A stretch of 64,000 nucleotides of DNA, from the NCBI GenBank assembly GCA_902619485.1, contig CACNEF010000001.1, positions 310,001 through 374,000 of the forward strand, written 5' to 3'. Made by a program: the position numbers and the translations under genes. Below, in pieces: positions 1 to 64,000 of the stretch. The stretch's first letter is position 1. The number at the start of each line of letters is the position of its first letter. The notes below the pieces were generated by a model. It made no database searches, had not been told where the DNA came from, and saw only the letters and a list, made by a program, of their open reading frames with translations. The stretch comes from an uncultured SAR116 cluster alpha proteobacterium (GTDB taxonomy: Bacteria; Pseudomonadota; Alphaproteobacteria; Puniceispirillales; Marisalimonadaceae).

Positions 1-530
1 TCATAAGCTTTAATTCTTGCACCAACTAGAGACAACCAAGCCCCAATCCCTTTATCTAACTGACCAAGCAACCACCCTCCTCCAACGTCTGGAAATAATC
101 CAATTGCTGTTTCCGGCATTGCAAACATTGTTTTTTCTGAGGCAACTACGTGACTACCATGCATTGATACACCGACACCTCCACCCATCGTAAATCCATT
201 AATTAGAGAAATGAAAGGTTTTTTATAATTACTAATTTTATAGTTAAGGGTATATTCATCATAAAAAAAAGATTTAGATAAATTGGTTGGTGGCCCACCG
301 TCTGCTAAAACTTCTTTTCTTAACTTAACAACGTCTCCTCCAGCACAGAAAGAACGGTCTCCAGCACCCTCAATTATAATGCAGTTTATATTATCGTTAA
401 TTTCCCAAGAATTGAGATTTTTATTTATTTTTTGAACCATTGAATAAGTAAGGGCATTTAACCTATCTGGCCTATTAAGGGTAATTACACCTACGCCATT
501 ATCCTCAGTGAATATAACTTCATCTTGCAT
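1..530 (-). CDS. 3-hydroxyisobutyryl-CoA hydrolase, C-terminus beyond window
   Basis: The first 176 codons of a crotonase-superfamily protein run from an ATG at 530 off the left edge without a stop. Visible marks are the oxyanion-hole segment FCAGGDV, the GFTMGGGVG glycine turn and the FPDVGG motif. FPDVGG is typical of 3-hydroxyisobutyryl-CoA hydrolase rather than ordinary enoyl-CoA hydratase. Such enzymes release 3-hydroxyisobutyrate from its CoA ester in valine degradation. The next gene upstream on this strand (554-1696) is an acyl-CoA dehydrogenase of the isobutyryl-CoA type, 23 bp away, so the two probably form an operon carrying consecutive valine-pathway steps. The C-terminal half cannot be seen. 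Confidence 0.85.
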   Translation of the reverse strand, partial: MQDEVIFTEDNGVGVITLNRPDRLNALTYSMVQKINKNLNSWEINDNINCIIIEGAGDRSFCAGGDVVKLRKEVLADGGPPTNLSKSFFYDEYTLNYKISNYKKPFISLINGFTMGGGVGVSMHGSHVVASEKTMFAMPETAIGLFPDVGGGWLLGQLDKGIGAWLSLVGARIKAY

Positions 531-553
531 TATCAAAATTATCCTTTTTAAAT

Positions 554-1696
554 TTAATTAGCTTTTAAATGTCTTGTAATAATAACTCTCATTATTTCAT
601 TAGTCCCCTCTAAGATTTGATGAACCCTTAAATCCCTTACAAGTCTTTCTAGCGGAAAGTCTTTCAAATATCCATAACCACCATGAATTTGAAGAGCCAT
701 ATTACATATCTCAGAGCATACATCCGTTGCATATCTTTTAGCCATTGCACATAGTTTTGTAGCTTGTTTATCTGCGGTATCTAACGCACATGCGGCTCTT
801 AAAACCATGAGACGAGAAGCCTCCAACTCAGTTGCCATATCGGCTAACTTAAATTGAGTAACTTGGAATTTGTCTAGTGATTTGCCAAATTGTTTTCTTT
901 CTGCAGAATAACTGATAGATGCTTCTAAAGCTGCTCTTGCTCCACCCAAAGAACATGCGGCAATATTTACTCTTCCACCATCTAGACCTTTCATTGCAAT
1001 TTTAAATCCATCGCCTTCATTTCCAACAAGGTTATCTATTGGTATTTCACAATTATCAAAATTTACCATAGATGTGTGTTGACTATTCCAACCCATTTTC
1101 TTTTCTTGTTTTCCAAATGATAAACCCTTTGTTCCTTTTTCTACTAATATACATGAAACACCACTAGCACCTTCTTCACCTGTTCTGCACATTACTGCAA
1201 AAATATCACTTGTAGGTCCTCCAGATATAAAACTTTTTGAACCATTTAAAACGTAATGACTATTTCCTTTTTTTGTAGCTTTAGTTTTCAATGCCACAGC
1301 ATCTGATCCAGAACCTGGTTCTGTAAGACAGTAACTAGACATCATTTGCATAGTTGATAACTTTTTAATAAACCTTTCTTTTATATGATCTGATCCATGA
1401 GCATCTATCATCCAAGTAACCATATTATGGATAGATATGTAAGCCGCAGTAGACACACATCCCCTAGAAAGTTCTTCGAAACAAATAGCAGCATCCAACC
1501 GACTAAGACCTGAACCTCCATAAGTCTCATTCACATAAATAGCAGCCAAACCAAGTTCAGCTGCTTTTTTTAGAGTTTCGACAGGGAAAATCTCGTTTTG
1601 ATCCCATTCAGATGCATGAGGCATGAGTTCTGTTTCAGCGAAATTTTTTGCCATTTCTTTTATATTTAACTGATCTTCGTTATATTCAAAGTTCAT
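554..1696 (-). CDS. acyl-CoA dehydrogenase, isobutyryl-CoA type
   Basis: A full-length 380-residue flavin-dependent acyl-CoA dehydrogenase. The substrate/FAD loop CLTEPGSGSD lies near residue 125, and GGYGYLKDFPLERLVRD lies just before the C-terminus. The terminal LEGTNEIMR carries the usual catalytic Glu at about residue 363. This set resembles short branched-chain enzymes (ACAD8/mmgC type), which make methacrylyl-CoA from isobutyryl-CoA. The adjoining 3-hydroxyisobutyryl-CoA hydrolase gene supports a role in valine catabolism. A different short or branched acyl-CoA substrate cannot be excluded from sequence alone. The ATG at 1696 gives normal family length. Confidence 0.85.
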   Translation of the reverse strand: MNFEYNEDQLNIKEMAKNFAETELMPHASEWDQNEIFPVETLKKAAELGLAAIYVNETYGGSGLSRLDAAICFEELSRGCVSTAAYISIHNMVTWMIDAHGSDHIKERFIKKLSTMQMMSSYCLTEPGSGSDAVALKTKATKKGNSHYVLNGSKSFISGGPTSDIFAVMCRTGEEGASGVSCILVEKGTKGLSFGKQEKKMGWNSQHTSMVNFDNCEIPIDNLVGNEGDGFKIAMKGLDGGRVNIAACSLGGARAALEASISYSAERKQFGKSLDKFQVTQFKLADMATELEASRLMVLRAACALDTADKQATKLCAMAKRYATDVCSEICNMALQIHGGYGYLKDFPLERLVRDLRVHQILEGTNEIMRVIITRHLKAN

Positions 1697-1728
1697 TTTT
1701 TACCTCTTCATTACACATTTCATACTTA

Positions 1729-3330
1729 CTAAATTTTATGTGACTGCAAAATCATCTCTGATGCCTTTTCAGCAATCATTAATGTCGGCGCATTCGTATT
1801 ACCAGAAGTTATAGTGGGCATTACTGAAGCATCAGCAATCCTAAGGCCATCCACTCCTCTTACTTTTAGGTTACTATCTGTCACTGAGGTTTTATTTGAG
1901 CCCATTGCACACGTGCCGACTGGATGAAAAATCGTTGTACCAATATCACCAGCAACTTTTTTGAGTTCATCTTCAGATTGAAACTGTATACCCGGCGCAA
2001 ATTCTTTGGGATTATATTTTTTCATTGCAGGTTGGGAAATTATTTTTCTTGTTAACTTTATAGATTGAGCTGCTACAATTTTATCTTTTTCTTCAGATAA
2101 GTAATTGGGGTCTATTGATGGAGCTATCTTGTAATCATTTGAAGTAATGTGAACTTTGCCTCTGCTTTGAGGGTTTAGATTACAAACACTTGCTGTTAAA
2201 CCTGGAAAACTATGTAAAGGGTCTCCAAATTTGTCTAAAGAAAGAGGTTGGACATGAAATTGAAGATTGGGTGTTTCATAAGATTTATCAGACATTGCAA
2301 AAATACCTAATTGACTTGGCGCCATTGACATTGGCCCAGTTCTTTTTAGAGCATATTCCAAACCAATGGCTATTTTACCAAGTAAAGAGTTTGCTTTTTG
2401 ATTAAGTGTTTTAGCATTTTCTAGCCTATAAATAACTCTCAATTGAAGATGATCTTGTAAATTCTCACCAACATTATTACTCTCAACCAAAGTATTAATA
2501 CCTAAGTTTGAGAGTATTTTTGGATTACCAATACCTGATAATTCTAATATTTTAGGTGACCCAATAGATCCAGCAGAAAGTATAACTTCTCTGTTTGCAA
2601 AAATTTCTTCTAGCTTTCCATTTCTAAATACTTGTATACCTTTGCACTTTTTGTTGTTCAAAATTATTCTATTAACTTCACATTTACTTATTATTTTAAG
2701 GTTATTTCTGTTTTGTATTGGTTTAATAAACGCTTTAACAGTATTCCACCTAAATCCAGAATTTTGATTTACTTTAAAATAAGAAACTCCAAAATTATTT
2801 CCTTCATTAAAATCATCTGTTTTAGGTATTCCTGCTTCAATAGTAGCGTCTCTAAAACTATCTAAAATATCCCATGAAAGTCTTTGTTGATTTACTTTCC
2901 ATTCGCCACCAGCGCCATGAAACTCACTCTCACCTTCATAACTATCTTCCATATTTTTGAAATATGGTAAAACATCATCCCAACTCCAACCTTCATTACC
3001 CATTTGTCTCCATTGATCATAATCACCTGCTTGTCCACGCATATAAATCATACCATTTATAGACGAACAACCTCCCATGATTTTACCTCTTGGATAATTT
3101 AGAGATCTTCCATTTAATCCTTTTTGAGAAGTAGTTTTATAAAGCCAGTCTGTTCTTTTATTTCCCATACAATAAAGGTATCCAACTGGTATATGAACCC
3201 AGTGGTAATTATCATTTCCTCCAGCTTCTATTAATGCGACAGAATGTCTATTGTTTGCTGATAATCGATTCGCTAAGAGACATCCCGCAGTTCCTGCACC
3301 AACAACGATAAAATCAAAGCTTTGTGTCAT
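1729..3330 (-). CDS. GMC family FAD-dependent oxidoreductase (choline dehydrogenase-like)
   Basis: A 533-residue glucose-methanol-choline oxidoreductase. The N-terminal dinucleotide-binding motif VVGAGTAGC is at residues 9-17. GGCSSINGMIYMRG near residue 90 is the second GMC signature. HPVGTCAMG near 469 supplies the catalytic His, and SGNTNAPT near 511 supplies the paired Asn. These enzymes oxidise primary alcohols to aldehydes with FAD. The family includes choline, polyethylene glycol and aliphatic alcohol dehydrogenases, and the substrate cannot be told apart here. No signal peptide is seen. It lies 32 bp upstream of the acyl-CoA dehydrogenase in the same orientation and may be co-transcribed with it. 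Confidence 0.88.
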   Translation of the reverse strand: MTQSFDFIVVGAGTAGCLLANRLSANNRHSVALIEAGGNDNYHWVHIPVGYLYCMGNKRTDWLYKTTSQKGLNGRSLNYPRGKIMGGCSSINGMIYMRGQAGDYDQWRQMGNEGWSWDDVLPYFKNMEDSYEGESEFHGAGGEWKVNQQRLSWDILDSFRDATIEAGIPKTDDFNEGNNFGVSYFKVNQNSGFRWNTVKAFIKPIQNRNNLKIISKCEVNRIILNNKKCKGIQVFRNGKLEEIFANREVILSAGSIGSPKILELSGIGNPKILSNLGINTLVESNNVGENLQDHLQLRVIYRLENAKTLNQKANSLLGKIAIGLEYALKRTGPMSMAPSQLGIFAMSDKSYETPNLQFHVQPLSLDKFGDPLHSFPGLTASVCNLNPQSRGKVHITSNDYKIAPSIDPNYLSEEKDKIVAAQSIKLTRKIISQPAMKKYNPKEFAPGIQFQSEDELKKVAGDIGTTIFHPVGTCAMGSNKTSVTDSNLKVRGVDGLRIADASVMPTITSGNTNAPTLMIAEKASEMILQSHKI

Positions 3331-3457
3331 ACAAATTGCCTTTTATAATAGTATAAAGTAATAAAAAGTTAATTTTATAGTATTTGATCTAAAATTAATT
3401 TTCTATGTAAAAAAATTTAAATCTGCTTCAGAAGATAAATTTTAAAACTACTTAATT

Positions 3458-4240
3458 CTACTTTTCGTTCCAAGAAGGAGGTCTTTTGTCTAAGAAGGCA
3501 CTAATACCTTCGTGCGCGTCTATTTCCATCATATTGATTGCCATTACTTCAGAAGTATAGTGATAAGCCTCATCAAGTGACATTTCTACTTGTTTATAAA
3601 AAGCCTCCTTTCCAATCTTTACTGTAGAAGTTGGCTTTGAAGCTATTAATTTTGCCAAGTTTAGTGTATCAAAGTGAAGCCGTTCTAATGGCACACATTT
3701 GTTAACAAGCCCAAACTGAACAGCTTCTTGTGCACTAAGTTTTTCTCCAGTTAAAAGCATTTCCATGATTTTTTTTCTGCTAATGTTTCGAGAAACAGCA
3801 ACCATTGGTGTTGAGCAAAAAAGACCTATATTTACACCTGGAGTCATGAATGAAGATTGTTCCGAAGCAACAGCTAAATCACAACTTGCAACTAGTTGAC
3901 AACCAGCAGCGGCAGCGATTCCACATACTTCAGCTATAACTGGTTGTGGCAACCTTAATATCGTTTGCATTAAGATTGAACATTCATCAAATAAATTTTT
4001 AAAGAAAACTTTATTTTTCTTATTTTGTCTTAGTTCTTCTAGATCATGCCCAGCTGAGAAACCAGGACCCACAGAAGAAATAATTATAACTTTTATTTTA
4101 TTTTGCGCAGAAACATCTACTAAAGCTTTTGTAAGAGCTTTTATTAATCGTAAAGATAATGGATTGTGTTTTTCACCGTTAGTTAATTCTATCCTAACTA
4201 TATTTTCAGTTTCATTTTTAATAGAAAAATAATTATCCAT
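3458..4240 (-). CDS. enoyl-CoA hydratase/isomerase family protein (ECHDC3-like)
   Basis: A 260-residue crotonase-fold protein of standard length. The oxyanion-hole segment GPGFSAGHDLEEL spans about residues 58-70, and a second glycine-rich turn, EVCGIAAAAGCQL, lies near residue 110. The AGHDLEE form is typical of the ECHDC3-like subgroup, whose physiological reaction is poorly defined. It is therefore best called a crotonase with unassigned substrate, not a proven enoyl-CoA hydratase. It is separated from the GMC gene by 127 bp and faces away from the MFS gene at 4373. Confidence 0.8.
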   Translation of the reverse strand: MDNYFSIKNETENIVRIELTNGEKHNPLSLRLIKALTKALVDVSAQNKIKVIIISSVGPGFSAGHDLEELRQNKKNKVFFKNLFDECSILMQTILRLPQPVIAEVCGIAAAAGCQLVASCDLAVASEQSSFMTPGVNIGLFCSTPMVAVSRNISRKKIMEMLLTGEKLSAQEAVQFGLVNKCVPLERLHFDTLNLAKLIASKPTSTVKIGKEAFYKQVEMSLDEAYHYTSEVMAINMMEIDAHEGISAFLDKRPPSWNEK

Positions 4241-4372
4241 TTTTTGATCATAAATTGTTTATATAACATTTGAAACATTTTTTGAATTTTGGTCAATGAA
4301 TAATCGTATTTTATTGTTTGTTTTACTTAAAATAAAAATCACATTAAATATAATAAAAAAGATTGTTATTAA

Positions 4373-5551
4373 ATGAAAAATTTTAATTATAAAGTTTTAG
4401 TCTTAATTTTAACTGGAACAGCAGCTCTTGCTCTAGCAATAGGTATTGGTAGGTTTACTTATACTCCTATACTACCCTTTATGTTAGAGGAGTTAAATAT
4501 TACTAAAACTGAAGGTGGTTTAATTGCCTCATGGAATTTTTTTGGGTACCTATGTGGTTCACTGTTATCAATTTCTTCAATTTTTAAAAAAAGAGTTAAG
4601 CTAGTTTTTTTTATTTCTATAGTTATTTCAATATCAACTACATTTCTAATGAGCATGGCTGATCAAGTAATATTTTTTATTATTATTCGATTTGTAAGTG
4701 GTCTATCCAGTGCTTTTGTTCTTATATTCGGCACGGCTTTAATTCTACCAAGCATACAAGCAATAGGAAAAAAATCGCTTAGCACTTCACACTTTATGGG
4801 TGTAGGTTTTGGAATAGTCATATCTTCCATTCTAGTTACAATTTTAGGCAAATTAGGTTTCAATTGGGATGATTTATGGATTGGTGTAGCTGTGTTATCA
4901 GTAATTTTAGCTTTTCCAATCTTTATATTTACTCCTAATGAAATTTTGCAGCATTCTTATTCTCAAAATTCAAATTATAAATATAATTTTAGTTTTTCTT
5001 TAATTTCTATTTCGTATGGTTTGTATGGTTTTGGATACGTAATTTTGGGGACTTTTATTTCAGCCATGGCTAGGGAAACATCTGGTTTGGAAGCCACTGA
5101 AATGTATGTTTGGTTGTTAGTTGGATTAGCAGGCATACCTATGGTTATTTTTTGGCCATGGTTTGGTAAAAAAATTGGTAATGATTTAGCTCTTTTTTTA
5201 GCTTGTTTTATAATGGGATTAGGAGTTTTAATGCCCGTGATATTTGAAAATAAAGTTGGAATTACTTCTGCATCTCTTTTACTTGGCTCAACGTTTATAC
5301 CAATAACTGCACTTGCATTATTAGAGGGTCAGACTAGATATAATGGGTCAATTAGAGTTTCTACTGCCATTTTAACTTCATCATTTAGTGTTGGACAAAT
5401 GATAGGACCTTATTTTGGTGGAGTTATAATAGATTTATTTAATTCCTATAGTATTGCTTTGTCTATATCCTCAATATCACTTTTTATTGCTTCTATATTA
5501 ATGATTAATCCTACACGGTTTCTTAATAGAAAATTTAGAGATATTCTTTGA
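4373..5551 (+). CDS. MFS transporter, YbfB/YjiJ family
   Basis: A 392-residue multi-pass membrane protein with about twelve hydrophobic segments. The sequence IGIGRFTYTPILPFM near residues 23-37 is the hallmark of the YbfB/YjiJ (MFS_4, formerly DUF1228) family. These are inner-membrane carriers without an established substrate. The gene is divergent from the crotonase at 3458-4240 and converges on the phosphotransferase gene at 5535, overlapping it by 17 bp. The substrate cannot be inferred with confidence; the acyl-CoA catabolic surroundings hint at an organic acid or a related compound. Confidence 0.82.
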   Translation: MKNFNYKVLVLILTGTAALALAIGIGRFTYTPILPFMLEELNITKTEGGLIASWNFFGYLCGSLLSISSIFKKRVKLVFFISIVISISTTFLMSMADQVIFFIIIRFVSGLSSAFVLIFGTALILPSIQAIGKKSLSTSHFMGVGFGIVISSILVTILGKLGFNWDDLWIGVAVLSVILAFPIFIFTPNEILQHSYSQNSNYKYNFSFSLISISYGLYGFGYVILGTFISAMARETSGLEATEMYVWLLVGLAGIPMVIFWPWFGKKIGNDLALFLACFIMGLGVLMPVIFENKVGITSASLLLGSTFIPITALALLEGQTRYNGSIRVSTAILTSSFSVGQMIGPYFGGVIIDLFNSYSIALSISSISLFIASILMINPTRFLNRKFRDIL

Positions 5552-6575
5552 GTATTTTTGAACCTAAATCTGCAACTGGTTCTGCCTGTTCTCCTACTTC
5601 ATAGGCATTTTTACCTGAGTTATTTCCGTCAATAACACGCTTTGCTATACCTTGAAGAATTCCTGCAAATCTAAAACAATTAAATGCTATTAAAAACTTC
5701 CAATATTTTGGCTTATCAAAACTAGTTAAATTTAAATAACTTTCTAAAATTTTTTCTTCAGTTGGTATACCAGAGTAACATTTTTGATTATTAAAATTAC
5801 TTAAACCACCTATTGGCCATGTTTTTTCAAATCTAAGCATTAATACCCAGTATGATAAATCAATAAAAGGTGGTGATAGTGTTGATAATTCCCAATCTAA
5901 CAAACCAATTACTCTTGGAATAGATTTATTTTTTTCTAAAATCATATTATCTAAACGAAAATCACCGTGTAAAAGACACGGTTTCAAATCATCTATTTCA
6001 GTTGGAATGTATTTTGGTATTGTATCTATCAAGTATTCCATACTTTTTATGTGCTTTGTTTCAGAGTCTCTGTATTGTGTTATCCATAATTTAATTTGTC
6101 TTTCAAGGTAACCGAAAGGTTTACCAAAATTTTCTAGACCAATTTTTTTTAAATCTAATTTAACTAATTCTGCCAAAATCTTAATTTTATGTTTATAAAT
6201 TTTGTGTCTTTGTTCGCTTGTATAATTTGTAAGATCAGGATCAAACTCATGCGCCCCATTTATGAATTCCATAACGTAAAATTCACTTCCTAAAATATCT
6301 TTATCACTACAATATCCATACATTTTAGGAGTAGGAATTTTAGAATTTGATAAAGCACTCATCACTTTATATTCTCTATCAATCCGATGTGCACCCCTAA
6401 GGAGATTTCCTAATGGCTTAGATCTAAGCACAAAGCTTTTATTGTCTGATTTCAAAAGAAATGTTGGATTAGATTGACCTGTTTCAAATTTTTTAATAGA
6501 TAAAATTTGTTCATCAATTGATGTGTTTTTTTTTAACCAAAGATTTATACTATTAATTTTATTTTTTACTGACAT
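5535..6575 (-). CDS. APH-type phosphotransferase (ACAD10/11 N-domain-like, LvaA-like)
   Basis: A 346-residue aminoglycoside-phosphotransferase-fold kinase. The catalytic loop LLHGDFRLDN is at about residues 201-210, with Asp205 as the likely base. The metal-binding GLLDWELST lies near residues 224-232, and the N-terminal lobe carries FVLRSKPLG. It matches the kinase half of ACAD10/ACAD11 and the bacterial LvaA group, which phosphorylates 4-hydroxyacyl-CoA esters. It is divergent, across only 64 bp, from an SDR and an ACAD11-type dehydrogenase, which strengthens this reading. An antibiotic-resistance role is unlikely. The substrate is inferred from family and neighbours. Confidence 0.8.
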   Translation of the reverse strand: MSVKNKINSINLWLKKNTSIDEQILSIKKFETGQSNPTFLLKSDNKSFVLRSKPLGNLLRGAHRIDREYKVMSALSNSKIPTPKMYGYCSDKDILGSEFYVMEFINGAHEFDPDLTNYTSEQRHKIYKHKIKILAELVKLDLKKIGLENFGKPFGYLERQIKLWITQYRDSETKHIKSMEYLIDTIPKYIPTEIDDLKPCLLHGDFRLDNMILEKNKSIPRVIGLLDWELSTLSPPFIDLSYWVLMLRFEKTWPIGGLSNFNNQKCYSGIPTEEKILESYLNLTSFDKPKYWKFLIAFNCFRFAGILQGIAKRVIDGNNSGKNAYEVGEQAEPVADLGSKILKEYL

Positions 6576-6639
6576 ATTTACTTGACTAATTTATTCTTAT
6601 TAAAATGTCACATTTAAATAAATTTTAGGTATATGATAT

Positions 6640-7374
6640 ATGACTATTCAATCTAACACTGTTTTAATAACAGGTGCAAGCAGAGGGTTAGGTGCAAATT
6701 TTTCCAATGTATTAGCGCATGATGGTTTTAAAATTATTGGTGTTGGACGTAATTTACAAAATCTTAAGTCAGTAATTTCATCTCTTCCTAACCAAGACCT
6801 AGGTCATTCATATTTAAAACTTGATATTACAGATGAGTTACAAGTGCAGAGTATGTTAAATGATCTAAACATTTACGCCTTAATAAATAATGCAGGTATT
6901 GCAAATACCAAATTATTACATGAAGAAACTTATTCAGATTTAACAAAAATAATTGACACTAATTTATTAGGTTCAATTAATGTATCTAATGCTTTAATTC
7001 CAAATATGATTAAAAACAAAAATGGGAAAATTATTAACATTGCTTCCACTCTTGGTTATAGACCTTTATCATTTGTTGGAGCATATTCTGCAACTAAGGC
7101 TGCCTTAATACAAATTACTAAATCTCAATCAATTGAATTAGCTAAATATAATATATGCGTTAATGCACTTGCACCAGGTTACATACTAACTGACATTAAT
7201 AGAAAACAATTAGAAGGTGATGCAGGCGTTTTACTTAAAAAGAAAATACCGCTCAAAAGATTTGCTACTGTAGAAGAACTTGATGTTATTATTTCTATGT
7301 TAGTAAATCCACTAAACACCTATATGACAGGTGCCACAATAGCTGTTGATGGCGGACTAAGTACTGGTCTTTGA
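6640..7374 (+). CDS. SDR family oxidoreductase
   Basis: A 244-residue classical short-chain dehydrogenase/reductase. The cofactor-binding motif TGASRGLG is at residues 11-18, NNAGIANT is near 85-92, and the catalytic YSATKA lies near residue 150. It uses NAD(P)H to interconvert an alcohol and a ketone. It sits 15 bp ahead of an ACAD11-type dehydrogenase and is divergent from the matching kinase. By analogy with the levulinate (lva) pathway it could reduce a 4-oxoacyl-CoA or oxidise a 3-hydroxyacyl-CoA. A FabG-like role elsewhere is possible, but the context makes it less likely. Confidence 0.85.
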   Translation: MTIQSNTVLITGASRGLGANFSNVLAHDGFKIIGVGRNLQNLKSVISSLPNQDLGHSYLKLDITDELQVQSMLNDLNIYALINNAGIANTKLLHEETYSDLTKIIDTNLLGSINVSNALIPNMIKNKNGKIINIASTLGYRPLSFVGAYSATKAALIQITKSQSIELAKYNICVNALAPGYILTDINRKQLEGDAGVLLKKKIPLKRFATVEELDVIISMLVNPLNTYMTGATIAVDGGLSTGL

Positions 7375-7389
7375 CAATAGGAGCAATTT

Positions 7390-8589
7390 ATGGATTTTAC
7401 ACTTCCTGAACATGTCGAAACTCTAAGATTAAAAACAAGAGACTTTGTTAATCAAAAGATTATTCCTCTAGAGTCAGATATTTCATCATATGATAAACAT
7501 GAAAATATAAATGAAGATTTGCTAAATCAAATTCGTTTAGAAGTCAAAGCTGCAGGGCTTTGGTCACCACAAATGCCTACATCCAGATCTGGTCTTGGGT
7601 TAGGTCCTATTGGTATGTCTGCCCTATATGAAGAAATGAATAGATCAATTTTTGGTCCTGTTTGTTTCAATTGTGCAGCCCCTGATGATGGTAATATGTA
7701 CATTCTTAATAAGATAGGAACTGAAGAACAAAAAGTTAAATGGCTTGATCCAATAATCAATGGAGATGTTCGCTCTTCACTTGCTATGACTGAACCAGCA
7801 CCTGGCGGTGGCTCTGATCCATCAATGATTAAAACTGAAGCTGTTTATTCAAATGGCAAATGGATAATTAATGGTCTTAAATGGTATATTACTGGAGCTG
7901 CTGCTGCATCTCATTTCATCCTACTTGCAAAAACTAAAGAAGGTTTAACTGCATTCCTTTATCATAAAGATCAACCTGGTTGGAACATTAAAAGACGTAT
8001 TCCAATTATGGGCCCAGAAGAACACGGTGGACATTGTGAGATAGAGTATAATGGCTTAGAAATTCCTGATGAAAATAGGTTAGGTGAAGTTGGTAAAGGG
8101 CTTAAAATTGTTCAAATACGTCTCGGCCTTGCTCGTCTTACACACTGCATGAGATGGATAGGGCTTTCTAAAAGATGTTTAGAAATTGCTTTAGATTATG
8201 TTTCCATGAGAGAAGGCTTTGGTGTTAAGCTTTCTGATAGAGAATCTGTTCAAATAAAACTTGGTAAATCCGCAATGGACATTGACATTTCTCGTTTGCT
8301 TGTTATGAGAGCTGCATGGAAAATTGAACAAGGTAGTAAATCTAGACAAGATGTGTCAATGGCTAAAATATATGTCGCTGATACTTTAAATAATGTTTCA
8401 GATACTGCTATTCAACTAAATGGAGCTAAAGGCTATAGTAAAGATACTATACTTGAATGGATTTATCGTTATGCTCGTCAAGCAAAGTTAGTTGACGGAG
8501 CTTCAGAAGTTCATCAAATGATTATTAATAGATTTTTTAATAATCATAAGACTGATTTTTGGCATTGGGGTATAGGTCACGATAGTTAA
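7390..8589 (+). CDS. acyl-CoA dehydrogenase, ACAD10/11 (LvaC) type
   Basis: A 399-residue acyl-CoA dehydrogenase-fold protein with the loop MTEPAPGGGSDPS near residue 135 and NGAKGYSKD near residue 345. The C-terminal active-site segment reads LVDGASEVHQ (about 367-376), where ordinary acyl-CoA dehydrogenases have EGT. An Asp at this place followed by EVH is characteristic of the ACAD10/ACAD11 group. That group turns 4-phosphoacyl-CoA into unsaturated or 3-hydroxy products rather than performing plain alpha,beta-oxidation. A good Shine-Dalgarno (AGGAG) precedes the ATG, and the gene lies 15 bp behind the SDR. Its kinase partner is the divergent gene ending at 6575. Confidence 0.83.
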   Translation: MDFTLPEHVETLRLKTRDFVNQKIIPLESDISSYDKHENINEDLLNQIRLEVKAAGLWSPQMPTSRSGLGLGPIGMSALYEEMNRSIFGPVCFNCAAPDDGNMYILNKIGTEEQKVKWLDPIINGDVRSSLAMTEPAPGGGSDPSMIKTEAVYSNGKWIINGLKWYITGAAAASHFILLAKTKEGLTAFLYHKDQPGWNIKRRIPIMGPEEHGGHCEIEYNGLEIPDENRLGEVGKGLKIVQIRLGLARLTHCMRWIGLSKRCLEIALDYVSMREGFGVKLSDRESVQIKLGKSAMDIDISRLLVMRAAWKIEQGSKSRQDVSMAKIYVADTLNNVSDTAIQLNGAKGYSKDTILEWIYRYARQAKLVDGASEVHQMIINRFFNNHKTDFWHWGIGHDS

Positions 8590-9257
8590 TTTTTTAATAT
8601 TTTTTCTATTTGTTTTAAAGAATTTATAATTTGATCTGGCTTTCCTGGTAATTTCTCCAATTTGCTATTAAATCTATTTACCCATATTGTTTTAAATCCA
8701 TAATTTGAGGCTGCATGCATATCCCATGCATTACTTGAAAAAAATAATACGTTTTCTTTATTTACCCCCATTTTTTTTTCCACTAAATCATATACAATAC
8801 TCGCAGGTTTATAAACTTTGCATTCATCTACGGATAATATTTCATCCATCAAATTTTGTATTTTAGCATTTGATACAGCGCTTTCTAACATTTTATTATT
8901 TCCATTTGATAGTATAGCAGTTTTCAACCCCATATTTTTGATATTTTTTAGAACAGATTTAACTTCAGGATAAGCTTCTAGTTTTAAGTATAATGATAAT
9001 AATTCATCTCTTAATTTAATATTTTTAATATTTAATGTTTCCATAGCATAATCTAGTGCATTAGATGTGATTTTCCAAAAATCAATATATTCTTTCATTG
9101 AATTTCTTAACCATGTGTATTCTACTTGCCTAAGTCTCCACAAATTTGAGAGTTCATTCCATTTATTACCAACTTCTTTTGACAATTCTCGACATGCTGC
9201 ATTTACATCGAATAATGTTCCGTATGCGTCAAAAACACATGTTGTTATCTTATCCAT
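8586..9257 (-). CDS. haloacid dehalogenase type II (HAD superfamily)
   Basis: A 223-residue HAD-fold enzyme. The nucleophile lies in FDAYGTLFDV (Asp10, Thr14), Arg is at 41, ILSNGN contains Ser118, VYKPASIVYD contains Lys150 and Tyr156, and SSNAWD lies near 174-179. All key residues known from L-2-haloacid dehalogenases are present at nearly the same numbering, so hydrolysis of 2-haloacids to 2-hydroxyacids is plausible. The start is the ATG at 9257, preceded by GAGGA six bases upstream; a longer reading from a GTG at 9269 is less likely. It overlaps the preceding glycosyltransferase gene by 8 bp and converges on the ACAD gene with a 4-bp overlap. Confidence 0.82.
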   Translation of the reverse strand: MDKITTCVFDAYGTLFDVNAACRELSKEVGNKWNELSNLWRLRQVEYTWLRNSMKEYIDFWKITSNALDYAMETLNIKNIKLRDELLSLYLKLEAYPEVKSVLKNIKNMGLKTAILSNGNNKMLESAVSNAKIQNLMDEILSVDECKVYKPASIVYDLVEKKMGVNKENVLFFSSNAWDMHAASNYGFKTIWVNRFNSKLEKLPGKPDQIINSLKQIEKILKN

Positions 9258-10050
9258 TTTTTTCCTCACTTAGATATTCGTAAAAACCTTTTTTATTTTT
9301 TTGTTCCCATTTCACGTACTTCTTATTTTTAATTCTTCTTAATGCAAAAATCTTTGAAATTTTTAAATTTTTCATTTTCAATGCTTTAATCTGATATTTT
9401 TTATAAGCTTGATCAATTTTAATTGAAAATCCTTTTTCCTTAGTAACTGATTCTTTTTGAAGGTTTAACTTGTAATATTCATTTTCTATCATCTCTACTT
9501 TGTTTTTTTTATTTAGTAATATAGCTGTATTATACACATCTTGGCTTTTATAATTTTCAAATTTGTTAATTAAGTTTCTTTTTACAAACGGATGAAAACT
9601 ACAAGGAATTTCTCCTATATCATTTATAGTTAAATACTTTTTGTTTTTTCCTTCGAATTCTCCAATCAATTCATTATTTTTGTATACTCTTGTTGGTGCA
9701 AATGATAATCCATTTTTTTTTGATAATTTATACATTTTTCTAAGATAGTTTTCTGACCACTCGTCGTCAGCATCCAAAAAACCTATATATTCTCCTCTTG
9801 CCTTTGAAAGTCCTATATTCCTTGCATTACCAGGTCCTGTTTTTATACCATTTGTTTTTAAGAATCTAATTGACATGTTTTTATTAAATTTTGGAACAAT
9901 GTCATTGTATTTTTTTCCATCATCTATTACTAAAATAATCTCAATTTTTTTTTCTAAATCTATATTTTGATTTTTGATTGAATTTAAAGATTTTTTCAGT
10001 GTATTTATTGCTTTGTATACTGGTATAATTATTGAAATATTTATTTTCAT
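9250..10050 (-). CDS. glycosyltransferase family 2
   Basis: A 266-residue GT-A-fold glycosyltransferase. It opens with ISIIIPVYKA, has GPGNARNIGLSKARG near 72-86, and carries the nucleotide-sugar/metal motif DADDEW at about 93-98. No membrane segment is evident, and the C-terminal third is very lysine-rich. It is isolated among housekeeping genes and overlaps the HAD dehalogenase by 8 bp, so the two are translationally linked although their functions seem unrelated. The coding sequence is even more A/T-biased than its neighbours. Donor and acceptor are unknown. Confidence 0.8.
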   Translation of the reverse strand: MKINISIIIPVYKAINTLKKSLNSIKNQNIDLEKKIEIILVIDDGKKYNDIVPKFNKNMSIRFLKTNGIKTGPGNARNIGLSKARGEYIGFLDADDEWSENYLRKMYKLSKKNGLSFAPTRVYKNNELIGEFEGKNKKYLTINDIGEIPCSFHPFVKRNLINKFENYKSQDVYNTAILLNKKNKVEMIENEYYKLNLQKESVTKEKGFSIKIDQAYKKYQIKALKMKNLKISKIFALRRIKNKKYVKWEQKNKKGFYEYLSEEKNG

Positions 10051-10126
10051 TTAATTTCTTTTTTTTTTCTTTATATTGTCATTAGTTTTAAACTTTGCAA
10101 AATTTTATTTGTGAGGAAATTTCCTA

Positions 10127-11035
10127 ATGAAACCAGTACTGCTACATCCTACTAATTGGAAAGACTATTCTTTAGTAGATTCAGGCGATGGCAAAAAATT
10201 AGAACGTTTTGGACATTTCTTATTTAGCAGACCTGAGCCACAAGCCCTGTGGTCACCTAGATTATCTCCCAAAGAATGGGAAAAATCTTCTGGATCATTT
10301 CTATCTTCTTCAAATCCATTAAACGAAAATTCTACTGGTAAGTGGTCTCTTAAAAAGCACTTGCCACTTAAATGGGAAATGAAATATGATAATATCAAAT
10401 TCTTTGCTACACCTACACCATTTAGACATCTTGGTTTTTTTCCCGATCAATCTCCCCATTGGCTATGGGTTTCCCAAAAAATACAAACCTTTGTAAAAAT
10501 TCAAGATAAAAATTATTCTCCCAAAGTTCTAAACCTTTTTGGCTATTCAGGTCTCGCTACTTTACACGCAGCCTCCCATGGCGCTTCTGTAACTCATATT
10601 GATGCGAGCAAAAAAGCAATTAACTTTGCTTTTGAAAATAGGGATTTATCTTCATTTCAACACTTACCAATTAAATTTATAATTGACGACGCTATTAAAT
10701 TTGTTAAACGAGAAATTCGTCGTCAAAATAAATATGATGGTATAATTCTTGATCCACCAAAATATGGAAGAGGTCCAAATGGTGAGATTTGGGATTTTTT
10801 TAATGATCTTCCAAATTTATTAAAGTTAATTACTCAAATTTTATCTCCTAAACCTATTTTTGTTATTCTAAATAGCTATGCGATTAGATCTAGTCATTTG
10901 GCTTTACATTTTGCATTAAATGAAATAATGAGAGAATTTTCTGGTAAAGTTGAATCTGGCGAACTATCCATTGTTGAAGATCAGGAAGATCCAAGACAAA
11001 TAAACACAGCCATCTTTGCTAGATGGGAACAATAA
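10127..11035 (+). CDS. class I SAM-dependent methyltransferase, RlmI/RlmK-like (COG1092)
   Basis: A 302-residue methyltransferase. The SAM-binding segment VLNLFGYSGLATLHAASHG is near residues 134-152. An acidic residue ends strand 2 in HIDASKKAI. The catalytic-type motif LDPPKYGRGP is at about 208-217. This combination is typical of the RlmI/RlmK-like RNA methyltransferases that modify 23S rRNA cytosine or guanine. The exact rRNA position cannot be assigned. A Shine-Dalgarno (GAGGAAA) precedes the ATG. The gene converges on a TrmH-family RNA methyltransferase only 5 bp away. Confidence 0.8.
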   Translation: MKPVLLHPTNWKDYSLVDSGDGKKLERFGHFLFSRPEPQALWSPRLSPKEWEKSSGSFLSSSNPLNENSTGKWSLKKHLPLKWEMKYDNIKFFATPTPFRHLGFFPDQSPHWLWVSQKIQTFVKIQDKNYSPKVLNLFGYSGLATLHAASHGASVTHIDASKKAINFAFENRDLSSFQHLPIKFIIDDAIKFVKREIRRQNKYDGIILDPPKYGRGPNGEIWDFFNDLPNLLKLITQILSPKPIFVILNSYAIRSSHLALHFALNEIMREFSGKVESGELSIVEDQEDPRQINTAIFARWEQ

Positions 11036-11040
11036 ATAAT

Positions 11041-11850
11041 TTAATTAGGATTTTTCCTAATTGATTCATATAGAATAATTCCTGTAGACACAGCCAAGTT
11101 AAGACTATCTGATTTACCTAACATTGGTATTTTTATTAATTGATCACAATTATTGATTAATTCATCTGACAAACCATTTTGCTCATTACCCATGGCTAAA
11201 ACAAAAGGTGTTTTCCAATTAGCCTTGGTGTAATTGAGAGCTTTCTTTAAAGAAGTTCCAATCAAACTAATATTTTTATCAGACTTCCATTTTAAAAATG
11301 GTTCAAGATTTGAGGCTATAATGTTTATGTTAAAAATACCTCCCATACTCGCCCTTACTGCTTCATATGAAAAAGGGTCTGTGCATTCATTGAGTAGAAC
11401 GCAGTCACTAGCCCCCATACCATCCATAGTCCTTAGTATTGTACCTAAATTACCAGGATCCCTTACATTTTCAAGAGCAACAATACGTTTATTGTCAACA
11501 AAAGTAGGAAGACGATGCCATTTTTGTATAAAAACACCTAATACATTTTGTGGATTATCTTTATGTGACAATTTAGATAAAATTTGCGAAGATACTGCTA
11601 TTGTATCTGCTCCTAATAAGGTTACTTCATTCACTAAATCATCTATAGCTAAGTTATCTTTATTCTCTTTATTAAATAATAAATATTTAATGTCCCAATT
11701 ATTCTCTAAAGCTTCTTTGCAAATTCGAACACCCTCTGCGACGAAGAGGTTCAAATCTTTTCTAAATTTACGATGATATAAACTATTTATTAATTTAACT
11801 TTATTGTTAGTTAAACTAGTAATTTCATATTGTTTTCCAGAAACAACCAA
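11041..11850 (-). CDS. TrmH/SpoU-family RNA methyltransferase
   Basis: A 269-residue SPOUT methyltransferase. The N-terminal RNA-binding part (about 1-110) resembles the SpoU substrate-binding domain. The knotted catalytic domain shows motif 1 ENVRDPGNLGTILR (127-140), motif 2 AMGNEQNGLS near 217 and motif 3 IPMLGKSDSLNLAVS near 238. These enzymes 2'-O-methylate rRNA or tRNA; an RlmB-like rRNA role is likely but not certain. Translation appears to begin at TTG (11850), with AGGA eight bases upstream. It lies downstream of sufE, ten bases after its stop. Confidence 0.86.
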   Translation of the reverse strand: MVVSGKQYEITSLTNNKVKLINSLYHRKFRKDLNLFVAEGVRICKEALENNWDIKYLLFNKENKDNLAIDDLVNEVTLLGADTIAVSSQILSKLSHKDNPQNVLGVFIQKWHRLPTFVDNKRIVALENVRDPGNLGTILRTMDGMGASDCVLLNECTDPFSYEAVRASMGGIFNINIIASNLEPFLKWKSDKNISLIGTSLKKALNYTKANWKTPFVLAMGNEQNGLSDELINNCDQLIKIPMLGKSDSLNLAVSTGIILYESIRKNPN

Positions 11851-11860
11851 ATTGTATTTC

Positions 11861-12277
11861 CTATGTTAATTTCTCTCTAGCTGAATTTTTAATCGAAGAG
11901 ACAAGAGAAGAAAGACCATTTTTTCTTGTGGGAGATAAATGATCATTCAATCCAATTTGTTCAAGAAAATTTATATTTGTGTCAAGAATTTCTTGAGGTT
12001 TCTTTCCTGAAAAAACTTTTAACATTAGAGCAATAAGCCCCTGAACTATGGCTGCATCACTGTTCGCTAAAAAAGTAATAGTTCCATCTTCATTATGATA
12101 TTTATAAAAATATACTAAAGATTGGCAGCCTTTCATTTTATTTTCTTCAGTTTTAAGCGCTTCATCCATTTGAGGAACATTTCTTCCCATGTCAATGAGA
12201 TATTGATACTTATCTTCCCAAGAATCAAAAAAAGAAAAATCCTCAATTAATTCATTTATATCATTACTAAAATTCAT
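11861..12277 (-). CDS. sufE: cysteine desulfuration protein SufE
   Basis: A 138-residue SufE-family sulfur acceptor. The motif MKGCQSLVY places the persulfide-carrying cysteine at residue 51, the same position as in E. coli SufE. It takes sulfur from the cysteine desulfurase SufS for iron-sulfur cluster assembly in the cytoplasm. No other suf genes are in the window. In many alphaproteobacteria a stand-alone sufE is likewise separate from the suf operon. It is followed closely by the TrmH-family gene and is divergent from the GT39 gene across 151 bp. Confidence 0.92.
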   Translation of the reverse strand: MNFSNDINELIEDFSFFDSWEDKYQYLIDMGRNVPQMDEALKTEENKMKGCQSLVYFYKYHNEDGTITFLANSDAAIVQGLIALMLKVFSGKKPQEILDTNINFLEQIGLNDHLSPTRKNGLSSLVSSIKNSAREKLT

Positions 12278-12428
12278 CTAAAACTCATTAATTAACTTTG
12301 GTTATTAATTAAACTCAATTGTATAACAAATCAAGAACGTACGCTTTATTTGTTTTTAAACTACTAACCCACAATAGTATTGTAATTTTGTTAAATATAG
12401 AATAATTTAAGTTTATCAGGAGATTAGA

Positions 12429-13916
12429 ATGTTGTCACTCCGTAACAAGAGAGAAAGCTTAACATTACTTAGCACTCCAGTGGTTTTGTTTATCTTATTA
12501 ACGATAACTATTTTAAGGATATATTCTTTATACGTATCCCCAATAGAATTGTCAGTTGACGAAGCGCAATATTGGCATTGGTCAAGAAATATAGACTTTG
12601 GCTATTACACTAAGCCACCATTAATAGCATGGCTGATTAGATTTTCGACTTTTATTTTTGGAAATGAAGAATGGGCAGTAAGACTTTTTGCACCCATTAT
12701 ACATTTATTTATTTCTTTAGTTTTGTTTGGAATCGCGAAATATGCATTTGGAGCAAACTCTGGAAAAATTGCAGCTTTAATTTGGATATTCACACCAGTA
12801 GCTTCATTAGGTGGATTTATAATTTCAACTGATACTCCACTATTATTATTTTGGTCTTTATCTTTGTTATTTTTATTAATTTCGTTGAGACAAAATTCTA
12901 GCTTTCTATCTTTATTAGTAGGTATTTTTCTTGGATTCGCATTTTTATCCAAATATGCAGCTTTATATTTTTTGATTTTCTTCATTATTTGGTGGCTAAT
13001 TTACGACCGAAGTACATTTTTAAGTATTAAAAATATATTAATAATATTGTTTACAAGCTTTTTGGTAGCGAGCACAAATTTATATTGGAATTATTTAAAT
13101 GATTATGTAACAGTATACCATACTATCTCAAACGCAAATCTTTCAGTAATTACTCTCAACTATAATAATGTGATTGATTTTTTATCATCTCAATTTTTGG
13201 TGTTTGGGCCATTATTATTTTTATTATTTCTTTTAGTAATAATGGACAGCTTGTTTAAAGACCGAGAAATAACTCTATTCGCTCTGATTTCTTTTCCTAT
13301 AATTATTTTAATAACGATACAAAGTTTTTTAAAAATTGCAAACGCAAATTGGGCAGTAACTGCTTATGTAGGAGCAACTCTAATTATAAGTTACTACGTA
13401 GCTTTGAGTAGAAGTACTATCTTTAAAATATCTTTTTATTTAGGACTTTTCTTAAATATTGTTATTTCGACATATATATTAATGATTACAATAAATGGAA
13501 GTTTTTATCCGTTAAATTTAAAATCTAATCCATTAAGAAAAAATTTAGGATTTGAGAAACTAGCGTCAAAAATACATGACACATTTAAAGAGGAGAAAGC
13601 ATCAAAAATAATTTTTGAAAAAAGAGGGGATATCTCGAGATTTAATTATTACCTAAATAAACAAGACAACGATCTAGAAAATAAAATTTATATAAAAACT
13701 AATAGCTTAATTCCGGGTAATTTCTATGAATTGCGTTATAATTACGACCTAATCAATAAAAAAAAAGGGGAAAAAATATTAATTGTTAAAAATGTTCTTG
13801 ATATAAAAGAAACCAACTATAATCTTGATGAGATTAAATTTCTTAAAAGTATCACCACAAAGACGGTTAAAAATTTAAAAAGGACTTATTTTTTGTTTGT
13901 CGGGGAAATAAGATAA
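12429..13916 (+). CDS. GT39-family (ArnT/PMT-like) membrane glycosyltransferase
   Basis: A 495-residue multi-spanning protein with a first hydrophobic helix at about 15-36. A periplasmic loop then carries VDEAQYWHWS (Asp44-Glu45), followed by YYTKPPLIAWL. An acidic pair in the first loop is the metal/acceptor-binding hallmark of the GT-C family that includes ArnT and protein mannosyltransferases. About ten more hydrophobic segments follow, then a lysine-rich C-terminal region without membrane segments. It should use an undecaprenyl-phosphate-linked sugar on the periplasmic side to modify lipid A, glycan or protein. A clear AGGAG precedes the ATG. The acceptor is unknown. Confidence 0.83.
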   Translation: MLSLRNKRESLTLLSTPVVLFILLTITILRIYSLYVSPIELSVDEAQYWHWSRNIDFGYYTKPPLIAWLIRFSTFIFGNEEWAVRLFAPIIHLFISLVLFGIAKYAFGANSGKIAALIWIFTPVASLGGFIISTDTPLLLFWSLSLLFLLISLRQNSSFLSLLVGIFLGFAFLSKYAALYFLIFFIIWWLIYDRSTFLSIKNILIILFTSFLVASTNLYWNYLNDYVTVYHTISNANLSVITLNYNNVIDFLSSQFLVFGPLLFLLFLLVIMDSLFKDREITLFALISFPIIILITIQSFLKIANANWAVTAYVGATLIISYYVALSRSTIFKISFYLGLFLNIVISTYILMITINGSFYPLNLKSNPLRKNLGFEKLASKIHDTFKEEKASKIIFEKRGDISRFNYYLNKQDNDLENKIYIKTNSLIPGNFYELRYNYDLINKKKGEKILIVKNVLDIKETNYNLDEIKFLKSITTKTVKNLKRTYFLFVGEIR

Positions 13917-13920
13917 ACTT

Positions 13921-14334
13921 TTAAGTTTTATTAAATTTTTCAAAAACACTTAAAGTCTCAGAACTGACATGATGCTCTAAACCTTCGGCATCATTTTTTG
14001 CAACCTCCTCATTCACACCAATTTTTATTAAAAAATTGTAAACAATCTCGTGTCTTTTTTTGCAATAATCTGCAAGTAGCTTTCCTTTTTCAGTCAAAAA
14101 AATAGATCTGTAAGGCCTGCTTTCTACTAAACCTTCTCTTACCAAACGCCTAATGATACTATTAACTGTTGGACCAGTTACCCCGAAGTGCTTTGCTAAA
14201 TCAACAGCTCTTGCTTCCCCTGTCTCTCTAATTAAATCTGCTATCATTTCAGTGTAATCTTCAGCTGTTTCTGTATTTCTAGCATTTCTAACTTGAGCAA
14301 ACCTGTCAGAGTTAATTTCAATTTCATTAATCAT
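13921..14334 (-). CDS. mntR: manganese-responsive transcriptional regulator MntR
   Basis: A 137-residue DtxR/MntR-family metalloregulator. An N-terminal winged helix-turn-helix (about 25-95) contains VDLAKHFGVTGPTVNSIIRR and LVREGLVESR. The dimerisation/metal region carries KRHEIVYNFL and GLEHHVSSET. Such proteins bind DNA when loaded with Mn(II) and usually repress Mn uptake genes. A near-perfect inverted repeat lies immediately upstream (14352-14365), overlapping the likely promoter, which suggests autoregulation. The ATG at 14334 has AGGAGCG just upstream. No Mn transporter gene is visible in the window. Confidence 0.87.
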   Translation of the reverse strand: MINEIEINSDRFAQVRNARNTETAEDYTEMIADLIRETGEARAVDLAKHFGVTGPTVNSIIRRLVREGLVESRPYRSIFLTEKGKLLADYCKKRHEIVYNFLIKIGVNEEVAKNDAEGLEHHVSSETLSVFEKFNKT

Positions 14335-14351
14335 AAATAACGCTCCTAAAG

Positions 14352-14365
14352 TTAGCCTAAGCTAA
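14352..14365. promoter_or_regulatory. putative MntR operator (inverted repeat)
   Basis: The sequence TTAGCCTAAGCTAA is a 5-bp perfect inverted repeat with a 4-bp centre. Its core TAGC-N4-GCTA matches the arrangement of the MntR box recalled from enterobacteria. It sits between the mntR Shine-Dalgarno and a plausible -10 (TATATT on the minus strand). Metal-loaded MntR bound here would be well placed to block its own promoter, and perhaps that of the divergent DUF1244 gene. Confidence 0.6.
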
Positions 14366-14460
14366 TATAATTTACGATAGTTTACAAATATTTTAATTTA
14401 TTTGTCTTTGTATTTAATTTAGATTAAAAAACTTATTTAGAGTTTAAAATAGGTATATTT

Positions 14461-14760
14461 ATGAATAATGAACAAAAAACAAAAGTTGAGTCTATTGTTT
14501 TTAAAAAACTTATAGAGCATCTTCAAAACAGAACTGATGTACAGAATATTGATCTTATGAATTTAAGCGGTTTTTGTAGAAATTGTTTGTCAAGATGGTA
14601 TTCAGAAGCAGCTGAAGAAACTGGTTTAAAAGTAGACAAAGACCATGCTAGAGAAATAGTATATGGAATGCCACATTCAGTTTGGAAACAAAAATACCAA
14701 ACTGATGCAGATGAAGATCAAAAAAACAAATTTAAAAACTCTATTACTAAAGATCACTAA
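14461..14760 (+). CDS. DUF1244 family protein
   Basis: A 99-residue protein of the conserved, uncharacterised DUF1244 family, common in proteobacteria. The diagnostic stretch NLSGFCRNCLSRWYSEAAEE carries a CxxC-like pair (Cys39, Cys42), followed by the conserved end AREIVYGMPHSVWK. No enzymatic role is established for the family. The next gene (UPF0335) begins one base after its stop, so the pair is probably co-translated. The upstream 126-bp region is shared with divergent mntR. Confidence 0.88.
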   Translation: MNNEQKTKVESIVFKKLIEHLQNRTDVQNIDLMNLSGFCRNCLSRWYSEAAEETGLKVDKDHAREIVYGMPHSVWKQKYQTDADEDQKNKFKNSITKDH

Positions 14761-14761
14761 A

Positions 14762-15031
14762 ATGGATGAGAATTCACAAAAAAACCAAGAAATAATTCAA
14801 AAACGGGATGATAAACTTAAGAATTTTATAGAGAGAATCGAGAGGCTATCAGAAGAAAAAAATAATATAAATTTTGATATTAAAGAAGTTTTTTCAGAGG
14901 CAAAATCAAGTGGGTATGATACAACAATAATGAGAAAAATATTAGCTCTGCGTAAAATGGATATTGACGAAAGACTTGAACAAGAAGCATTGTTAAAAAC
15001 TTATAAAAATGCACTTGGTATTTATCAATAG
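14762..15031 (+). CDS. UPF0335/DUF2312 family protein
   Basis: An 89-residue protein recognised by the block IERIERLSEEKNNINFDIKE and KILALRKMDIDERLEQEALL, characteristic of the alphaproteobacterial UPF0335 (DUF2312) family. It is charged and helical, likely coiled-coil, with no assigned function. The frame is open further upstream to 14663, but that part lies inside DUF1244. The ATG at 14762 gives the family's usual length and sits immediately after the DUF1244 stop. The pyrF start codon follows its stop directly. Confidence 0.87.
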   Translation: MDENSQKNQEIIQKRDDKLKNFIERIERLSEEKNNINFDIKEVFSEAKSSGYDTTIMRKILALRKMDIDERLEQEALLKTYKNALGIYQ

Positions 15032-15940
15032 ATGGTTAATCATTTTGGTGACATACTTGTAGAACAAATAAGAAAGTTTAAATCTTTTTTATGTCTTGGT
15101 GTTGATCCTCATCTAGATTTAATTCCAGAAATATTCAATGAGAATGAAACTATTAATAATATTAAAATAGTTGAAAAATTTTGTTTTTCTTTGCTAGAGG
15201 CAGTTATAGGGAAGGTTCCAGCTGTAAAACCGCAGATTGCATTGTTTGAACAATTAGGACCAGAGGGTATGATTTTATTATCATCCTTATGTAAATACGC
15301 ACATTCTAAAGGCTTTCTAGTTATAATGGATGCAAAAAGAGGTGACATAGGTAGCACTAGCAAAGCGTATGCAAATGCTTATCTTGGTAAAAATGCACCA
15401 TTCCCTAGTGATGCACTTACTGTAAATCCTTGGTTAGGGCTTGATAGCCTAGAACCTTTTTTTAGTAAAGCACAGGATACTGGATCAGGTTTGTTTATTT
15501 TAATTCATACTAGCAACAAAGGTTCACAAGACATTCAAGAAATTTTAACAAATCGAGATTTAAAATGTTATGAACACTTAGCTAATATACTCAAACCAAT
15601 CATTGAAAAAAATAATGGTCAATCAGGATTATCATCGATTGGGGTAGTTTCTGGTGCGACTTATAAGGAACAAGCTATATCCTTAAGAAAAACATTACCA
15701 AGTGCACCATTTTTAATTCCAGGTTTTGGAGCCCAAGGAGCTTCTGCTTCTGACGCTTGCGCCCCATTAATTACTGACCGGAGTGATTCTGGTATAAAAA
15801 GTTTTGGATTGATAAATGCGTCAAGAAGTGTGTTATTCCCAAAAAATTCATATTCGGTTAATAGTATTGAAGAATGGCAGGATATAATATTAACAGAATT
15901 AGAAAAAACTAATGATATACTTATTAATACAAAAACGTAA
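15032..15940 (+). CDS. pyrF: orotidine 5'-phosphate decarboxylase, type 2
   Basis: A 302-residue TIM-barrel decarboxylase that makes UMP from OMP in pyrimidine biosynthesis. The catalytic signature MDAKRGDIGSTSKAYANAYL spans 99-118 with Lys102 and flanking aspartates. PGFGAQGAS near 230 is the phosphate-binding end. The length (about 300 rather than 235) and these motifs place it in the type 2 (longer) group. The start codon abuts the UPF0335 stop, and queF follows after 13 bp, so the gene is in a tight operon. The other pyrimidine gene in the window is pyrC at 20620. Confidence 0.93.
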   Translation: MVNHFGDILVEQIRKFKSFLCLGVDPHLDLIPEIFNENETINNIKIVEKFCFSLLEAVIGKVPAVKPQIALFEQLGPEGMILLSSLCKYAHSKGFLVIMDAKRGDIGSTSKAYANAYLGKNAPFPSDALTVNPWLGLDSLEPFFSKAQDTGSGLFILIHTSNKGSQDIQEILTNRDLKCYEHLANILKPIIEKNNGQSGLSSIGVVSGATYKEQAISLRKTLPSAPFLIPGFGAQGASASDACAPLITDRSDSGIKSFGLINASRSVLFPKNSYSVNSIEEWQDIILTELEKTNDILINTKT

Positions 15941-15953
15941 GAAAGTTTAATTT

Positions 15954-16412
15954 ATGACAAAACCAAATCAACTTGATGCGCTTGGGAATAAAAGCGACAT
16001 ACCAAACTATCCAGACAAGAATGTGCTTGAAAAAGTAAATAATCCTAAGATTGGAGTTAATTATTCAATAAGATTAACTTGTCCAGAATTTACATCTATA
16101 TGCCCTGTTACTTCTCAACCAGATTTCGCTTATATCATAATTGATTACATACCAAACAAATTTATTGTAGAAAGTAAATCATTTAAGTTATATTTGTTAG
16201 GGTATAGAAATCATGGTGCATTTCATGAGGATTGTACAATAACATTAGCTGAAGATATAGTTGAACTTTTATCACCTAAATGGTTAAGGATAGGTGGTTA
16301 TTGGTATCCAAGGGGGGGCATCCCAATCGATATTTTTTGGCAGACTTGCAAACAGCCAAATGATTTATTTATACCTGATCATTTAGTTCCTAATTATAGA
16401 GGTCGAGGATAG
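15954..16412 (+). CDS. queF: NADPH-dependent 7-cyano-7-deazaguanine reductase QueF
   Basis: A 152-residue unimodular QueF (YkvM type) of the tunnelling-fold family. It reduces the nitrile of preQ0 to preQ1 in queuosine synthesis. The catalytic cysteine is in [13 protein letters not shown] (Cys50) with the general-acid Asp57. The substrate/NADPH segment [19 protein letters not shown] follows, with EDC soon after. It is the last gene of the pyrF-containing run. No preQ1 riboswitch can lie in the 13-bp gap ahead of it. Confidence 0.94.
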
Positions 16413-16459
16413 GCTAAATTTTAAAACTATAAGCTCTAAAAATTTTTTAGGATTTTAAT

Positions 16460-17674
16460 ATGGAAACAAAAAAAGTCGAATGGCAAGTTGTTATACTAGT
16501 CTGTTCTGTAATAATAATCATGATTATGGGAGTTAGACAAGCCTTGGGTTTATTTTTAGATCCCATAAGTCAATTTATGAATAGTGGTAAAGAATTTTTC
16601 TCATTTGCAATAGGCTTTCAAGCAATGATGTGGGGCCTTGTTACATTTTTTTTAGGAATTGTTTTAGATAAATTTGGGCCCAAGAAAGTTTTAGCATTTG
16701 GTATAATATGTTTTGCTTTAGGCATTTTTTTAATGAGCAACCCTACATCGGAAATTAAATTATTTTCAGGAACAACTCTTATGGGTTTTGGACTTGGAGG
16801 CGCAGGAATGGCTACCATGGTCAGTATAGCAGGCAAAGTAGCGCCAGTAAAAAAACGTTCTTTAGCAATGGGTTTAGTTGCTGCTGCTGGATCCTTTGGT
16901 CAATTTGCAGTTGTTATTCCTACAATGTGGATGAATAAGGAATTTGGGTGGCAGTTTAGTTTGATTATTCTATCACTAATCTCAATTTCATTATTATTAC
17001 TTTTACCTCTGTTAAATAATACTGATCAAACCTTGGAAAAAAAAGAACAATTCAAAGAAGGGCTTAAAAATACAATCTTTTTTACGTTAGCAGAAAAAAA
17101 TTACATTTTATTAGTTTTAGGATTTTTCGTATGTGGTTTTCACGTCACTTTTATTGGACTTCATTTACCTACTGATCTCATATCTAAAGGCATTTCTGCT
17201 GAAGTTGCTGGATGGTCTTTAGGTATTATTGGCGTTACAAACATTATTGGTACTTTGAGTTTTGGTTGGTTAGGAACGAAAGTAAAGAAACCTCTGCCAT
17301 TAGCATTTATATATTTGATGAGATCCTTAACCATAACCATTTTTGTCTTATCACCGCCTTCAGCAACTCTTGCTATTTTATTTGGAGCTGTTATAGGTAT
17401 TTTGTGGTTAGCTACAGTACCTATGACTAATGCAATTATACTCTCATTTATAGGACCTAAATACTTAGCCACATTATCTGGTATATGTTTTATTTGCCAT
17501 CAGATAGGTGCTGTCTTAGGAGCTTGGCTTGGAGGTAGATTTTTTGATGTATATGGTAGTTATGAAAATATGTGGTGGCTAAGTGTTGCTCTTGGTCTAA
17601 TAGCATTCTTATTAACAATCATTGTAAAAGAAGAACCATTTTTAGTTAATTCAGAAGTTAAACAAGCTAGTTAA
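16460..17674 (+). CDS. MFS transporter (monocarboxylate/oxalate-formate-like)
   Basis: A 404-residue, twelve-helix major facilitator. The first helix carries MGVRQALGLFLDPISQ. The loop 2-3 motif is seen as GIVLDKFGPKKVLAFG (about 67-82), and helix 4 as GFGLGGAGMATM. The overall pattern resembles the oxalate/formate antiporter and monocarboxylate groups. It converges with acetoacetyl-CoA synthetase, overlapping by 4 bp. A carboxylate such as acetoacetate is a reasonable but unproven substrate. Confidence 0.8.
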   Translation: METKKVEWQVVILVCSVIIIMIMGVRQALGLFLDPISQFMNSGKEFFSFAIGFQAMMWGLVTFFLGIVLDKFGPKKVLAFGIICFALGIFLMSNPTSEIKLFSGTTLMGFGLGGAGMATMVSIAGKVAPVKKRSLAMGLVAAAGSFGQFAVVIPTMWMNKEFGWQFSLIILSLISISLLLLLPLLNNTDQTLEKKEQFKEGLKNTIFFTLAEKNYILLVLGFFVCGFHVTFIGLHLPTDLISKGISAEVAGWSLGIIGVTNIIGTLSFGWLGTKVKKPLPLAFIYLMRSLTITIFVLSPPSATLAILFGAVIGILWLATVPMTNAIILSFIGPKYLATLSGICFICHQIGAVLGAWLGGRFFDVYGSYENMWWLSVALGLIAFLLTIIVKEEPFLVNSEVKQAS

Positions 17675-19635
17675 GCGTTTAGTTCTTTTATATTTTTGTA
17701 TTCTTCTAAACATTCAGGGTTAGCCAATGCAGTAATATTATTTATTGGTTTATTGTGAATTAAATCTCTTACTGCAAGCTCTGCTATCTTACCTGACTTT
17801 GTTCTTGGAATGTCAATAACAGAAATTATCTTTGCTGGAACATGCTTAGGAGAAGCCCCTGTTCTTATTTTGGTCTTAATTTGATCCATTAATTCTTCTG
17901 TTAAATTAGAATTTTCATTAAGCCTAACAAAAAGCACAACTCTTGTATCACCTTTCCATATTTGACCTACAACCAAACCCTCAATTACTTCTTCAATTTG
18001 TTCAACTTGTCTATAGATTTCAGCTGTGCCAATGCGAACTCCTCCAGGATTTAAAGTAGCATCTGATCTACCAAAAATAATAAACCCATCATTTTCAGTC
18101 TTTAAGATATAATCACCATGACACCACACATTCTCATATTTATTAAAGTAAGCGTCGTAATATTTTTCATTATTATTATCGTTCCAAAAGAATAATGGCA
18201 TGCTAGGGAAACTTTTAATACAGACTAATTCCCCTTTCTCATTTTTTAAGGAGTTTGCATTTTCATCATATACATGCACATCCATTCCTAAAATTGGACC
18301 TTGGATTTCGCCTCTTCTTACCACTGATAATGGATTACCACCAATAAAGCATCCAACTATATCTGTTCCACCGGATAAGCTTGCAACAGAAACATCTTTT
18401 TTAACATTAGTATATATATAGTCAAAACTCTCATGTATTAAAGGAGAGCCTGTTGAGCCTATGGTCTCTAAATTTTTAAGTTTATATTTGTCAATTAAAT
18501 TGATGTTTTCTTTACTTAATGCATCTATATATTTAGCTGACACACCCATAAAATTTATTTTTTCGCCATCTACAAAATTCCATAAAACTTCTGCATTTGG
18601 ATAAAAAGGTGAACCGTCATATAAATAAATAGTAGATTTTAACAATAGGCCTGACACAAGCCAATTCCACATCATCCATCCACAAGTTGTAAAATAGAAC
18701 ACTCTACTTTCTTTTTTTGCATTTGAATGCAATCCCATCTCAACTAAATGTTTTAAAAGAATTCCACCATTAGAATGGACTATACATTTTGGTTTTCCAG
18801 TAGTGCCACTTGAAAACATGATATACAAAGGATCACTTAAAGACAGCGATTCAAAAAGAATTTCATTTGTTTTAAATTGATTTTGAATATCATTATATTT
18901 TATAAATTTATTATTATTATAACTAGTATCAATTCCCAAAAGTGGCGCAATAACAATTTTTTGTAAAGAAGGCAAAGCTCTGACTACATCTAGAACTTTG
19001 TTAGTAATATTAATTTCTTTACCATTGTACCAATAACCATCCGTAGTAAGAAAAATCTTTGGCTCTATTTGACCAAACCTGTCTAATACTCCGTCTACAC
19101 CAAAATCTGGGGAAGCAGATGAAAAAATCGCCCCTATAGACGAAGTTGCCAACATCATTATTACAGTCTCGGGCATATTAGGCATATAGGCAGCAACCCT
19201 ATCTCCTTTTGAAACTCCTTGTATTTTTAAAAAATTTGCTAAAGCAGCTACTTGAACTTTTAACTCATTCCAGGAGACCTCTTTTCTAATTTTATCTTCA
19301 GATTTAAACACAATAGCGGGACCTGAAACTTCGCCTGAAAGCATGTTCTCAGCATAATTAACTTTACCATTAGGGAAAAACTTGCTTCCAGGCATTTTAT
19401 TGATTGGACTAATATAAGGCTCCATCCCTTTAGATCCAATCACATTAAAAAAATCCCAAACAGCAGACCAAAAATCAGCTTTGTTTTCAATTGACCAAGT
19501 ATGTAATTCCGTAAAATTTTGAATGTTTACATTATTTTTTTCATTAATAATTTTTGTAAATTTATACATCTGAGAAGACTCTATTTTTTCATCAGATGGA
19601 GACCATAAAACAGGGTTGGTAACTTTTTTTTTCAT
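17671..19635 (-). CDS. acsA: acetoacetate--CoA ligase
   Basis: A 654-residue ANL-superfamily ligase. The N-terminal cap domain resembles acetyl-CoA synthetase (motif around FWSAVWDFFNVIG). The P-loop MFSSGTTGKPK is at 273-283, the hinge GRSDATLNPGGVRIGTAEIY near 535, and the catalytic lysine in PRTKSGKIAE (Lys616). The DATLNPGGVRIGTAE form distinguishes acetoacetyl-CoA synthetase from acetyl-CoA synthetase. It activates acetoacetate with ATP for ketone-body use or polyhydroxybutyrate-related metabolism. It lies downstream of the pterin dehydratase on the same strand, 17 bp away. The symbol (also aacS/acsA) is by convention. Confidence 0.88.
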   Translation of the reverse strand: MKKKVTNPVLWSPSDEKIESSQMYKFTKIINEKNNVNIQNFTELHTWSIENKADFWSAVWDFFNVIGSKGMEPYISPINKMPGSKFFPNGKVNYAENMLSGEVSGPAIVFKSEDKIRKEVSWNELKVQVAALANFLKIQGVSKGDRVAAYMPNMPETVIMMLATSSIGAIFSSASPDFGVDGVLDRFGQIEPKIFLTTDGYWYNGKEINITNKVLDVVRALPSLQKIVIAPLLGIDTSYNNNKFIKYNDIQNQFKTNEILFESLSLSDPLYIMFSSGTTGKPKCIVHSNGGILLKHLVEMGLHSNAKKESRVFYFTTCGWMMWNWLVSGLLLKSTIYLYDGSPFYPNAEVLWNFVDGEKINFMGVSAKYIDALSKENINLIDKYKLKNLETIGSTGSPLIHESFDYIYTNVKKDVSVASLSGGTDIVGCFIGGNPLSVVRRGEIQGPILGMDVHVYDENANSLKNEKGELVCIKSFPSMPLFFWNDNNNEKYYDAYFNKYENVWCHGDYILKTENDGFIIFGRSDATLNPGGVRIGTAEIYRQVEQIEEVIEGLVVGQIWKGDTRVVLFVRLNENSNLTEELMDQIKTKIRTGASPKHVPAKIISVIDIPRTKSGKIAELAVRDLIHNKPINNITALANPECLEEYKNIKELNA

Positions 19636-19652
19636 AATCGATTCATTAAAAA

Positions 19653-19943
19653 CTAAATATAATGTTTAAAACAGCTTTCAGCAAAAAGTGCCATATCATA
19701 ATCTAATTCCGTAATTCCACCTTTGTCATGAGTGGTTAGAGTTATAGTTACCTTATTATAAACATTTTCCCATTCAGGATGATGGTTTATTTGTTCGGCT
19801 TTCATTGCAATAGAGGCCATAAAAGAAAAAGCTTGTTTGAAATCAGAAAATTTAAAGTTTTTTGTAAATGCTTCTCTACCATCATGTGTTTTTGTCCAAC
19901 CACCAATATCTTCAAATTTTTTGTTTAAATCTTTACATGCCAT
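19653..19943 (-). CDS. phhB: pterin-4a-carbinolamine dehydratase
   Basis: A 96-residue PCD/DCoH-family protein. The active-site segment INHHPEW (His54-His55) is followed by [21 protein letters not shown]. It dehydrates 4a-hydroxytetrahydropterin; in bacteria it often serves phenylalanine hydroxylase or molybdopterin metabolism. No hydroxylase gene lies nearby. The ATG at 19943 is preferred because AAGGA stands eight bases upstream; a TTG at 19949 is possible. It overlaps the FMN reductase gene by 11 bp. Confidence 0.9.
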
Positions 19944-20532
19944 TACCAAAATCCTTTCTATTAATAATTGTTCTTAATGGTTTCATATTAGATGCATAAG
20001 CTAGTAGCAAATTCAAAACATAATCGATTCTGTTATCCAACCAATCTGGAATATTTTTGCCATGAGAACCAGGATTAAATTCTTCAACATTTCTAATAAT
20101 GATATTTTCTGGGATCCACATTATATGTGTGTTTTTATATGAAGATGATCTTAACTCAGCTATTGGATATGCTCCACCATTTCCGCTGCTGACTGATACA
20201 ATTAAACCAGGTTTATGTGCAAACTCGCCATTTCCACATAATAAAAAAAGATTTTTAGCAGCAGGAGTCGCCATTCCTCCATACTCAGGCACAACTAAAA
20301 TAAAACCATCTGATTTAGTTAGTTTGTCTGATATTGAATTCCAAGTTTTTCCCCAAACTCCTTTGCCTTCTTTTTTTTCAGAGGACCAAAGTGGCAAAGC
20401 TACATCTGCCAAATCTAGAATAAAAGAATCTATTTTAGGGTCAATTTTAGATAGATTGTTTTTTAAAAAAACAGAAATTTTTTTTGATTGAGAATTCGAC
20501 CTATGGCTGGTAGAAACAACTGAAATTTTCAT
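19933..20532 (-). CDS. NADPH-dependent FMN reductase family protein
   Basis: A 199-residue flavodoxin-fold oxidoreductase of the NADPH-dependent FMN reductase family. The N-terminal phosphate-binding loop [10 protein letters not shown] is at 8-17. [18 protein letters not shown] (near 97) binds the flavin ring, and [15 protein letters not shown] is the third loop. It reduces FMN or quinone-like acceptors; the physiological target is not evident. It overlaps the pterin dehydratase, so the two are co-expressed, and it is divergent from pyrC across 87 bp. Confidence 0.8.
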
Positions 20533-20619
20533 AGTAAATTTCCCAAAATTTGATTATTTTGAAATCTAATAGTAATGAATAACATATTAAATTTAACTTT
20601 TAAAGGTTAGTTCATATTT

Positions 20620-21663
20620 ATGAAAAAAATAGAGATCACAAAACCAGACGACTGGCATGTGCATTTTAGAGATAATGAAATTTTAAAAGCTGTAGTCCCT
20701 GAGACTACAAGAAATTTTGCTCGTTCCATCATAATGCCTAATTTGATACCACCAATATTAAACGGCAAACAAGCCACTGCTTATAAAAAAAGAATAGAAG
20801 ATGCAACTCCCAAAAAAGATACGTTTAAGCCATTTATGACAATTTATTTAACTGAACAAACTGATAAGAATGAATTAAAAGAGTCTTTTATCAATAACGC
20901 TATATTTGCCGCCAAACTCTACCCAGCAGGAGCTACCACTAACTCTGGATCGGGGGTAAAAGACATAAAAAAAATTATGCCTGTTCTTGAAACTATGGCT
21001 ACCCTAGGAATGCCTTTATTAATACACGGTGAGGTAACTGATCAAAAGATTGACATTTTTGATAGAGAAAAAGTTTTTATAGAAACAATACTTGCTTTTA
21101 TAATTAATGAACTGCCCGAACTTAAAATTACATTGGAACACATAACAACATCAGATTCTGTAAATTTTGTAAATGAGGCAAATAAAAATTTATGTGCGTC
21201 AATCACTCCTCATCATCTAGCACTTAATAGAAACACCATTTTTAAAGGTGGCATTAGACCACATTACTTTTGCTTACCTATTTTAAAAAGAGAAAAACAC
21301 AGAAAATCTCTTGTTGACGCAGCAACTTCTGGAAATTCTAAATTTTTTTTAGGAACAGACTCAGCCCCTCATTTTGTTTCTGACAAAGAAAATGCTTGTG
21401 GTTGTGCCGGAGTATTTAACGCAAGTTATAGCTTACCAATTTTGGCTCAAATTTTTGATAATAACAATGCTTTAAAAACTCTTGAAAAATTTACGAGTAT
21501 TAATGGTGCATCACATTACAATTTATCTAGAAATAAAATAAAGTTAAAATTGAAAAAAAATGAAAATCCACTTCGACTCAGAAAATCATTAGAAGTAAAT
21601 GGTGAAAAAATTATTATTTTTGATCCTGAGTTTTCCATCTTTTGGGATGTTGCTTTACCTTAA
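20620..21663 (+). CDS. pyrC: dihydroorotase, type II
   Basis: A 347-residue amidohydrolase-fold dihydroorotase that cyclises carbamoyl aspartate in pyrimidine synthesis. Metal ligands are seen in DDWHVHFRD (His13, His15). AAKLYPAGATTNS contains the presumed carbamylated Lys99, and further ligands lie in LLIHGEV, LEHITT and GTDSAPH. This is the E. coli-like class II enzyme. It precedes the ABC exporter by 20 bp and marks the left border of the polysaccharide locus. Confidence 0.94.
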   Translation: MKKIEITKPDDWHVHFRDNEILKAVVPETTRNFARSIIMPNLIPPILNGKQATAYKKRIEDATPKKDTFKPFMTIYLTEQTDKNELKESFINNAIFAAKLYPAGATTNSGSGVKDIKKIMPVLETMATLGMPLLIHGEVTDQKIDIFDREKVFIETILAFIINELPELKITLEHITTSDSVNFVNEANKNLCASITPHHLALNRNTIFKGGIRPHYFCLPILKREKHRKSLVDAATSGNSKFFLGTDSAPHFVSDKENACGCAGVFNASYSLPILAQIFDNNNALKTLEKFTSINGASHYNLSRNKIKLKLKKNENPLRLRKSLEVNGEKIIIFDPEFSIFWDVALP

Positions 21664-21683
21664 AATTAAATTTATGAGTTATA

Positions 21684-23471
21684 ATGAAAAATTTAAATAA
21701 ATTAATAATTTTACTTACACCAAAGGAAATGAAATTATCGTTCCTACTACTATTTTTAATGATCATTACGGCTTTGCTGGAAACTTTTGGCGTAGCATCT
21801 ATCATGCCCTTCATTGCTGTGCTAACAAACCCTGATTTTATTGAAACCAATTATTTACTTAAAAACTTTTATGGACAAGCTAAGAAATATGGAATTATTG
21901 GACAAAAAGATTTTCTAATATTGCTTGGTGGATTAGTGTTGTTTTTACTAGTTTCTTCATTATCTATTAAGGCTTTAACCACTTATTTACTGCTTCATTT
22001 TGTTAGAATGCGTGAGTATTCAATTGGAAAACGTTTGGTAGAAAGTTACCTACAACAACCATACAGTTGGTTTTTAAATAGAAATAGTTCTGATTTAGGT
22101 AAATCTATTCTTTCAGAAGTTGCTACAATAATAGATAATGGTTTAGCTCCTGTAATGAACCTTCTAGCACAAAGTGCCGTGGCAATTGCATTACTCTCAT
22201 TGTTAATTTTTATTGATATGAAAATTGCAATAATCGTAGGAGTTGTAATTATTTCAGCCTATATAATTATCCACAGACTTACTAGAAATTTCATGACACG
22301 TATTGGTCAAGAACGTCTAAAAGCAAATGAAGCGCGTTTTAAATCAGTGAGCGAAGCCTTTGGCGCAGTTAAAGAAATTAAAATTGGAGGATTAGAAAAA
22401 CCTTATGTAAACAGGTTTACAACACCTTCAAAAATTTATGCAAAAAGTATTGCTGCATCAAGGGTTGTAGCGGAACTTCCACGCCTTGCTATTGAAGCTA
22501 TATCCTTTGGAGGACTATTAATTTTAATATTATTCCTAATGCATAAAAATGAAACTTTTATAGATATTTTACCTATTATTGCACTTTATGCTTTTGCAGG
22601 CTATCGTCTATTACCAGCACTACAACAGATCTATCATTCGATTTCTATTCTTCGCTTTGTTGGCCCCACATTGGATGCGATGACTAATGATCTCCTTAGT
22701 TTAGAAATATATAACAAAAATAACGATAAAAAAAAGTTAACATTAAATGAAAATATAATATTGGATAACGTTTCGTATCATTATCCACAGACATCTAGAA
22801 CAGCACTTCAAAACATAAATATAAATATTCCAGCAAGATCAATTGTTGGATTTGTTGGTCCTACAGGAAGTGGTAAAACTACTATAATTGATTTAATCCT
22901 AGGCCTATTAAAACCACAAAAGGGATCCGTCAGAGTCGATGGAAGATTGATTGATAATAAATCAGTTAGGAGTTGGCAAAACTCAATTGGGTATGTGCCC
23001 CAAAATATTTACTTGGCAGACGATTCCATCACCGCTAATATTGCTCTTGGCATTAAACAAAAGGATATTAGTCATCAAGCAATTATTGAAGCAGCTAAAA
23101 TAGCAAATATTCATGATTTTGTAGTTAATGAATTGCCTGAAAAATATCAAACTAATGTTGGTGAACGTGGTGTTAGATTGTCTGGTGGACAACGCCAACG
23201 TATTGGAATTGCAAGAGCAATATATAATAAACCTAAGGTTTTAATTTTGGACGAAGCAACTAGTGCTTTGGATAATTTAACTGAAAGTGAGGTGATGAAA
23301 GCGATTCGAAATCTTGGTAAAGATCTGACAATTATTTTAATCACGCATCGTCTAAGCACTGTAAAAGATTGTGACACTATATTTTTACTTGAAAAAGGAA
23401 AAATTACCGCACAAGGTAATTTTAACAAACTAATCTTAAAAAGCAAAAAGTTTAAAGAAATGAGCAAATAA
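21684..23471 (+). CDS. ABC exporter, PglK-like lipid-linked oligosaccharide flippase
   Basis: A 595-residue half-transporter with six hydrophobic segments in residues 1-330 and an ABC domain after about 360. The Walker A motif GPTGSGKT is at 392-399, the signature LSGGQRQRIGIARA near 499 and Walker B VLILDEATSALD near 520. It most resembles the PglK/WlaB group that flips undecaprenyl-diphosphate-linked glycans, although MsbA-like lipid export is an alternative. Its position directly before a glycan-building cluster supports the flippase reading. No Wzx-type flippase was found in the visible part of the locus. Confidence 0.75.
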   Translation: MKNLNKLIILLTPKEMKLSFLLLFLMIITALLETFGVASIMPFIAVLTNPDFIETNYLLKNFYGQAKKYGIIGQKDFLILLGGLVLFLLVSSLSIKALTTYLLLHFVRMREYSIGKRLVESYLQQPYSWFLNRNSSDLGKSILSEVATIIDNGLAPVMNLLAQSAVAIALLSLLIFIDMKIAIIVGVVIISAYIIIHRLTRNFMTRIGQERLKANEARFKSVSEAFGAVKEIKIGGLEKPYVNRFTTPSKIYAKSIAASRVVAELPRLAIEAISFGGLLILILFLMHKNETFIDILPIIALYAFAGYRLLPALQQIYHSISILRFVGPTLDAMTNDLLSLEIYNKNNDKKKLTLNENIILDNVSYHYPQTSRTALQNININIPARSIVGFVGPTGSGKTTIIDLILGLLKPQKGSVRVDGRLIDNKSVRSWQNSIGYVPQNIYLADDSITANIALGIKQKDISHQAIIEAAKIANIHDFVVNELPEKYQTNVGERGVRLSGGQRQRIGIARAIYNKPKVLILDEATSALDNLTESEVMKAIRNLGKDLTIILITHRLSTVKDCDTIFLLEKGKITAQGNFNKLILKSKKFKEMSK

Positions 23472-23495
23472 AAAATTTCTAAAGATAATGTTAAG

Positions 23496-23524
23496 TTGAC
23501 ATAAGAAATCAAAGATTTTATGAA
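23496..23524 (+). promoter_or_regulatory. putative sigma-70-type promoter before pseB-like gene
   Basis: A perfect -35 hexamer TTGACA is followed after 17 bp by TATGAA, a fair -10. It ends 63 bp before the ATG at 23588. It lies in the only clear gap at the head of the polysaccharide run and could be the main promoter for the sugar genes that follow. The call rests on sequence only. Confidence 0.5.
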
Positions 23525-23587
23525 ATATTCTCGTTATCTTAAAAATAATTAATAGTCTAATATCTTAGAAAAAATGAAAACTAAACA

Positions 23588-24577
23588 ATGTTAACTAATT
23601 CATCTATTCTGATTACTGGAGGTACAGGTTCTTTCGGTCAATCATTTGTGCCACTTACATTAAAAAAATACAATCCTAGACGCCTGGTAATACTATCTCG
23701 TGACGAAATGAAACAATGGGAAATGTCAAAAAAATACACTGATGACCCAAGAGTTAGATTTTTCATTGGGGATGTAAGAGAAAAGGAACGTTTGTATAGA
23801 GCATTGCACGGGATAGATTATGTGGTACACGCTGCTGCAACTAAAATTGTTACAACTGCAGAATATAATCCTTTTGAATGTATAAAAACAAATGTTATTG
23901 GTGCAATGAATTTAATTAATGCCTGTATTGATCAAGGTGTAAAACGTGTAGTTGCTCTTTCTACAGACAAAGCTAGTAGTCCTATCAACTTATATGGTGC
24001 TTCTAAATTAGCTTCAGACAAGCTTTTTGTATCTAGCAATTCTTCATATGCGGGAGGCCATAAAACAATTTTTTCAATTGTTAGGTATGGCAATGTAATG
24101 GGTTCACGTGGTTCAATTATACCTTTTTTTATGTCTTTAAAACATAAAGGTGAGCTACCTATAACAGATCCTAGAATGACACGTTTTATGATAACTCTGG
24201 ACCAAGGTGTTGATTTAGTATGGAAAGCTTTTGATGATATGATTGGTGGTGAAATATACGTTAAGAAAATCCCATCAATGAAAATTACTGACATCGCTAG
24301 AGTAATTGCTCCTAAGGCTAAATTTAAAATAATTGGCATGATGCCTGGAGAAAAAATTCATGAACAAATGATTAGCGCTGAAGATTCTTTTACAACCTTT
24401 GAATATGAGAGTTATTACAAAATTTTACCACAACTTAATGGTTGGTCTTATGATAATAATAGAGTGAAAAATGGAACGAAAGTAACTGAAGGTTTTGTAT
24501 ATTCAAGTGATAACAATACTGAGTGGCTAAAGAAAAAATCCTTAGAAACTTGGATTAAAAGCAACTATGAAAAATAA
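23588..24577 (+). CDS. pseB: UDP-N-acetylglucosamine 4,6-dehydratase (inverting), PseB-like
   Basis: A 329-residue extended SDR. The NAD-binding motif [12 protein letters not shown] is at 8-19, [16 protein letters not shown] follows near 31-46, and the catalytic [17 protein letters not shown] lies near 120. The SRDE and STDKA patterns are typical of PseB/FlaA1 enzymes that make UDP-4-keto-6-deoxy-L-AltNAc or similar from UDP-GlcNAc. The dedicated partners PseC, PseG and PseH are not recognisable nearby. The product may therefore go to another 2-acetamido-2,6-dideoxyhexose, or the route may be completed elsewhere. It overlaps the next gene by 11 bp. Confidence 0.85.
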
Positions 24578-25664
24578 ATTTTTAGATAACCCTATAAAGT
24601 TTTTTATAACTGGAGGGTCTGGATTTATTGGCTCAGCTTTAATACGTTACATAATTGACCACACAAAAAATCATGTATTAAATTATGACAAATTAACCTA
24701 CGCAGGTAACACCGAGAATTTGGCAAGCATTTCCAAAAATAAACAATATAAATTTTATTGTGGAGATATAAATGACCAACTCACAATGTCTAAGCTTTTA
24801 TCTGAATATAAACCAGACATATTTATGAATTTAGCAGCGGAGACGCATGTTGATCGTTCAATAGACAAACCATCTGATTTTATAAAGACCAATATAGTTG
24901 GAACATCAAAAATGTTGGAATGTGTACAACATTATTGGAAAAATCTTGGGAAAAATGAGAATTTTTTATTTCACCACATTTCGACTGACGAAGTGTATGG
25001 TAGCCTTGAAAATAACAAAAAATTCACAGAAAAAGATCCATATGATCCTAGCTCTCCTTATTCTGCAAGCAAAGCAAGCTCTGATCATTTAGTTCGTGCA
25101 TGGCATCGTACTTATGGGTTACCAGTTATTGTCACAAATTGTTCAAATAATTATGGCCCGTATCAGTATCCAGAAAAATTAATTCCCCTTGTAATTTTGA
25201 ACGCGTTGGAAGGTAAAGAATTGCCAGTTTATGGAAATGGTCAAAACATTAGGGACTGGCTTTACGTGGAAGACCACGTAAAATTATTGTATAAAATTGT
25301 ACTTAAAGGTATAATTGGGGAAACCTACAACATAGGTGGACAAAGTGAAAAATCGAATATTGAAGTAGTTAATACAATTTGTGAAACTTTGGATAATTTA
25401 AAACTTGAAAATGTTAAAATCTTTAAAAGGTCTAAATATAAAGGATCATTTAAAAATCTAATTACCTTTGTTTCTGATAGACCTGGTCATGATTTTAGGT
25501 ATGCGGTTGATATAAAAAAAGTAAGAGAAGAATTTAATTGGCAACCACATGTAACATTTGAAGAAGGAATTTTAAAAACCATTAACTGGTATGTAAGCAA
25601 TCTTGATTGGTGCAAAAACATTCAAAAAAGATTCAATAAGTTCCATAGATTAGGTAGTTTGTAA
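24567..25664 (+). CDS. rfbB: dTDP-glucose 4,6-dehydratase
   Basis: A 365-residue extended SDR converting dTDP-glucose to dTDP-4-keto-6-deoxyglucose. The NAD motif [14 protein letters not shown] is near 15, [10 protein letters not shown] follows, the catalytic triad region [10 protein letters not shown] is near 132, and the [15 protein letters not shown] helix carries the active Tyr and Lys. NNYGPYQ and [15 protein letters not shown] complete the RmlB pattern. It is followed two bases later by rfbA and then by a VioA-like aminotransferase. The trio should make dTDP-4-amino-4,6-dideoxyglucose; no rmlC or rmlD partner for rhamnose lies beside it. Confidence 0.93.
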
Positions 25665-25666
25665 AA

Positions 25667-26548
25667 ATGAGAGGTATAGTTTTAGCTGGTGGATTTGGTA
25701 AGAGAATGTACCCTGTTACAATTGGAGTGTCTAAACAATTATTACCGGTTTATGATAAACCTATGATTTATTATCCGTTATCAGTACTTATGCTAGCAGG
25801 GATTAGAGAAATTCTTATTATTTCATCTCCTTCAGATTTACCAGCTATTCAGAGACTTTTGGGTAATGGAAGCCAATTTGGAATTGACTTGAAGTTCGAA
25901 ACTCAATGTAGTCCTGATGGAATAGCTCAAGCTTTTATCATAGGAGAAAAATTTATAAACAATGACGATGTTTGTTTAATTCTTGGCGATAATATATTTT
26001 TTGGTAATAATTTTGCACCAATTTTAAAAAACTTGTCACAAGATCCTAACGGAGCGACTATATTTGGATATCAGGTAAAAGATCCTTGTCGTTTTGGGAT
26101 TGTTGAGTTTGACAAAAAAGGAAACGTAATATCTTTAGAAGAAAAACCAGCTAATCCAAAAAGTAATTGTGCGATAACTGGTTTATACTTTTATGACAAA
26201 AATGTTGTTGAAATTGCTAAATCAATCAAACCATCTAATCGTGGTGAATTAGAAATAACCTCTATAAACGAGATTTATATGAACGAAAAAAGATTAAAAG
26301 TTGAAATTCTTGGACGTGGTTTTGCATGGTTAGATGCAGGAACTTTTCGATCTTTACTAGATGCATCGTTTTTTATAGAGACAATAGAAAATCGCCAAGG
26401 TTACAAAATAGCTTGTTTAGAAGAGATTGCTTATAACCAAGAATGGATTTCAAAAATTCAAGTTGAAAACGCCGCAGAAAAATTTAAACAAACTTCTTAC
26501 GGCTCTTATCTATTTTCTTTGATAAGTGAAAAAAATGAAAAAATCTGA
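25667..26548 (+). CDS. rfbA: glucose-1-phosphate thymidylyltransferase
   Basis: A 293-residue nucleotidyltransferase. The pyrophosphorylase signature LAGGFGKRMYPVT is at 6-18, with KQLLPVYDKPMIYYPLSVLM immediately after. ILGDNIFFG near 106 and EEKPANPKSN near 160 complete the RmlA pattern. It makes dTDP-glucose, the substrate of the preceding dehydratase. The reading frame overlaps the start of the aminotransferase gene that follows, indicating a single transcript. Confidence 0.94.
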   Translation: MRGIVLAGGFGKRMYPVTIGVSKQLLPVYDKPMIYYPLSVLMLAGIREILIISSPSDLPAIQRLLGNGSQFGIDLKFETQCSPDGIAQAFIIGEKFINNDDVCLILGDNIFFGNNFAPILKNLSQDPNGATIFGYQVKDPCRFGIVEFDKKGNVISLEEKPANPKSNCAITGLYFYDKNVVEIAKSIKPSNRGELEITSINEIYMNEKRLKVEILGRGFAWLDAGTFRSLLDASFFIETIENRQGYKIACLEEIAYNQEWISKIQVENAAEKFKQTSYGSYLFSLISEKNEKI

Positions 26549-27641
26549 AATTTTTGTTACACAACCAAGTCTTCCATCAATTGAAGATTTATTTAATCTC
26601 CTTGGTAAGACATGGGAAAGTAAAGTTTTAACTAATAATGGTCCTTTTCATTATGAACTTGAGAATGAATTGTGTAAATATTTGGAAGTTCCATATATTT
26701 CTTTAGTTTCAAATGCTACAATCGGACTTGTTCTTGCTCTTAAAGCTCTTGATATCAGTGGTGAAGTAATAACAACTCCTTATTCTTTTTTGGCAAGTGC
26801 TAATTCTTTGCTCTGGAACCAGAACAAACCAGTTTTTGTAGATATCGATCCATACTCATTGAACATTGACCCAAAAAAGATTGAACCAGCTATTACAAAA
26901 AAAACAAGTGCAATAATGCCAGTACACGTTTATGGGCACCCGTGCAATGTAGATGCTATTGATGCAATCGCTAAAAAACATAATCTCAAAGTGGTATATG
27001 ATGCCGCACATGCGTTTGGTGTAAAATGTCATTGTGGTAGCTTGTTGACACACGGTGATTTATCTGTACTAAGTTTTCATGCAACTAAAGTTTTTAACAC
27101 TTTTGAGGGAGGCGCAATCATCGTCAATGACGAGGATACTAAAAGCCGTATTGATCATTTAAAAAACTTTGGATTAAATGGAGAAACCTCTGCTGATATT
27201 ATAGGCATTAATGGAAAAATGAGTGAATTTAACTCTGCTTTAGGTTTACTCCAACTTAAAAAAATAGATACCTATATACAAAAAAGAAAAAATATAGATG
27301 AAACTTATAGAAAATACATAAAAGATATTCCAGGTATTAATTGTCACTTAAAACCAAATTCCATAAAGCATAATTATAATTACTTTCCAGTTTTTATTGA
27401 AAACACATATCCTTTATCCCGTGATCAACTTTATATAAAACTAAAAAAAGGGGGAGTAAACGCACGACGCTATTTTTATCCCCTAATTACTGATTTTTCA
27501 GCTTATCAAAATACAGAAAAAATCTTTTGTTATGACATACCGATTGCAAAAAATGTTGCTGAAAAAATTTTATGCCTTCCTATTTATCCCGATTTGAGTT
27601 TTGAAAAAATCAAAATAATAATTAATATCTTAAGACATTAG
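26535..27641 (+). CDS. vioA: DegT/DnrJ/EryC1 sugar aminotransferase, VioA-like
   Basis: A 368-residue PLP-dependent sugar aminotransferase. VTQPSLPS is at the N-terminus, SNATIGLVLALKAL lies near 57, and the PLP lysine is in LSFHATKVFNTFEGGAII. That last motif is close to VioA and related enzymes, which convert dTDP-4-keto-6-deoxyglucose to dTDP-4-amino-4,6-dideoxyglucose (viosamine). With rfbA and rfbB immediately upstream, this is the best reading. The 4-amino-galactose epimer (FdtB-like) cannot be excluded. The ATG at 26535 is chosen over the GTG at 26526; the overlap with rfbA is 14 bp. Confidence 0.82.
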   Translation: MKKSEIFVTQPSLPSIEDLFNLLGKTWESKVLTNNGPFHYELENELCKYLEVPYISLVSNATIGLVLALKALDISGEVITTPYSFLASANSLLWNQNKPVFVDIDPYSLNIDPKKIEPAITKKTSAIMPVHVYGHPCNVDAIDAIAKKHNLKVVYDAAHAFGVKCHCGSLLTHGDLSVLSFHATKVFNTFEGGAIIVNDEDTKSRIDHLKNFGLNGETSADIIGINGKMSEFNSALGLLQLKKIDTYIQKRKNIDETYRKYIKDIPGINCHLKPNSIKHNYNYFPVFIENTYPLSRDQLYIKLKKGGVNARRYFYPLITDFSAYQNTEKIFCYDIPIAKNVAEKILCLPIYPDLSFEKIKIIINILRH

Positions 27642-27650
27642 AGTTTCAAA

Positions 27651-28340
27651 ATGAAAATTGCAATAATGCAACCTTATTTTTTACCTTATATTGGATATTG
27701 GCAATTGATCGGTGCTGTAGATACATTTGTGATTTTCGATGATGTTAACTTTAGAAAAAAAAGCTACATTTATCGCAACTATATATTATCTAATGGTGTA
27801 TCAAGTCAAATAAATTTAGAATTACTTGGAGCAAGCCAAAACAAATTGATTAACGAAATAGAAATAAGTTTTAATTTTGACAAACTTATAAAAACTATTT
27901 ATCACAATTATAATAAATCCCCTTTTTTCGACGAAGTTTTTCCTGTTATACGAAATTTTTTATTTTATAAGGAAAAAAATCTTTCAAAATTCCTTGGATA
28001 TTCACTACTAAACCTTTCAAAATACTTGGAAATTAATACAAATTTTGTTTATTCAAGTGATATTGATAAAGATGATAATAACAAAGGACAAAAAAAAATT
28101 ATTGATATTTGTAAAATACTGAATGCTACAAATTATTTAAATCCGATTAACGGAATAAATCTTTATAGTAAAGAAAAATTTAGTGAAAATGATATAAAGC
28201 TAAATTTTCTCGAAACCAAATCTTTTAAATATAATCAATTTAAAAACAAATTTGTTCCATATCTTTCAATAATCGATATTTTAATGTTTAATGATAAACA
28301 AGAGATTAGAAAATTACTCCAAAATTATAAACTGAAATGA
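27651..28340 (+). CDS. WbqC-like family protein
   Basis: A 229-residue protein of the WbqC family. It is recognised by the start KIAIMQPYFLPYIGYWQLI followed by FVIFDDVNFRKKSYIYRN. The family is frequent in O-antigen and capsule loci, especially beside sugar aminotransferases. It is suspected to modify amino sugars, but no reaction is firmly known to me. It lies nine bases after the VioA-like gene and before a PglD-like acyltransferase, so attachment of a group to the 4-amino sugar is a fair hypothesis. Confidence 0.75.
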   Translation: MKIAIMQPYFLPYIGYWQLIGAVDTFVIFDDVNFRKKSYIYRNYILSNGVSSQINLELLGASQNKLINEIEISFNFDKLIKTIYHNYNKSPFFDEVFPVIRNFLFYKEKNLSKFLGYSLLNLSKYLEINTNFVYSSDIDKDDNNKGQKKIIDICKILNATNYLNPINGINLYSKEKFSENDIKLNFLETKSFKYNQFKNKFVPYLSIIDILMFNDKQEIRKLLQNYKLK

Positions 28341-28350
28341 AAGAAAAAAA

Positions 28351-29016
28351 TTGGAAAAACTTATAATATATGGAAATGGCAAGATATCTAGAGTACTTTA
28401 TCATTTTCTAAAAAAACAGTTTAAATTGATTGCATTTACAGTTGATTCTAAATATATCAAAAAAAAAGATATATATGGATTACCTGTAATCCCCTTTGAA
28501 AATATTGAGAACACATATGATCCAAGTGTCAATAATTTGATAATTGCAGTTGGTTATATTGATATGAATAATTTAAGAGAACAAAAATATTTGGAAGGGA
28601 AACAAAAAGGCTTCAATTTTATAAACTATATTCATCCTTCAGTTGAAATTCACGATAATTTTCAAATTGGAGAAAATAACGTTCTTTTAGATCAAGTCTC
28701 TATTCAGCCTTACTCAAAAATTGGAAATAGTAATTTTATATGGAGCAACGCAGTCTTGGGCCATGGTGCATGTATTGAAAATTCAAATTGGATAGCTTCC
28801 AATGCAACAGTTTCTGGTGACACTACAATAAAGTCAAAATGTTTTATTGGAGTAAATTCAACAATCGGACATAATGTTGTCGTAGGAGATGAAAACTTTA
28901 TAGGCGCTCATACTTTAGTAACAAAGAATACAAAAAGTAACGAAGTTTATATTTCAAAAGAAGGAGATAAATTCAGACTTGATAGCAAAAGATTTCTTCT
29001 ATTTGCAAAGGTGTAA
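28351..29016 (+). CDS. PglD/NeuD-like sugar O/N-acyltransferase
   Basis: A 221-residue two-domain acyltransferase. A Rossmann-like N-terminal part begins LIIYGNGKISRVLYHF, and left-handed beta-helix hexapeptide repeats run from about residue 90 (IHPSVEIHDN, VLGHGACIEN, STIGHNVVVG). His in the GHGA segment is the likely catalytic base. Members acetylate amino sugars or sialic acids using acyl-CoA. The apparent start is TTG at 28351, since no ATG lies in frame before the Rossmann strand. It may act on the VioA product or another sugar of this locus. Confidence 0.8.
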   Translation: MEKLIIYGNGKISRVLYHFLKKQFKLIAFTVDSKYIKKKDIYGLPVIPFENIENTYDPSVNNLIIAVGYIDMNNLREQKYLEGKQKGFNFINYIHPSVEIHDNFQIGENNVLLDQVSIQPYSKIGNSNFIWSNAVLGHGACIENSNWIASNATVSGDTTIKSKCFIGVNSTIGHNVVVGDENFIGAHTLVTKNTKSNEVYISKEGDKFRLDSKRFLLFAKV

Positions 29017-29087
29017 AAATTAAATTTTTAAAAGTATATTTATCTTATATTTACCAAGGTTATTTGATTTGACGATTTAAATTTTGA

Positions 29088-29912
29088 ATGCTAGTAGTAA
29101 GAAAAATTATGATTGGAAATTTTATGGTTAACCATATCAATGAAATTGAAAAAGAAGGTTATACAATTTTAAAAAATGCTATTGATATTGACACAGTCAA
29201 TAAATTAAAAGACAGTATCCTTTATATTGATGAAAACTGGGAAAAACCAAATCCTGAAACCACACCCAGATTAAATCGAGAAAGCAAAGTTGTTTATAAT
29301 CCTGAACAAAAAGATAGGATTTTTTCAAAAATCGTTCTTGGTAACAATAATCTTAAATCAATTCTTACTTATTTTTTAAATGATAAATTTTACAAACAAA
29401 TATCATCTGACAAACCTAATTATATTTTAAGAGCAATGATTGCAAGAAGTAGCTCATCATCTGATCTTCCACTACACATAGATTCTTTTATTCCTAACTC
29501 AGGAAAGAGACCATTTGTAATGCAAGCGTCAATAATTATTGACAAACACGATGATGAAACTGGATCGACTGTTGTTATACCTCAAAGTCATTTGTTAGAT
29601 GATTATGCCCCGCAAGATAAATTCAATGAGGCCATACCAATATATAGTAACCCAGGGGATATAGTAGTTTGGGACAGCCGTCTTTGGCATGGGGCATTGT
29701 CAAACAAAAGTAAAAAAAGTCGTTGGGCTCTAATTGCAACTTTTACCAGATGGTGGATTAAACAAAACTATGAAATAACGTCAAACTTACCTAAGGAAAT
29801 TTACGAGGACATGAGCGATGAAGAAAAAAGTATTATTGGCTTTTGCTGTATACCACCAAAAAATGAGTTTGAGAGAATTGATATAAAAGCTGGATACGAG
29901 GTATTAAAATAA
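29088..29912 (+). CDS. phytanoyl-CoA dioxygenase (PhyH) family hydroxylase
   Basis: A protein of up to 274 residues with the Fe(II)/2-oxoglutarate dioxygenase signature. HID is at about 130-132 in LPLHIDSF, the distal His is in RLWHGALSN (about 205), and Arg is near 216 for 2-oxoglutarate. IIDKHDDETGSTVVIPQSH forms the core sheet. It should hydroxylate a small molecule or carrier-bound group. In-frame ATGs at 29109 and 29124 are alternative starts and may be better, since the first residues look non-conserved. It directly precedes the CmcI-like gene (adjacent stop/start) and a carrier protein gene. Confidence 0.8.
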   Translation: MLVVRKIMIGNFMVNHINEIEKEGYTILKNAIDIDTVNKLKDSILYIDENWEKPNPETTPRLNRESKVVYNPEQKDRIFSKIVLGNNNLKSILTYFLNDKFYKQISSDKPNYILRAMIARSSSSSDLPLHIDSFIPNSGKRPFVMQASIIIDKHDDETGSTVVIPQSHLLDDYAPQDKFNEAIPIYSNPGDIVVWDSRLWHGALSNKSKKSRWALIATFTRWWIKQNYEITSNLPKEIYEDMSDEEKSIIGFCCIPPKNEFERIDIKAGYEVLK

Positions 29913-30623
29913 ATGGATAAAAAATTTAGCAAATTTTCTTTCGAATTGGGTGATTTTTACCCTTTTCAAAATAAACATGATTTAACAATTGAACAGATAA
30001 ATACTATTGAAAACTTTCATAAACTTTATTTTGAGTTACTTGAAAAAAAATCTGGATTACAAATCAGTTGGCTTGGACATCAAACTGGCAAAACGCCGTC
30101 TGATCTATGGTTATACCAGGAATTGATTGTAAAAAACAAACCCGACTTAATTATCGAAACTGGAACCCATTGGGGTGGATCAGCAATGTTTTTATCAACT
30201 ATGTGTAATATTTTAAGTTTTGGTGAGGTATTATCGATTGACTTATACCCAAAAGAAAACCTTCCAAAAGCAGATAGGTTAGAATATCTTCATGGATCTA
30301 GTATAGATAAAGAAATTTTTGATAAGGTAAAACATAAATGTAAAAATAAAAATAATGTAATGGTCATACTTGACTCTAATCATGAGACATCACACGTCCT
30401 AGAAGAATTAAGACTCTATTCTAAATTAGTTCCACTTAATGGTTATATTATTGTTGAGGACACATTCTTAAATGGTCATCCTAGTCATGTAGAATTTGGT
30501 TCTGGTCCTTACGAGGCTGTTGATTTGTTTCTTAAAGAAAATAATACTTTTGTAACCGACAAAAGTTTAGAAAAATTTTTATTTACATTGAATTACAACG
30601 GATTTCTTAAAAGAATAAGTTAA
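29913..30623 (+). CDS. CmcI-family protein (cephalosporin hydroxylase/methyltransferase-like)
   Basis: A 236-residue protein with a SAM-binding motif LIIETGTHWGGSAMFLS (about 85-101) and IVVEDTFLNGHP-like metal and substrate residues (VEDTFLNGHPSH) near 186. This matches the CmcI/rhamnosyl O-methyltransferase family. Despite the 'cephalosporin hydroxylase' name, members are often O-methyltransferases. The start codon follows the dioxygenase stop with no gap, so the two are strongly coupled. It may methylate the hydroxyl placed by the dioxygenase, but that is inference. Confidence 0.78.
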   Translation: MDKKFSKFSFELGDFYPFQNKHDLTIEQINTIENFHKLYFELLEKKSGLQISWLGHQTGKTPSDLWLYQELIVKNKPDLIIETGTHWGGSAMFLSTMCNILSFGEVLSIDLYPKENLPKADRLEYLHGSSIDKEIFDKVKHKCKNKNNVMVILDSNHETSHVLEELRLYSKLVPLNGYIIVEDTFLNGHPSHVEFGSGPYEAVDLFLKENNTFVTDKSLEKFLFTLNYNGFLKRIS

Positions 30624-30743
30624 ACAATATTTTACTTTATATTTTATGTATTAGATTATAATTATAATTAAACTTAATCAATTCTCAAAAATTTTGTTAT
30701 ATCTTTTTTAATATATTGAAAATTATTTCAAAGGTCATTAATC

Positions 30744-30977
30744 ATGGAAGAGTTAAATAAAATTCTAAATGAAGTTTTAAAAATAGATATTAATGAACTT
30801 AACGATACTTTATCAATGCAAAATTATGAAATTTGGGATTCTTTAAAACACATGGAATTAATAGTTTCTATAGAAGAAAATTTAAATATTGAACTAAGCA
30901 TGGATGATATTATGGATATGACTGATATAGGATCTATAAAAAAAATAGTAAGCGATAAGTTAAAAAATGAAACTTGA
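30744..30977 (+). CDS. acyl carrier protein
   Basis: A 77-residue discrete carrier protein. The phosphopantetheine attachment motif is WDSLKHMELI with Ser33, followed by the acidic helix VSIEENLNIELSMDDI. The variant WDSLKH differs from the DSLD of the fatty-acid AcpP and fits specialised carriers, as in DltC-like or NRPS-like systems. The gene overlaps the following SDR by 11 bp. An amino-acid-type adenylation enzyme is at 33777, and together they look like a private aminoacyl- or acyl-thioester route in the locus. Confidence 0.88.
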   Translation: MEELNKILNEVLKIDINELNDTLSMQNYEIWDSLKHMELIVSIEENLNIELSMDDIMDMTDIGSIKKIVSDKLKNET

Positions 30978-31710
30978 AAATAAAATAGCCTTAGTTACTG
31001 GAGGTGCAAGTGGTCTTGGAAAAACTGTAAGTGAACTTCTTCTTAATTGCAAAACCAAGGTTGCTGTATTAGACAATAATGAAAAGGCTCTTGGCGAACT
31101 TAACAATCATTCAGACTTGCTTAAAATCAAGTGTGATGTAACCAATGAGAAAATGGTCTCAAATGCTATAAATAAAATTAAATTAAGATTTTCTAATATT
31201 GATATTTTAATAAATAATGCGGGGTTGTTATATAGTGAACCACTTATTAACATAATGTCAGCCAAAAGAAGACACAGCTTATACAATTGGCAAAAAATTA
31301 TAGATGTTAATCTTATGGCACCTTTTATTGTCAGCACGTATGTCGCAGAATTAATGGTTATAAAAAGAACAAAAGGGATAATTATCAATATAAGTTCTAT
31401 AAGTGCTAATGGAAATGCCGGTCAAACGGCTTACAGTGCATCAAAAGCAGGCCTTGAGGCTATGACAAAAGTTTGGGCAAAAGAACTTGGAATTTTTGGA
31501 ATACGATGTATCTCTATTGCTCCTGGATTTATGAATACCAATTCAACAAATATTTCTGTTACAAATGAGGTTCTTAACCACGTTAAAGAACAAACACCTA
31601 TAAAAAAACTTGGAAGTACAAATGACATTGCACAAGCGATAAAATTTGTTATCAAAAACGAGTATATAAATGCAAAAACTTTAGATATTGATGGTGGTTT
31701 AGTTCTTTAA
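30967..31710 (+). CDS. SDR family oxidoreductase (FabG-like)
   Basis: A 247-residue classical SDR. TGGASGLGKTV is at 11-21, NNAGLLY near 82, the catalytic Ser-Tyr-Lys in ISSISANGNAGQTAYSASKAG near 145-165, and DGGLVL closes the protein. It resembles 3-oxoacyl-ACP reductases. The overlap with the acyl carrier protein gene suggests reduction of a carrier-bound keto group, although a sugar substrate is possible. Confidence 0.85.
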   Translation: MKLENKIALVTGGASGLGKTVSELLLNCKTKVAVLDNNEKALGELNNHSDLLKIKCDVTNEKMVSNAINKIKLRFSNIDILINNAGLLYSEPLINIMSAKRRHSLYNWQKIIDVNLMAPFIVSTYVAELMVIKRTKGIIINISSISANGNAGQTAYSASKAGLEAMTKVWAKELGIFGIRCISIAPGFMNTNSTNISVTNEVLNHVKEQTPIKKLGSTNDIAQAIKFVIKNEYINAKTLDIDGGLVL

Positions 31711-31782
31711 TTAAAAACAATAAATTTAATGTCTTTTGTTTATTAATTTTGTATATATAAATTTTAAATGGGAAATATTTGT

Positions 31783-31811
31783 TTGCAATTTTGAAACACC
31801 TTATCTATAAA
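31783..31811 (+). promoter_or_regulatory. putative promoter upstream of methyltransferase gene
   Basis: The hexamer TTGCAA is separated by 17 bp from TATAAA, which is 66 bp before the ATG at 31878. It lies in a 167-bp AT-rich spacer after the SDR gene and may provide an internal promoter. In sequence this AT-rich, matches to promoter hexamers are not rare. Confidence 0.4.
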
Positions 31812-31877
31812 TTTGTTATTAAAATTAAAATATTTTAAAACTTTTTTAACGCACATATTTTAACTTACTAACAAAAA

Positions 31878-32849
31878 ATGTTTGAAAATTTCATTTCACC
31901 GAGTAATCGTAAAAAATTAAGGATAAAGTCTAACAAGTTATTTGATGGCATGATAACATTTGACGTTATTAACGGTATTCCAGACCTTATATATCCAAAA
32001 CTTTTAGATAAAATTGATTTAGATGCAAAGAATTTTTATGAAGGAAGAGCAGAAGAATATGACAAATATCTTCATTTAACTTTCCAAACTTACAATGAAA
32101 ATGAAAATGCTGTCAGAAACAAGATGATTGATTTACTTAATTTGAAAAGTAATTTTAAAGTTTTAGAGGTTGCTTGTGGTACTGGAAGAGACTCAATATT
32201 AATAGACAAAAGACTTTCCAGTCATGCAGAATTGCATTTGACTGATATCTCTCATGATATGTTAAAAAAAGCAAAAGAAAAATTGAATGACTCAAATAGC
32301 AACACTTATTATTGTATGTGTAATGCCTTATTTCTTCCTTTTCCAGATAACTATTTCGATGCATTTTATTCATTCGGTGCACTTGGCGAATTTTCTGATA
32401 AAAGACAATTCTTCAAAGAAATAATTAGAGTATGTAAAAAAGGGGCAAAGGTTGTGGTTGGTGACGAAAATTTACCTATTTGGCAACGTGACACTATGTT
32501 TGGGAAAATACTTTCAAATTATAATAAACAATTTTTAGCGGAAGTACCTTTTTATGATCTTCCTATAGAGGCAAGAGAAGTTAAATGTGAATGGATTATT
32601 GGTGGAGTATTTTACCTTATTGATTTTATAGTTGGAGAAGGTGAGCCATATGCAAATTTTGATTTTCAAATTCCTGGCGTGAGAGGTGGTACTCACAAAA
32701 CAAGATATTATGGCAACTTAGAGGGAGTATCTCGAGAAACATCTAACTTAGCATGGAAAGCAAGAGAGAAAACAGGGAAAAGTATGCATAAATGGCTTGA
32801 TGAATTGGTTAAAAAGGAAGCTCTTAAAATTTTGGAGTCCAAAAAGTGA
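31878..32849 (+). CDS. class I SAM-dependent methyltransferase
   Basis: A 323-residue protein. The N-terminal 40 residues resemble the small Trm112-like segment that often precedes such methyltransferases (ending in NGIPDLIYPKLL). Motif I VLEVACGTGRDSI is near residue 95, an acidic LTDISHDML follows, and YSFGALGEFSDKRQF contains the post-I region. The C-terminal 120 residues are an extension of unknown role. The next gene starts within its stop codon (GTGA overlap). The likely target is a small molecule or sugar. Confidence 0.78.
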   Translation: MFENFISPSNRKKLRIKSNKLFDGMITFDVINGIPDLIYPKLLDKIDLDAKNFYEGRAEEYDKYLHLTFQTYNENENAVRNKMIDLLNLKSNFKVLEVACGTGRDSILIDKRLSSHAELHLTDISHDMLKKAKEKLNDSNSNTYYCMCNALFLPFPDNYFDAFYSFGALGEFSDKRQFFKEIIRVCKKGAKVVVGDENLPIWQRDTMFGKILSNYNKQFLAEVPFYDLPIEAREVKCEWIIGGVFYLIDFIVGEGEPYANFDFQIPGVRGGTHKTRYYGNLEGVSRETSNLAWKAREKTGKSMHKWLDELVKKEALKILESKK

Positions 32850-33772
32850 AATGGACTAAAATTGGTAAGATATTTTCAGTTGACAAAAATTTTGGATGGA
32901 TGAATACACACGCCCAAATTCCCACAGTTTTGAATCTAACAAACAAACTAAGGGTATATTTTGCAACTAGAATTTCAAAAACAGAAAGTAAGACAACTTT
33001 TTTAGATTTAGATATTAAAGATCCAAAAAAAATACTTTATATACATGACAAACCAATCTTAAATAATGGTAAACCTGGGACTTTTGATGAACATGGTATC
33101 ATGCCAGCTGGAGTTGTAAGGTATAAAGATAAAATTTATCTATATTATAGTGGTTGGAGTAGAAAAAGCTCCGTGCCTTATAATAATTTAACTGGATTAG
33201 CTATAAGTGATGATGATGGATGGTCTTTTAAAAAAATAAGTGATGGTCCTATACTAAGCTCAAATATCTATGAACCATATTCTACCACCTCCCCGTTTGT
33301 TTTTTTGGAAAATGAAATATTCCATATGTTTTATTGTTCGGGCACTAATTGGATAAAAATCAATAATAAATATGAGCATACATATGATATAAAGTATGCG
33401 AGTTCTAAAAATGGTGTTAACTTCTATCAAAATGGATTATCAATTGTTAAAACACAAAATGGAAATGAAGCTATTACAAGACCTGTAATTTTAAAAAGAA
33501 AAGATATCTACCACATGTATTATTGTTTTAGAGGCTCAGAAGATTTTAGAGATGGTAAAAATTCATATAAAATAGGATATTCATGGTCAGATGATTTAGT
33601 AAATTGGTCAAGAGATGACCTTCAAGCAAATATCAACATTAGTAAAAATGGATGGGATAGTAAAATGATGGCATATCCATATATAATCGAAACTATTTTT
33701 GGAACATATATGTTTTACAATGGGAACGGTTTTGGGCAAAGTGGATTTGGGTTTGCAAAATTAGAAGATTAA
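32846..33772 (+). CDS. five-bladed beta-propeller glycosidase-like protein
   Basis: A 308-residue protein with repeated patterns such as KIYLYYSGWS, IFHMFYCSGT, IYHMYYCFRG and TYMFYNGNG. These resemble the blades of GH43/GH32/GH130-like propellers. There is no signal peptide, so it would be cytoplasmic. Such proteins are seen in polysaccharide loci, where some may act as phosphorylases or have lost activity. The start is a GTG overlapping the methyltransferase stop. No specific reaction can be assigned. Confidence 0.6.
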   Translation: MKWTKIGKIFSVDKNFGWMNTHAQIPTVLNLTNKLRVYFATRISKTESKTTFLDLDIKDPKKILYIHDKPILNNGKPGTFDEHGIMPAGVVRYKDKIYLYYSGWSRKSSVPYNNLTGLAISDDDGWSFKKISDGPILSSNIYEPYSTTSPFVFLENEIFHMFYCSGTNWIKINNKYEHTYDIKYASSKNGVNFYQNGLSIVKTQNGNEAITRPVILKRKDIYHMYYCFRGSEDFRDGKNSYKIGYSWSDDLVNWSRDDLQANINISKNGWDSKMMAYPYIIETIFGTYMFYNGNGFGQSGFGFAKLED

Positions 33773-33776
33773 AAAA

Positions 33777-35324
33777 ATGGCTACTTACTTCAACTTAGCA
33801 GAATATTTCTATATATCTGCAAAAAATTATCAAGACAGACCTGCTTTAAGATATAAAAAAGAAATCATTACATATAATCAACTTAATAAATTATCTAATC
33901 AATTAGCTAATTATTTTTTATCTCTTAAAATTAAACGTTACGATGTGATTGGAATTTTAAATACTAAAAAGTATCTAGGATATGCAAGCATGCTTGCATG
34001 TCTAAAAATTGGAGCAATTTATACAAATATAGACGAAGAAAATCCACCAAATAGATTAGAAAAGATATTATGTAAATGCAAAACGAAATTATTAATTAGT
34101 GACCACAAACCCATTGCTGCCATTAATAATCTAGTATGTAAATTGAATATCAATTTTATAGATTTATCAGAAAATAACGAGTTTGCTAACTTGAACGATT
34201 GTAACTTAGAAAGTTCTAAAAATATAATAGGAACAAATCCAGCGTATATTATGTTTACGTCAGGCAGCACAGGTATTCCCAAAGGTGTTACTATAACTCA
34301 TGCAAATGTTATAAGTTTTTTAGAGTGGAGCATAAAGAAGTATAATATTAACTCTAATGATATTTTTGCTCAGGTTAACCCAATGTATTTTGATAATTCT
34401 GTTTTTGACTTTTATACTGCTTTATTTAGTGGAGCTAGCTTAGTTCCTATTAAAAAAGAAGTAACGACTAATATTTTAGAACTAGTAAATTTAGTTGATG
34501 AGATGAAATGTACTATATGGTTTAGTGTTCCATCTTTATTAATATTCCTGCAAACTGCAAAAGCACTAAACAAAAATACTTTTCAAACAATTAGAGTTTT
34601 TACTTTTGGTGGAGAAGGTTATCCCAAATCTGAACTAAAAAAACTTTATGAATTATATAAAGATCAAGCTAGAATTATAAATGTTTATGGACCAACTGAA
34701 GGTACTTGTATATGTTCTTCCCATGAAATTACAGAAATCGATTTTAAAAATATGAATACATTAGCCCCGCTTGGTAAAATAAATCCTAACTTTGACATAA
34801 TAATAATTGATGAAAAAATGAATGAGGTTAAAAAAGGTCATAAAGGAGAACTTTGTCTAATTGGTCCTAATATTGCTCTAGGATATTATAACGATATAAA
34901 CAGAACTAATCAGAATTTTATACAAAATCCCAAGATAAATACTCATAAAGATACCATTTATAGAACTGGCGATATAGTATATGAAAAAAATAATGTGCTT
35001 TGGTTTTCAGGTAGAATAGATAATCAGATAAAACATATGGGCTATAGAATTGAGCTAGAAGAGATAGAAGCTGCACTCAATGGATTTTCTTATGTTAGCC
35101 AAACAGCCGTATTATATAGAAGAGTAAACGTGAATTATGGAAAAATTATAGCTTATGTAGCATCAAAAAAAAATATTTCTGAACAACAAATTAAAAAAGA
35201 TTTAAGCAATATTTTACCCAAATACATGATACCCAACATTATAACAATTAGCGATCAACTACCAAAAAATACTAATGGTAAAGTTGACAGAAAAAAATTA
35301 AGTTCTATTAAAATTGACATGTAG
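33777..35324 (+). CDS. amino-acid adenylation enzyme (NRPS A-domain/DltA-like)
   Basis: A 515-residue stand-alone ANL adenylation enzyme. The P-loop MFTSGSTGIPKG is at 159-170. YFDNSVFD (205-211) contains Asp206, which in this family pairs with the substrate alpha-amino group. NVYGPTEGTC, YRTGDIVYE and GRIDNQIKHMGYRIELEEIE follow, and the C-terminal lysine is in KNTNGKVDRKKL. It should form an aminoacyl-AMP and load it on a carrier protein, probably the one at 30744. Amino-acid choice cannot be read reliably. It is the last gene before a 129-bp gap. Confidence 0.83.
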   Translation: MATYFNLAEYFYISAKNYQDRPALRYKKEIITYNQLNKLSNQLANYFLSLKIKRYDVIGILNTKKYLGYASMLACLKIGAIYTNIDEENPPNRLEKILCKCKTKLLISDHKPIAAINNLVCKLNINFIDLSENNEFANLNDCNLESSKNIIGTNPAYIMFTSGSTGIPKGVTITHANVISFLEWSIKKYNINSNDIFAQVNPMYFDNSVFDFYTALFSGASLVPIKKEVTTNILELVNLVDEMKCTIWFSVPSLLIFLQTAKALNKNTFQTIRVFTFGGEGYPKSELKKLYELYKDQARIINVYGPTEGTCICSSHEITEIDFKNMNTLAPLGKINPNFDIIIIDEKMNEVKKGHKGELCLIGPNIALGYYNDINRTNQNFIQNPKINTHKDTIYRTGDIVYEKNNVLWFSGRIDNQIKHMGYRIELEEIEAALNGFSYVSQTAVLYRRVNVNYGKIIAYVASKKNISEQQIKKDLSNILPKYMIPNIITISDQLPKNTNGKVDRKKLSSIKIDM

Positions 35325-35453
35325 CGATACTTTTCAAAAAAATCTATTATACTAATATTTTAGATTAGAGCTATAAACAGAATTATTATTTGTAAGTATT
35401 AAAGGTTTAATATATTAAGCACCATAATAAAGTAAATTCATAAAGGTCAAAAT

Positions 35454-36194
35454 TTGTCAAAAAATCAAAAACTTGAAGTTGAAAAATGGACAAACTATTA
35501 TTTAAATCTTGATTCATTTCTACAACCTAATGAATATCTATTAAAATTACTTATTGGTAATTATGAAGGCAAAAAAAATTTTCTGTCTGGAAAAAAAAGT
35601 TGGCGAAAAACTTTTTCAAAATTAAATGTTCTTGATTTATCTTGTGGTGATGGAAGAAACCTAATATTATTAGACAAACTTGGTTTTAATGTATTTGCTA
35701 CCGAGATAAGTGACGAAATTTGTCAAATAGTTTGTGAAAATCTTAAAAAACATCAAATTAATGAACTCCAAATCAAGACCGGATTTAACAATAGTATTCC
35801 TTTTAAAAATAATTTTTTTGATTTTTTAGTTTCTTGGAATGCTCTTTATTATTTAGATCACAAAAATCATAAAATATCTGAAAATTTAAACGAAATTTCT
35901 CGAGTTTTAAAAAAAGATGGTATTTTCATTGGTTCAATTCCTGGACCTAAATGTTATTCTGTTTTAGGGGGCACTAAAGTTGGAGCTTCACAGGTGGAAA
36001 TAAATCCTACAACAAATTCGAACTGGGGAGGAGGTTTGTTAAATAATACTATTTTATACTTAGTAGAAACAAAACAACATTTACAAGAAATATTGAGTGA
36101 TAAATTTTACGAAATTGAAATTTCTGAGCTATTTTGGGACGGATTTGGGTCAGCTCCACTTCATTATTTTATGTTCATAAGTAAGAAAAAGTAG
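35454..36194 (+). CDS. class I SAM-dependent methyltransferase
   Basis: A 246-residue methyltransferase with motif I VLDLSCGDGRNL near residue 60, ATEISDEICQI in the second strand and VSWNALYYLDHKN near 125. Translation seems to begin at TTG (35454), with AAAGG nine bases upstream. The last 30 codons together with the downstream spacer are present a second time at 37154-37247, after the TylF-like gene. This is evidence of local duplication. The substrate is unknown; a sugar hydroxyl or amine is likely in this setting. Confidence 0.78.
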   Translation: MSKNQKLEVEKWTNYYLNLDSFLQPNEYLLKLLIGNYEGKKNFLSGKKSWRKTFSKLNVLDLSCGDGRNLILLDKLGFNVFATEISDEICQIVCENLKKHQINELQIKTGFNNSIPFKNNFFDFLVSWNALYYLDHKNHKISENLNEISRVLKKDGIFIGSIPGPKCYSVLGGTKVGASQVEINPTTNSNWGGGLLNNTILYLVETKQHLQEILSDKFYEIEISELFWDGFGSAPLHYFMFISKKK

Positions 36195-36309
36195 TAAAAT
36201 CTAAAGATATGATGTTTAATTTATAATTATTAATTAAATAATCTAAAAACTAACAAATTTATGTTATGGCTAATATTGAAATAACAATTATCGTTAATAT
36301 TTAAATGAC
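36101..36309 (+). repeat. direct repeat copy A
   Basis: About 209 bp covering the end of the methyltransferase gene, the spacer and the first codons of a glycosyltransferase gene. It is matched by 37154-37358 with scattered substitutions and small indels. Within it, a near-identical run extends from the cattatttt stretch through the shared AAGTAAGAAAAAGTAG stop. The two copies bracket the TylF-like methyltransferase. Confidence 0.85.
36266..36304 (+). pseudogene. remnant of a glycosyltransferase gene start
   Basis: An ATG at 36266 opens MANIEITIIVNI and then stops. The intact gene at 37314 begins MANTEVTIIVNTLNDE. One base fewer in the run before AAATGAC shifts the frame and creates TAA. The fragment is therefore a dead copy of the first dozen codons. 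The ATG now used by the TylF-like gene (36305) lies in the matching position, in a different frame from the original gene. Confidence 0.75.
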
Positions 36310-37036
36310 AATTTATAGTGACTATTACAAAGATTTAGAAACACTTGCCAAAGATAAAAGGTTAACAACAGAAGACATATTGCTTAATTACTTAAGTTTA
36401 ATTCGAAGACGAGATTTGCCAAGGTTGTTGGCCCATTATGAGATATTCAAAGAGGTAATGAATCTGCCTGGATCAATCATAGAGGTTGGTGTTTATAAAG
36501 GCTCAGGTTTATTCACATGGGCAAATTTTTTAGAAACTTTTTGCCCTGGAGATAGAAACAGACTCGTTTTTGGGTTTGATGATTTTGAAGGATACACTAA
36601 GTATTCAGAAGACGATAAAAATTTTAAACAGTTCATAGAAGACAAAAACCATCACTTAGTATCAGATTATGATTTTATTAGCCGATTATTAGAATTGAAA
36701 ACTAAAGACAACCTCCTGCCCGGTGTTAAACGTGCGGAAATCATCAATGGAGATGTGCTGGAAACAATCGATGGCTTTCTGTCTGAACACGTTGGGTTGA
36801 GATTGTGTTTACTTTACATTGACGTGTCTTTGTATCACCCAACAAAATATGCTTTGGAAAAGTTTTATGACTTAGTGGTGCCTAATGGCGTCATAGCGTT
36901 TAACGGATATGGTCAAGTTCCACACGAAGGTGAAGGCAAGGCATTGGACGAGTTTCTTGATAGCCGTAATCTGAGTCCAAAATTTCAAAAATTTAACTTT
37001 TCACCTATGCCTAGTGTTTACTTTAAAAAGTGTTAA
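36305..37036 (+). CDS. TylF/macrocin O-methyltransferase family protein
   Basis: A 243-residue protein. The SAM-binding segment SIIEVGVYKGSGLFTW is near 56-71, FGFDDFEGYT near 89, and LLYIDVSLYHPTKYALEKFY near 178. These are typical of the TylF (macrocin O-methyltransferase) family that methylates sugar hydroxyls. Its codon choice is visibly less A/T-rich than that of its neighbours, and it is bounded by a direct duplication. It was therefore probably brought in by recombination. Confidence 0.78.
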   Translation: MTIYSDYYKDLETLAKDKRLTTEDILLNYLSLIRRRDLPRLLAHYEIFKEVMNLPGSIIEVGVYKGSGLFTWANFLETFCPGDRNRLVFGFDDFEGYTKYSEDDKNFKQFIEDKNHHLVSDYDFISRLLELKTKDNLLPGVKRAEIINGDVLETIDGFLSEHVGLRLCLLYIDVSLYHPTKYALEKFYDLVVPNGVIAFNGYGQVPHEGEGKALDEFLDSRNLSPKFQKFNFSPMPSVYFKKC

Positions 37037-37059
37037 AAAGTTTCTAATCTAATTCTTAT

Positions 37060-37247
37060 GTTTCTATAATTTAAGCATAGGCTTTGCAGTAATTAATAAA
37101 AATGGTTTTTTTGAAAAAATTTTTAGAAACCAATACTGGAAAGATCAATTAAATAAATTTTACGAAATTGAATTTTCAGAGCTGTTTTGGTACGAATTTG
37201 GGTCAGCTTCACTTCATTATTTTATGTTCATAAGTAAGAAAAAGTAG
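37060..37247 (+). pseudogene. remnant C-terminus of a methyltransferase gene
   Basis: An open frame without a start codon ends ...FGSASLHYFMFISKKK-stop. It matches the C-terminus ...FGSAPLHYFMFISKKK of the gene at 35454-36194. Before about 37154 the similarity fades into NGFFEKIFRNQYWKDQ. It fills most of the 277-bp gap between the TylF-like gene and the next glycosyltransferase. It is a decayed duplicate or the tail of a lost paralogue. Confidence 0.75.
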
Positions 37248-37358
37248 TAAAATTTACAGACATAATATCTAATATGTAATTATTAAATAAAGAGTTTTAA
37301 AAAAAATTATGTTATGGCAAATACTGAAGTAACGATAATCGTTAATACTTTAAATGAC
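37154..37358 (+). repeat. direct repeat copy B
   Basis: The second copy of the approximately 0.2-kb duplication (partner 36101-36309). Here the methyltransferase part is a remnant and the glycosyltransferase start is intact, the reverse of copy A. Confidence 0.85.
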
Positions 37359-38183
37359 GAGCTAAGGGAGTTAGATAATTTTTTCTCTAGTCTTATTCGA
37401 AATGAACCAGCTGAAATCATTGTTGTTGACGGAGGTTCGACAGATGGTACTTTAAATATTGCATCAAAATATACTAAATCTATATATATAACAGCGCCTA
37501 ATATGGTTAAACAACATCTTTTTGCTCTAAAAAAGGTTAAAACTAAATATGTCTTAATAGCTGCGACTGATCATGAGCTTCCAGAGAATTTTATTACAAA
37601 ATTGAGTAATGAACTCATAGAAAATAAATGCTTTGGGGTACAATCAAAATTAATATGTAAGTATGAGAGAAACTTTTTTGAAAAAGGACAGAAATTTTTT
37701 ATGTCATTATTACATGAAAATTTAAAGTACATTGATGTGCCAACTTGTCCATGTATTCTTAATGTTAAAGAATATATACCTATTATTGAAGATTTAATGA
37801 AAATCGAAATTTTCTCTTATTGTACAGATACTTTGAAAGCTGATATTTTAAAGAAAAGAAAACTTAAAGTTCTAAATTCAAAATTTTTTGCTTACCAAGT
37901 TGAAAAACTTAATTATGGAGTATATTCAAAAAAAATGTTTGCTTATGGTAATGGTGACTGGGATTATTATAAAATAAACAAAAATCATTGGACACTAAAA
38001 AGAAAATTAATGAGCATAACTTATGTCTTTAGAAAATATTTTTTGTATTATCCATATAAATGCTTATTTAGGCCTGTTGCTTATATAGCTATACCTTTTT
38101 TCTGGTTAACTGCTCTATTAAGGTATTATGGATTTTTTAGATCAATAGTACTCGATAAATATTATAACAAAACTAAGATTTAA
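37314..38183 (+). CDS. glycosyltransferase family 2 with C-terminal membrane region
   Basis: A 289-residue GT-A glycosyltransferase. It begins VTIIVNTLNDELRELDNF, with EIIVVDGGSTDGTL near 37 and ATDHELPEN near 85 in the place of the usual DxD. The last 50 residues are hydrophobic and aromatic (PVAYIAIPFFWLTALLRYYG), suggesting membrane attachment. The start ATG lies in direct-repeat copy B. The change from a DxD to a TDH form is worth noting but occurs in divergent GT2 members. Donor and acceptor are unknown. Confidence 0.78.
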   Translation: MANTEVTIIVNTLNDELRELDNFFSSLIRNEPAEIIVVDGGSTDGTLNIASKYTKSIYITAPNMVKQHLFALKKVKTKYVLIAATDHELPENFITKLSNELIENKCFGVQSKLICKYERNFFEKGQKFFMSLLHENLKYIDVPTCPCILNVKEYIPIIEDLMKIEIFSYCTDTLKADILKKRKLKVLNSKFFAYQVEKLNYGVYSKKMFAYGNGDWDYYKINKNHWTLKRKLMSITYVFRKYFLYYPYKCLFRPVAYIAIPFFWLTALLRYYGFFRSIVLDKYYNKTKI

Positions 38184-38203
38184 TGAGCTAAATTGATATA
38201 TAC

Positions 38204-39085
38204 ATGATAGTTAATAAAAAAATTGTTATAGGTACTGCAAATTTTGGAATGTCATATGGATTAAATAATCCTAATGGTAAAATAAATTCATCTAAGATCC
38301 TCTCAATATTAGATTATTATAAATCAACAGACTTAGAATTAATTGACACAGCTATTTCATATGGCAATAGTGAAGAAGTTTTGGGTAAAGTTGGAGTTGA
38401 AAATTTTAAAATAATTACAAAGTTACCTCAAATACCTCGAAAATGTAAAAACGTAGAAAAATGGATAATGGACCAAATTCTGACTTCTTTAAAAAGATTA
38501 AATATTAAATCACTTTATGGTTTGTTATTGCATCATCCTGAAGATTTAAATGGACCATTTAGTCATATTATTTTAAAGACATTATATGATTTAAAATCAA
38601 ATGGATTAATTCTAAAACTTGGTGTTTCTCTTTACTATCCAAAACAGTTGAAATTTATAATTCCACAAATGAAGTTGAATATTGTTCAATTTCCATTAAA
38701 TGTAATTGATCAACGATTTGAAGTAACTGGCTGTCTTTCTGATCTTCATAAAATGGGAGTTGAGCTTCATGCACGATCTGCATTTCTTCAAGGACTTCTT
38801 CTTATGGAAAGAAATTTAATTCCAGTAAAATTTAAAAAGTGGACAAAAATTTGGGATAAATGGAGCAATGAATTAAAGATAAAAAAATTAACACCATTGG
38901 AAGCTTGCTTATCTTACCCTTTATCTTTAACTAATGTTGATAATGTTATAGTTGGGATAAATGATTTAAGACAATTAAAAGAAATAGTTAGAGCATCACA
39001 ATTAAAAAACTTTGATAGCGATTGGTCATTAATGTCCTCAAATGATGAAATGTTAATTAATCCATCTAATTGGAAATTTCTATGA
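38204..39085 (+). CDS. aldo/keto reductase family protein
   Basis: A 293-residue AKR-fold protein. It begins VIGTANFGMSYGLNNPNGK, with LIDTAISYGNSEEVLG near 46 (Asp and Tyr of the active site), KTDGL-like LLHHPEDL near 108, and LGVSLYYPKQL near 140. In nonulosonate-type loci such proteins accompany SpsF-type cytidylyltransferases. The following gene starts inside its stop codon (ATGA), so they are co-translated. The reaction is probably on a sugar or sugar-acid ketone, but it is not defined. Confidence 0.8.
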   Translation: MIVNKKIVIGTANFGMSYGLNNPNGKINSSKILSILDYYKSTDLELIDTAISYGNSEEVLGKVGVENFKIITKLPQIPRKCKNVEKWIMDQILTSLKRLNIKSLYGLLLHHPEDLNGPFSHIILKTLYDLKSNGLILKLGVSLYYPKQLKFIIPQMKLNIVQFPLNVIDQRFEVTGCLSDLHKMGVELHARSAFLQGLLLMERNLIPVKFKKWTKIWDKWSNELKIKKLTPLEACLSYPLSLTNVDNVIVGINDLRQLKEIVRASQLKNFDSDWSLMSSNDEMLINPSNWKFL

Positions 39086-41109
39086 ATATAATTGCTATTA
39101 TACAAGCAAGATTAGGCTCAACCAGACTTCCAAACAAAGTTATGAAGTTAATAAATGGGACGCCAATGATCGAGCTTTTATTAAAAAGGTTGTCCAAATC
39201 TAAACTGATTAACAAAATTGTTGTAGCTACATCTCACGACAATAAAAATCAAGAATTGGTAAATTATATTCAAAAATTAAATTTTCCTTGTGAGCTGGGA
39301 AGTGAAGATGATGTATTAGATCGTTATCTTAAAGTAGCTAAAAAACATCAGGCTGATTTAATAGTTCGTGTAACAGGCGATTGCCCTCTTATCGATCCTT
39401 TTCTTGTTGACGAAATTATTATCAATTTTAAATCAAGAAATGTTGACTATCTGAGTAACACCCTTTTTCCAACTTACCCTGACGGTTTAGATATAGAAGT
39501 TTTCACAATCACCTCTTTAGAAGAAGCAAGTAAAAAAACTCAAGAAAAATTCAATCGTGAACACGTAACACCTTTTATTAAAAATTCAAATTCATTTAGA
39601 GTTTATAACTATGAAAATGAAGAAAATTTAAGTAATTTGCGATGGACAGTTGATGAACCTGAGGATTTTGAGGTTATTTCTAATGTATTTGAATATTTTT
39701 CACCAAATATCTATTTTCCTTGGAAAGAAGTACTTGCACTCAATAAAAGAAAACCTCTATTATTTGCAGCAAATTCAAAAATCAATCGTAATGAAGGATC
39801 TATAGTGGGCAAAGGTCAAAAACTTTGGAAAAGAGCCAAGCGTGTAATCCCAGGAGGTAACATGTTGTTATCGAAACGTGCTGAAATGTTTTTGCCAAAT
39901 TACTGGCCTGCGTATTTTAGTAAAGCAAAAGGTTGTAATGTTTGGGATCTTGATGGAAAAAAATACATTGATATGTCTATAATGGGAATAGGAACCAACA
40001 TTCTTGGTTATGGACATCCTGAAGTTGATGAAAAGGTACATCAAGCCATTAAATTTGGAAATATGAGCACCTTGAATTGTCCTGAGGAAGTTGAACTTGC
40101 GGAAAAATTGGTAGAAATGCATCAATGGGCTGATAGTGTGCGTTTTGCTAGGAGTGGAGGTGAAGCCAACGCTATTGCTATTAGAATTGCAAGAGCTGCA
40201 TCAGGCCGTGATAATATTGCAATTTGTGGGTACCATGGATGGCACGACTGGTACCTTTCAGCCAATTTAGGTGATAATAAAAATCTAGACGGTCATTTAT
40301 TGCCAGGATTAAATCCAAATGGAGTGCCACGTAATTTAAGAGGAACAGTTTTTCCTTTTAATTATAATAATTTTGATGAATTGGAGAATTTAGTTAAGCA
40401 AAACGATATTGGTGTAATTAAAATGGAAGTAGCTAGAAACACTGAACCCGAAAATAATTTTTTACAAAAAGTAAGGCAATTATGCGATAATAAGAATATT
40501 GTTTTGGCTTTTGATGAGTGCACGTCAGGATTTCGTGAAACATTTGGTGGACTCCACAAAAAGTATAATGTTGAACCAGATATAGCTATGTTTGGCAAAG
40601 CTTTAGGTAATGGTTATGCAATAACAGCTATTGTTGGCAAACTAGAAATCATGGATGCTGCCCAGTCCAGTTTTATTAGCAGTACATTTTGGACAGAAAG
40701 GATTGGACCAACTGCTGCTTTAAAAACACTCGAAGTTATGGAAAGAGAAAAGTCTTGGCAAATAATAACTAATAAAGGATTGGAAATTAGAAACCGCTGG
40801 GAAAAACTTTCCAAAAAATACGAATTACAAATAAATACCTGGGGTTTGCCAGCACTAACAGGTTTTACTTTCAAAAGCAAAAATGCTTTAGCATATAAAA
40901 CATTAATTTCACAAGAAATGTTAGCTAAGGGATTTTTGGCTTCAAATAGTGTTTATGTTTGCACAGAACATTCTCAAGAGGTTTTAGATGAATATTTTGA
41001 AATTCTTGATCCTATTTTTAAAGTTATAAAAGAATGTGAGATAGGCAGAAATATTGAAGGTCTACTGAATGGACCAGTTTGTCATAACGGATTTAAAAGA
41101 TTTAACTAA
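39082..41109 (+). CDS. fusion: SpsF-like cytidylyltransferase + class III aminotransferase
   Basis: A 675-residue two-domain protein. Residues 1-240 form a CMP-sugar-type nucleotidyltransferase with IIAIIQARLGSTRLPNKV at the start, VTGDCPLIDP near 96 and TVDEPEDFEVI near 192. Residues 250-675 resemble glutamate-1-semialdehyde aminomutase-like class III aminotransferases: VIPGGNMLLSKR, RSGGEANAIAIRIARAA, AFDECTSGFR, and the PLP lysine in MFGKALGNGYA. The ATG at 39082 (ATGA overlap with the previous stop) is preferred over a TTG at 39070. It probably aminates and activates a sugar acid made with the NeuB-like synthase downstream. Confidence 0.83.
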   Translation: MNIIAIIQARLGSTRLPNKVMKLINGTPMIELLLKRLSKSKLINKIVVATSHDNKNQELVNYIQKLNFPCELGSEDDVLDRYLKVAKKHQADLIVRVTGDCPLIDPFLVDEIIINFKSRNVDYLSNTLFPTYPDGLDIEVFTITSLEEASKKTQEKFNREHVTPFIKNSNSFRVYNYENEENLSNLRWTVDEPEDFEVISNVFEYFSPNIYFPWKEVLALNKRKPLLFAANSKINRNEGSIVGKGQKLWKRAKRVIPGGNMLLSKRAEMFLPNYWPAYFSKAKGCNVWDLDGKKYIDMSIMGIGTNILGYGHPEVDEKVHQAIKFGNMSTLNCPEEVELAEKLVEMHQWADSVRFARSGGEANAIAIRIARAASGRDNIAICGYHGWHDWYLSANLGDNKNLDGHLLPGLNPNGVPRNLRGTVFPFNYNNFDELENLVKQNDIGVIKMEVARNTEPENNFLQKVRQLCDNKNIVLAFDECTSGFRETFGGLHKKYNVEPDIAMFGKALGNGYAITAIVGKLEIMDAAQSSFISSTFWTERIGPTAALKTLEVMEREKSWQIITNKGLEIRNRWEKLSKKYELQINTWGLPALTGFTFKSKNALAYKTLISQEMLAKGFLASNSVYVCTEHSQEVLDEYFEILDPIFKVIKECEIGRNIEGLLNGPVCHNGFKRFN

Positions 41110-41157
41110 TGATTAATACAACAAGAGATTTTCTATTAAAAATACTGGATAATAACA

Positions 41158-42030
41158 TTGTTTAAAAACATTATCATACTTGGAGGCACTGGCCTTTTAG
41201 GAACTAAACTTCTATCTGGTAAGTACTTAAAAGATTATAATATCATATGCTTAGGGCGCAAATCGTCAGTTTGCCAACAAGTTGATTTTATGAACAAACA
41301 TGAAATTGCTACATTAATAAAACAAATTAAACCTGCTGCTATAATAAATTTAATTGCTCTTACCGACGTGGATCACTGTGAGAAATTTCCTAACGAAGCG
41401 TTCAAGATCAATGTGAAAATATTAGAAATTATAGTAGAAATTATTAAAAGCATGACTGAGACTCCTTTTTTAGTACATATCTCAACTGACCAAGTTTATG
41501 ACGGGAATGGTCCATTTTCTGAAAAAGAGATTAATTTAAATAATTATTATGCTTTTTCAAAATATTGTAGTGAATTAATTGCATCTAAAACTAATAGTAT
41601 CGTTTTAAGGACAAACTTTTTTGGAAAAAGTCAAACACCAAAGCGTCGTAGTTTTAGTGATTGGTTGTATCAAAATCTTATAGAAGGAAAAGATTTTAAA
41701 GTTTTTGAAGATGTTAAATTTAGCCCAATTTCAATGGATAGATTATGTCATTTCATAGCTAATGCTGTAGAGCTCAAAACTGAAGGTATTTACAATATTG
41801 GATCTGAAGATGGCGTTAGCAAAGCAGATTTTGCATTTTATTTTGCTAATTGTTTAAATCTTAATACAAGTAAAATGAAACGTACAAAAATTTCAGAAGC
41901 CAATTTTTTAAATTGTTATCGACCTAGGGATATGAGGCTTAATCTATCAAAATTTAAAAATAATTTTAATTTTAAATTACTTAGCTTAACTCAAGAAATT
42001 GAATCAGCAATCAAGGAATATGAAATATGA
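41158..42030 (+). CDS. RmlD-like SDR (dTDP-4-dehydrorhamnose reductase family)
   Basis: A 290-residue extended SDR. ILGGTGLLGTKLL is at 7-19, INLIALTDVDHCEKFP near 61, the catalytic HISTDQVYDG near 105 and NNYYAFSKYCSELIA near 124. The pattern is that of RmlD/SpsK-like reductases. The start appears to be TTG at 41158, with no in-frame ATG before the Rossmann motif. It is co-translated with the NeuB gene (ATGA overlap), so it may reduce a nonulosonate precursor rather than make rhamnose. Confidence 0.78.
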   Translation: MFKNIIILGGTGLLGTKLLSGKYLKDYNIICLGRKSSVCQQVDFMNKHEIATLIKQIKPAAIINLIALTDVDHCEKFPNEAFKINVKILEIIVEIIKSMTETPFLVHISTDQVYDGNGPFSEKEINLNNYYAFSKYCSELIASKTNSIVLRTNFFGKSQTPKRRSFSDWLYQNLIEGKDFKVFEDVKFSPISMDRLCHFIANAVELKTEGIYNIGSEDGVSKADFAFYFANCLNLNTSKMKRTKISEANFLNCYRPRDMRLNLSKFKNNFNFKLLSLTQEIESAIKEYEI

Positions 42031-43100
42031 CTAAAGCAGATATAATAATTGAAAATAAAAAAATAGATTTGGATAGCCCAACATATTTTATTGCTGACAT
42101 TGCAGCAAATCATGATGGGGACATTCAAAAAGCAAAAGAATTAATTTATTTAGCAGCAGATGCTGGAGCTGATGCTGCTAAATTTCAACATTTTCAAGCT
42201 GAGACAATCGTAAGTGACTTTGGATTCAAGTCAATTAATGGGTTAAAATCTCATCAAGAAAAATGGAAAAAATCAGTTTTTGAAGTTTATAAAGATGCAA
42301 GTGTGAATTTAGAATGGACCCAAGAAATTGTTGAGACATGTAAAAAAGCTAAGATTACATTTTTTACGACTCCATATAGTAAAGATTTGGTAGATTACAT
42401 TGATCCTTTTGTGCCAGCATACAAAATTGGATCAGGTGACATAACATGGATAACTATAATAGAATACATAGCATCAAAAAATAAGCCATATATCATCGCA
42501 AGTGGCGCTTCAACTTTTGACGACGTCCAACGTGCTGTAAGCGCAGGTTTGGCTATCAATCCTAATGTTTGTTTAATGCAGTGTAATACTAATTATACCG
42601 CAGATTTAGAAAACTTTAAATTTATTCAGTTAAATGTTCTTAAGGCTTATAAAGAAATGTATCCTAATATTTTACTTGGCCTTAGTGATCATACTCCAGG
42701 TCACGCTACAGTTTTGGGTGCAGTTACTCTTGGTGCTAGGGTAATTGAAAAACATTTTACTGACGATATAACAAGAGAAGGACCAGATCATAAATTTTCT
42801 ATGGATCCAATAAACTGGAGAGATATGGTAGATAGAACAAGAGAATTAGAAAATGCACTCGGTCAAGGTAATAAAAAAGTAGAGAATAATGAAAAAGAAA
42901 CTTATATTTTGCAAAGGAGATCAATTCGATTATCTAGAGATAAATATTCAGGAAGTGAAATTAAGGAAGAAGATTTGGAATTTCTTAGACCTTGTCCAGC
43001 TGATGGACTTCCTCCCTACGAAATTAAGAATATCATTGGTAAAAGACTTTTAATTGATAAGAAATATGGTGAGCATCTTAGATGGATAGATCTAAAGTAG
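42027..43100 (+). CDS. NeuB-family sialic-acid-like synthase
   Basis: A 357-residue PEP-condensing enzyme. YFIADIAANHDGDIQKAKEL is near 21-40, GADAAKFQHFQAETIV follows, YKIGSGDITW lies near 131 and LGLSDHTPGHATVLGAVTLG near 213. The C-terminal antifreeze-like SAF domain is RPCPADGLPPYEI. It should condense phosphoenolpyruvate with an aldose. The ADIAANHDGD form differs from the AEIGxNHxG of classical NeuB/PseI, pointing to a distinct subgroup. No NeuC, PseG or LegG hydrolase is recognised nearby. It overlaps the next gene by 19 bp. Confidence 0.86.
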   Translation: MTKADIIIENKKIDLDSPTYFIADIAANHDGDIQKAKELIYLAADAGADAAKFQHFQAETIVSDFGFKSINGLKSHQEKWKKSVFEVYKDASVNLEWTQEIVETCKKAKITFFTTPYSKDLVDYIDPFVPAYKIGSGDITWITIIEYIASKNKPYIIASGASTFDDVQRAVSAGLAINPNVCLMQCNTNYTADLENFKFIQLNVLKAYKEMYPNILLGLSDHTPGHATVLGAVTLGARVIEKHFTDDITREGPDHKFSMDPINWRDMVDRTRELENALGQGNKKVENNEKETYILQRRSIRLSRDKYSGSEIKEEDLEFLRPCPADGLPPYEIKNIIGKRLLIDKKYGEHLRWIDLK

Positions 43101-43750
43101 CTATTGTCATACCCGCTTTTAACGAAGAACTTACCATATCAAAAATAGTTAAAGTAGCAAGTATTTATGGAGAAGTTATTGTTGTTGACGATTGTTCTAG
43201 TGATCTAACAGGTAAAAAAGCAAAAAATGCTGGCGCGAGTGTAGTTACTCATAACTTAAATTTGGGTTATGATTCTGCACTAAATACTGGTTTTAAAAAA
43301 GCAGCCGAAAACAAATGCGATTTTATAATTACTTTAGATGCTGATGGACAACATAGGCCCGAATTATTAGTAAAATTTATTGATTTATTGTACAAAGGGA
43401 CACCAATGGTATTGGGAGTAAGAAATTCAAAAGCAAGGATTGGAGAACATATTTTTTCATTTTATACAAAACATTTTTATGGAGTGTTAGATCCTCTGTG
43501 CGGGTTAAAAGGTTTTCGACGTAAAGACTATGAAGAAGTAGGACATTTTGATTCTTATAATTCAATTGGAACAGAATTGATGCTAAGAAATATTAATTCT
43601 AACTTGTCTTTTAAACAAGTTTTTTTTCAAGTTAAAGCTAGAACTGATAAATCTAGATTAGGCAATTCAATTATTGTTAATATTAGAATTTTTCGTTCTC
43701 TAATTATATGGTTACTAAAAAAAAATAAAGGTAAATATAATTTCAAATAA
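43082..43750 (+). CDS. glycosyltransferase family 2 (dolichyl-phosphate-mannose-synthase-like)
   Basis: A 222-residue GT-A glycosyltransferase. VAIVIPAFNEELTI is at the start, EVIVVDDCSSDLTGKKA near 31, GYDSALNTGFKKA near 63 and TLDADGQHRPE near 85. This is the DPM1-like group that often loads polyprenyl phosphate or acts early in glycan assembly. No membrane segments are present. It overlaps neuB at its start and the following gene at its end. Confidence 0.82.
   Translation: MDRSKVAIVIPAFNEELTISKIVKVASIYGEVIVVDDCSSDLTGKKAKNAGASVVTHNLNLGYDSALNTGFKKAAENKCDFIITLDADGQHRPELLVKFIDLLYKGTPMVLGVRNSKARIGEHIFSFYTKHFYGVLDPLCGLKGFRRKDYEEVGHFDSYNSIGTELMLRNINSNLSFKQVFFQVKARTDKSRLGNSIIVNIRIFRSLIIWLLKKNKGKYNFK
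43727..43731 (+). promoter_or_regulatory. Shine-Dalgarno AAAGG deciding an ATT start
   Basis: AAAGG ends eight bases before ATT at 43740. The downstream frame is open and encodes sensible protein from that codon, 66 codons before the first in-frame ATG. Confidence 0.55.
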
Positions 43751-45113
43751 TCAAAATATTTTAAATAAAGAAAACAAACCAACCTTATTAATTATTGGCT
43801 GGCAAACCAACGGCCTTCATAGTGATGTTGCTATACCAATTTTATACTTCTTTGAAAAAAAATTAAAATGGATAGTTCAATATAAATCAATATTTAATCA
43901 AAATTATATAATTAAAGAGGTTCCGGATATTATAATAATGCCAAGCACTGATGGTGCTAAATTAAATTTAATGTGGTCAAAAAGAATTAAAAAATCAGGT
44001 ATTCCCCTTTTCTGTTCTGTTGGAGAGGGTATGTATAGGAAAGAAGATATAGAGGAGTTTGTTTGGGGTCACAATAAAATTTTGAGAGCTTTGCATGAAA
44101 ACTTGTCCATGTTATGGAGTTACAATTCATATAATATGGCAATTGATGCTTTTCCAGAGACTAAATCTACTTTTAGAGTAAGTGGAGCAGTGAGTTTCGA
44201 TAAATATACATTATTTAAAATAAAAAAAAATCAACAATATAGTAAAAATAAAAAAATAATTGGATATGCAGCATTTGATTTCAACTCTTTAATCCAAAAT
44301 AAAGAATTCGTAAAAACTCATGGAGAAGATGTAATCAAAAGATTCATTAATGAAGGAAAGAAATGTGAAACAATTTTAAAAAAATTAGCAATTAATTTTC
44401 CAGATGTGCTTTTTCTAGTTAAACCCCACCCTCGCGACGGCAAAAAAACTCCATTTGAAGTAAAAAATTTACAAAGTTTCAATAATATAAAAATTGATTT
44501 TGATTTAACCATACATGAAGCTATAAATCTCTCTGATATATGGCTTAACTATAATTCAAGTTCTAATATTGAAGCATGGTTAATGAACAAGCCAAGCATC
44601 ACTTTTTTGAAAGAAGAAAAATATTTTTCATCTAAGGGAATATTAGGATCTGTAAGAGAAAATGATGTCGAGAAAATTAAAATTATGATTGAAGAGTTTT
44701 ACTGTATAGGAGCTATTAAAAGGTTCACAGATATTAATGATTTCAGACATAACATAACTAAAGAATTAATAGGATATACAGATGGAATGAATCATATAAG
44801 ATTCATATCTTTTTTAAAACCTTACATTGAAAAAGTTGAACAAGGGAAATTAAAGAAAGGTGCATGGAAACTCTCAAACAAAGAGAAATTTGAAGGATTT
44901 CTTAAAGACATTCTCTATAAAGTTACAAAAGGGAAATCTTGGATACCATTTTTTAGACGTTATTCAACATACTATCAAAACTTTTCTCTTACTGATTTTG
45001 ATAATAAAAAGTTGAGCCTGTATAAACAAATGGATCTTTTTTATCATGAAAATTCAACTAAAATAGACGATTTATATAATAATCATTCGAGGAAATTTGA
45101 TAACTTGGATTAA
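43740..45113 (+). CDS. GT-B-like surface carbohydrate biosynthesis protein
   Basis: About 457 residues if translation starts at ATT (43740); only 391 from the first ATG (43938). The extra N-terminus LLIIGWQTNGLHSDVAI looks like the first strand and loop of a GT-B or CDP-glycerol-transferase-like fold, so the long form is preferred. Later landmarks are YAAFDFNSL, VLFLVKPHPRDGKKTP and NLSDIWLNYNSSSNIEAWLM, similar to surface carbohydrate and TagB-like transferases. It has no signal peptide. The reaction is not identified. Confidence 0.65.
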   Translation: MSNNQNILNKENKPTLLIIGWQTNGLHSDVAIPILYFFEKKLKWIVQYKSIFNQNYIIKEVPDIIIMPSTDGAKLNLMWSKRIKKSGIPLFCSVGEGMYRKEDIEEFVWGHNKILRALHENLSMLWSYNSYNMAIDAFPETKSTFRVSGAVSFDKYTLFKIKKNQQYSKNKKIIGYAAFDFNSLIQNKEFVKTHGEDVIKRFINEGKKCETILKKLAINFPDVLFLVKPHPRDGKKTPFEVKNLQSFNNIKIDFDLTIHEAINLSDIWLNYNSSSNIEAWLMNKPSITFLKEEKYFSSKGILGSVRENDVEKIKIMIEEFYCIGAIKRFTDINDFRHNITKELIGYTDGMNHIRFISFLKPYIEKVEQGKLKKGAWKLSNKEKFEGFLKDILYKVTKGKSWIPFFRRYSTYYQNFSLTDFDNKKLSLYKQMDLFYHENSTKIDDLYNNHSRKFDNLD

Positions 45114-45189
45114 TCTTTTTGACAAATTTTGAACCCTAATTAAGAAAAAAATCTTAAATAATTAAAATTTAATAGTATGGTGTAAAATG

Positions 45190-45209
45190 ATTAAACAAAC
45201 ATGTTTAAT
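45190..45209. repeat. inverted repeat ATTAAAC-N6-GTTTAAT
   Basis: A perfect 7-bp inverted repeat lies in the 157-bp AT-rich spacer before the TTG-started gene at 45271. There is no G/C-rich stem or T-run, so it is not a typical terminator. It could be an operator, but chance is a real possibility in such AT-rich DNA. Confidence 0.25.
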
Positions 45210-45270
45210 AAAATTTAACATATTAAATTAACTAATAATTTCTGTATTACTATTTTGAAGGTAAGACAAA

Positions 45271-46920
45271 TTGAAATTTCTAAAAATTTACCAAAATTTC
45301 AAAAATGAATACTTTATAAGCTCAAAACTATTTGATCCTTCTTATATAGGTCAGTATCATATATCATGTTTTTTAGTTTGTGCATTACATTTTGAAAAAA
45401 AAGACAAAGAAAAAGTTTCAATTGTAAAAAAATGTCTTAATCATTTACAAGCAGAATTTAACAATCTCAAATATAACTCATCATCTGATTTTTCTATAGA
45501 AAATATTTGTCTAGCTCATTACTTCTCAAAGTCTAATGTTATGAAGAAATTACTTGAACAATTTTTAAGTGAAAATTCAAATCTTTTGAAAAATGAAATA
45601 TATGCAAAAGCAACTGATTACCATTTGCTTAGATATTTCAATATTACATATTTTAATAAATATATTGGTGCAGATATAAAAGTACAGAAAAAAACTTTAA
45701 AAATAGTTGAAAAGCTTTCCAATACTACCGGCATTTTATTTGATAGTTTCGATAGTAAAGTGGGATATCCAGACTCAGCTTATCATTGTAGAAATTTCCA
45801 AATATTTGCAAATTTTTACTGTATATTAAAACAAAATAATTTTGAAAATGTAATTAGAAAAAGTTATGCTTTTTTATCAAATTTTAGTTCATTCGAAGGC
45901 AATTTTTGTTTTTATGGACGAAGTTCTAAACTAGTATACGGTTATGCAGCATTATATATGGCTATTAATATGATGAAAATGAATTGCGAAAAAACAAAAG
46001 GACAAATATTTTGTAATTTATTTTTAAAAGATTTTATAGATTTTAAAAATTTCAATATTTTTATTTCAAAACAAAACCAAGACGAAAACTTCAGAGGCGG
46101 GAAAGACTCTTATGTATATCCAATGGTTTATAAAATTTTTGCTCTTTCAAGGATTGTATGTGGAGAAAAAGATGTATTTAAAAGAAAAATTGTTTTAAAA
46201 AATTTGTTAAAAAAAGACGAAACAAGCATTTTTGATAAAGAGACTGGGTTTGTAAATATTTATAATAAAAATTCTCAAATTTTTTTTAATTTATTAGGTC
46301 ACCCTAATGCTCCAATTCGACCAAATGATAACAGATATTTGCCTCTAATACCCCTTTATTATTCGAATTATAAATTACCTGCGCCAACTTTTGTTCAATG
46401 TGAAGCAAAACCTTTAGAAAAAATTCAGAGAAAAGTAGTTAGAAAATTTTTAAATAAATACTACGAGCTTATTAATAACCGATATATAGGATACATTCCT
46501 ATTTTTGAAACAAATGGTATACGTTTTTTTATATCAAGTTTGGAAATTTTAGAAAACTCTGCCTCAAAATATGTGTTAGAGGCCAAGACTTTTGCTTGTA
46601 ATGGTTACATTAAAAAAAATAAATTAAACATTAATATAAAGGTAATTTTGAATATTGATGAAACCGTTTCTTTTTCTTATTGTTTGTCAAAAGGAATAAA
46701 TATTTATTTTCCAATCACTTACTTTAAACATGAAAAAATTCAATATTCAGGAAAAAAAATTATTTTAAATGGTAAAGAAATAATAAAGTTCAATAGAGAA
46801 ATAAAAAACTGTACCAACTTATGGAATTCATTTAAGAGTGTGGATGGATTAACCAAAAAAAGTCTTTTTTATTTTAATAAAAACATTGATCATTTTAAGA
46901 TAGATTATTTGTTATGCTAA
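45271..46920 (+). CDS. hypothetical protein of polysaccharide locus
   Basis: A 549-residue protein I cannot assign. It starts at TTG with AAGG nine bases upstream. The first 330 residues look mainly helical, with aromatic-rich motifs such as DSAYHCRNFQIFANFY and FYGRSSKLVYGYAALYMAI that recall alpha/alpha-barrel carbohydrate-active proteins. The C-terminal 170 residues look beta-rich. No signal peptide or membrane segment is evident. The next gene begins inside its end (7-bp overlap), tying it to the nitroreductase-like protein. A lyase- or epimerase-like role is only a guess. Confidence 0.6.
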   Translation: MKFLKIYQNFKNEYFISSKLFDPSYIGQYHISCFLVCALHFEKKDKEKVSIVKKCLNHLQAEFNNLKYNSSSDFSIENICLAHYFSKSNVMKKLLEQFLSENSNLLKNEIYAKATDYHLLRYFNITYFNKYIGADIKVQKKTLKIVEKLSNTTGILFDSFDSKVGYPDSAYHCRNFQIFANFYCILKQNNFENVIRKSYAFLSNFSSFEGNFCFYGRSSKLVYGYAALYMAINMMKMNCEKTKGQIFCNLFLKDFIDFKNFNIFISKQNQDENFRGGKDSYVYPMVYKIFALSRIVCGEKDVFKRKIVLKNLLKKDETSIFDKETGFVNIYNKNSQIFFNLLGHPNAPIRPNDNRYLPLIPLYYSNYKLPAPTFVQCEAKPLEKIQRKVVRKFLNKYYELINNRYIGYIPIFETNGIRFFISSLEILENSASKYVLEAKTFACNGYIKKNKLNINIKVILNIDETVSFSYCLSKGINIYFPITYFKHEKIQYSGKKIILNGKEIIKFNREIKNCTNLWNSFKSVDGLTKKSLFYFNKNIDHFKIDYLLC

Positions 46921-47777
46921 ATATTTTCTATAAAGTTTCAAAAGGTATTTATTATTCTTTGAAATATAAATCAATACAACCTCTGAAGTTTGAATATTTT
47001 AAGTTAAGACAATTGTCAAATTATGATAATTATTATTTGATTTGTAGAATAAAACATGAAGCTCATTTATTAGAAAAGGCATGTAAAAACGAATATGTAC
47101 CTGAAAGAGGTACGGGTAGGTATATTGAACTTAAAAAACTAATTAAAGAGGCTTATTCTAGAAATCTTAATTTTGAGAATATTTTATTATGGGCTCAGAA
47201 TATTGTGATTAAATTTGAAAGTTGGTCGAAATCACAAAAATCATCTCTCACTTTAGGTAAAATAAAAAAAGAAGAGCATGAATTAAGTGTAACATCTGTT
47301 AGATTTTGGAAAAAAACTATACCTCAACACTCAGCTATTAAACGAATAGTTGAGTCTGCACAATATGCACCTGCCTCATGCAATAGACAAGCCTTTAAAG
47401 TGTGTATATTAGAAAATAAAAATTTAAAGAACAAACTAATACCTGGTGCTAGCAATCCAAGTATGTTTGCAAATGCACCATATAGAGTTTTTTTATTCAT
47501 AAATTTATCTAATTACAGTGAAAAATATTCTCATTTTATTGATGTTGGTATGTTTGCTCAAAATTTTTTGCTACAAGCAAAAAAAGAGAAATTAGGGACA
47601 TGTCCTTGTTATGCTTCAGAACATATTGACTCTAGTCAAAAATTTTGGCGAAATTATTTTAAACTTTCCTCTGAATATTATTGTGCTTTAACTATTTTAG
47701 TAGGCTATCCAAATGAAATAGCAGAGAAACCACCAAGAGTTAATGTGGAAAACATCATTCAGTTTGAAAAAAAATAA
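46914..47777 (+). CDS. nitroreductase family protein
   Basis: A 287-residue protein. An N-terminal extension of about 110 residues precedes the flavin nitroreductase core: SVRFWKKTIPQHSAIKRIVE, YAPASCNRQAFKV near 150-162, and IDVGMFAQNFLLQAKKEKLG near 208. The FMN-binding arginine and the S/N-R pattern are present. Nitroreductase-fold proteins of this kind are known in some polysaccharide loci without a proven reaction. It is translationally coupled to the unknown protein upstream and to the asparagine synthase downstream (1-bp overlap). Confidence 0.75.
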   Translation: MLNIFYKVSKGIYYSLKYKSIQPLKFEYFKLRQLSNYDNYYLICRIKHEAHLLEKACKNEYVPERGTGRYIELKKLIKEAYSRNLNFENILLWAQNIVIKFESWSKSQKSSLTLGKIKKEEHELSVTSVRFWKKTIPQHSAIKRIVESAQYAPASCNRQAFKVCILENKNLKNKLIPGASNPSMFANAPYRVFLFINLSNYSEKYSHFIDVGMFAQNFLLQAKKEKLGTCPCYASEHIDSSQKFWRNYFKLSSEYYCALTILVGYPNEIAEKPPRVNVENIIQFEKK

Positions 47778-49687
47778 TGTGTGGAATATCAGGTTTAATA
47801 TCTAATAAGTATGATTTAGAAGGCAAAGCATTCTATAATGCAACAAATAAAATTTCTCATAGAGGTCCAGATGATGAAGGCTATTTCTACATCTCGAAAA
47901 ATAATACTTCATTAAATGCCAAAGGTAAAATAACAGTTAAAGAATACAAATTTCTTCCTGATATTAGAACTGTTGTAAATGCCAGGTGTATTTTTGGTCA
48001 TCGTAGATTAAGTATAATCGATCTTGGAGCTAATGGTCATCAACCATTTGTGAAAAATGGTTTTGCTCTTACCTATAATGGTGAAATATTTAACTACCTA
48101 GAATTAAGAAAAGAGCTTGAAAGCAAAGGTTGTATATTTGAAACAGATACAGATACTGAGGTATTTATTACCGCATATTCAGTCTGGGGAGATAAAGCCT
48201 TTTCAAAATTTAATGGAATGTGGGCAGCAGCAATATATGATATAAAAAATAATACTGTAACTTTGACAAGAGATAGATTTGGTATAAAACCACTTTATTT
48301 TTGTAAGTTTGAAAACAAACTTTATTTTTCTTCTGAAATTAAATTTTTTAGACCCTATTCTTTACTTCAAAAAGAAAATGAAGAAATAGTTTATAACTAT
48401 CTGAGATACGCAATTACAGACTTTGATGACAGAACTTTTTTTTCTAATATTTTTCAAGTTGAACCTGGTCAATATATCCACTATGACAACAAATTGAAAA
48501 TAAATAAAAATTATTTTTGGAAAACTAGTGATTTAGGCGGAATAAAATATCCACAGGATAATTTAGACAAAATACTTACTGATTCAATCAAATTACGCTT
48601 AAGATCAGACGTTGGAGTGGGTTCATTGCTAAGTGGTGGCATTGATTCCTCTCTAATTGTAGGAATAATAAAAGAAAATTTAAAAATTAGATGTTTTAAC
48701 ACATTTTCAGCAGTTTTTAAAAATGAACCTGTATCTGAGAAAAAATATATTGATAAGACTGTCAAAAAATTAAGAATTAAGCCTAATTATGTTTATCCTA
48801 ATACAAAAGATTTCAAATCAAAAATTACCAAATTAATTGAAGTACAAGAAATGCCCTTTAGAAGTTTATCAGTACTTTCACAATTTTCAATCTATGAATA
48901 CGTATCCAAACATTCAAAAATTAAAGTTTTACTGAATGGACAAGGAGCAGATGAAATTTTTTCTGGGTATACAAATCATCTTGCTATTTATTTAATAAAC
49001 CTAATAACAAACTTTAAATTCATTGCTTTTTTTCAAGAAATAAAAAAATTAAAAAAAAGAAACAATCTTCAGTACTCAAAACTTATAAAGTGGGTTTTAA
49101 AAGTTTTAATTAGTTCTTTATTTGACACTGGTGACAAGTATAAAATATCGAAAAATAAATTTAAAAATTTTAAAAAATTTAAAAAAATCCCTAACAAAAG
49201 TTTTTTTAAATCCTATCTCATTCATGGTCTCCAGAAAACTGCTTTAAGAGAATATTTAAGATATGAGGATAGAAACTCCATGTATTTTGGGCTAGAGGCA
49301 AGGCTACCTTTCTTAGATTATAGACTTGTAAAGTTATCTTTTTCTCTAAAAGATAAAGAGTTATTGTCTGACGCAGTAACAAAAGTTCCCTTAAGAAAAA
49401 TGGCTAATAAACTGTTACCTGAGGAAGTTACTAATAGAATTGACAAAGCAGGTTTTCCTTCCCCTCAAGAAAAATGGCAAAAAGCACAACTTAAAACCCA
49501 TTTTGATGAAATATTTAAGGAAATTGAAGTAAAAGGAATTTTTGAATTTTTAAATACCGAAAATATACTAAAAATTTATAAAGATTACACCTCTAATAAA
49601 AATGAAGATTGGAGTTTTATATGGCGTGTATATTGTCTATTTCAGTGGAAAAAAAAATGGCTTAACTATAGGAAAACTAGTATATGA
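47777..49687 (+). CDS. asnB: asparagine synthase (glutamine-hydrolysing) family amidotransferase
   Basis: A 636-residue amidotransferase. The N-terminal glutaminase starts MCGISGLI with Cys2 as nucleophile and contains KISHRGPDDEGY, FGHRRLSIIDLG and YNGEIFNY. The synthase domain has the PPi loop LLSGGIDSSLIVG near 285 and NGQGADEIFSGY near 385. In glycan loci this family often amidates a sugar carboxylate rather than making free asparagine. It overlaps the next gene by 4 bp (ATGA). Confidence 0.88.
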   Translation: MCGISGLISNKYDLEGKAFYNATNKISHRGPDDEGYFYISKNNTSLNAKGKITVKEYKFLPDIRTVVNARCIFGHRRLSIIDLGANGHQPFVKNGFALTYNGEIFNYLELRKELESKGCIFETDTDTEVFITAYSVWGDKAFSKFNGMWAAAIYDIKNNTVTLTRDRFGIKPLYFCKFENKLYFSSEIKFFRPYSLLQKENEEIVYNYLRYAITDFDDRTFFSNIFQVEPGQYIHYDNKLKINKNYFWKTSDLGGIKYPQDNLDKILTDSIKLRLRSDVGVGSLLSGGIDSSLIVGIIKENLKIRCFNTFSAVFKNEPVSEKKYIDKTVKKLRIKPNYVYPNTKDFKSKITKLIEVQEMPFRSLSVLSQFSIYEYVSKHSKIKVLLNGQGADEIFSGYTNHLAIYLINLITNFKFIAFFQEIKKLKKRNNLQYSKLIKWVLKVLISSLFDTGDKYKISKNKFKNFKKFKKIPNKSFFKSYLIHGLQKTALREYLRYEDRNSMYFGLEARLPFLDYRLVKLSFSLKDKELLSDAVTKVPLRKMANKLLPEEVTNRIDKAGFPSPQEKWQKAQLKTHFDEIFKEIEVKGIFEFLNTENILKIYKDYTSNKNEDWSFIWRVYCLFQWKKKWLNYRKTSI

Positions 49688-50862
49688 CACAGATTTATTA
49701 TCTAGCTAGATCATATTTTCCTTATGATAATGGTGGTGGAGCTTTAATGAGATATTTCGCAGTCGATCATCTTTTTAAACTAGGTTGGAAGGTTACTGTA
49801 ATAAGGCCTAATTATTCTACTCAGGAATTAATTATTGATAAAAATGTTATTTCAATCCCATTCAAATTTAGATATTTTCAAAAATTACTTTCACTATTTG
49901 AAAGAATAGGTATTTATGAAGATTATTTGGATCCATGGGTATCTATAGCAAAAGAATATCTTATTAAAAAAGTTAAGACACATGATATAATTATTGCTAC
50001 CAGTGGGGGTGAACTTGGCATGATTAAACTTGGATCACTGTTAAAATCTCACCTCAATTGCAAGTTTGTAATCAATTTTAGAGATCCTTTGAATTACGGT
50101 TACATGAGAGGTATTAGGAGAGATAAAAAACCTCATATTGGAAGATATAATGCTCAAAAGAAATACATTCTAAACTCTGACTTAGTGATAACTTCAAGTA
50201 ATTTATATGCTGAAGTTCTTAAAGAAGGTTTTCCTCAAATAAAACACAAAGTTTTTAACAATTATTTTGGATATGGAAGACATGCAAAAAATAGAATGAA
50301 GAAAATTCATAAAAACCACTTAGTTACAATAGCTTATGCTGGTAACTTAGGAGACACCCAAAAGCCAGGTTTCATATTAGATGTTGTAAGAAATCAAAAA
50401 TTTTTAAATCTAGAAATTCAATTCATTGGTGATATCTTTCAAAAAAGCAAATTTAATTTAGATAATATTTATTGTAAAGTAAGCTTTTTTGCGACTATGC
50501 CACATGATAAATTTCAAAAACATATGATAGAAAATGTAGATATTGGCTTAGTAAGTCTGTCAAAAGAGTACTTTGGCGCTTGTGTGCCATCAAAAATATA
50601 TGAGTATATTTCCCTTAATTTGCCAATTTTAGGCTTTCTTCCCTCTGGAGATGCTAAAGACATAATCAATGATAATCAATTTGGGATTGCGACAACTTGG
50701 GGAGATTTGGCATCTTCAAAAGAAGCAATCACCAAAATTATAAAAACACAAAATTTGCGTAAATTTAAAAATAACATTTTGCAAGATAAGGTTAATTGGT
50801 CTATGAAAAAAAGAATTTTAGAGGTCAATAAGTTTTTAATTAGTTATAGATCTAAAATTTGA
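49684..50862 (+). CDS. glycosyltransferase family 4
   Basis: A 392-residue GT-B glycosyltransferase. The N-terminal YLARSYFPYDNGGGALMRYF (acceptor side) is followed by INFRDPLNYGYMRG, and the donor domain starts near IAYAGNLGDTQKPGF (about 218). The nucleotide-sugar E-x7-E-like region is around SKEYFGACVPSKIYEYISLN. It is cytoplasmic with no clear membrane helix. It is co-translated with asnB and is followed by a 70-bp gap and the polymerase-like gene. Confidence 0.8.
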   Translation: MTQIYYLARSYFPYDNGGGALMRYFAVDHLFKLGWKVTVIRPNYSTQELIIDKNVISIPFKFRYFQKLLSLFERIGIYEDYLDPWVSIAKEYLIKKVKTHDIIIATSGGELGMIKLGSLLKSHLNCKFVINFRDPLNYGYMRGIRRDKKPHIGRYNAQKKYILNSDLVITSSNLYAEVLKEGFPQIKHKVFNNYFGYGRHAKNRMKKIHKNHLVTIAYAGNLGDTQKPGFILDVVRNQKFLNLEIQFIGDIFQKSKFNLDNIYCKVSFFATMPHDKFQKHMIENVDIGLVSLSKEYFGACVPSKIYEYISLNLPILGFLPSGDAKDIINDNQFGIATTWGDLASSKEAITKIIKTQNLRKFKNNILQDKVNWSMKKRILEVNKFLISYRSKI

Positions 50863-50932
50863 TTTGTCATAATTTTGTATTGACATCATTAACAGGGGAT
50901 TTCAAAAAATCTTTGTTAGGTATTATTAGTTT

Positions 50933-52081
50933 ATGAACAGATTATATATCAACATAAGCGTTTTTGAATTTCTATTTGTTTGTTTGAGTTTACTAGTTCT
51001 TACATATAATGTCGCTTATTACGAATTTGTTTATTTAAGATACATTTTTGGTTTAATTGCCTTTATTAGTTTAGGAATAGTTCTTTCCATATCACCAAAA
51101 TATTTTAGAGAAATTAATAGATATAGTTTTTATCTAATTCTATCAACGTCAATAATTTTAATTATGTTAATTCGTGATATCATTATTAATGAAAAATTGT
51201 CTGAAATTCATCCATTTTTGTGTGTAGTGATTTCTGTTTTTCTATCTAGGTTTCCAAAACATTTTTTTAGGTTAATAATTTTAGGTCTTTTAATCAGCTT
51301 TATTATACAAATTATAGAAGGTTTAATTCTTAAAAATTATTTTTTTAATATATATAATTACAAATTTGAAATTAATCGATTACAAGGTTTATTTTCATAT
51401 TCTAAGGAAACTGCTGGCTTTTGTGCGGCATCTTCAATTTTTACTTACTTATACTATAAAGCATTTAAAAAAAATATGGATTCTATTTACTTCATAATAT
51501 TATTTTTTAGTTTAATTTCTGGGTTTTTAAGCGGAGCTCGTATTGGCTATTTTTTTCCTGCTATAATAATAATGCTATCTATTCTTTATTTTAACAGATC
51601 TCTTTTAAAACTTTTAACTCTTACAATAAGTTTAGTCTTAATTACTTATTTAATTGATTTTATTGATTGGAAAGGAATAATTGGACGTACTGATCAAGCA
51701 TTTGATTTAAATAGTGCTGGAAACTTAAAAAGACAGTATTTTTGGATAAATCACCTAAAATTATTTATAGATCAATCTGTACTGTCACTAATTTTTGGAG
51801 TTGGAGTAACTATTCGAGATTTTATTAACAATGGGGCTGAGAATTTATTTATTACTATATTAACTCAATCAGGTTTTCTTGGATTAATAATATACTTACT
51901 ATTACTTAAAAATGTTATGTTGTTTGGCAAACCTTCATTTGGTGTAACAATAACCTTTATTTTAATATTAGTTGCAATGTTTTTTTCAAACTCTTTTTCT
52001 GGTTGGGCAGATGGGATTATAGTATGGTCTGGTTTTTTTATATATAAAGACCGTCTAAAATTATCTTGTAAAAATAACTGA
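50933..52081 (+). CDS. O-antigen polymerase/ligase-like membrane protein (Wzy/WaaL)
   Basis: A 382-residue protein with about ten to eleven hydrophobic helices. Its periplasmic-loop region contains RLQGLFSYSKETAGF, SGARIGYFFPAIII and NGAENLFITILTQSGFLGLI. The last is the pattern seen in the Wzy/WaaL O-antigen ligase-like family before the final helices. It should polymerise repeat units or attach glycan to lipid A core in the inner membrane. Polymerase and ligase cannot be told apart by eye. Confidence 0.78.
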   Translation: MNRLYINISVFEFLFVCLSLLVLTYNVAYYEFVYLRYIFGLIAFISLGIVLSISPKYFREINRYSFYLILSTSIILIMLIRDIIINEKLSEIHPFLCVVISVFLSRFPKHFFRLIILGLLISFIIQIIEGLILKNYFFNIYNYKFEINRLQGLFSYSKETAGFCAASSIFTYLYYKAFKKNMDSIYFIILFFSLISGFLSGARIGYFFPAIIIMLSILYFNRSLLKLLTLTISLVLITYLIDFIDWKGIIGRTDQAFDLNSAGNLKRQYFWINHLKLFIDQSVLSLIFGVGVTIRDFINNGAENLFITILTQSGFLGLIIYLLLLKNVMLFGKPSFGVTITFILILVAMFFSNSFSGWADGIIVWSGFFIYKDRLKLSCKNN

Positions 52082-52135
52082 AATCTGAAATGTTATCAAA
52101 AATCAATATCTTTTAATTAATATTGGGCATCACAA

Positions 52136-52912
52136 ATGAAGGTTGTTATTCTCGCTGGAGGGTTAGGTACTCGTTTATCAGAAGAAACTCATTTAAAGCC
52201 TAAACCAATGGTCGAAATTGGTGGCAAACCTATTCTCTGGCACATAATGAAAATATACTCCGCTCATGGTTTACACGATTTTATAATTTGTTGTGGATAT
52301 AAGGGGTATTTAATTAAAGAATATTTTTCTAATTATTTTCTACACCAGACCGACGTAACATTTAACTTACAAGAAAACAAGATGCAGGTGCATAACAAAA
52401 AAGTTGAACCATGGATTGTTACATTGATTGATACAGGTGAAAAAACAATGACTGGAGGACGCTTAAAGAGAATAAGGGAATATTTGAAAAATGAAGAAGC
52501 TTTTTGTCTTACTTACGGTGATGGTGTAAGCAATGTAGATATAACAGCACTAATAAAATTTTATAAAGAAAAAGGAAAAAAAGCTACGGTAACAGCAACT
52601 CGACCACCTGGCAGGTATGGTGCTCTTAGGGTTGATGTTCACAACAATGTAAATAAATTTATTGAAAAACCAGAAGGTGATGGAAGCTGGATAAATGGTG
52701 GATTTTTTGTCTTAGAACCTTCTGTGATTGATTATATTAATAACGACAATTGTAGTTGGGAGGGAAATGTGCTTCCAAAAATAGCGAAAGACAATCAGCT
52801 AAATACATACAAACATAATGGATTTTGGCAACCAATGGATACACTACGAGACAAAAAAATGCTGAATGAATTATGGTCTAAAGATAAAGCTCCCTGGAAG
52901 GTTTGGAGATGA
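52136..52912 (+). CDS. rfbF: glucose-1-phosphate cytidylyltransferase
   Basis: A 258-residue nucleotidyltransferase. ILAGGLGTRLSEETHLKPKP is at 5-24, MVEIGGKPILWHIMKIYSAHG follows, and CLTYGDGVSNVDI lies near 123. ATRPPGRYGALRVD near 155 and NGGFFVLEP complete the RfbF/DdhA pattern. It makes CDP-glucose, the first step to CDP-3,6-dideoxyhexoses. The next gene, CDP-glucose dehydratase, starts in its stop codon. Confidence 0.94.
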   Translation: MKVVILAGGLGTRLSEETHLKPKPMVEIGGKPILWHIMKIYSAHGLHDFIICCGYKGYLIKEYFSNYFLHQTDVTFNLQENKMQVHNKKVEPWIVTLIDTGEKTMTGGRLKRIREYLKNEEAFCLTYGDGVSNVDITALIKFYKEKGKKATVTATRPPGRYGALRVDVHNNVNKFIEKPEGDGSWINGGFFVLEPSVIDYINNDNCSWEGNVLPKIAKDNQLNTYKHNGFWQPMDTLRDKKMLNELWSKDKAPWKVWR

Positions 52913-53967
52913 ACCCTAAATTTTGGTCAGATCGGACAGTTTTCCTTACTGGGCATACTGGCTTTAAAGGTGGTTGGATGGCTCTTTGGCTCTCGCATCT
53001 TGGTGCTAAAGTTCATGGCTATTCTCTTCAACCTTCAACCGTCCCAAATTTTTTTTCAGTATTAAATCTTGAGGACAGACTTGAAAAATCATTAATTGCC
53101 GATATTCGTGATATTAAAACCCTCTCCAATTCTATAAAAAGAACTCAGCCTTCAATAATAATACATATGGCAGCGCAACCTCTAGTTCGAAGTTCCTACG
53201 AAATGCCTGTGGAGACTTTTGCTACAAATGTCATTGGAACTGTCAATCTTTTTGAAGCTGCAAGAGAAACTAAAAGTGTAGAAGCAATAATAAATGTAAC
53301 AACAGATAAATGCTACGAAAATCAAGAATGGATTTGGCCATACCGCGAAAATGATAAATTAGGAGGTCATGATCCCTACTCTGGAAGCAAAGCTTGCTCT
53401 GAACTTGTTACAAATACATATCGTAATTCATACTTTGCTAAAAATGATGTCAGAATAGCCAGTGTGCGTGCAGGAAATGTGATTGGAGGTGGTGATTGGT
53501 CAAAAGATAGACTAATTCCAGATATTTTTCGTGCTCACGAAGCTAAGAAAACTCTCAATATTCGTTATCCAAATGCTGTGCGTCCATGGCAACATGTTTT
53601 AGATCCAATATCAGGTTACCTAAGATTAGCAGAAAAATTAGTTTCAAGTAATAATTTTTCAGCATCGTGGAATTTTGGTCCGAGAGAAAACAACGAAAAA
53701 AAAGTGTCATGGATTTTAGATTATTTTTCCAAAAAATTTAACAATATTGAATGGAAAACTGAAATTGACCCTAGTTTACATGAAACTGGGTTGCTAAGAT
53801 TAGATAGCTCTAAAGCTAAACTAAAATTAGGTTGGACGTCAAAATGGTCATTAGAAACAGCATTGAATAAGACTATCGATTGGTATCAAGCATGGCAAAA
53901 AAATAAACCTATGATTGAATTTTCAATAAAACAAATTAAATCATATGAAAAAGAATTAAAAGTATAA
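52909..53967 (+). CDS. rfbG: CDP-glucose 4,6-dehydratase
   Basis: A 352-residue extended SDR. The NAD motif TGHTGFKGGWMALWLSHLG is near 14, HMAAQPLVRSSYEMP near 82, the catalytic VTTDKCYENQEW near 127 and PYSGSKACSELVT near 152. These are hallmarks of RfbG/DdhB, which makes CDP-4-keto-6-deoxyglucose. The ATG at 52909 overlaps the rfbF stop by 4 bp and is chosen over a TTG at 52903. The product feeds the RfbH-like enzyme at 54071. Confidence 0.93.
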   Translation: MNPKFWSDRTVFLTGHTGFKGGWMALWLSHLGAKVHGYSLQPSTVPNFFSVLNLEDRLEKSLIADIRDIKTLSNSIKRTQPSIIIHMAAQPLVRSSYEMPVETFATNVIGTVNLFEAARETKSVEAIINVTTDKCYENQEWIWPYRENDKLGGHDPYSGSKACSELVTNTYRNSYFAKNDVRIASVRAGNVIGGGDWSKDRLIPDIFRAHEAKKTLNIRYPNAVRPWQHVLDPISGYLRLAEKLVSSNNFSASWNFGPRENNEKKVSWILDYFSKKFNNIEWKTEIDPSLHETGLLRLDSSKAKLKLGWTSKWSLETALNKTIDWYQAWQKNKPMIEFSIKQIKSYEKELKV

Positions 53968-54070
53968 GCTTTTATAAATTAATAAAAATTTTTTGAGAAA
54001 AATTATAATATACTAGTTAATGAGAATATTTATATATATAAATGTTAGCTATTTAAACTATATATAAAAA

Positions 54071-55276
54071 TTAACATTTTTCTCTGATAAAAGAACTAAT
54101 AGTTGATTGAAATCTCTCAAACATATTATCAGTTAAACCGTGATGCAGAGGTAATAATACCCCTCTTTCCATGATTGCATCCGAATTAGGATATCCTTCG
54201 TCTAATACTCTTTTTTCTATATTTGTACACATTGGTTGGCGAAGTATATTTCCAGTAAAAACAACCCTAGTTTGTATGTTCCTTTTTTCCAAGTAAATCT
54301 GAAATTCACTTCTGGTGAATGGTGCTTCTTTTTTTATAAGTACTGGAAAAGCTAACCAACCTGTATCACAATCTTCAGTCTCTTCTGGAACAGAAAAAAA
54401 CTCACCATATGTAGAAAAAAAATCAGATTGTTTTTTAAAGTTCAGACGTCTGGTTTTAATATTGTCGTCAAGTTTTTTTAGCTGAGCTAGTCCAAAAGCA
54501 GCTCCAAGTTCATTTCCTTCTAGATTATATCCCACAGTTTCAAATACAAATTTAGCATCATATTTAATACCATCTAAGTTAACATTAAATCTATTTTCAA
54601 TATCTTCACTTCTTTCATCATATAAAGATGAGCTTCTTCCCCATGATCTAAGTAATTTTGCCCTATTTGCTACTTTAATATCGTTTATAGCTAAAGCTCC
54701 ACCATTACCTGCGCAGTTTATGATGTGTGATCCATAAAAGCTAGTAATGGACATATCTGTAAATTTTCCAGTACTCTCACCTCTGATTTTTCCTCCAAGA
54801 GTGTCAGCTGAGTCCTCAATTACAACTAAATTATATTTATCTGCAATTTCCCTTATTTCTGGCCATTTACAAATATTTCCCATTAAATTTGGAGCCATGA
54901 TAGCAATTGTTTTATCGTTAATTTGTTTTTCTATTTGGTCAATGTTAATGCAATAACTGAGAGGCTCAACATCAACAAAAGCTGGTATTAAGTCATTTTT
55001 GATTAGACTGCCAACAGTTGTTGAAAAAGTAAGAGTTGGAGTTATTACTTCTCCCTTTTTAGGAAAGTTAAAAGCTTCAATTCCTATGAAAAGTGCAGAG
55101 GACCCTGAATTAACGAATAAGCAATGTTCTTTATCAAATAATTTAGCAATTTTTGCTTCAAATTTTCTAGAATAATTACCCATTTGTGTAGATTCATTTA
55201 AACACTTTACAACTGCGTCAATCTCTTCTTGACCATAAACTGTTTTAGCATATGAAATTTTTTCATTATTTAACAT
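54071..55276 (-). CDS. RfbH-like CDP-4-keto-6-deoxyglucose 3-dehydratase lacking Fe-S cysteines
   Basis: A 401-residue member of the DegT aminotransferase fold. The PLP-lysine site reads SITSFYGSHIINCAG, with His184 where aminotransferases have Lys, the change that defines the PMP-dependent 3-dehydratases RfbH and ColD. RWGR-like SWGR, GYNLEGNELGAAFGLAQL and TGNILRQPMC follow RfbH closely. However, the cysteine-rich stretch that holds the [2Fe-2S] cluster of RfbH is replaced by SSLYDERSEDIEN. It stands alone on the minus strand between CDP-sugar genes. It most likely removes the C3 hydroxyl by a cluster-free mechanism. Confidence 0.82.
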   Translation of the reverse strand: MLNNEKISYAKTVYGQEEIDAVVKCLNESTQMGNYSRKFEAKIAKLFDKEHCLFVNSGSSALFIGIEAFNFPKKGEVITPTLTFSTTVGSLIKNDLIPAFVDVEPLSYCINIDQIEKQINDKTIAIMAPNLMGNICKWPEIREIADKYNLVVIEDSADTLGGKIRGESTGKFTDMSITSFYGSHIINCAGNGGALAINDIKVANRAKLLRSWGRSSSLYDERSEDIENRFNVNLDGIKYDAKFVFETVGYNLEGNELGAAFGLAQLKKLDDNIKTRRLNFKKQSDFFSTYGEFFSVPEETEDCDTGWLAFPVLIKKEAPFTRSEFQIYLEKRNIQTRVVFTGNILRQPMCTNIEKRVLDEGYPNSDAIMERGVLLPLHHGLTDNMFERFQSTISSFIREKC

Positions 55277-55429
55277 TCAACACCTATAAATTACGTTCCG
55301 GATTATACAAATAAACGAATAGTTATCAATAATTTTAATTTTTTTCTGTTTGTGAAAATCATCCAAAAATAATAAAACAACCTATGATAATTAATATTAT
55401 CAATGTGTTAAAAATGTTTATTATTGGTA

Positions 55430-55435
55430 TATAAT
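55430..55435 (+). promoter_or_regulatory. putative -10 element
   Basis: A perfect TATAAT lies in the 203-bp spacer between the divergent RfbH-like and RfbJ-like genes, 50 bp before the latter's start. No good -35 is seen at the expected distance. The spacer must hold promoters for both directions. Confidence 0.35.
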
Positions 55436-55467
55436 AAATTATGTGATTTTTAAATAGTAGATAAATT

Positions 55468-55472
55468 GGGGA
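55468..55472 (+). promoter_or_regulatory. Shine-Dalgarno GGGGA deciding an ATT start
   Basis: GGGGA ends seven bases before ATT at 55480. The frame from that codon encodes the Rossmann strand and glycine loop needed by the protein. The next candidate (GTG at 55564) would delete it and has no Shine-Dalgarno. Confidence 0.6.
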
Positions 55473-55479
55473 ATATATT

Positions 55480-56391
55480 ATTAAAAAAGTAGCTATAATA
55501 TCTGGTTCAAATGGTTATATTGGTTCAAATCTGGTTACAAGCCTATTAAAAAATAATTTTTACGTGATTAAATTAACAAGAAATCACCATAATAAATTTA
55601 ATTTCAAAAAATCAACATTAATGTCAAAAGTAGATGATCACACATCATTTTTTGATTTGCATAAATTGAATAGTTTAATTGAAAGTAAAGATGATGTTTT
55701 TTTTATACACCTTGCGACAATGTTCGACAAAAATGATTCAACAAGTTTATCAAAAAAATTTATAGAATCAAATTTATTGCTTGGAGTTGATATTTTAAAC
55801 TTTATGATGGAAGGTAGTTTTAGAAATTTAATATTTACAGAATCTTATTGGCAATTTGACAAACGTGGAAGTTTAGATGGGAACTCTTTATACGCAACTT
55901 CAAAGTCATTTTTTAGCCTTATTACAAAATATTATTCAAAAACAACTGATCTTAAAATAAGTTCTCTTGTATTATATGATACCTTTGGGTCAAACGATCA
56001 AAGATTAAAAATTCTAAGTCAACTTTTTCAAAATCTACATGAAAAGAAAAAGCTCAAAATGACTGAAGGTGATCAAATTTTAGACTTTGTTCATATTGAA
56101 GATGTTATGCACGCTTTTAATGTTTTGATTAAAATAATGTCTATAAATGCTAAAGCACAAAAATTTAATAGATATGTTGTAAGAGGTTTAAGACCACTTT
56201 CTTTAAAATCTTATGTAAAATTAATAGAAAAAACATTGAACGTTTCATTTAATATTGAATGGGGTGCTCTTAAATACTCCAACAAACAAATCTTTAATCC
56301 ATGGTTGCCAGACAACACTTTTTTGTTACCAGGCTGGTATCCAAAGAAAACTTTTGAGCAAAGAATAAAAGATTACATGAAAGATGAGTAA
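55480..56391 (+). CDS. NAD-dependent epimerase/dehydratase, CDP-abequose/paratose synthase-like
   Basis: A 303-residue extended SDR reading from ATT at 55480. The N-terminal KKVAIISGSNGYIGSNLV supplies the cofactor motif that shorter starts would lose. The catalytic LYATSKSFF and the segment SSLVLYDTFGSNDQR, followed by MTEGDQILDFVHIEDVMHAF, resemble the C4 reductases of the CDP-3,6-dideoxyhexose pathway (RfbJ, RfbS). With RfbF, RfbG and the RfbH-like enzyme alongside, it should finish CDP-abequose, CDP-paratose or a relative. Which epimer is formed cannot be told. Confidence 0.78.
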   Translation: MKKVAIISGSNGYIGSNLVTSLLKNNFYVIKLTRNHHNKFNFKKSTLMSKVDDHTSFFDLHKLNSLIESKDDVFFIHLATMFDKNDSTSLSKKFIESNLLLGVDILNFMMEGSFRNLIFTESYWQFDKRGSLDGNSLYATSKSFFSLITKYYSKTTDLKISSLVLYDTFGSNDQRLKILSQLFQNLHEKKKLKMTEGDQILDFVHIEDVMHAFNVLIKIMSINAKAQKFNRYVVRGLRPLSLKSYVKLIEKTLNVSFNIEWGALKYSNKQIFNPWLPDNTFLLPGWYPKKTFEQRIKDYMKDE

Positions 56392-57412
56392 AGTGTTGTC
56401 CTTCACAATTTGTATTCCTAGTTATAATAGGGCAGAAAATGCTCTTTTAACTAGCAAATCAATAATTGAACAAGTAAATGCCAGTAGCTTTAACGTCAAT
56501 TTGATAATTATAGATAATGGTTCAAGAATACCATATTTAAATTTCTTCGAAAGTGATATGCTCATTTCTGATTGTATACGTTCAGGTAAAGTTTTTTTAT
56601 ATAGAAACAATTACAATATAGGAATGTCGGCTAATTTCATGAAAGCATTTGAAATAGCTAAATCTGACTGGTTGTGGCTAGTTTCAGATGATGACTATAT
56701 ATCACCTAAAGCTCTTGAAACAATATTTTCGAAATTAAATAATTTAGATAAAAATGTAGGATTTATAAAATTTATTTCTGAAAGAACTCCACAAAAAGAA
56801 GATGAAATATACATCAATACAATAGAAAAATTTATTGAATACAACTCGATAAGTAAAAATCACTTCAATGGCTCAATTTTTATTTCTAACGGTATTTATA
56901 AACTATCTGAATTTTACAGGTATATTGAATTAGGATATCAGCATTCTCATACATATGTACCTCATTTTTTAATGTTAACTAGTTATATTAATGACGGCGG
57001 ATCTTGTTTGGTTTTCAACAATATTATTGTAAATTACAAAAAACCAATTAACTCCTACAGCTATGGTTTTGTTGGAGGCTTAGGTGTTGGAGGCTTAAAG
57101 ACACTATATCTTAAAACAAATAAGAAACACCTTAAGCTTTTTTATAATCTTTTTTTTCCACATAATGACTATAAAGTTGCCGTTGATATTTTTGTTTCTA
57201 CTATAAATTATGATAGATATTTCTATAAATATTTAATGAAAAATTATACTTATTATCTAACTTCTGCTAGAAACTGGTGGGAAATTATTCTTTTTGTCAT
57301 ATTTTGGAGAATTGGAATTTTTAAAAAAGTTTTCTTGTTTTTTCTTGGGCTTTTATCTGCTTTAAGTCCCAAAATACGTGAAGAAATAAAAGTTATTAAA
57401 AATAAATATTAA
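56384..57412 (+). CDS. glycosyltransferase family 2, abequosyltransferase-like
   Basis: A 342-residue GT2 enzyme. FTICIPSYNRAENALLTSKS is at 6-25, LIIIDNGSR near 41, GMSANFMKAFEIA near 82 and the metal motif WLVSDDDYI near 99. A hydrophobic stretch lies near the C-terminus (EIILFVIFWRIGIF). Its layout resembles RfbV-type abequosyltransferases. It overlaps the dideoxyhexose synthase by 8 bp, so it probably transfers that 3,6-dideoxyhexose. Confidence 0.78.
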   Translation: MSKVLSFTICIPSYNRAENALLTSKSIIEQVNASSFNVNLIIIDNGSRIPYLNFFESDMLISDCIRSGKVFLYRNNYNIGMSANFMKAFEIAKSDWLWLVSDDDYISPKALETIFSKLNNLDKNVGFIKFISERTPQKEDEIYINTIEKFIEYNSISKNHFNGSIFISNGIYKLSEFYRYIELGYQHSHTYVPHFLMLTSYINDGGSCLVFNNIIVNYKKPINSYSYGFVGGLGVGGLKTLYLKTNKKHLKLFYNLFFPHNDYKVAVDIFVSTINYDRYFYKYLMKNYTYYLTSARNWWEIILFVIFWRIGIFKKVFLFFLGLLSALSPKIREEIKVIKNKY

Positions 57413-57427
57413 GAAATCAATTTTCAT

Positions 57428-58570
57428 ATGAGCCAATACGACGTCATCTACCTACAAAGATTCATTCCTTCTTACAGAGTTTCTCTTTTTAAAAGACTAA
57501 CAATTAATAATAAAAATAAATCCGTTGTAATTTATGGCAACAATGTCCAAAATTCGAAGGTAAAAAATTCAGAAAATTTAAAAAACGTTGAAGTAAAAAA
57601 ATTAAAAATGATTAGCTTTTCTATCTTTGGAAGGATGTTATATTATCAGTTTGGGCTATTATCTTATTTTAAACATAACTCTCCTAAAATAATCGTCTGT
57701 GAAGCAGAAAGTCACTTTCTTGGATACATTATAGCTATATTTTACAAAGTTTTTTATAACCACAAAACAAAATTAATCTTGTGGTGTTTTTATCGACTAC
57801 CTGGTAATTCAAAAGAAAGAACTATTTTTCATTACCTAATAAAAAAAATAATAAGATTTTTCTTCAGCGGTTTTATTAGTTACTCAACTTTTGGGAAAAA
57901 TTTTCTTATTTCTGAGGGGGAGAACTATAAAAATATAGCCGTTGCTGTAAATGTTTGTGATACAGATTACTTTTTAAATATAGTTAATAAACTAGAACTA
58001 AATAAAATTGATGCAAAATCCCTAATAAACCAAAATAAGAAATTTATTATTTCTTATGTAGGCTCTTTGGAAAAATCAAAAAAACCAGACTTAATTCTTA
58101 ATATTGCTTCTCAGCTAGATCCAAATAAATTTCATTTTAATATTATTGGCAAAGGTTCTTTATTTTTAGATATTAAAAAAAAAATAAAAAGTAAAAATAT
58201 TAATAATGTTGACATTCATGGTTACATCGGAGAAAAATTGCCAATTTACTATCGTGCTTCAGACTTAATAATTATTCCTGGGAGAGGCGGAATTGTAATT
58301 TCGGAAGCCATGTGTTTTGGTACACCTGTTATTGTTCATCAAGCTGATGGTGTGGAACATGACCTAATTAATAATAATGTTACAGGTTTTATTGTATCAA
58401 AAGGTTCTACAAATGATTTTTGTGAGGTAATAAGACATGTTAGTGAAAATAAATCTGCTTTAGAGAAAATTTCTTTTAATGCTAAAAAATTGATCTATAA
58501 CTTTTTTAATTCAAAAACAATGGCTAATAAAATAAATAAATTCATTGATGGATATATGAAAAATGAATAA
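57428..58570 (+). CDS. glycosyltransferase family 4
   Basis: A 380-residue GT-B glycosyltransferase. The N-terminal VIYLQRFIPSYRVSLFKRL is followed by a hydrophobic basic patch near 100-150, which suggests membrane association. The donor domain begins IISYVGSLEKSKKPDL, and the signature is GRGGIVISEAMCFGTPVIVH near 285 with the E-x7-E-like glutamate. It is followed with an 8-bp overlap by the amidotransferase gene. Confidence 0.84.
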   Translation: MSQYDVIYLQRFIPSYRVSLFKRLTINNKNKSVVIYGNNVQNSKVKNSENLKNVEVKKLKMISFSIFGRMLYYQFGLLSYFKHNSPKIIVCEAESHFLGYIIAIFYKVFYNHKTKLILWCFYRLPGNSKERTIFHYLIKKIIRFFFSGFISYSTFGKNFLISEGENYKNIAVAVNVCDTDYFLNIVNKLELNKIDAKSLINQNKKFIISYVGSLEKSKKPDLILNIASQLDPNKFHFNIIGKGSLFLDIKKKIKSKNINNVDIHGYIGEKLPIYYRASDLIIIPGRGGIVISEAMCFGTPVIVHQADGVEHDLINNNVTGFIVSKGSTNDFCEVIRHVSENKSALEKISFNAKKLIYNFFNSKTMANKINKFIDGYMKNE

Positions 58571-59702
58571 ACACGATAAACTTAGAGTGTGTAATAGATG
58601 CGTAATGGATACTTCAGATTCGAAAATTATTTTTGATAAGGAGGGAAATTGCGATCATTGTAATGTTTTTTTTAATAACATCCAACCTAAATGGAAAAGT
58701 AATATTGCAAACTCTAATAATATTCTAAAATTAATTGAAAAGATAAAGAAATCTCAAAAGAATGCTGACTTTGATTGCATAGTTGGAATGAGTGGCGGCA
58801 TAGATAGCAGTTATCTTCTTCATTTAATTTCAGAATACGGTCTACGCCCATTAGTCTTTCATGTTGATGGTGGTTGGAACTCACAGGAAGCAGTTAATAA
58901 CATAGAAAAACTTGTGGATAGGCTTGATTTAGATCTCTATACAGAAGTTATTGATTGGAGTGAAATGCGTGATCTTCAACTAGCTTTTTTTAAGTCCAGT
59001 GTTCCTCATATTGACACACCACAAGACCATGCTTTCTTTGCAACAATGTATAAATTTGCGGAACTTCATAATGTAAAATATATTCTAACTGGCGCAAATT
59101 ATTCTACTGAATGCATTCGAAATCCAATTGAATGGATGTATTATCAATCAGACTCAATTCAACTGAAAAATATACATCAGAAATTTGGTAAAATTTCTCT
59201 AAAAAAGTTTCCAACTACATCTATTTTTAGACACAAAATTTGGCTCCCATATTTTAGAGGAATTAAAGTTGTTTGCCCTCTCAATTATGTCAATTACAAT
59301 AAAGAAGATGCGATAAATTTATTAATCAAAAAATATGGTTGGCAACCATATCCACAAAAACATTTTGAATCTCGCTTTACACGTTTTTATGAAGGATTTT
59401 GGCTGCCCAAAAAATTTGGTTTTGACACAAGAAAAGTACAATTTTCAAGCTTAATTTTAACAGGTCAAATGACCCGAAAAGATGCTGTTGAAAAATTAAA
59501 AATCCCTGCTTTGGATGAAGTTACTATTAAAAGAGAATTTGATTTTATAGCGGACAAACTTCAGATATCTATAAATGAATTACAAAATTATTTAGATCTT
59601 CCAAATAAATCTTATAAAGATTACAAATCTCAAGAATTCTTTTATAATACTGGTGCATTTGTGTTGAAAACATTAGGTTTAGAATTGGGGGGGAAACGTT
59701 GA
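58563..59702 (+). CDS. N-acetyl sugar amidotransferase (PseA/WbpG/LgaA-like)
   Basis: A 379-residue ATP-pyrophosphatase-type amidotransferase. A likely zinc site is formed by CNRC (10-13) and CDHC (30-33). The ATP loop is VGMSGGIDSSYLLHL near 72-86, and LTGANYSTE is further along. It belongs to the family that adds ammonia to an N-acetyl group, giving an acetamidino sugar, as in P. aeruginosa WbpG or flagellar PseA. The next two genes are HisH and HisF paralogues, which supply the ammonia. Confidence 0.9.
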   Translation: MNKHDKLRVCNRCVMDTSDSKIIFDKEGNCDHCNVFFNNIQPKWKSNIANSNNILKLIEKIKKSQKNADFDCIVGMSGGIDSSYLLHLISEYGLRPLVFHVDGGWNSQEAVNNIEKLVDRLDLDLYTEVIDWSEMRDLQLAFFKSSVPHIDTPQDHAFFATMYKFAELHNVKYILTGANYSTECIRNPIEWMYYQSDSIQLKNIHQKFGKISLKKFPTTSIFRHKIWLPYFRGIKVVCPLNYVNYNKEDAINLLIKKYGWQPYPQKHFESRFTRFYEGFWLPKKFGFDTRKVQFSSLILTGQMTRKDAVEKLKIPALDEVTIKREFDFIADKLQISINELQNYLDLPNKSYKDYKSQEFFYNTGAFVLKTLGLELGGKR

Positions 59703-60313
59703 TAACCTTGATTGATTACGGTCTAGGAAATATTAAAGCTTTCGAAAATATTTATAAAAGACTAAGTGTTCCTGTAAAAATTGCAAAAAAAAAAAATGAG
59801 TTACTTGATTCCAGTCACTTAATTTTACCAGGGGTTGGTTCTTTTGATTGGGCAATGAAGCGTCTATGCAATTCAGGGATGATAGACGAACTTAATCGTT
59901 TAGTTTTAGAAGAGAAACGTCCAATTTTAGGTATTTGTGTTGGAATGCAAATGATGGCTAAAAGTAGTAAAGAAGGTAAAATGCCTGGACTTGGATGGCT
60001 AAATGGACATGTAAATTTATTTAGTGATAAAATTAGTAATAAAGATTTGCAACTACCTCATATGGGTTGGAATGAAGTCATACCAAATGATACTACCGAT
60101 TTATTTTCTGGTTTAGAAAGTTCTGCTCGTTTTTATTTTTTACATTCTTACTATTTTTCACCAAATAAAAACACTAATATCTTAGCAAAAAGTTTTTATG
60201 GTATAAATTTTACATGCGCAGTCAAATATGAAAATATCTTTGGTGTTCAATTTCATCCCGAGAAAAGTCATGAATGGGGAGTTAAGCTTTTGAAGAACTT
60301 CAGTGTGGTATAA
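59699..60313 (+). CDS. HisH-like glutamine amidotransferase of sugar amidation
   Basis: A 204-residue class I glutaminase. LIDYGLGNIKAF is at the start, the nucleophile lies in LGICVGMQMM (Cys80), and the His-Glu pair is in FGVQFHPEKS near 187. It begins at TTG, overlapping the amidotransferase stop (TTGA). The neighbourhood points to ammonia delivery for sugar amidination rather than histidine synthesis. It should form a complex with the adjacent HisF-like protein. Confidence 0.9.
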   Translation: MITLIDYGLGNIKAFENIYKRLSVPVKIAKKKNELLDSSHLILPGVGSFDWAMKRLCNSGMIDELNRLVLEEKRPILGICVGMQMMAKSSKEGKMPGLGWLNGHVNLFSDKISNKDLQLPHMGWNEVIPNDTTDLFSGLESSARFYFLHSYYFSPNKNTNILAKSFYGINFTCAVKYENIFGVQFHPEKSHEWGVKLLKNFSVV

Positions 60314-61090
60314 GTGTTACATCCTAGACTGATTCCTTGCTTATTAATTCATAAGGGTGGACTTTATAAAACTGAAAATTTCAAAAACCCTAAATATGTA
60401 GGAGACCCATTAAATGCAGTTCGAATTTTTAACGAAAAAGAGGTTGATGAGTTAATGGTTATAGACATTGATGCTAGTACCAATAATATGTCGCCAGACT
60501 ATAATTTAATTTCAACAATTGCAAAAGAATGTAGGATGCCTCTTTGTTATGGTGGTGGTGTAAAGAAAATTGAACAATTTGAGAAAATTATCCGCTTAGG
60601 TGTTGAAAAGGTCGCAATTTCTTCTGCTGCTATTGATAATCCGAATTTAGTAAGCCAAGCAGCGTCTCGTATAGGAAGCCAAAGTGTTGCAGTAGTGATT
60701 GATGTTAAAAGGACTGGCTTTCTAGGTAAACTAGAAGTAGTGTATTTGAATGGTAAAAAGCATTCTGGTTTAAAACCTTCAGATTGGGCTAAAAAATTGC
60801 AATTGCTTGGCGCAGGTGATATTATTTTAAATTCTGTTGATTTTGATGGTAAAATGCAAGGTTATGATTTTGAATTGATCGATACTGTACGTTCAAAAAT
60901 AACTACCCCTTTAACAGTATTAGGAGGTGCAGGATCATTAGAGGATATAAAAAAATTAATTAATCGTTATGGAATTATAGGAGCGTCAGCAGGCAGCCTT
61001 TTTGTTTTTAAAGGAAAATACAAGGCTGTGCTTATCAGTTATCCTAGCAGAAAAGACAAAAATAAAATCTTTCACAAATTTAAATCATGA
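60314..61090 (+). CDS. HisF-like protein of sugar amidation, catalytic Asp11 lost
   Basis: A 258-residue TIM barrel of the HisF family, starting at GTG directly after the hisH-like stop. RLIPCLLIHKGGLYKT aligns with the HisF start IPCLDVKDG, so the first catalytic aspartate (Asp11) is Leu here. The second (VVIDVKR) is kept, as is the phosphate-binding GGAGS near 212. The loss of Asp11 suggests it no longer makes imidazole glycerol phosphate and serves mainly as an ammonia channel, as in WbpG/PseA systems. Confidence 0.88.
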   Translation: MLHPRLIPCLLIHKGGLYKTENFKNPKYVGDPLNAVRIFNEKEVDELMVIDIDASTNNMSPDYNLISTIAKECRMPLCYGGGVKKIEQFEKIIRLGVEKVAISSAAIDNPNLVSQAASRIGSQSVAVVIDVKRTGFLGKLEVVYLNGKKHSGLKPSDWAKKLQLLGAGDIILNSVDFDGKMQGYDFELIDTVRSKITTPLTVLGGAGSLEDIKKLINRYGIIGASAGSLFVFKGKYKAVLISYPSRKDKNKIFHKFKS

Positions 61091-63198
61091 AACAAGTACT
61101 TCAAAATTTAAAAACTGGCGATACGAGGGTTGAAAATATTCCCATCCCCTGTGTCGCAAGTGGTTCTTTATTGATCAAAACTTCTAAGTCTCTTATCTCT
61201 GCTGGTACTGAAAGCATGTTAATTAAATTTGGTAAAGCAAACTTGATAGATAAAGCACGTCAACAGCCAGATAAATTAAAAATAGTTTTAGAGAAGCTTA
61301 AAACTGATGGATTAATGCCAACATTGGAAAGTGTATATAGCAAACTTGATCAACCTTTACCTCTAGGTTATTGTAACGTTGGCTACGTTCACGAAGTTGG
61401 GCCTGGTGTTCAAGACTTTCAGGTTGGAAATAGAGTTGTATCTAATGGAAAACATGCTGAAGTTGTAAATATACCTCAAAATCTTTGTGCAAAAATTCCA
61501 AATAATGTAACAGACGAACAAGCATCGTTTACAGTTCTAGGTGCCATAGCTTTACAAGGAATACGTTTAGCTAAACCAACGCTAGGCGAATGTATTGTTG
61601 TCATGGGCTTGGGTTTAGTAGGTTTAATTACAGTACAATTATTACTAGCAAATGGCTGTAGAGTATTAGGTTTTGATTATGATGAAAAAAAACTTTCTAT
61701 AGCGAAAAAGTTTGGAGCAGAGGTTTCTAATATATCAAAGGGAGATCCTTTATACGCAGCTAATTTATTTTCTCGTGGCAGAGGTGTAGATGCTGTCATA
61801 ATAACTGCTTCAACTTCAAGCGATTCACCTATGCATCAAGCTGCTCAAATGAGTAGAAAGCGTGGTCGTATAATTTTGGTTGGTATTACAGGACTAAAGT
61901 TATCCCGTGAAGAATTTTTCAAAAAAGAATTAACATTTCAAGTGTCAGCTTCTTATGGACCAGGACGTTATGACCCAAATTATGAAGAAAAAGGACAAGA
62001 TTATCCAATAGGTTATGTACGATGGACCCAACAAAGAAATTTTGAGGCAATATTAGACATGATATCAATTGGTGCGTTAAATATCGAAGAATTAATTTCA
62101 CATAAATTTGAAATTGATGAAGCTGAGAAAGCCTATGACATTATTATGGGACCTGAAAAATCATTAGGAGTTTTGCTTAATTATCCAGGTATTAAAATAA
62201 ATAATCAATCCAGAAAAATTTTACTACCACTTATAAATAATTTAAAAAGTAAACGTAACTTAGATAAAAAAATTAAGATTAATTTTTTAGGCGCTGGAAG
62301 TTACGCAACATCAAAATTGATACCTGCTTTTAAATCTACCAGTGCTAGACTAAATTCTATAGCATCCAGTAAAGGTGTAAGTGCAAAGCATGCAGGTAAA
62401 AAATATGGTTTTATTGAAGTTACAACAGATAGTAAGGCACTAATCAATGATAAATTTTCTGATGCGATTGTAATTACTACTAGGCATGACAGCCACGCAG
62501 ATTTTGTAATAAAAGCAATGAAAGCTAAAAAACATGTTTATGTCGAAAAACCATTGTGCTTAAAATTGGAAGAGTTGTCACAAATAAAAACATTATATTC
62601 ATCATCTAAAATACTCATGGTAGGCTTCAATAGACGTTTTTCTCCACAAATAAAAAAAATGAAAGATCTTTTAAATGAGGTAAATGGTCCTAAATCAATG
62701 GTTATGACGATTAATGCAGGAGCAGTACCAAAGGACCATTGGATTCATGATTTAGAAATTGGAGGGGGGCGTATAATTGGCGAGGCATGTCATTTTATAG
62801 ATCTTTTACGCTTCGTCGCTGATTGTCCAATAATTGCGTATAAATGCCAAATAATGGACACCTCAATGAAAGACACAATATCTATTCAATTAGAATTTGC
62901 AGATGGTTCTATTGGAACAATTCATTACTTTTCGAATGGTTCTAAATCTTATCCAAAAGAACGTTTAGAAGTTTTTACTTCTGGAAAAATTCTACAGCTT
63001 GATAATTACAAGAAATTAAATGGTTATGGTTGGTCTAAGTTTAAAAAAATGAATTTATGGCAACAAAACAAAGGTCAGTACGAATGTGCAGAGGCATTTG
63101 TCAACGCTGTTTCAAAACAAATGAGCTCACCTATACCATTGGATGAAATTTTTGAAGTAGCCAAAGTTTCGATTGAATTAATAAATCAAAAAGTTTGA
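61087..63198 (+). CDS. bi-domain oxidoreductase: MDR alcohol dehydrogenase + Gfo/Idh/MocA
   Basis: A 703-residue fusion. Residues 1-370 are a medium-chain dehydrogenase-like domain: LISAGTESMLI, LPLGYCNVGYVHEVG, then the NAD motif VVMGLGLVGLITVQLL. From about 396 a second Rossmann domain begins INFLGAGSYATSKLIP. It carries the Gfo/Idh/MocA motif KHVYVEKPLCL and the catalytic GGGRIIGEACHFIDLLRF. Such fusions are regularly found beside heparinase-like genes in O-antigen loci, as here. The substrate is unknown. Confidence 0.86.
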   Translation: MKQVLQNLKTGDTRVENIPIPCVASGSLLIKTSKSLISAGTESMLIKFGKANLIDKARQQPDKLKIVLEKLKTDGLMPTLESVYSKLDQPLPLGYCNVGYVHEVGPGVQDFQVGNRVVSNGKHAEVVNIPQNLCAKIPNNVTDEQASFTVLGAIALQGIRLAKPTLGECIVVMGLGLVGLITVQLLLANGCRVLGFDYDEKKLSIAKKFGAEVSNISKGDPLYAANLFSRGRGVDAVIITASTSSDSPMHQAAQMSRKRGRIILVGITGLKLSREEFFKKELTFQVSASYGPGRYDPNYEEKGQDYPIGYVRWTQQRNFEAILDMISIGALNIEELISHKFEIDEAEKAYDIIMGPEKSLGVLLNYPGIKINNQSRKILLPLINNLKSKRNLDKKIKINFLGAGSYATSKLIPAFKSTSARLNSIASSKGVSAKHAGKKYGFIEVTTDSKALINDKFSDAIVITTRHDSHADFVIKAMKAKKHVYVEKPLCLKLEELSQIKTLYSSSKILMVGFNRRFSPQIKKMKDLLNEVNGPKSMVMTINAGAVPKDHWIHDLEIGGGRIIGEACHFIDLLRFVADCPIIAYKCQIMDTSMKDTISIQLEFADGSIGTIHYFSNGSKSYPKERLEVFTSGKILQLDNYKKLNGYGWSKFKKMNLWQQNKGQYECAEAFVNAVSKQMSSPIPLDEIFEVAKVSIELINQKV

Positions 63199-63203
63199 CT
63201 ATT

Positions 63204-64000
63204 TTGATCACTAAATATTTTCATACAATACGTCACTTACGAATAAGTCAAATTTTTAATAGAATTCTTTTTCCTTTAACCAAACCATTTAAAATAAAAA
63301 AAACACCCCTTCCATTAAGAAATTTATCTTTTAAATTTCAACACCCAATAAATAAAAAACAAAGTTTAATTAACGAAAATACTTTTTTGATATTAAATAA
63401 ACCAGGTTGTTTATCAAATTTAGGATGGAACGATGAAAAATTTGTTATGTCAAAATTATGGCGATATAATCAACATTACTTTGATTTTTTGAATGCTAAA
63501 AATCAATTATTGATTAGCAAATGTTATAAATCGTTATTGCAAAGCTGGATTACCGAAAATCCTATAGGTTTTGGAATAGGCTGGGAACCTTATCCAACAT
63601 CACTTCGAATTGTGAATTGGATTAAATTCCACTACTTAAGAAATAATTTGAATGATGACGCTTTACAGAGCCTAGCTATACAATCAAGATGGCTTAACAA
63701 GCGTCTTGAAAAACATATTTTGGGTAATCATTTATTTGCCAATGCAAAAGCTTTGTTTTATGCAAGTAATTTTTTTTCAGGAAAAGAGTCCAATAATTGG
63801 TATAAAAAAAGTATCAATATAATTTCACACGAATTATCAGAACAAATACTTCCTGATGGAGGTAACTTTGAGTTAAGTACCATGTATCACTCAATTTTTC
63901 TTGAAGATTTGTTAGACTTAATAAATCAAGCAATGTCGTCTAATAAGAATATTTCAGATAATCACTTAGAGCTCTGGATCAAAATTGCTAAAAAAATGTT
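63204..64000 (+). CDS. heparinase II/III-like protein, cut by window end
   Basis: The first 265 codons of a heparinase II/III-like (alginate-lyase-like) protein. They start at TTG (63204), five bases after the preceding stop, and stay open to the window end. Diagnostic parts are LWRYNQHYFDFL, GIGWEPYPTSLRIVNWIKF, ILGNHLFANAKALFYA and LPDGGNFELSTMYH, typical of the alpha/alpha-barrel half. No signal peptide is visible, fitting a cytoplasmic role in glycan building rather than secreted degradation. The catalytic C-terminal part is beyond the edge. Confidence 0.84.
   Translation, partial: MITKYFHTIRHLRISQIFNRILFPLTKPFKIKKTPLPLRNLSFKFQHPINKKQSLINENTFLILNKPGCLSNLGWNDEKFVMSKLWRYNQHYFDFLNAKNQLLISKCYKSLLQSWITENPIGFGIGWEPYPTSLRIVNWIKFHYLRNNLNDDALQSLAIQSRWLNKRLEKHILGNHLFANAKALFYASNFFSGKESNNWYKKSINIISHELSEQILPDGGNFELSTMYHSIFLEDLLDLINQAMSSNKNISDNHLELWIKIAKKM

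Follow-up and report, generated by a model that had tools for sequence, protein, structure and literature searches.

Among described systems that resemble the locus examined here, the pseudaminic acid (Pse) pathway (PseB, PseC, PseH, PseG, PseI and PseF) has in common with it a PseB equivalog, a NeuB-family synthase and predicted CMP activation, and pseudaminic clusters carry, alongside PseC and PseG, close relatives of its fusion of a cytidylyltransferase (CT) to an aminotransferase (AT). Our locus differs from that pathway in having no PseC or PseG, an RmlD-like SDR instead, and a NeuB of another clade with Asp in place of Glu25. In the group I islands for flagellin glycosylation in Aeromonas, and likewise in the O-antigen locus of L. 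pneumophila Sg6, an aldo/keto reductase (AKR), a CT and a class III AT of unexplained role lie beside the pse genes (PMC7874193, PMC3694923); these are full or nearly full Pse clusters, whereas here the CT and AT are fused and joined to an SDR-NeuB core.

Several precedents concern position C8 of such sugars. EpaA, a CT-AKR fusion, and the SDR EpaB yield Pse epimerised at C8, as shown by NMR (PMC12053666). These Acinetobacter prophage enzymes bring CTP_transf_3 and Aldo_ket_red domains to bear on the same nonulosonic acid (NulO), as we predict for our locus, but EpaA joins its CT to the AKR and is partnered by a PF13561 SDR, whereas our CT is fused to an AT, and the kinship between the two AKRs is at family level only. 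In the route to Kdo8N, transamination by KdnA follows oxidation by KdnB. The KdnB step, described in Shewanella, is an oxidation at C8 (PMC5125639). C8 oxidation of an ulosonic acid followed by transamination is also what we propose here, although KdnB is an iron-containing alcohol dehydrogenase rather than an AKR and Kdo8N is an eight-carbon sugar with a primary C8 hydroxyl.

With respect to products, the Flexibacter maritimus O-antigen contains an 8-amino-pentadeoxy NulO (PMC3210612); the text of the T. maritimum genome paper holds no O-antigen or NeuB data. The 403 Da flagellin glycan of A. hydrophila AH-1 has an odd mass, and its ions are offset by 1 m/z relative to a Pse derivative (PMC4691044). 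Replacement of a hydroxyl by an amino group would fit these data, but the authors propose a nitrogen-free formula. Fusaminic acid of Fusobacterium O-antigens is a 3,5,9-trideoxy NulO without a 7-amino group, as is the predicted product of PseB, SDR and NeuB. This likeness is one of sugar structure, and most Fusobacteriaceae genomes examined are without the NeuB clade described below.

Results

The window, the whole 64,000-nucleotide stretch analysed, contains the four coupled genes reported in a first-pass annotation, all present as open reading frames on the + strand: an AKR (38204-39085, PF00248), the CT-AT fusion (39082-41109, 675 aa counted from the ATG), an RmlD-like SDR with a TTG start (41158-42030, PF04321) and a NeuB-family PEP-condensing synthase (42027-43100, PF03102 and SAF). 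The ATGA overlaps at 39082-39085 and 42027-42030 were confirmed in the sequence, and the description of the fusion as a nucleotidyltransferase joined to a class III AT is borne out by matches to both PF02348 and PF00202, with the SpsF-type CT spanning residues ~1-240 and the class III AT ~245-675. The inventory itself had to be extended at both ends. A short GT2 glycosyltransferase (43082-43750, +, PF00535) that overlaps the end of neuB belongs to the same gene run, and a gene for PseB, the inverting UDP-GlcNAc 4,6-dehydratase (23588-24577, +; TIGR03589, 509 bits, cut-off 408), had been missed 15 kb upstream. Adjoining PseB is an MsbA-like ABC transporter (21684-23471, +). The island also contains several other sugar blocks.

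The window NeuB, the one copy in the genome, matches PF03102 at 230 bits (cut-off 22). A phylogeny of the NeuB subgroup, which had been put forward as a check, places it inside a distinct, well-supported clade, and at 247 bits to PseI (cut-off 340) and 257 bits to the N-acetylneuraminic-type NeuB (cut-off 400) it is an equivalog of neither. Its catalytic residues are intact: the counterparts of Lys53, Gln55, Tyr186, His215, Glu234, His236, Asp247 and Arg314 of the N. meningitidis enzyme (NmNeuB) are all identical, with Asp24 at the position of Glu25. In the alignment, 45 of the 47 clade members scored carry Asp at this active-site position, against Glu in all 53 other NeuBs, and the ADIAANHDGD motif that had been singled out as unlike classical NeuB is thus real and specific to an Asp-type clade.

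For 56 clade NeuB loci flanked by 5 kb or more in both directions, 54 of them from a GTDB scan, we compared the surroundings with those of 37 other NeuBs, mostly from the same order. PseB lies nearby in 52 clade loci and an RmlD-like SDR in 51, whereas PseC is found in two and PseG in none; the corresponding counts among the other NeuBs are three (PseB), two (SDR), six (PseC) and six (PseG). PseB, the RmlD-like SDR and the distinct NeuB form a core that recurs across bacteria and archaea. The window SDR scores 128 bits against the rmlD model, under its cut-off of 224, and one genome (G486, loci L081 and L108) has a clade NeuB without a nearby SDR. In locus L096 the order PseB-AKR-CT:AT-SDR-NeuB-GT2 is uninterrupted, and in L164 the same ABC transporter (a 55% homologue) stands directly before PseB, followed by SDR, NeuB, GT2, AKR and fusion. 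Homologues of the GT2 occur in 17 of 80 clade loci, directly after NeuB in many proteobacterial ones.

We rejected the SDR as the partner of the AKR because of their unequal frequencies: the SDR is present in 51 of 56 loci, the AKR in just nine of the 54 GTDB-scan loci. What had been presented as a single module is rather two evolutionarily separable ones, SDR-NeuB with PseB on one side and an AKR plus CT-AT add-on on the other. When assessed as an EpaAB-type module, the window has the CT and AKR, but the adjacent SDR is RmlD-like (PF04321) and not PF13561; a viral scan for EpaA using the AKR alignment returned two distant loci only, in neither of which EpaA was recognised.

The add-on is conserved at its active sites: the AKR tetrad (Asp48, Tyr53, Lys73, His110) is invariant among nine relatives, and the PLP Lys and Asp are retained in 62 of 62 aligned ATs. 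The fusion shares 56% identity with WP_089422657 of Pseudosulfitobacter pSMR1-1, encoded in the order pseB-pseC-AKR-..-fusion-pseG-pseI; relatives of this kind are already in databases, uncharacterised. In the AT tree the window AT groups with those of both Pse-type (L032, L033, L322) and SDR-type clusters (L096, L164), and would therefore be expected to act on a feature that the two sugars share. Each of the nine GTDB clade loci that have flanks and an AKR also carries a class III AT or a DegT AT, the latter able to take the class III slot and scoring 191-204 bits to PseC (cut-off 424) versus 506-556 for true PseCs. The association is looser elsewhere: several AKR loci in the order have no AT, the AKR is absent near many viral ATs and in L081/L108 and L322, and some clade loci pair another AT or CT. 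The CT half, which matches PF02348 at 117 bits over residues 8-186, is a candidate SpsF-type CMP-NulO synthetase. A CT of this type is the sole such candidate seen in several of the Pse-type clusters.

Two other roles for the AT were rejected. A tetrapyrrole function of the GSAM-like half of the fusion is contradicted by a HemL equivalog score of 191 bits (cut-off 527) and a tree position far from HemL, together with the CT fusion and the NeuB context. Replacement of PseC does not fit because most clade loci are without the AT and Pse clusters have both enzymes.

Enzymes of the canonical pathways were sought in the window and genome, where absences are read against a MAG that is 78% complete. 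As previously reported, no NeuC, LegG or PseG adjoins the genes, and PseG was not found in this 78% complete genome. The search of the genome for a hydrolysing UDP-GlcNAc 2-epimerase (NeuC/LegG) returned one weak match and one strong one, the latter a WecB-type enzyme, which is non-hydrolysing (482 bits to wecB versus 109 to NeuC), and adjoined by a UDP-ManNAc dehydrogenase. With one NeuB, no PseG and a WecB-type epimerase, a complete sialic or legionaminic pathway elsewhere that could feed this NeuB was not seen in the 78% complete genome. The only DegT protein tested as PseC (26526-27641) scores 230 bits (cut-off 424), fits DesI better and lies beside RmlA and RmlB. No UDP-sugar hydrolase is conserved with the core among the clade loci, a gap at the step of UDP release that counts against the route proposed below. 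An acetamidino trio (58563-61090) is followed by genes for a Gfo/Idh oxidoreductase, WecB and a UDP-ManNAc dehydrogenase, and for this reason was not assigned to the same sugar.

Discussion

The cluster is a variant of nonulosonate biosynthesis, and, judging from its genes, its most likely product is an unusual sialic-acid-like sugar. We infer the following scheme, including its individual reactions, their order and their stereochemistry. PseB would act first, and the RmlD-like SDR would then reduce the ketone, presumably at C4, in place of amination by PseC. After a further activity frees the sugar from UDP, NeuB would condense it with PEP to 5-acetamido-3,5,9-trideoxy-non-2-ulosonic acid, with a 7-hydroxyl as in fusaminic acid. 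The AKR may oxidise a hydroxyl, putatively at C8, the class III AT half of the fusion would aminate the resulting ketone, and the CT half would activate the product as a CMP-8-amino-NulO. We regard such a two-module route, serving a surface polysaccharide, as a reasonable working proposal at somewhat under even confidence. The first-pass suggestion of a new amino-ulosonic acid or CMP-sugar holds insofar as the non-standard genes fit a CMP-activated, aminated product; the product itself is only predicted.

Could the cluster instead make ordinary pseudaminic acid, with PseC, PseH and PseG encoded elsewhere or lost from the MAG and NeuB a divergent PseI? The true PseB equivalog, the fusion relative in a complete Pse cluster and the incompleteness of the MAG would be compatible with this, but we consider it quite improbable given the sub-cut-off PseI score and separate clade of NeuB and, across phyla, the near absence of PseC and PseG beside clade NeuBs that keep the SDR. 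It is rather improbable that the SDR is an epimerase or works late in the pathway, with the free hexose supplied from elsewhere. RmlD-like enzymes are diverse, this one falls under the RmlD cut-off and no UDP-sugar hydrolase is seen with the core, yet PseB, which itself works on a UDP-sugar, occurs as regularly as the SDR does, and with PseC missing some enzyme is needed for the 4-ketone.

GSAM-type ATs and AKRs often use small aldehydes as substrates. This habit, and the other sugar blocks in the island, would suit a separate pathway in which AKR, CT and AT make a small CMP- or CDP-linked amino compound with no tie to the nonulosonate, a reading made very doubtful by the recurrence of the trio beside NeuB in different backbones and phyla and by the SpsF-type CTs of Pse-type clusters noted above. 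A CT-AKR fusion is, moreover, known to act on Pse (PMC12053666). A departure from C8 amination within the proposed core is unlikely but deserves weight: the AT could aminate C4, for instance, or the AKR could form an epimer while the AT adds a separate amino substituent. The C8 assignment draws on precedent and exclusion, no product structure was found for any trio-bearing cluster, and some same-genus AKRs adjoin PF13561-type SDRs without an AT (L085). Against this, other enzymes provide the C5 and C7 amines of Pse and its C9 is a methyl group, so that the C4 and C8 hydroxyls are left, and C8 is the site both of EpaA action and of the known extra amine.

Returning to C8 amination, we suggest, somewhat more tentatively than the working proposal, that PseB, an RmlD-like C4 reductase and the Asp-type NeuB may constitute a widespread, hitherto unrecognised route to 7-hydroxy-9-deoxy NulOs that dispenses with PseC and PseG and perhaps has a new mode of UDP release, to which a C8 oxidation-transamination module can be added to give a CMP-8-amino-nonulosonic acid. 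If so, the AKR and class III AT genes of pseudaminic clusters in Aeromonas and Legionella would be explained, the Flexibacter maritimus 8-amino NulO would gain a candidate route, and a NulO pathway whose genes would at present be taken in gene-based predictions for those of sialic or pseudaminic acid would span Chloroflexota, Proteobacteria, Bacteroidota, Firmicutes and archaea. It would also raise the question of how, with neither PseG nor NeuC, a UDP-sugar is opened. Phages carry these modules too.

Two separable modules in the window

Reading of the ORFs and their overlaps confirmed that the four genes of the first-pass annotation are present and coupled: an aldo/keto reductase (AKR, 38204-39085), a fusion of an SpsF-type cytidylyltransferase (CT) to a class III aminotransferase (AT) (39082-41109), an RmlD-like short-chain dehydrogenase (SDR, 41158-42030) and NeuB (42027-43100). 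The window holds a surface-polysaccharide island, and its genome, a 1.62 Mb MAG estimated as 78% complete, has one NeuB.

For the AKR/CT/AT module we searched phylum-wide with the fusion as query and analyzed gene context, which revealed pseudaminic acid (Pse) clusters with all three activities inside (PseB, PseC, AKR, CT, AT, PseG, PseI); in two of these the AT is 73-74% identical to that of the window but the NeuB only 31%. For NeuB we searched the window's order and scanned GTDB genomes with a five-member alignment, taking the best 80 of at least 569 confirmed relatives, so that all counts describe a sample. At the sampled loci, NeuBs of the window's clade share PseB and an RmlD-like SDR, usually with no AKR or AT. 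The window combines both modules, the AKR/CT/AT of Pse clusters and the PseB-SDR-NeuB core of this clade.

Window PseB (23588-24577) neighbors an ABC transporter and lies 15 kb from the other four genes, separated from AKR by a dTDP-amino-sugar block (24567-29016; RmlB, RmlA, DesI-like aminotransferase, WbqC-like protein, NeuD/VioB-like acetyltransferase) and further sugar genes. Locus L164 reads ABC transporter (55% identity to the window), PseB (76%), SDR, NeuB, a GT2 glycosyltransferase, AKR and fusion (AT 74%). An acetamidino trio at 58563-61090 (WbuX-type amidotransferase, HisH, HisF2), after which come genes for a Gfo/Idh oxidoreductase, WecB and UDP-ManNAc dehydrogenase (L091, G000:C1:374826 onward), probably serves an amidinated ManNAcA-type sugar rather than a component of the window's nonulosonic acid (NulO).

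The core and a proposed C4 reduction

We counted neighbors with profile models, score thresholds being placed near visible gaps, for clade NeuBs whose flanking sequence reached 5 kb or more in both directions. PseB accompanied 52/56, SDR 51/56, PseC 2/56, PseG 0/56 and NeuC 3/56 of these loci; for comparison NeuBs, mostly from the window's order, the values were 3/37, 2/37, 6/37, 6/37 and 12/37. Because related loci are non-independent, p values calculated for these contrasts exaggerate their certainty. The clade formed a single group in the tree (support 1.0), a consistency check given sampling by profile score. Asp replaces Glu25 (N. meningitidis numbering) in 45/47 clade NeuBs versus 0/53 others and is a clean clade marker.

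PseB yields a UDP-4-keto sugar, which PseC aminates in Pse clusters, and the RmlD family is known for reducing 4-keto sugars. Because PseC is missing here and an RmlD-family enzyme accompanies PseB and NeuB, we propose that the SDR would reduce the 4-ketone where the Pse route has amination, and the resulting NulO would retain a C7 hydroxyl. No UDP-sugar hydrolase conserved with the core was found in the clade neighborhoods; release from UDP could come from the adjacent GT2 (43082-43750), from an enzyme encoded elsewhere or from NeuB itself, were its activity unusual. We reason, not as a result, that in Fischer projection fusaminic acid (L-glycero-L-gluco) differs from pseudaminic acid (L-glycero-L-manno) solely at C4, the center set by NeuB, and that both are compatible with an L-altro hexose; the chirality of fusaminic acid is assigned only tentatively (PMC10915975).

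Three loci in the window's genus (L317, L319, L321) encode 798-800 aa proteins with NeuB C-terminal to a FAD/GlcNAc-like dinucleotide-binding domain, in a cluster that also includes a number of short-chain dehydrogenases and one distant AKR.

The add-on and a proposed C8 amination

Pse-type and SDR-type clusters intermix in the AT tree, from which we expect the AT to act on a sugar part common to both. With the C5 and C7 amines of Pse supplied by other enzymes and a methyl at C9, the remaining sites are the C4 and C8 hydroxyls, and we propose that the AT would aminate C8. An 8-amino NulO exists in nature (PMC3210612), and EpaA, a CT-AKR fusion, alters C8 together with the SDR EpaB (PMC12053666). 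In the window's genus, AKR is paired with a PF13561 SDR at L085. CT-AT fusions spread over several AT-tree branches, which suggests that the two activities are coupled. At L118, L152, L169 and L170, an archaeal contig among them, the class III AT of the AKR-CT-AT set is replaced by a DegT aminotransferase from a subfamily other than that of PseC.

Aeromonas hydrophila AH-1 flagellin carries a NulO-like glycan of odd mass, 403 Da, whose ions are offset by 1 m/z relative to a Pse derivative (PMC4691044); an odd nitrogen number would fit an extra amine. The AKR, CT and AT genes have been drawn in Aeromonas, their role unexplained (PMC7874193), and also figure among the genes listed for L. pneumophila Sg6 (PMC3694923); the fusion relative WP_089422657 stands in RefSeq with no function given. 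The literature searched, largely outside subscription journals, yielded no description of a PseB-SDR-NeuB core or of C8 amination by this trio.

A MAG locus labeled Bifidobacterium breve (L148), a doubtful label, reads AKR-CT:AT-SDR-NeuB, its AT 68% identical to the window's.

Carriage on phage contigs

IMG/VR contigs carry CT-AT fusions as well as PseB-SDR-NeuB-GNAT sets, and NulO modules were seen on phage contigs L211, L212, L216, L220 and L237-L254. Some fusions adjoin terminase or tail-fiber genes. On L212, AKR-CT-AT-GNAT-NeuB-PseB is flanked by a terminase and a portal gene, and L216 and L220 each have a terminase gene near the NulO module.
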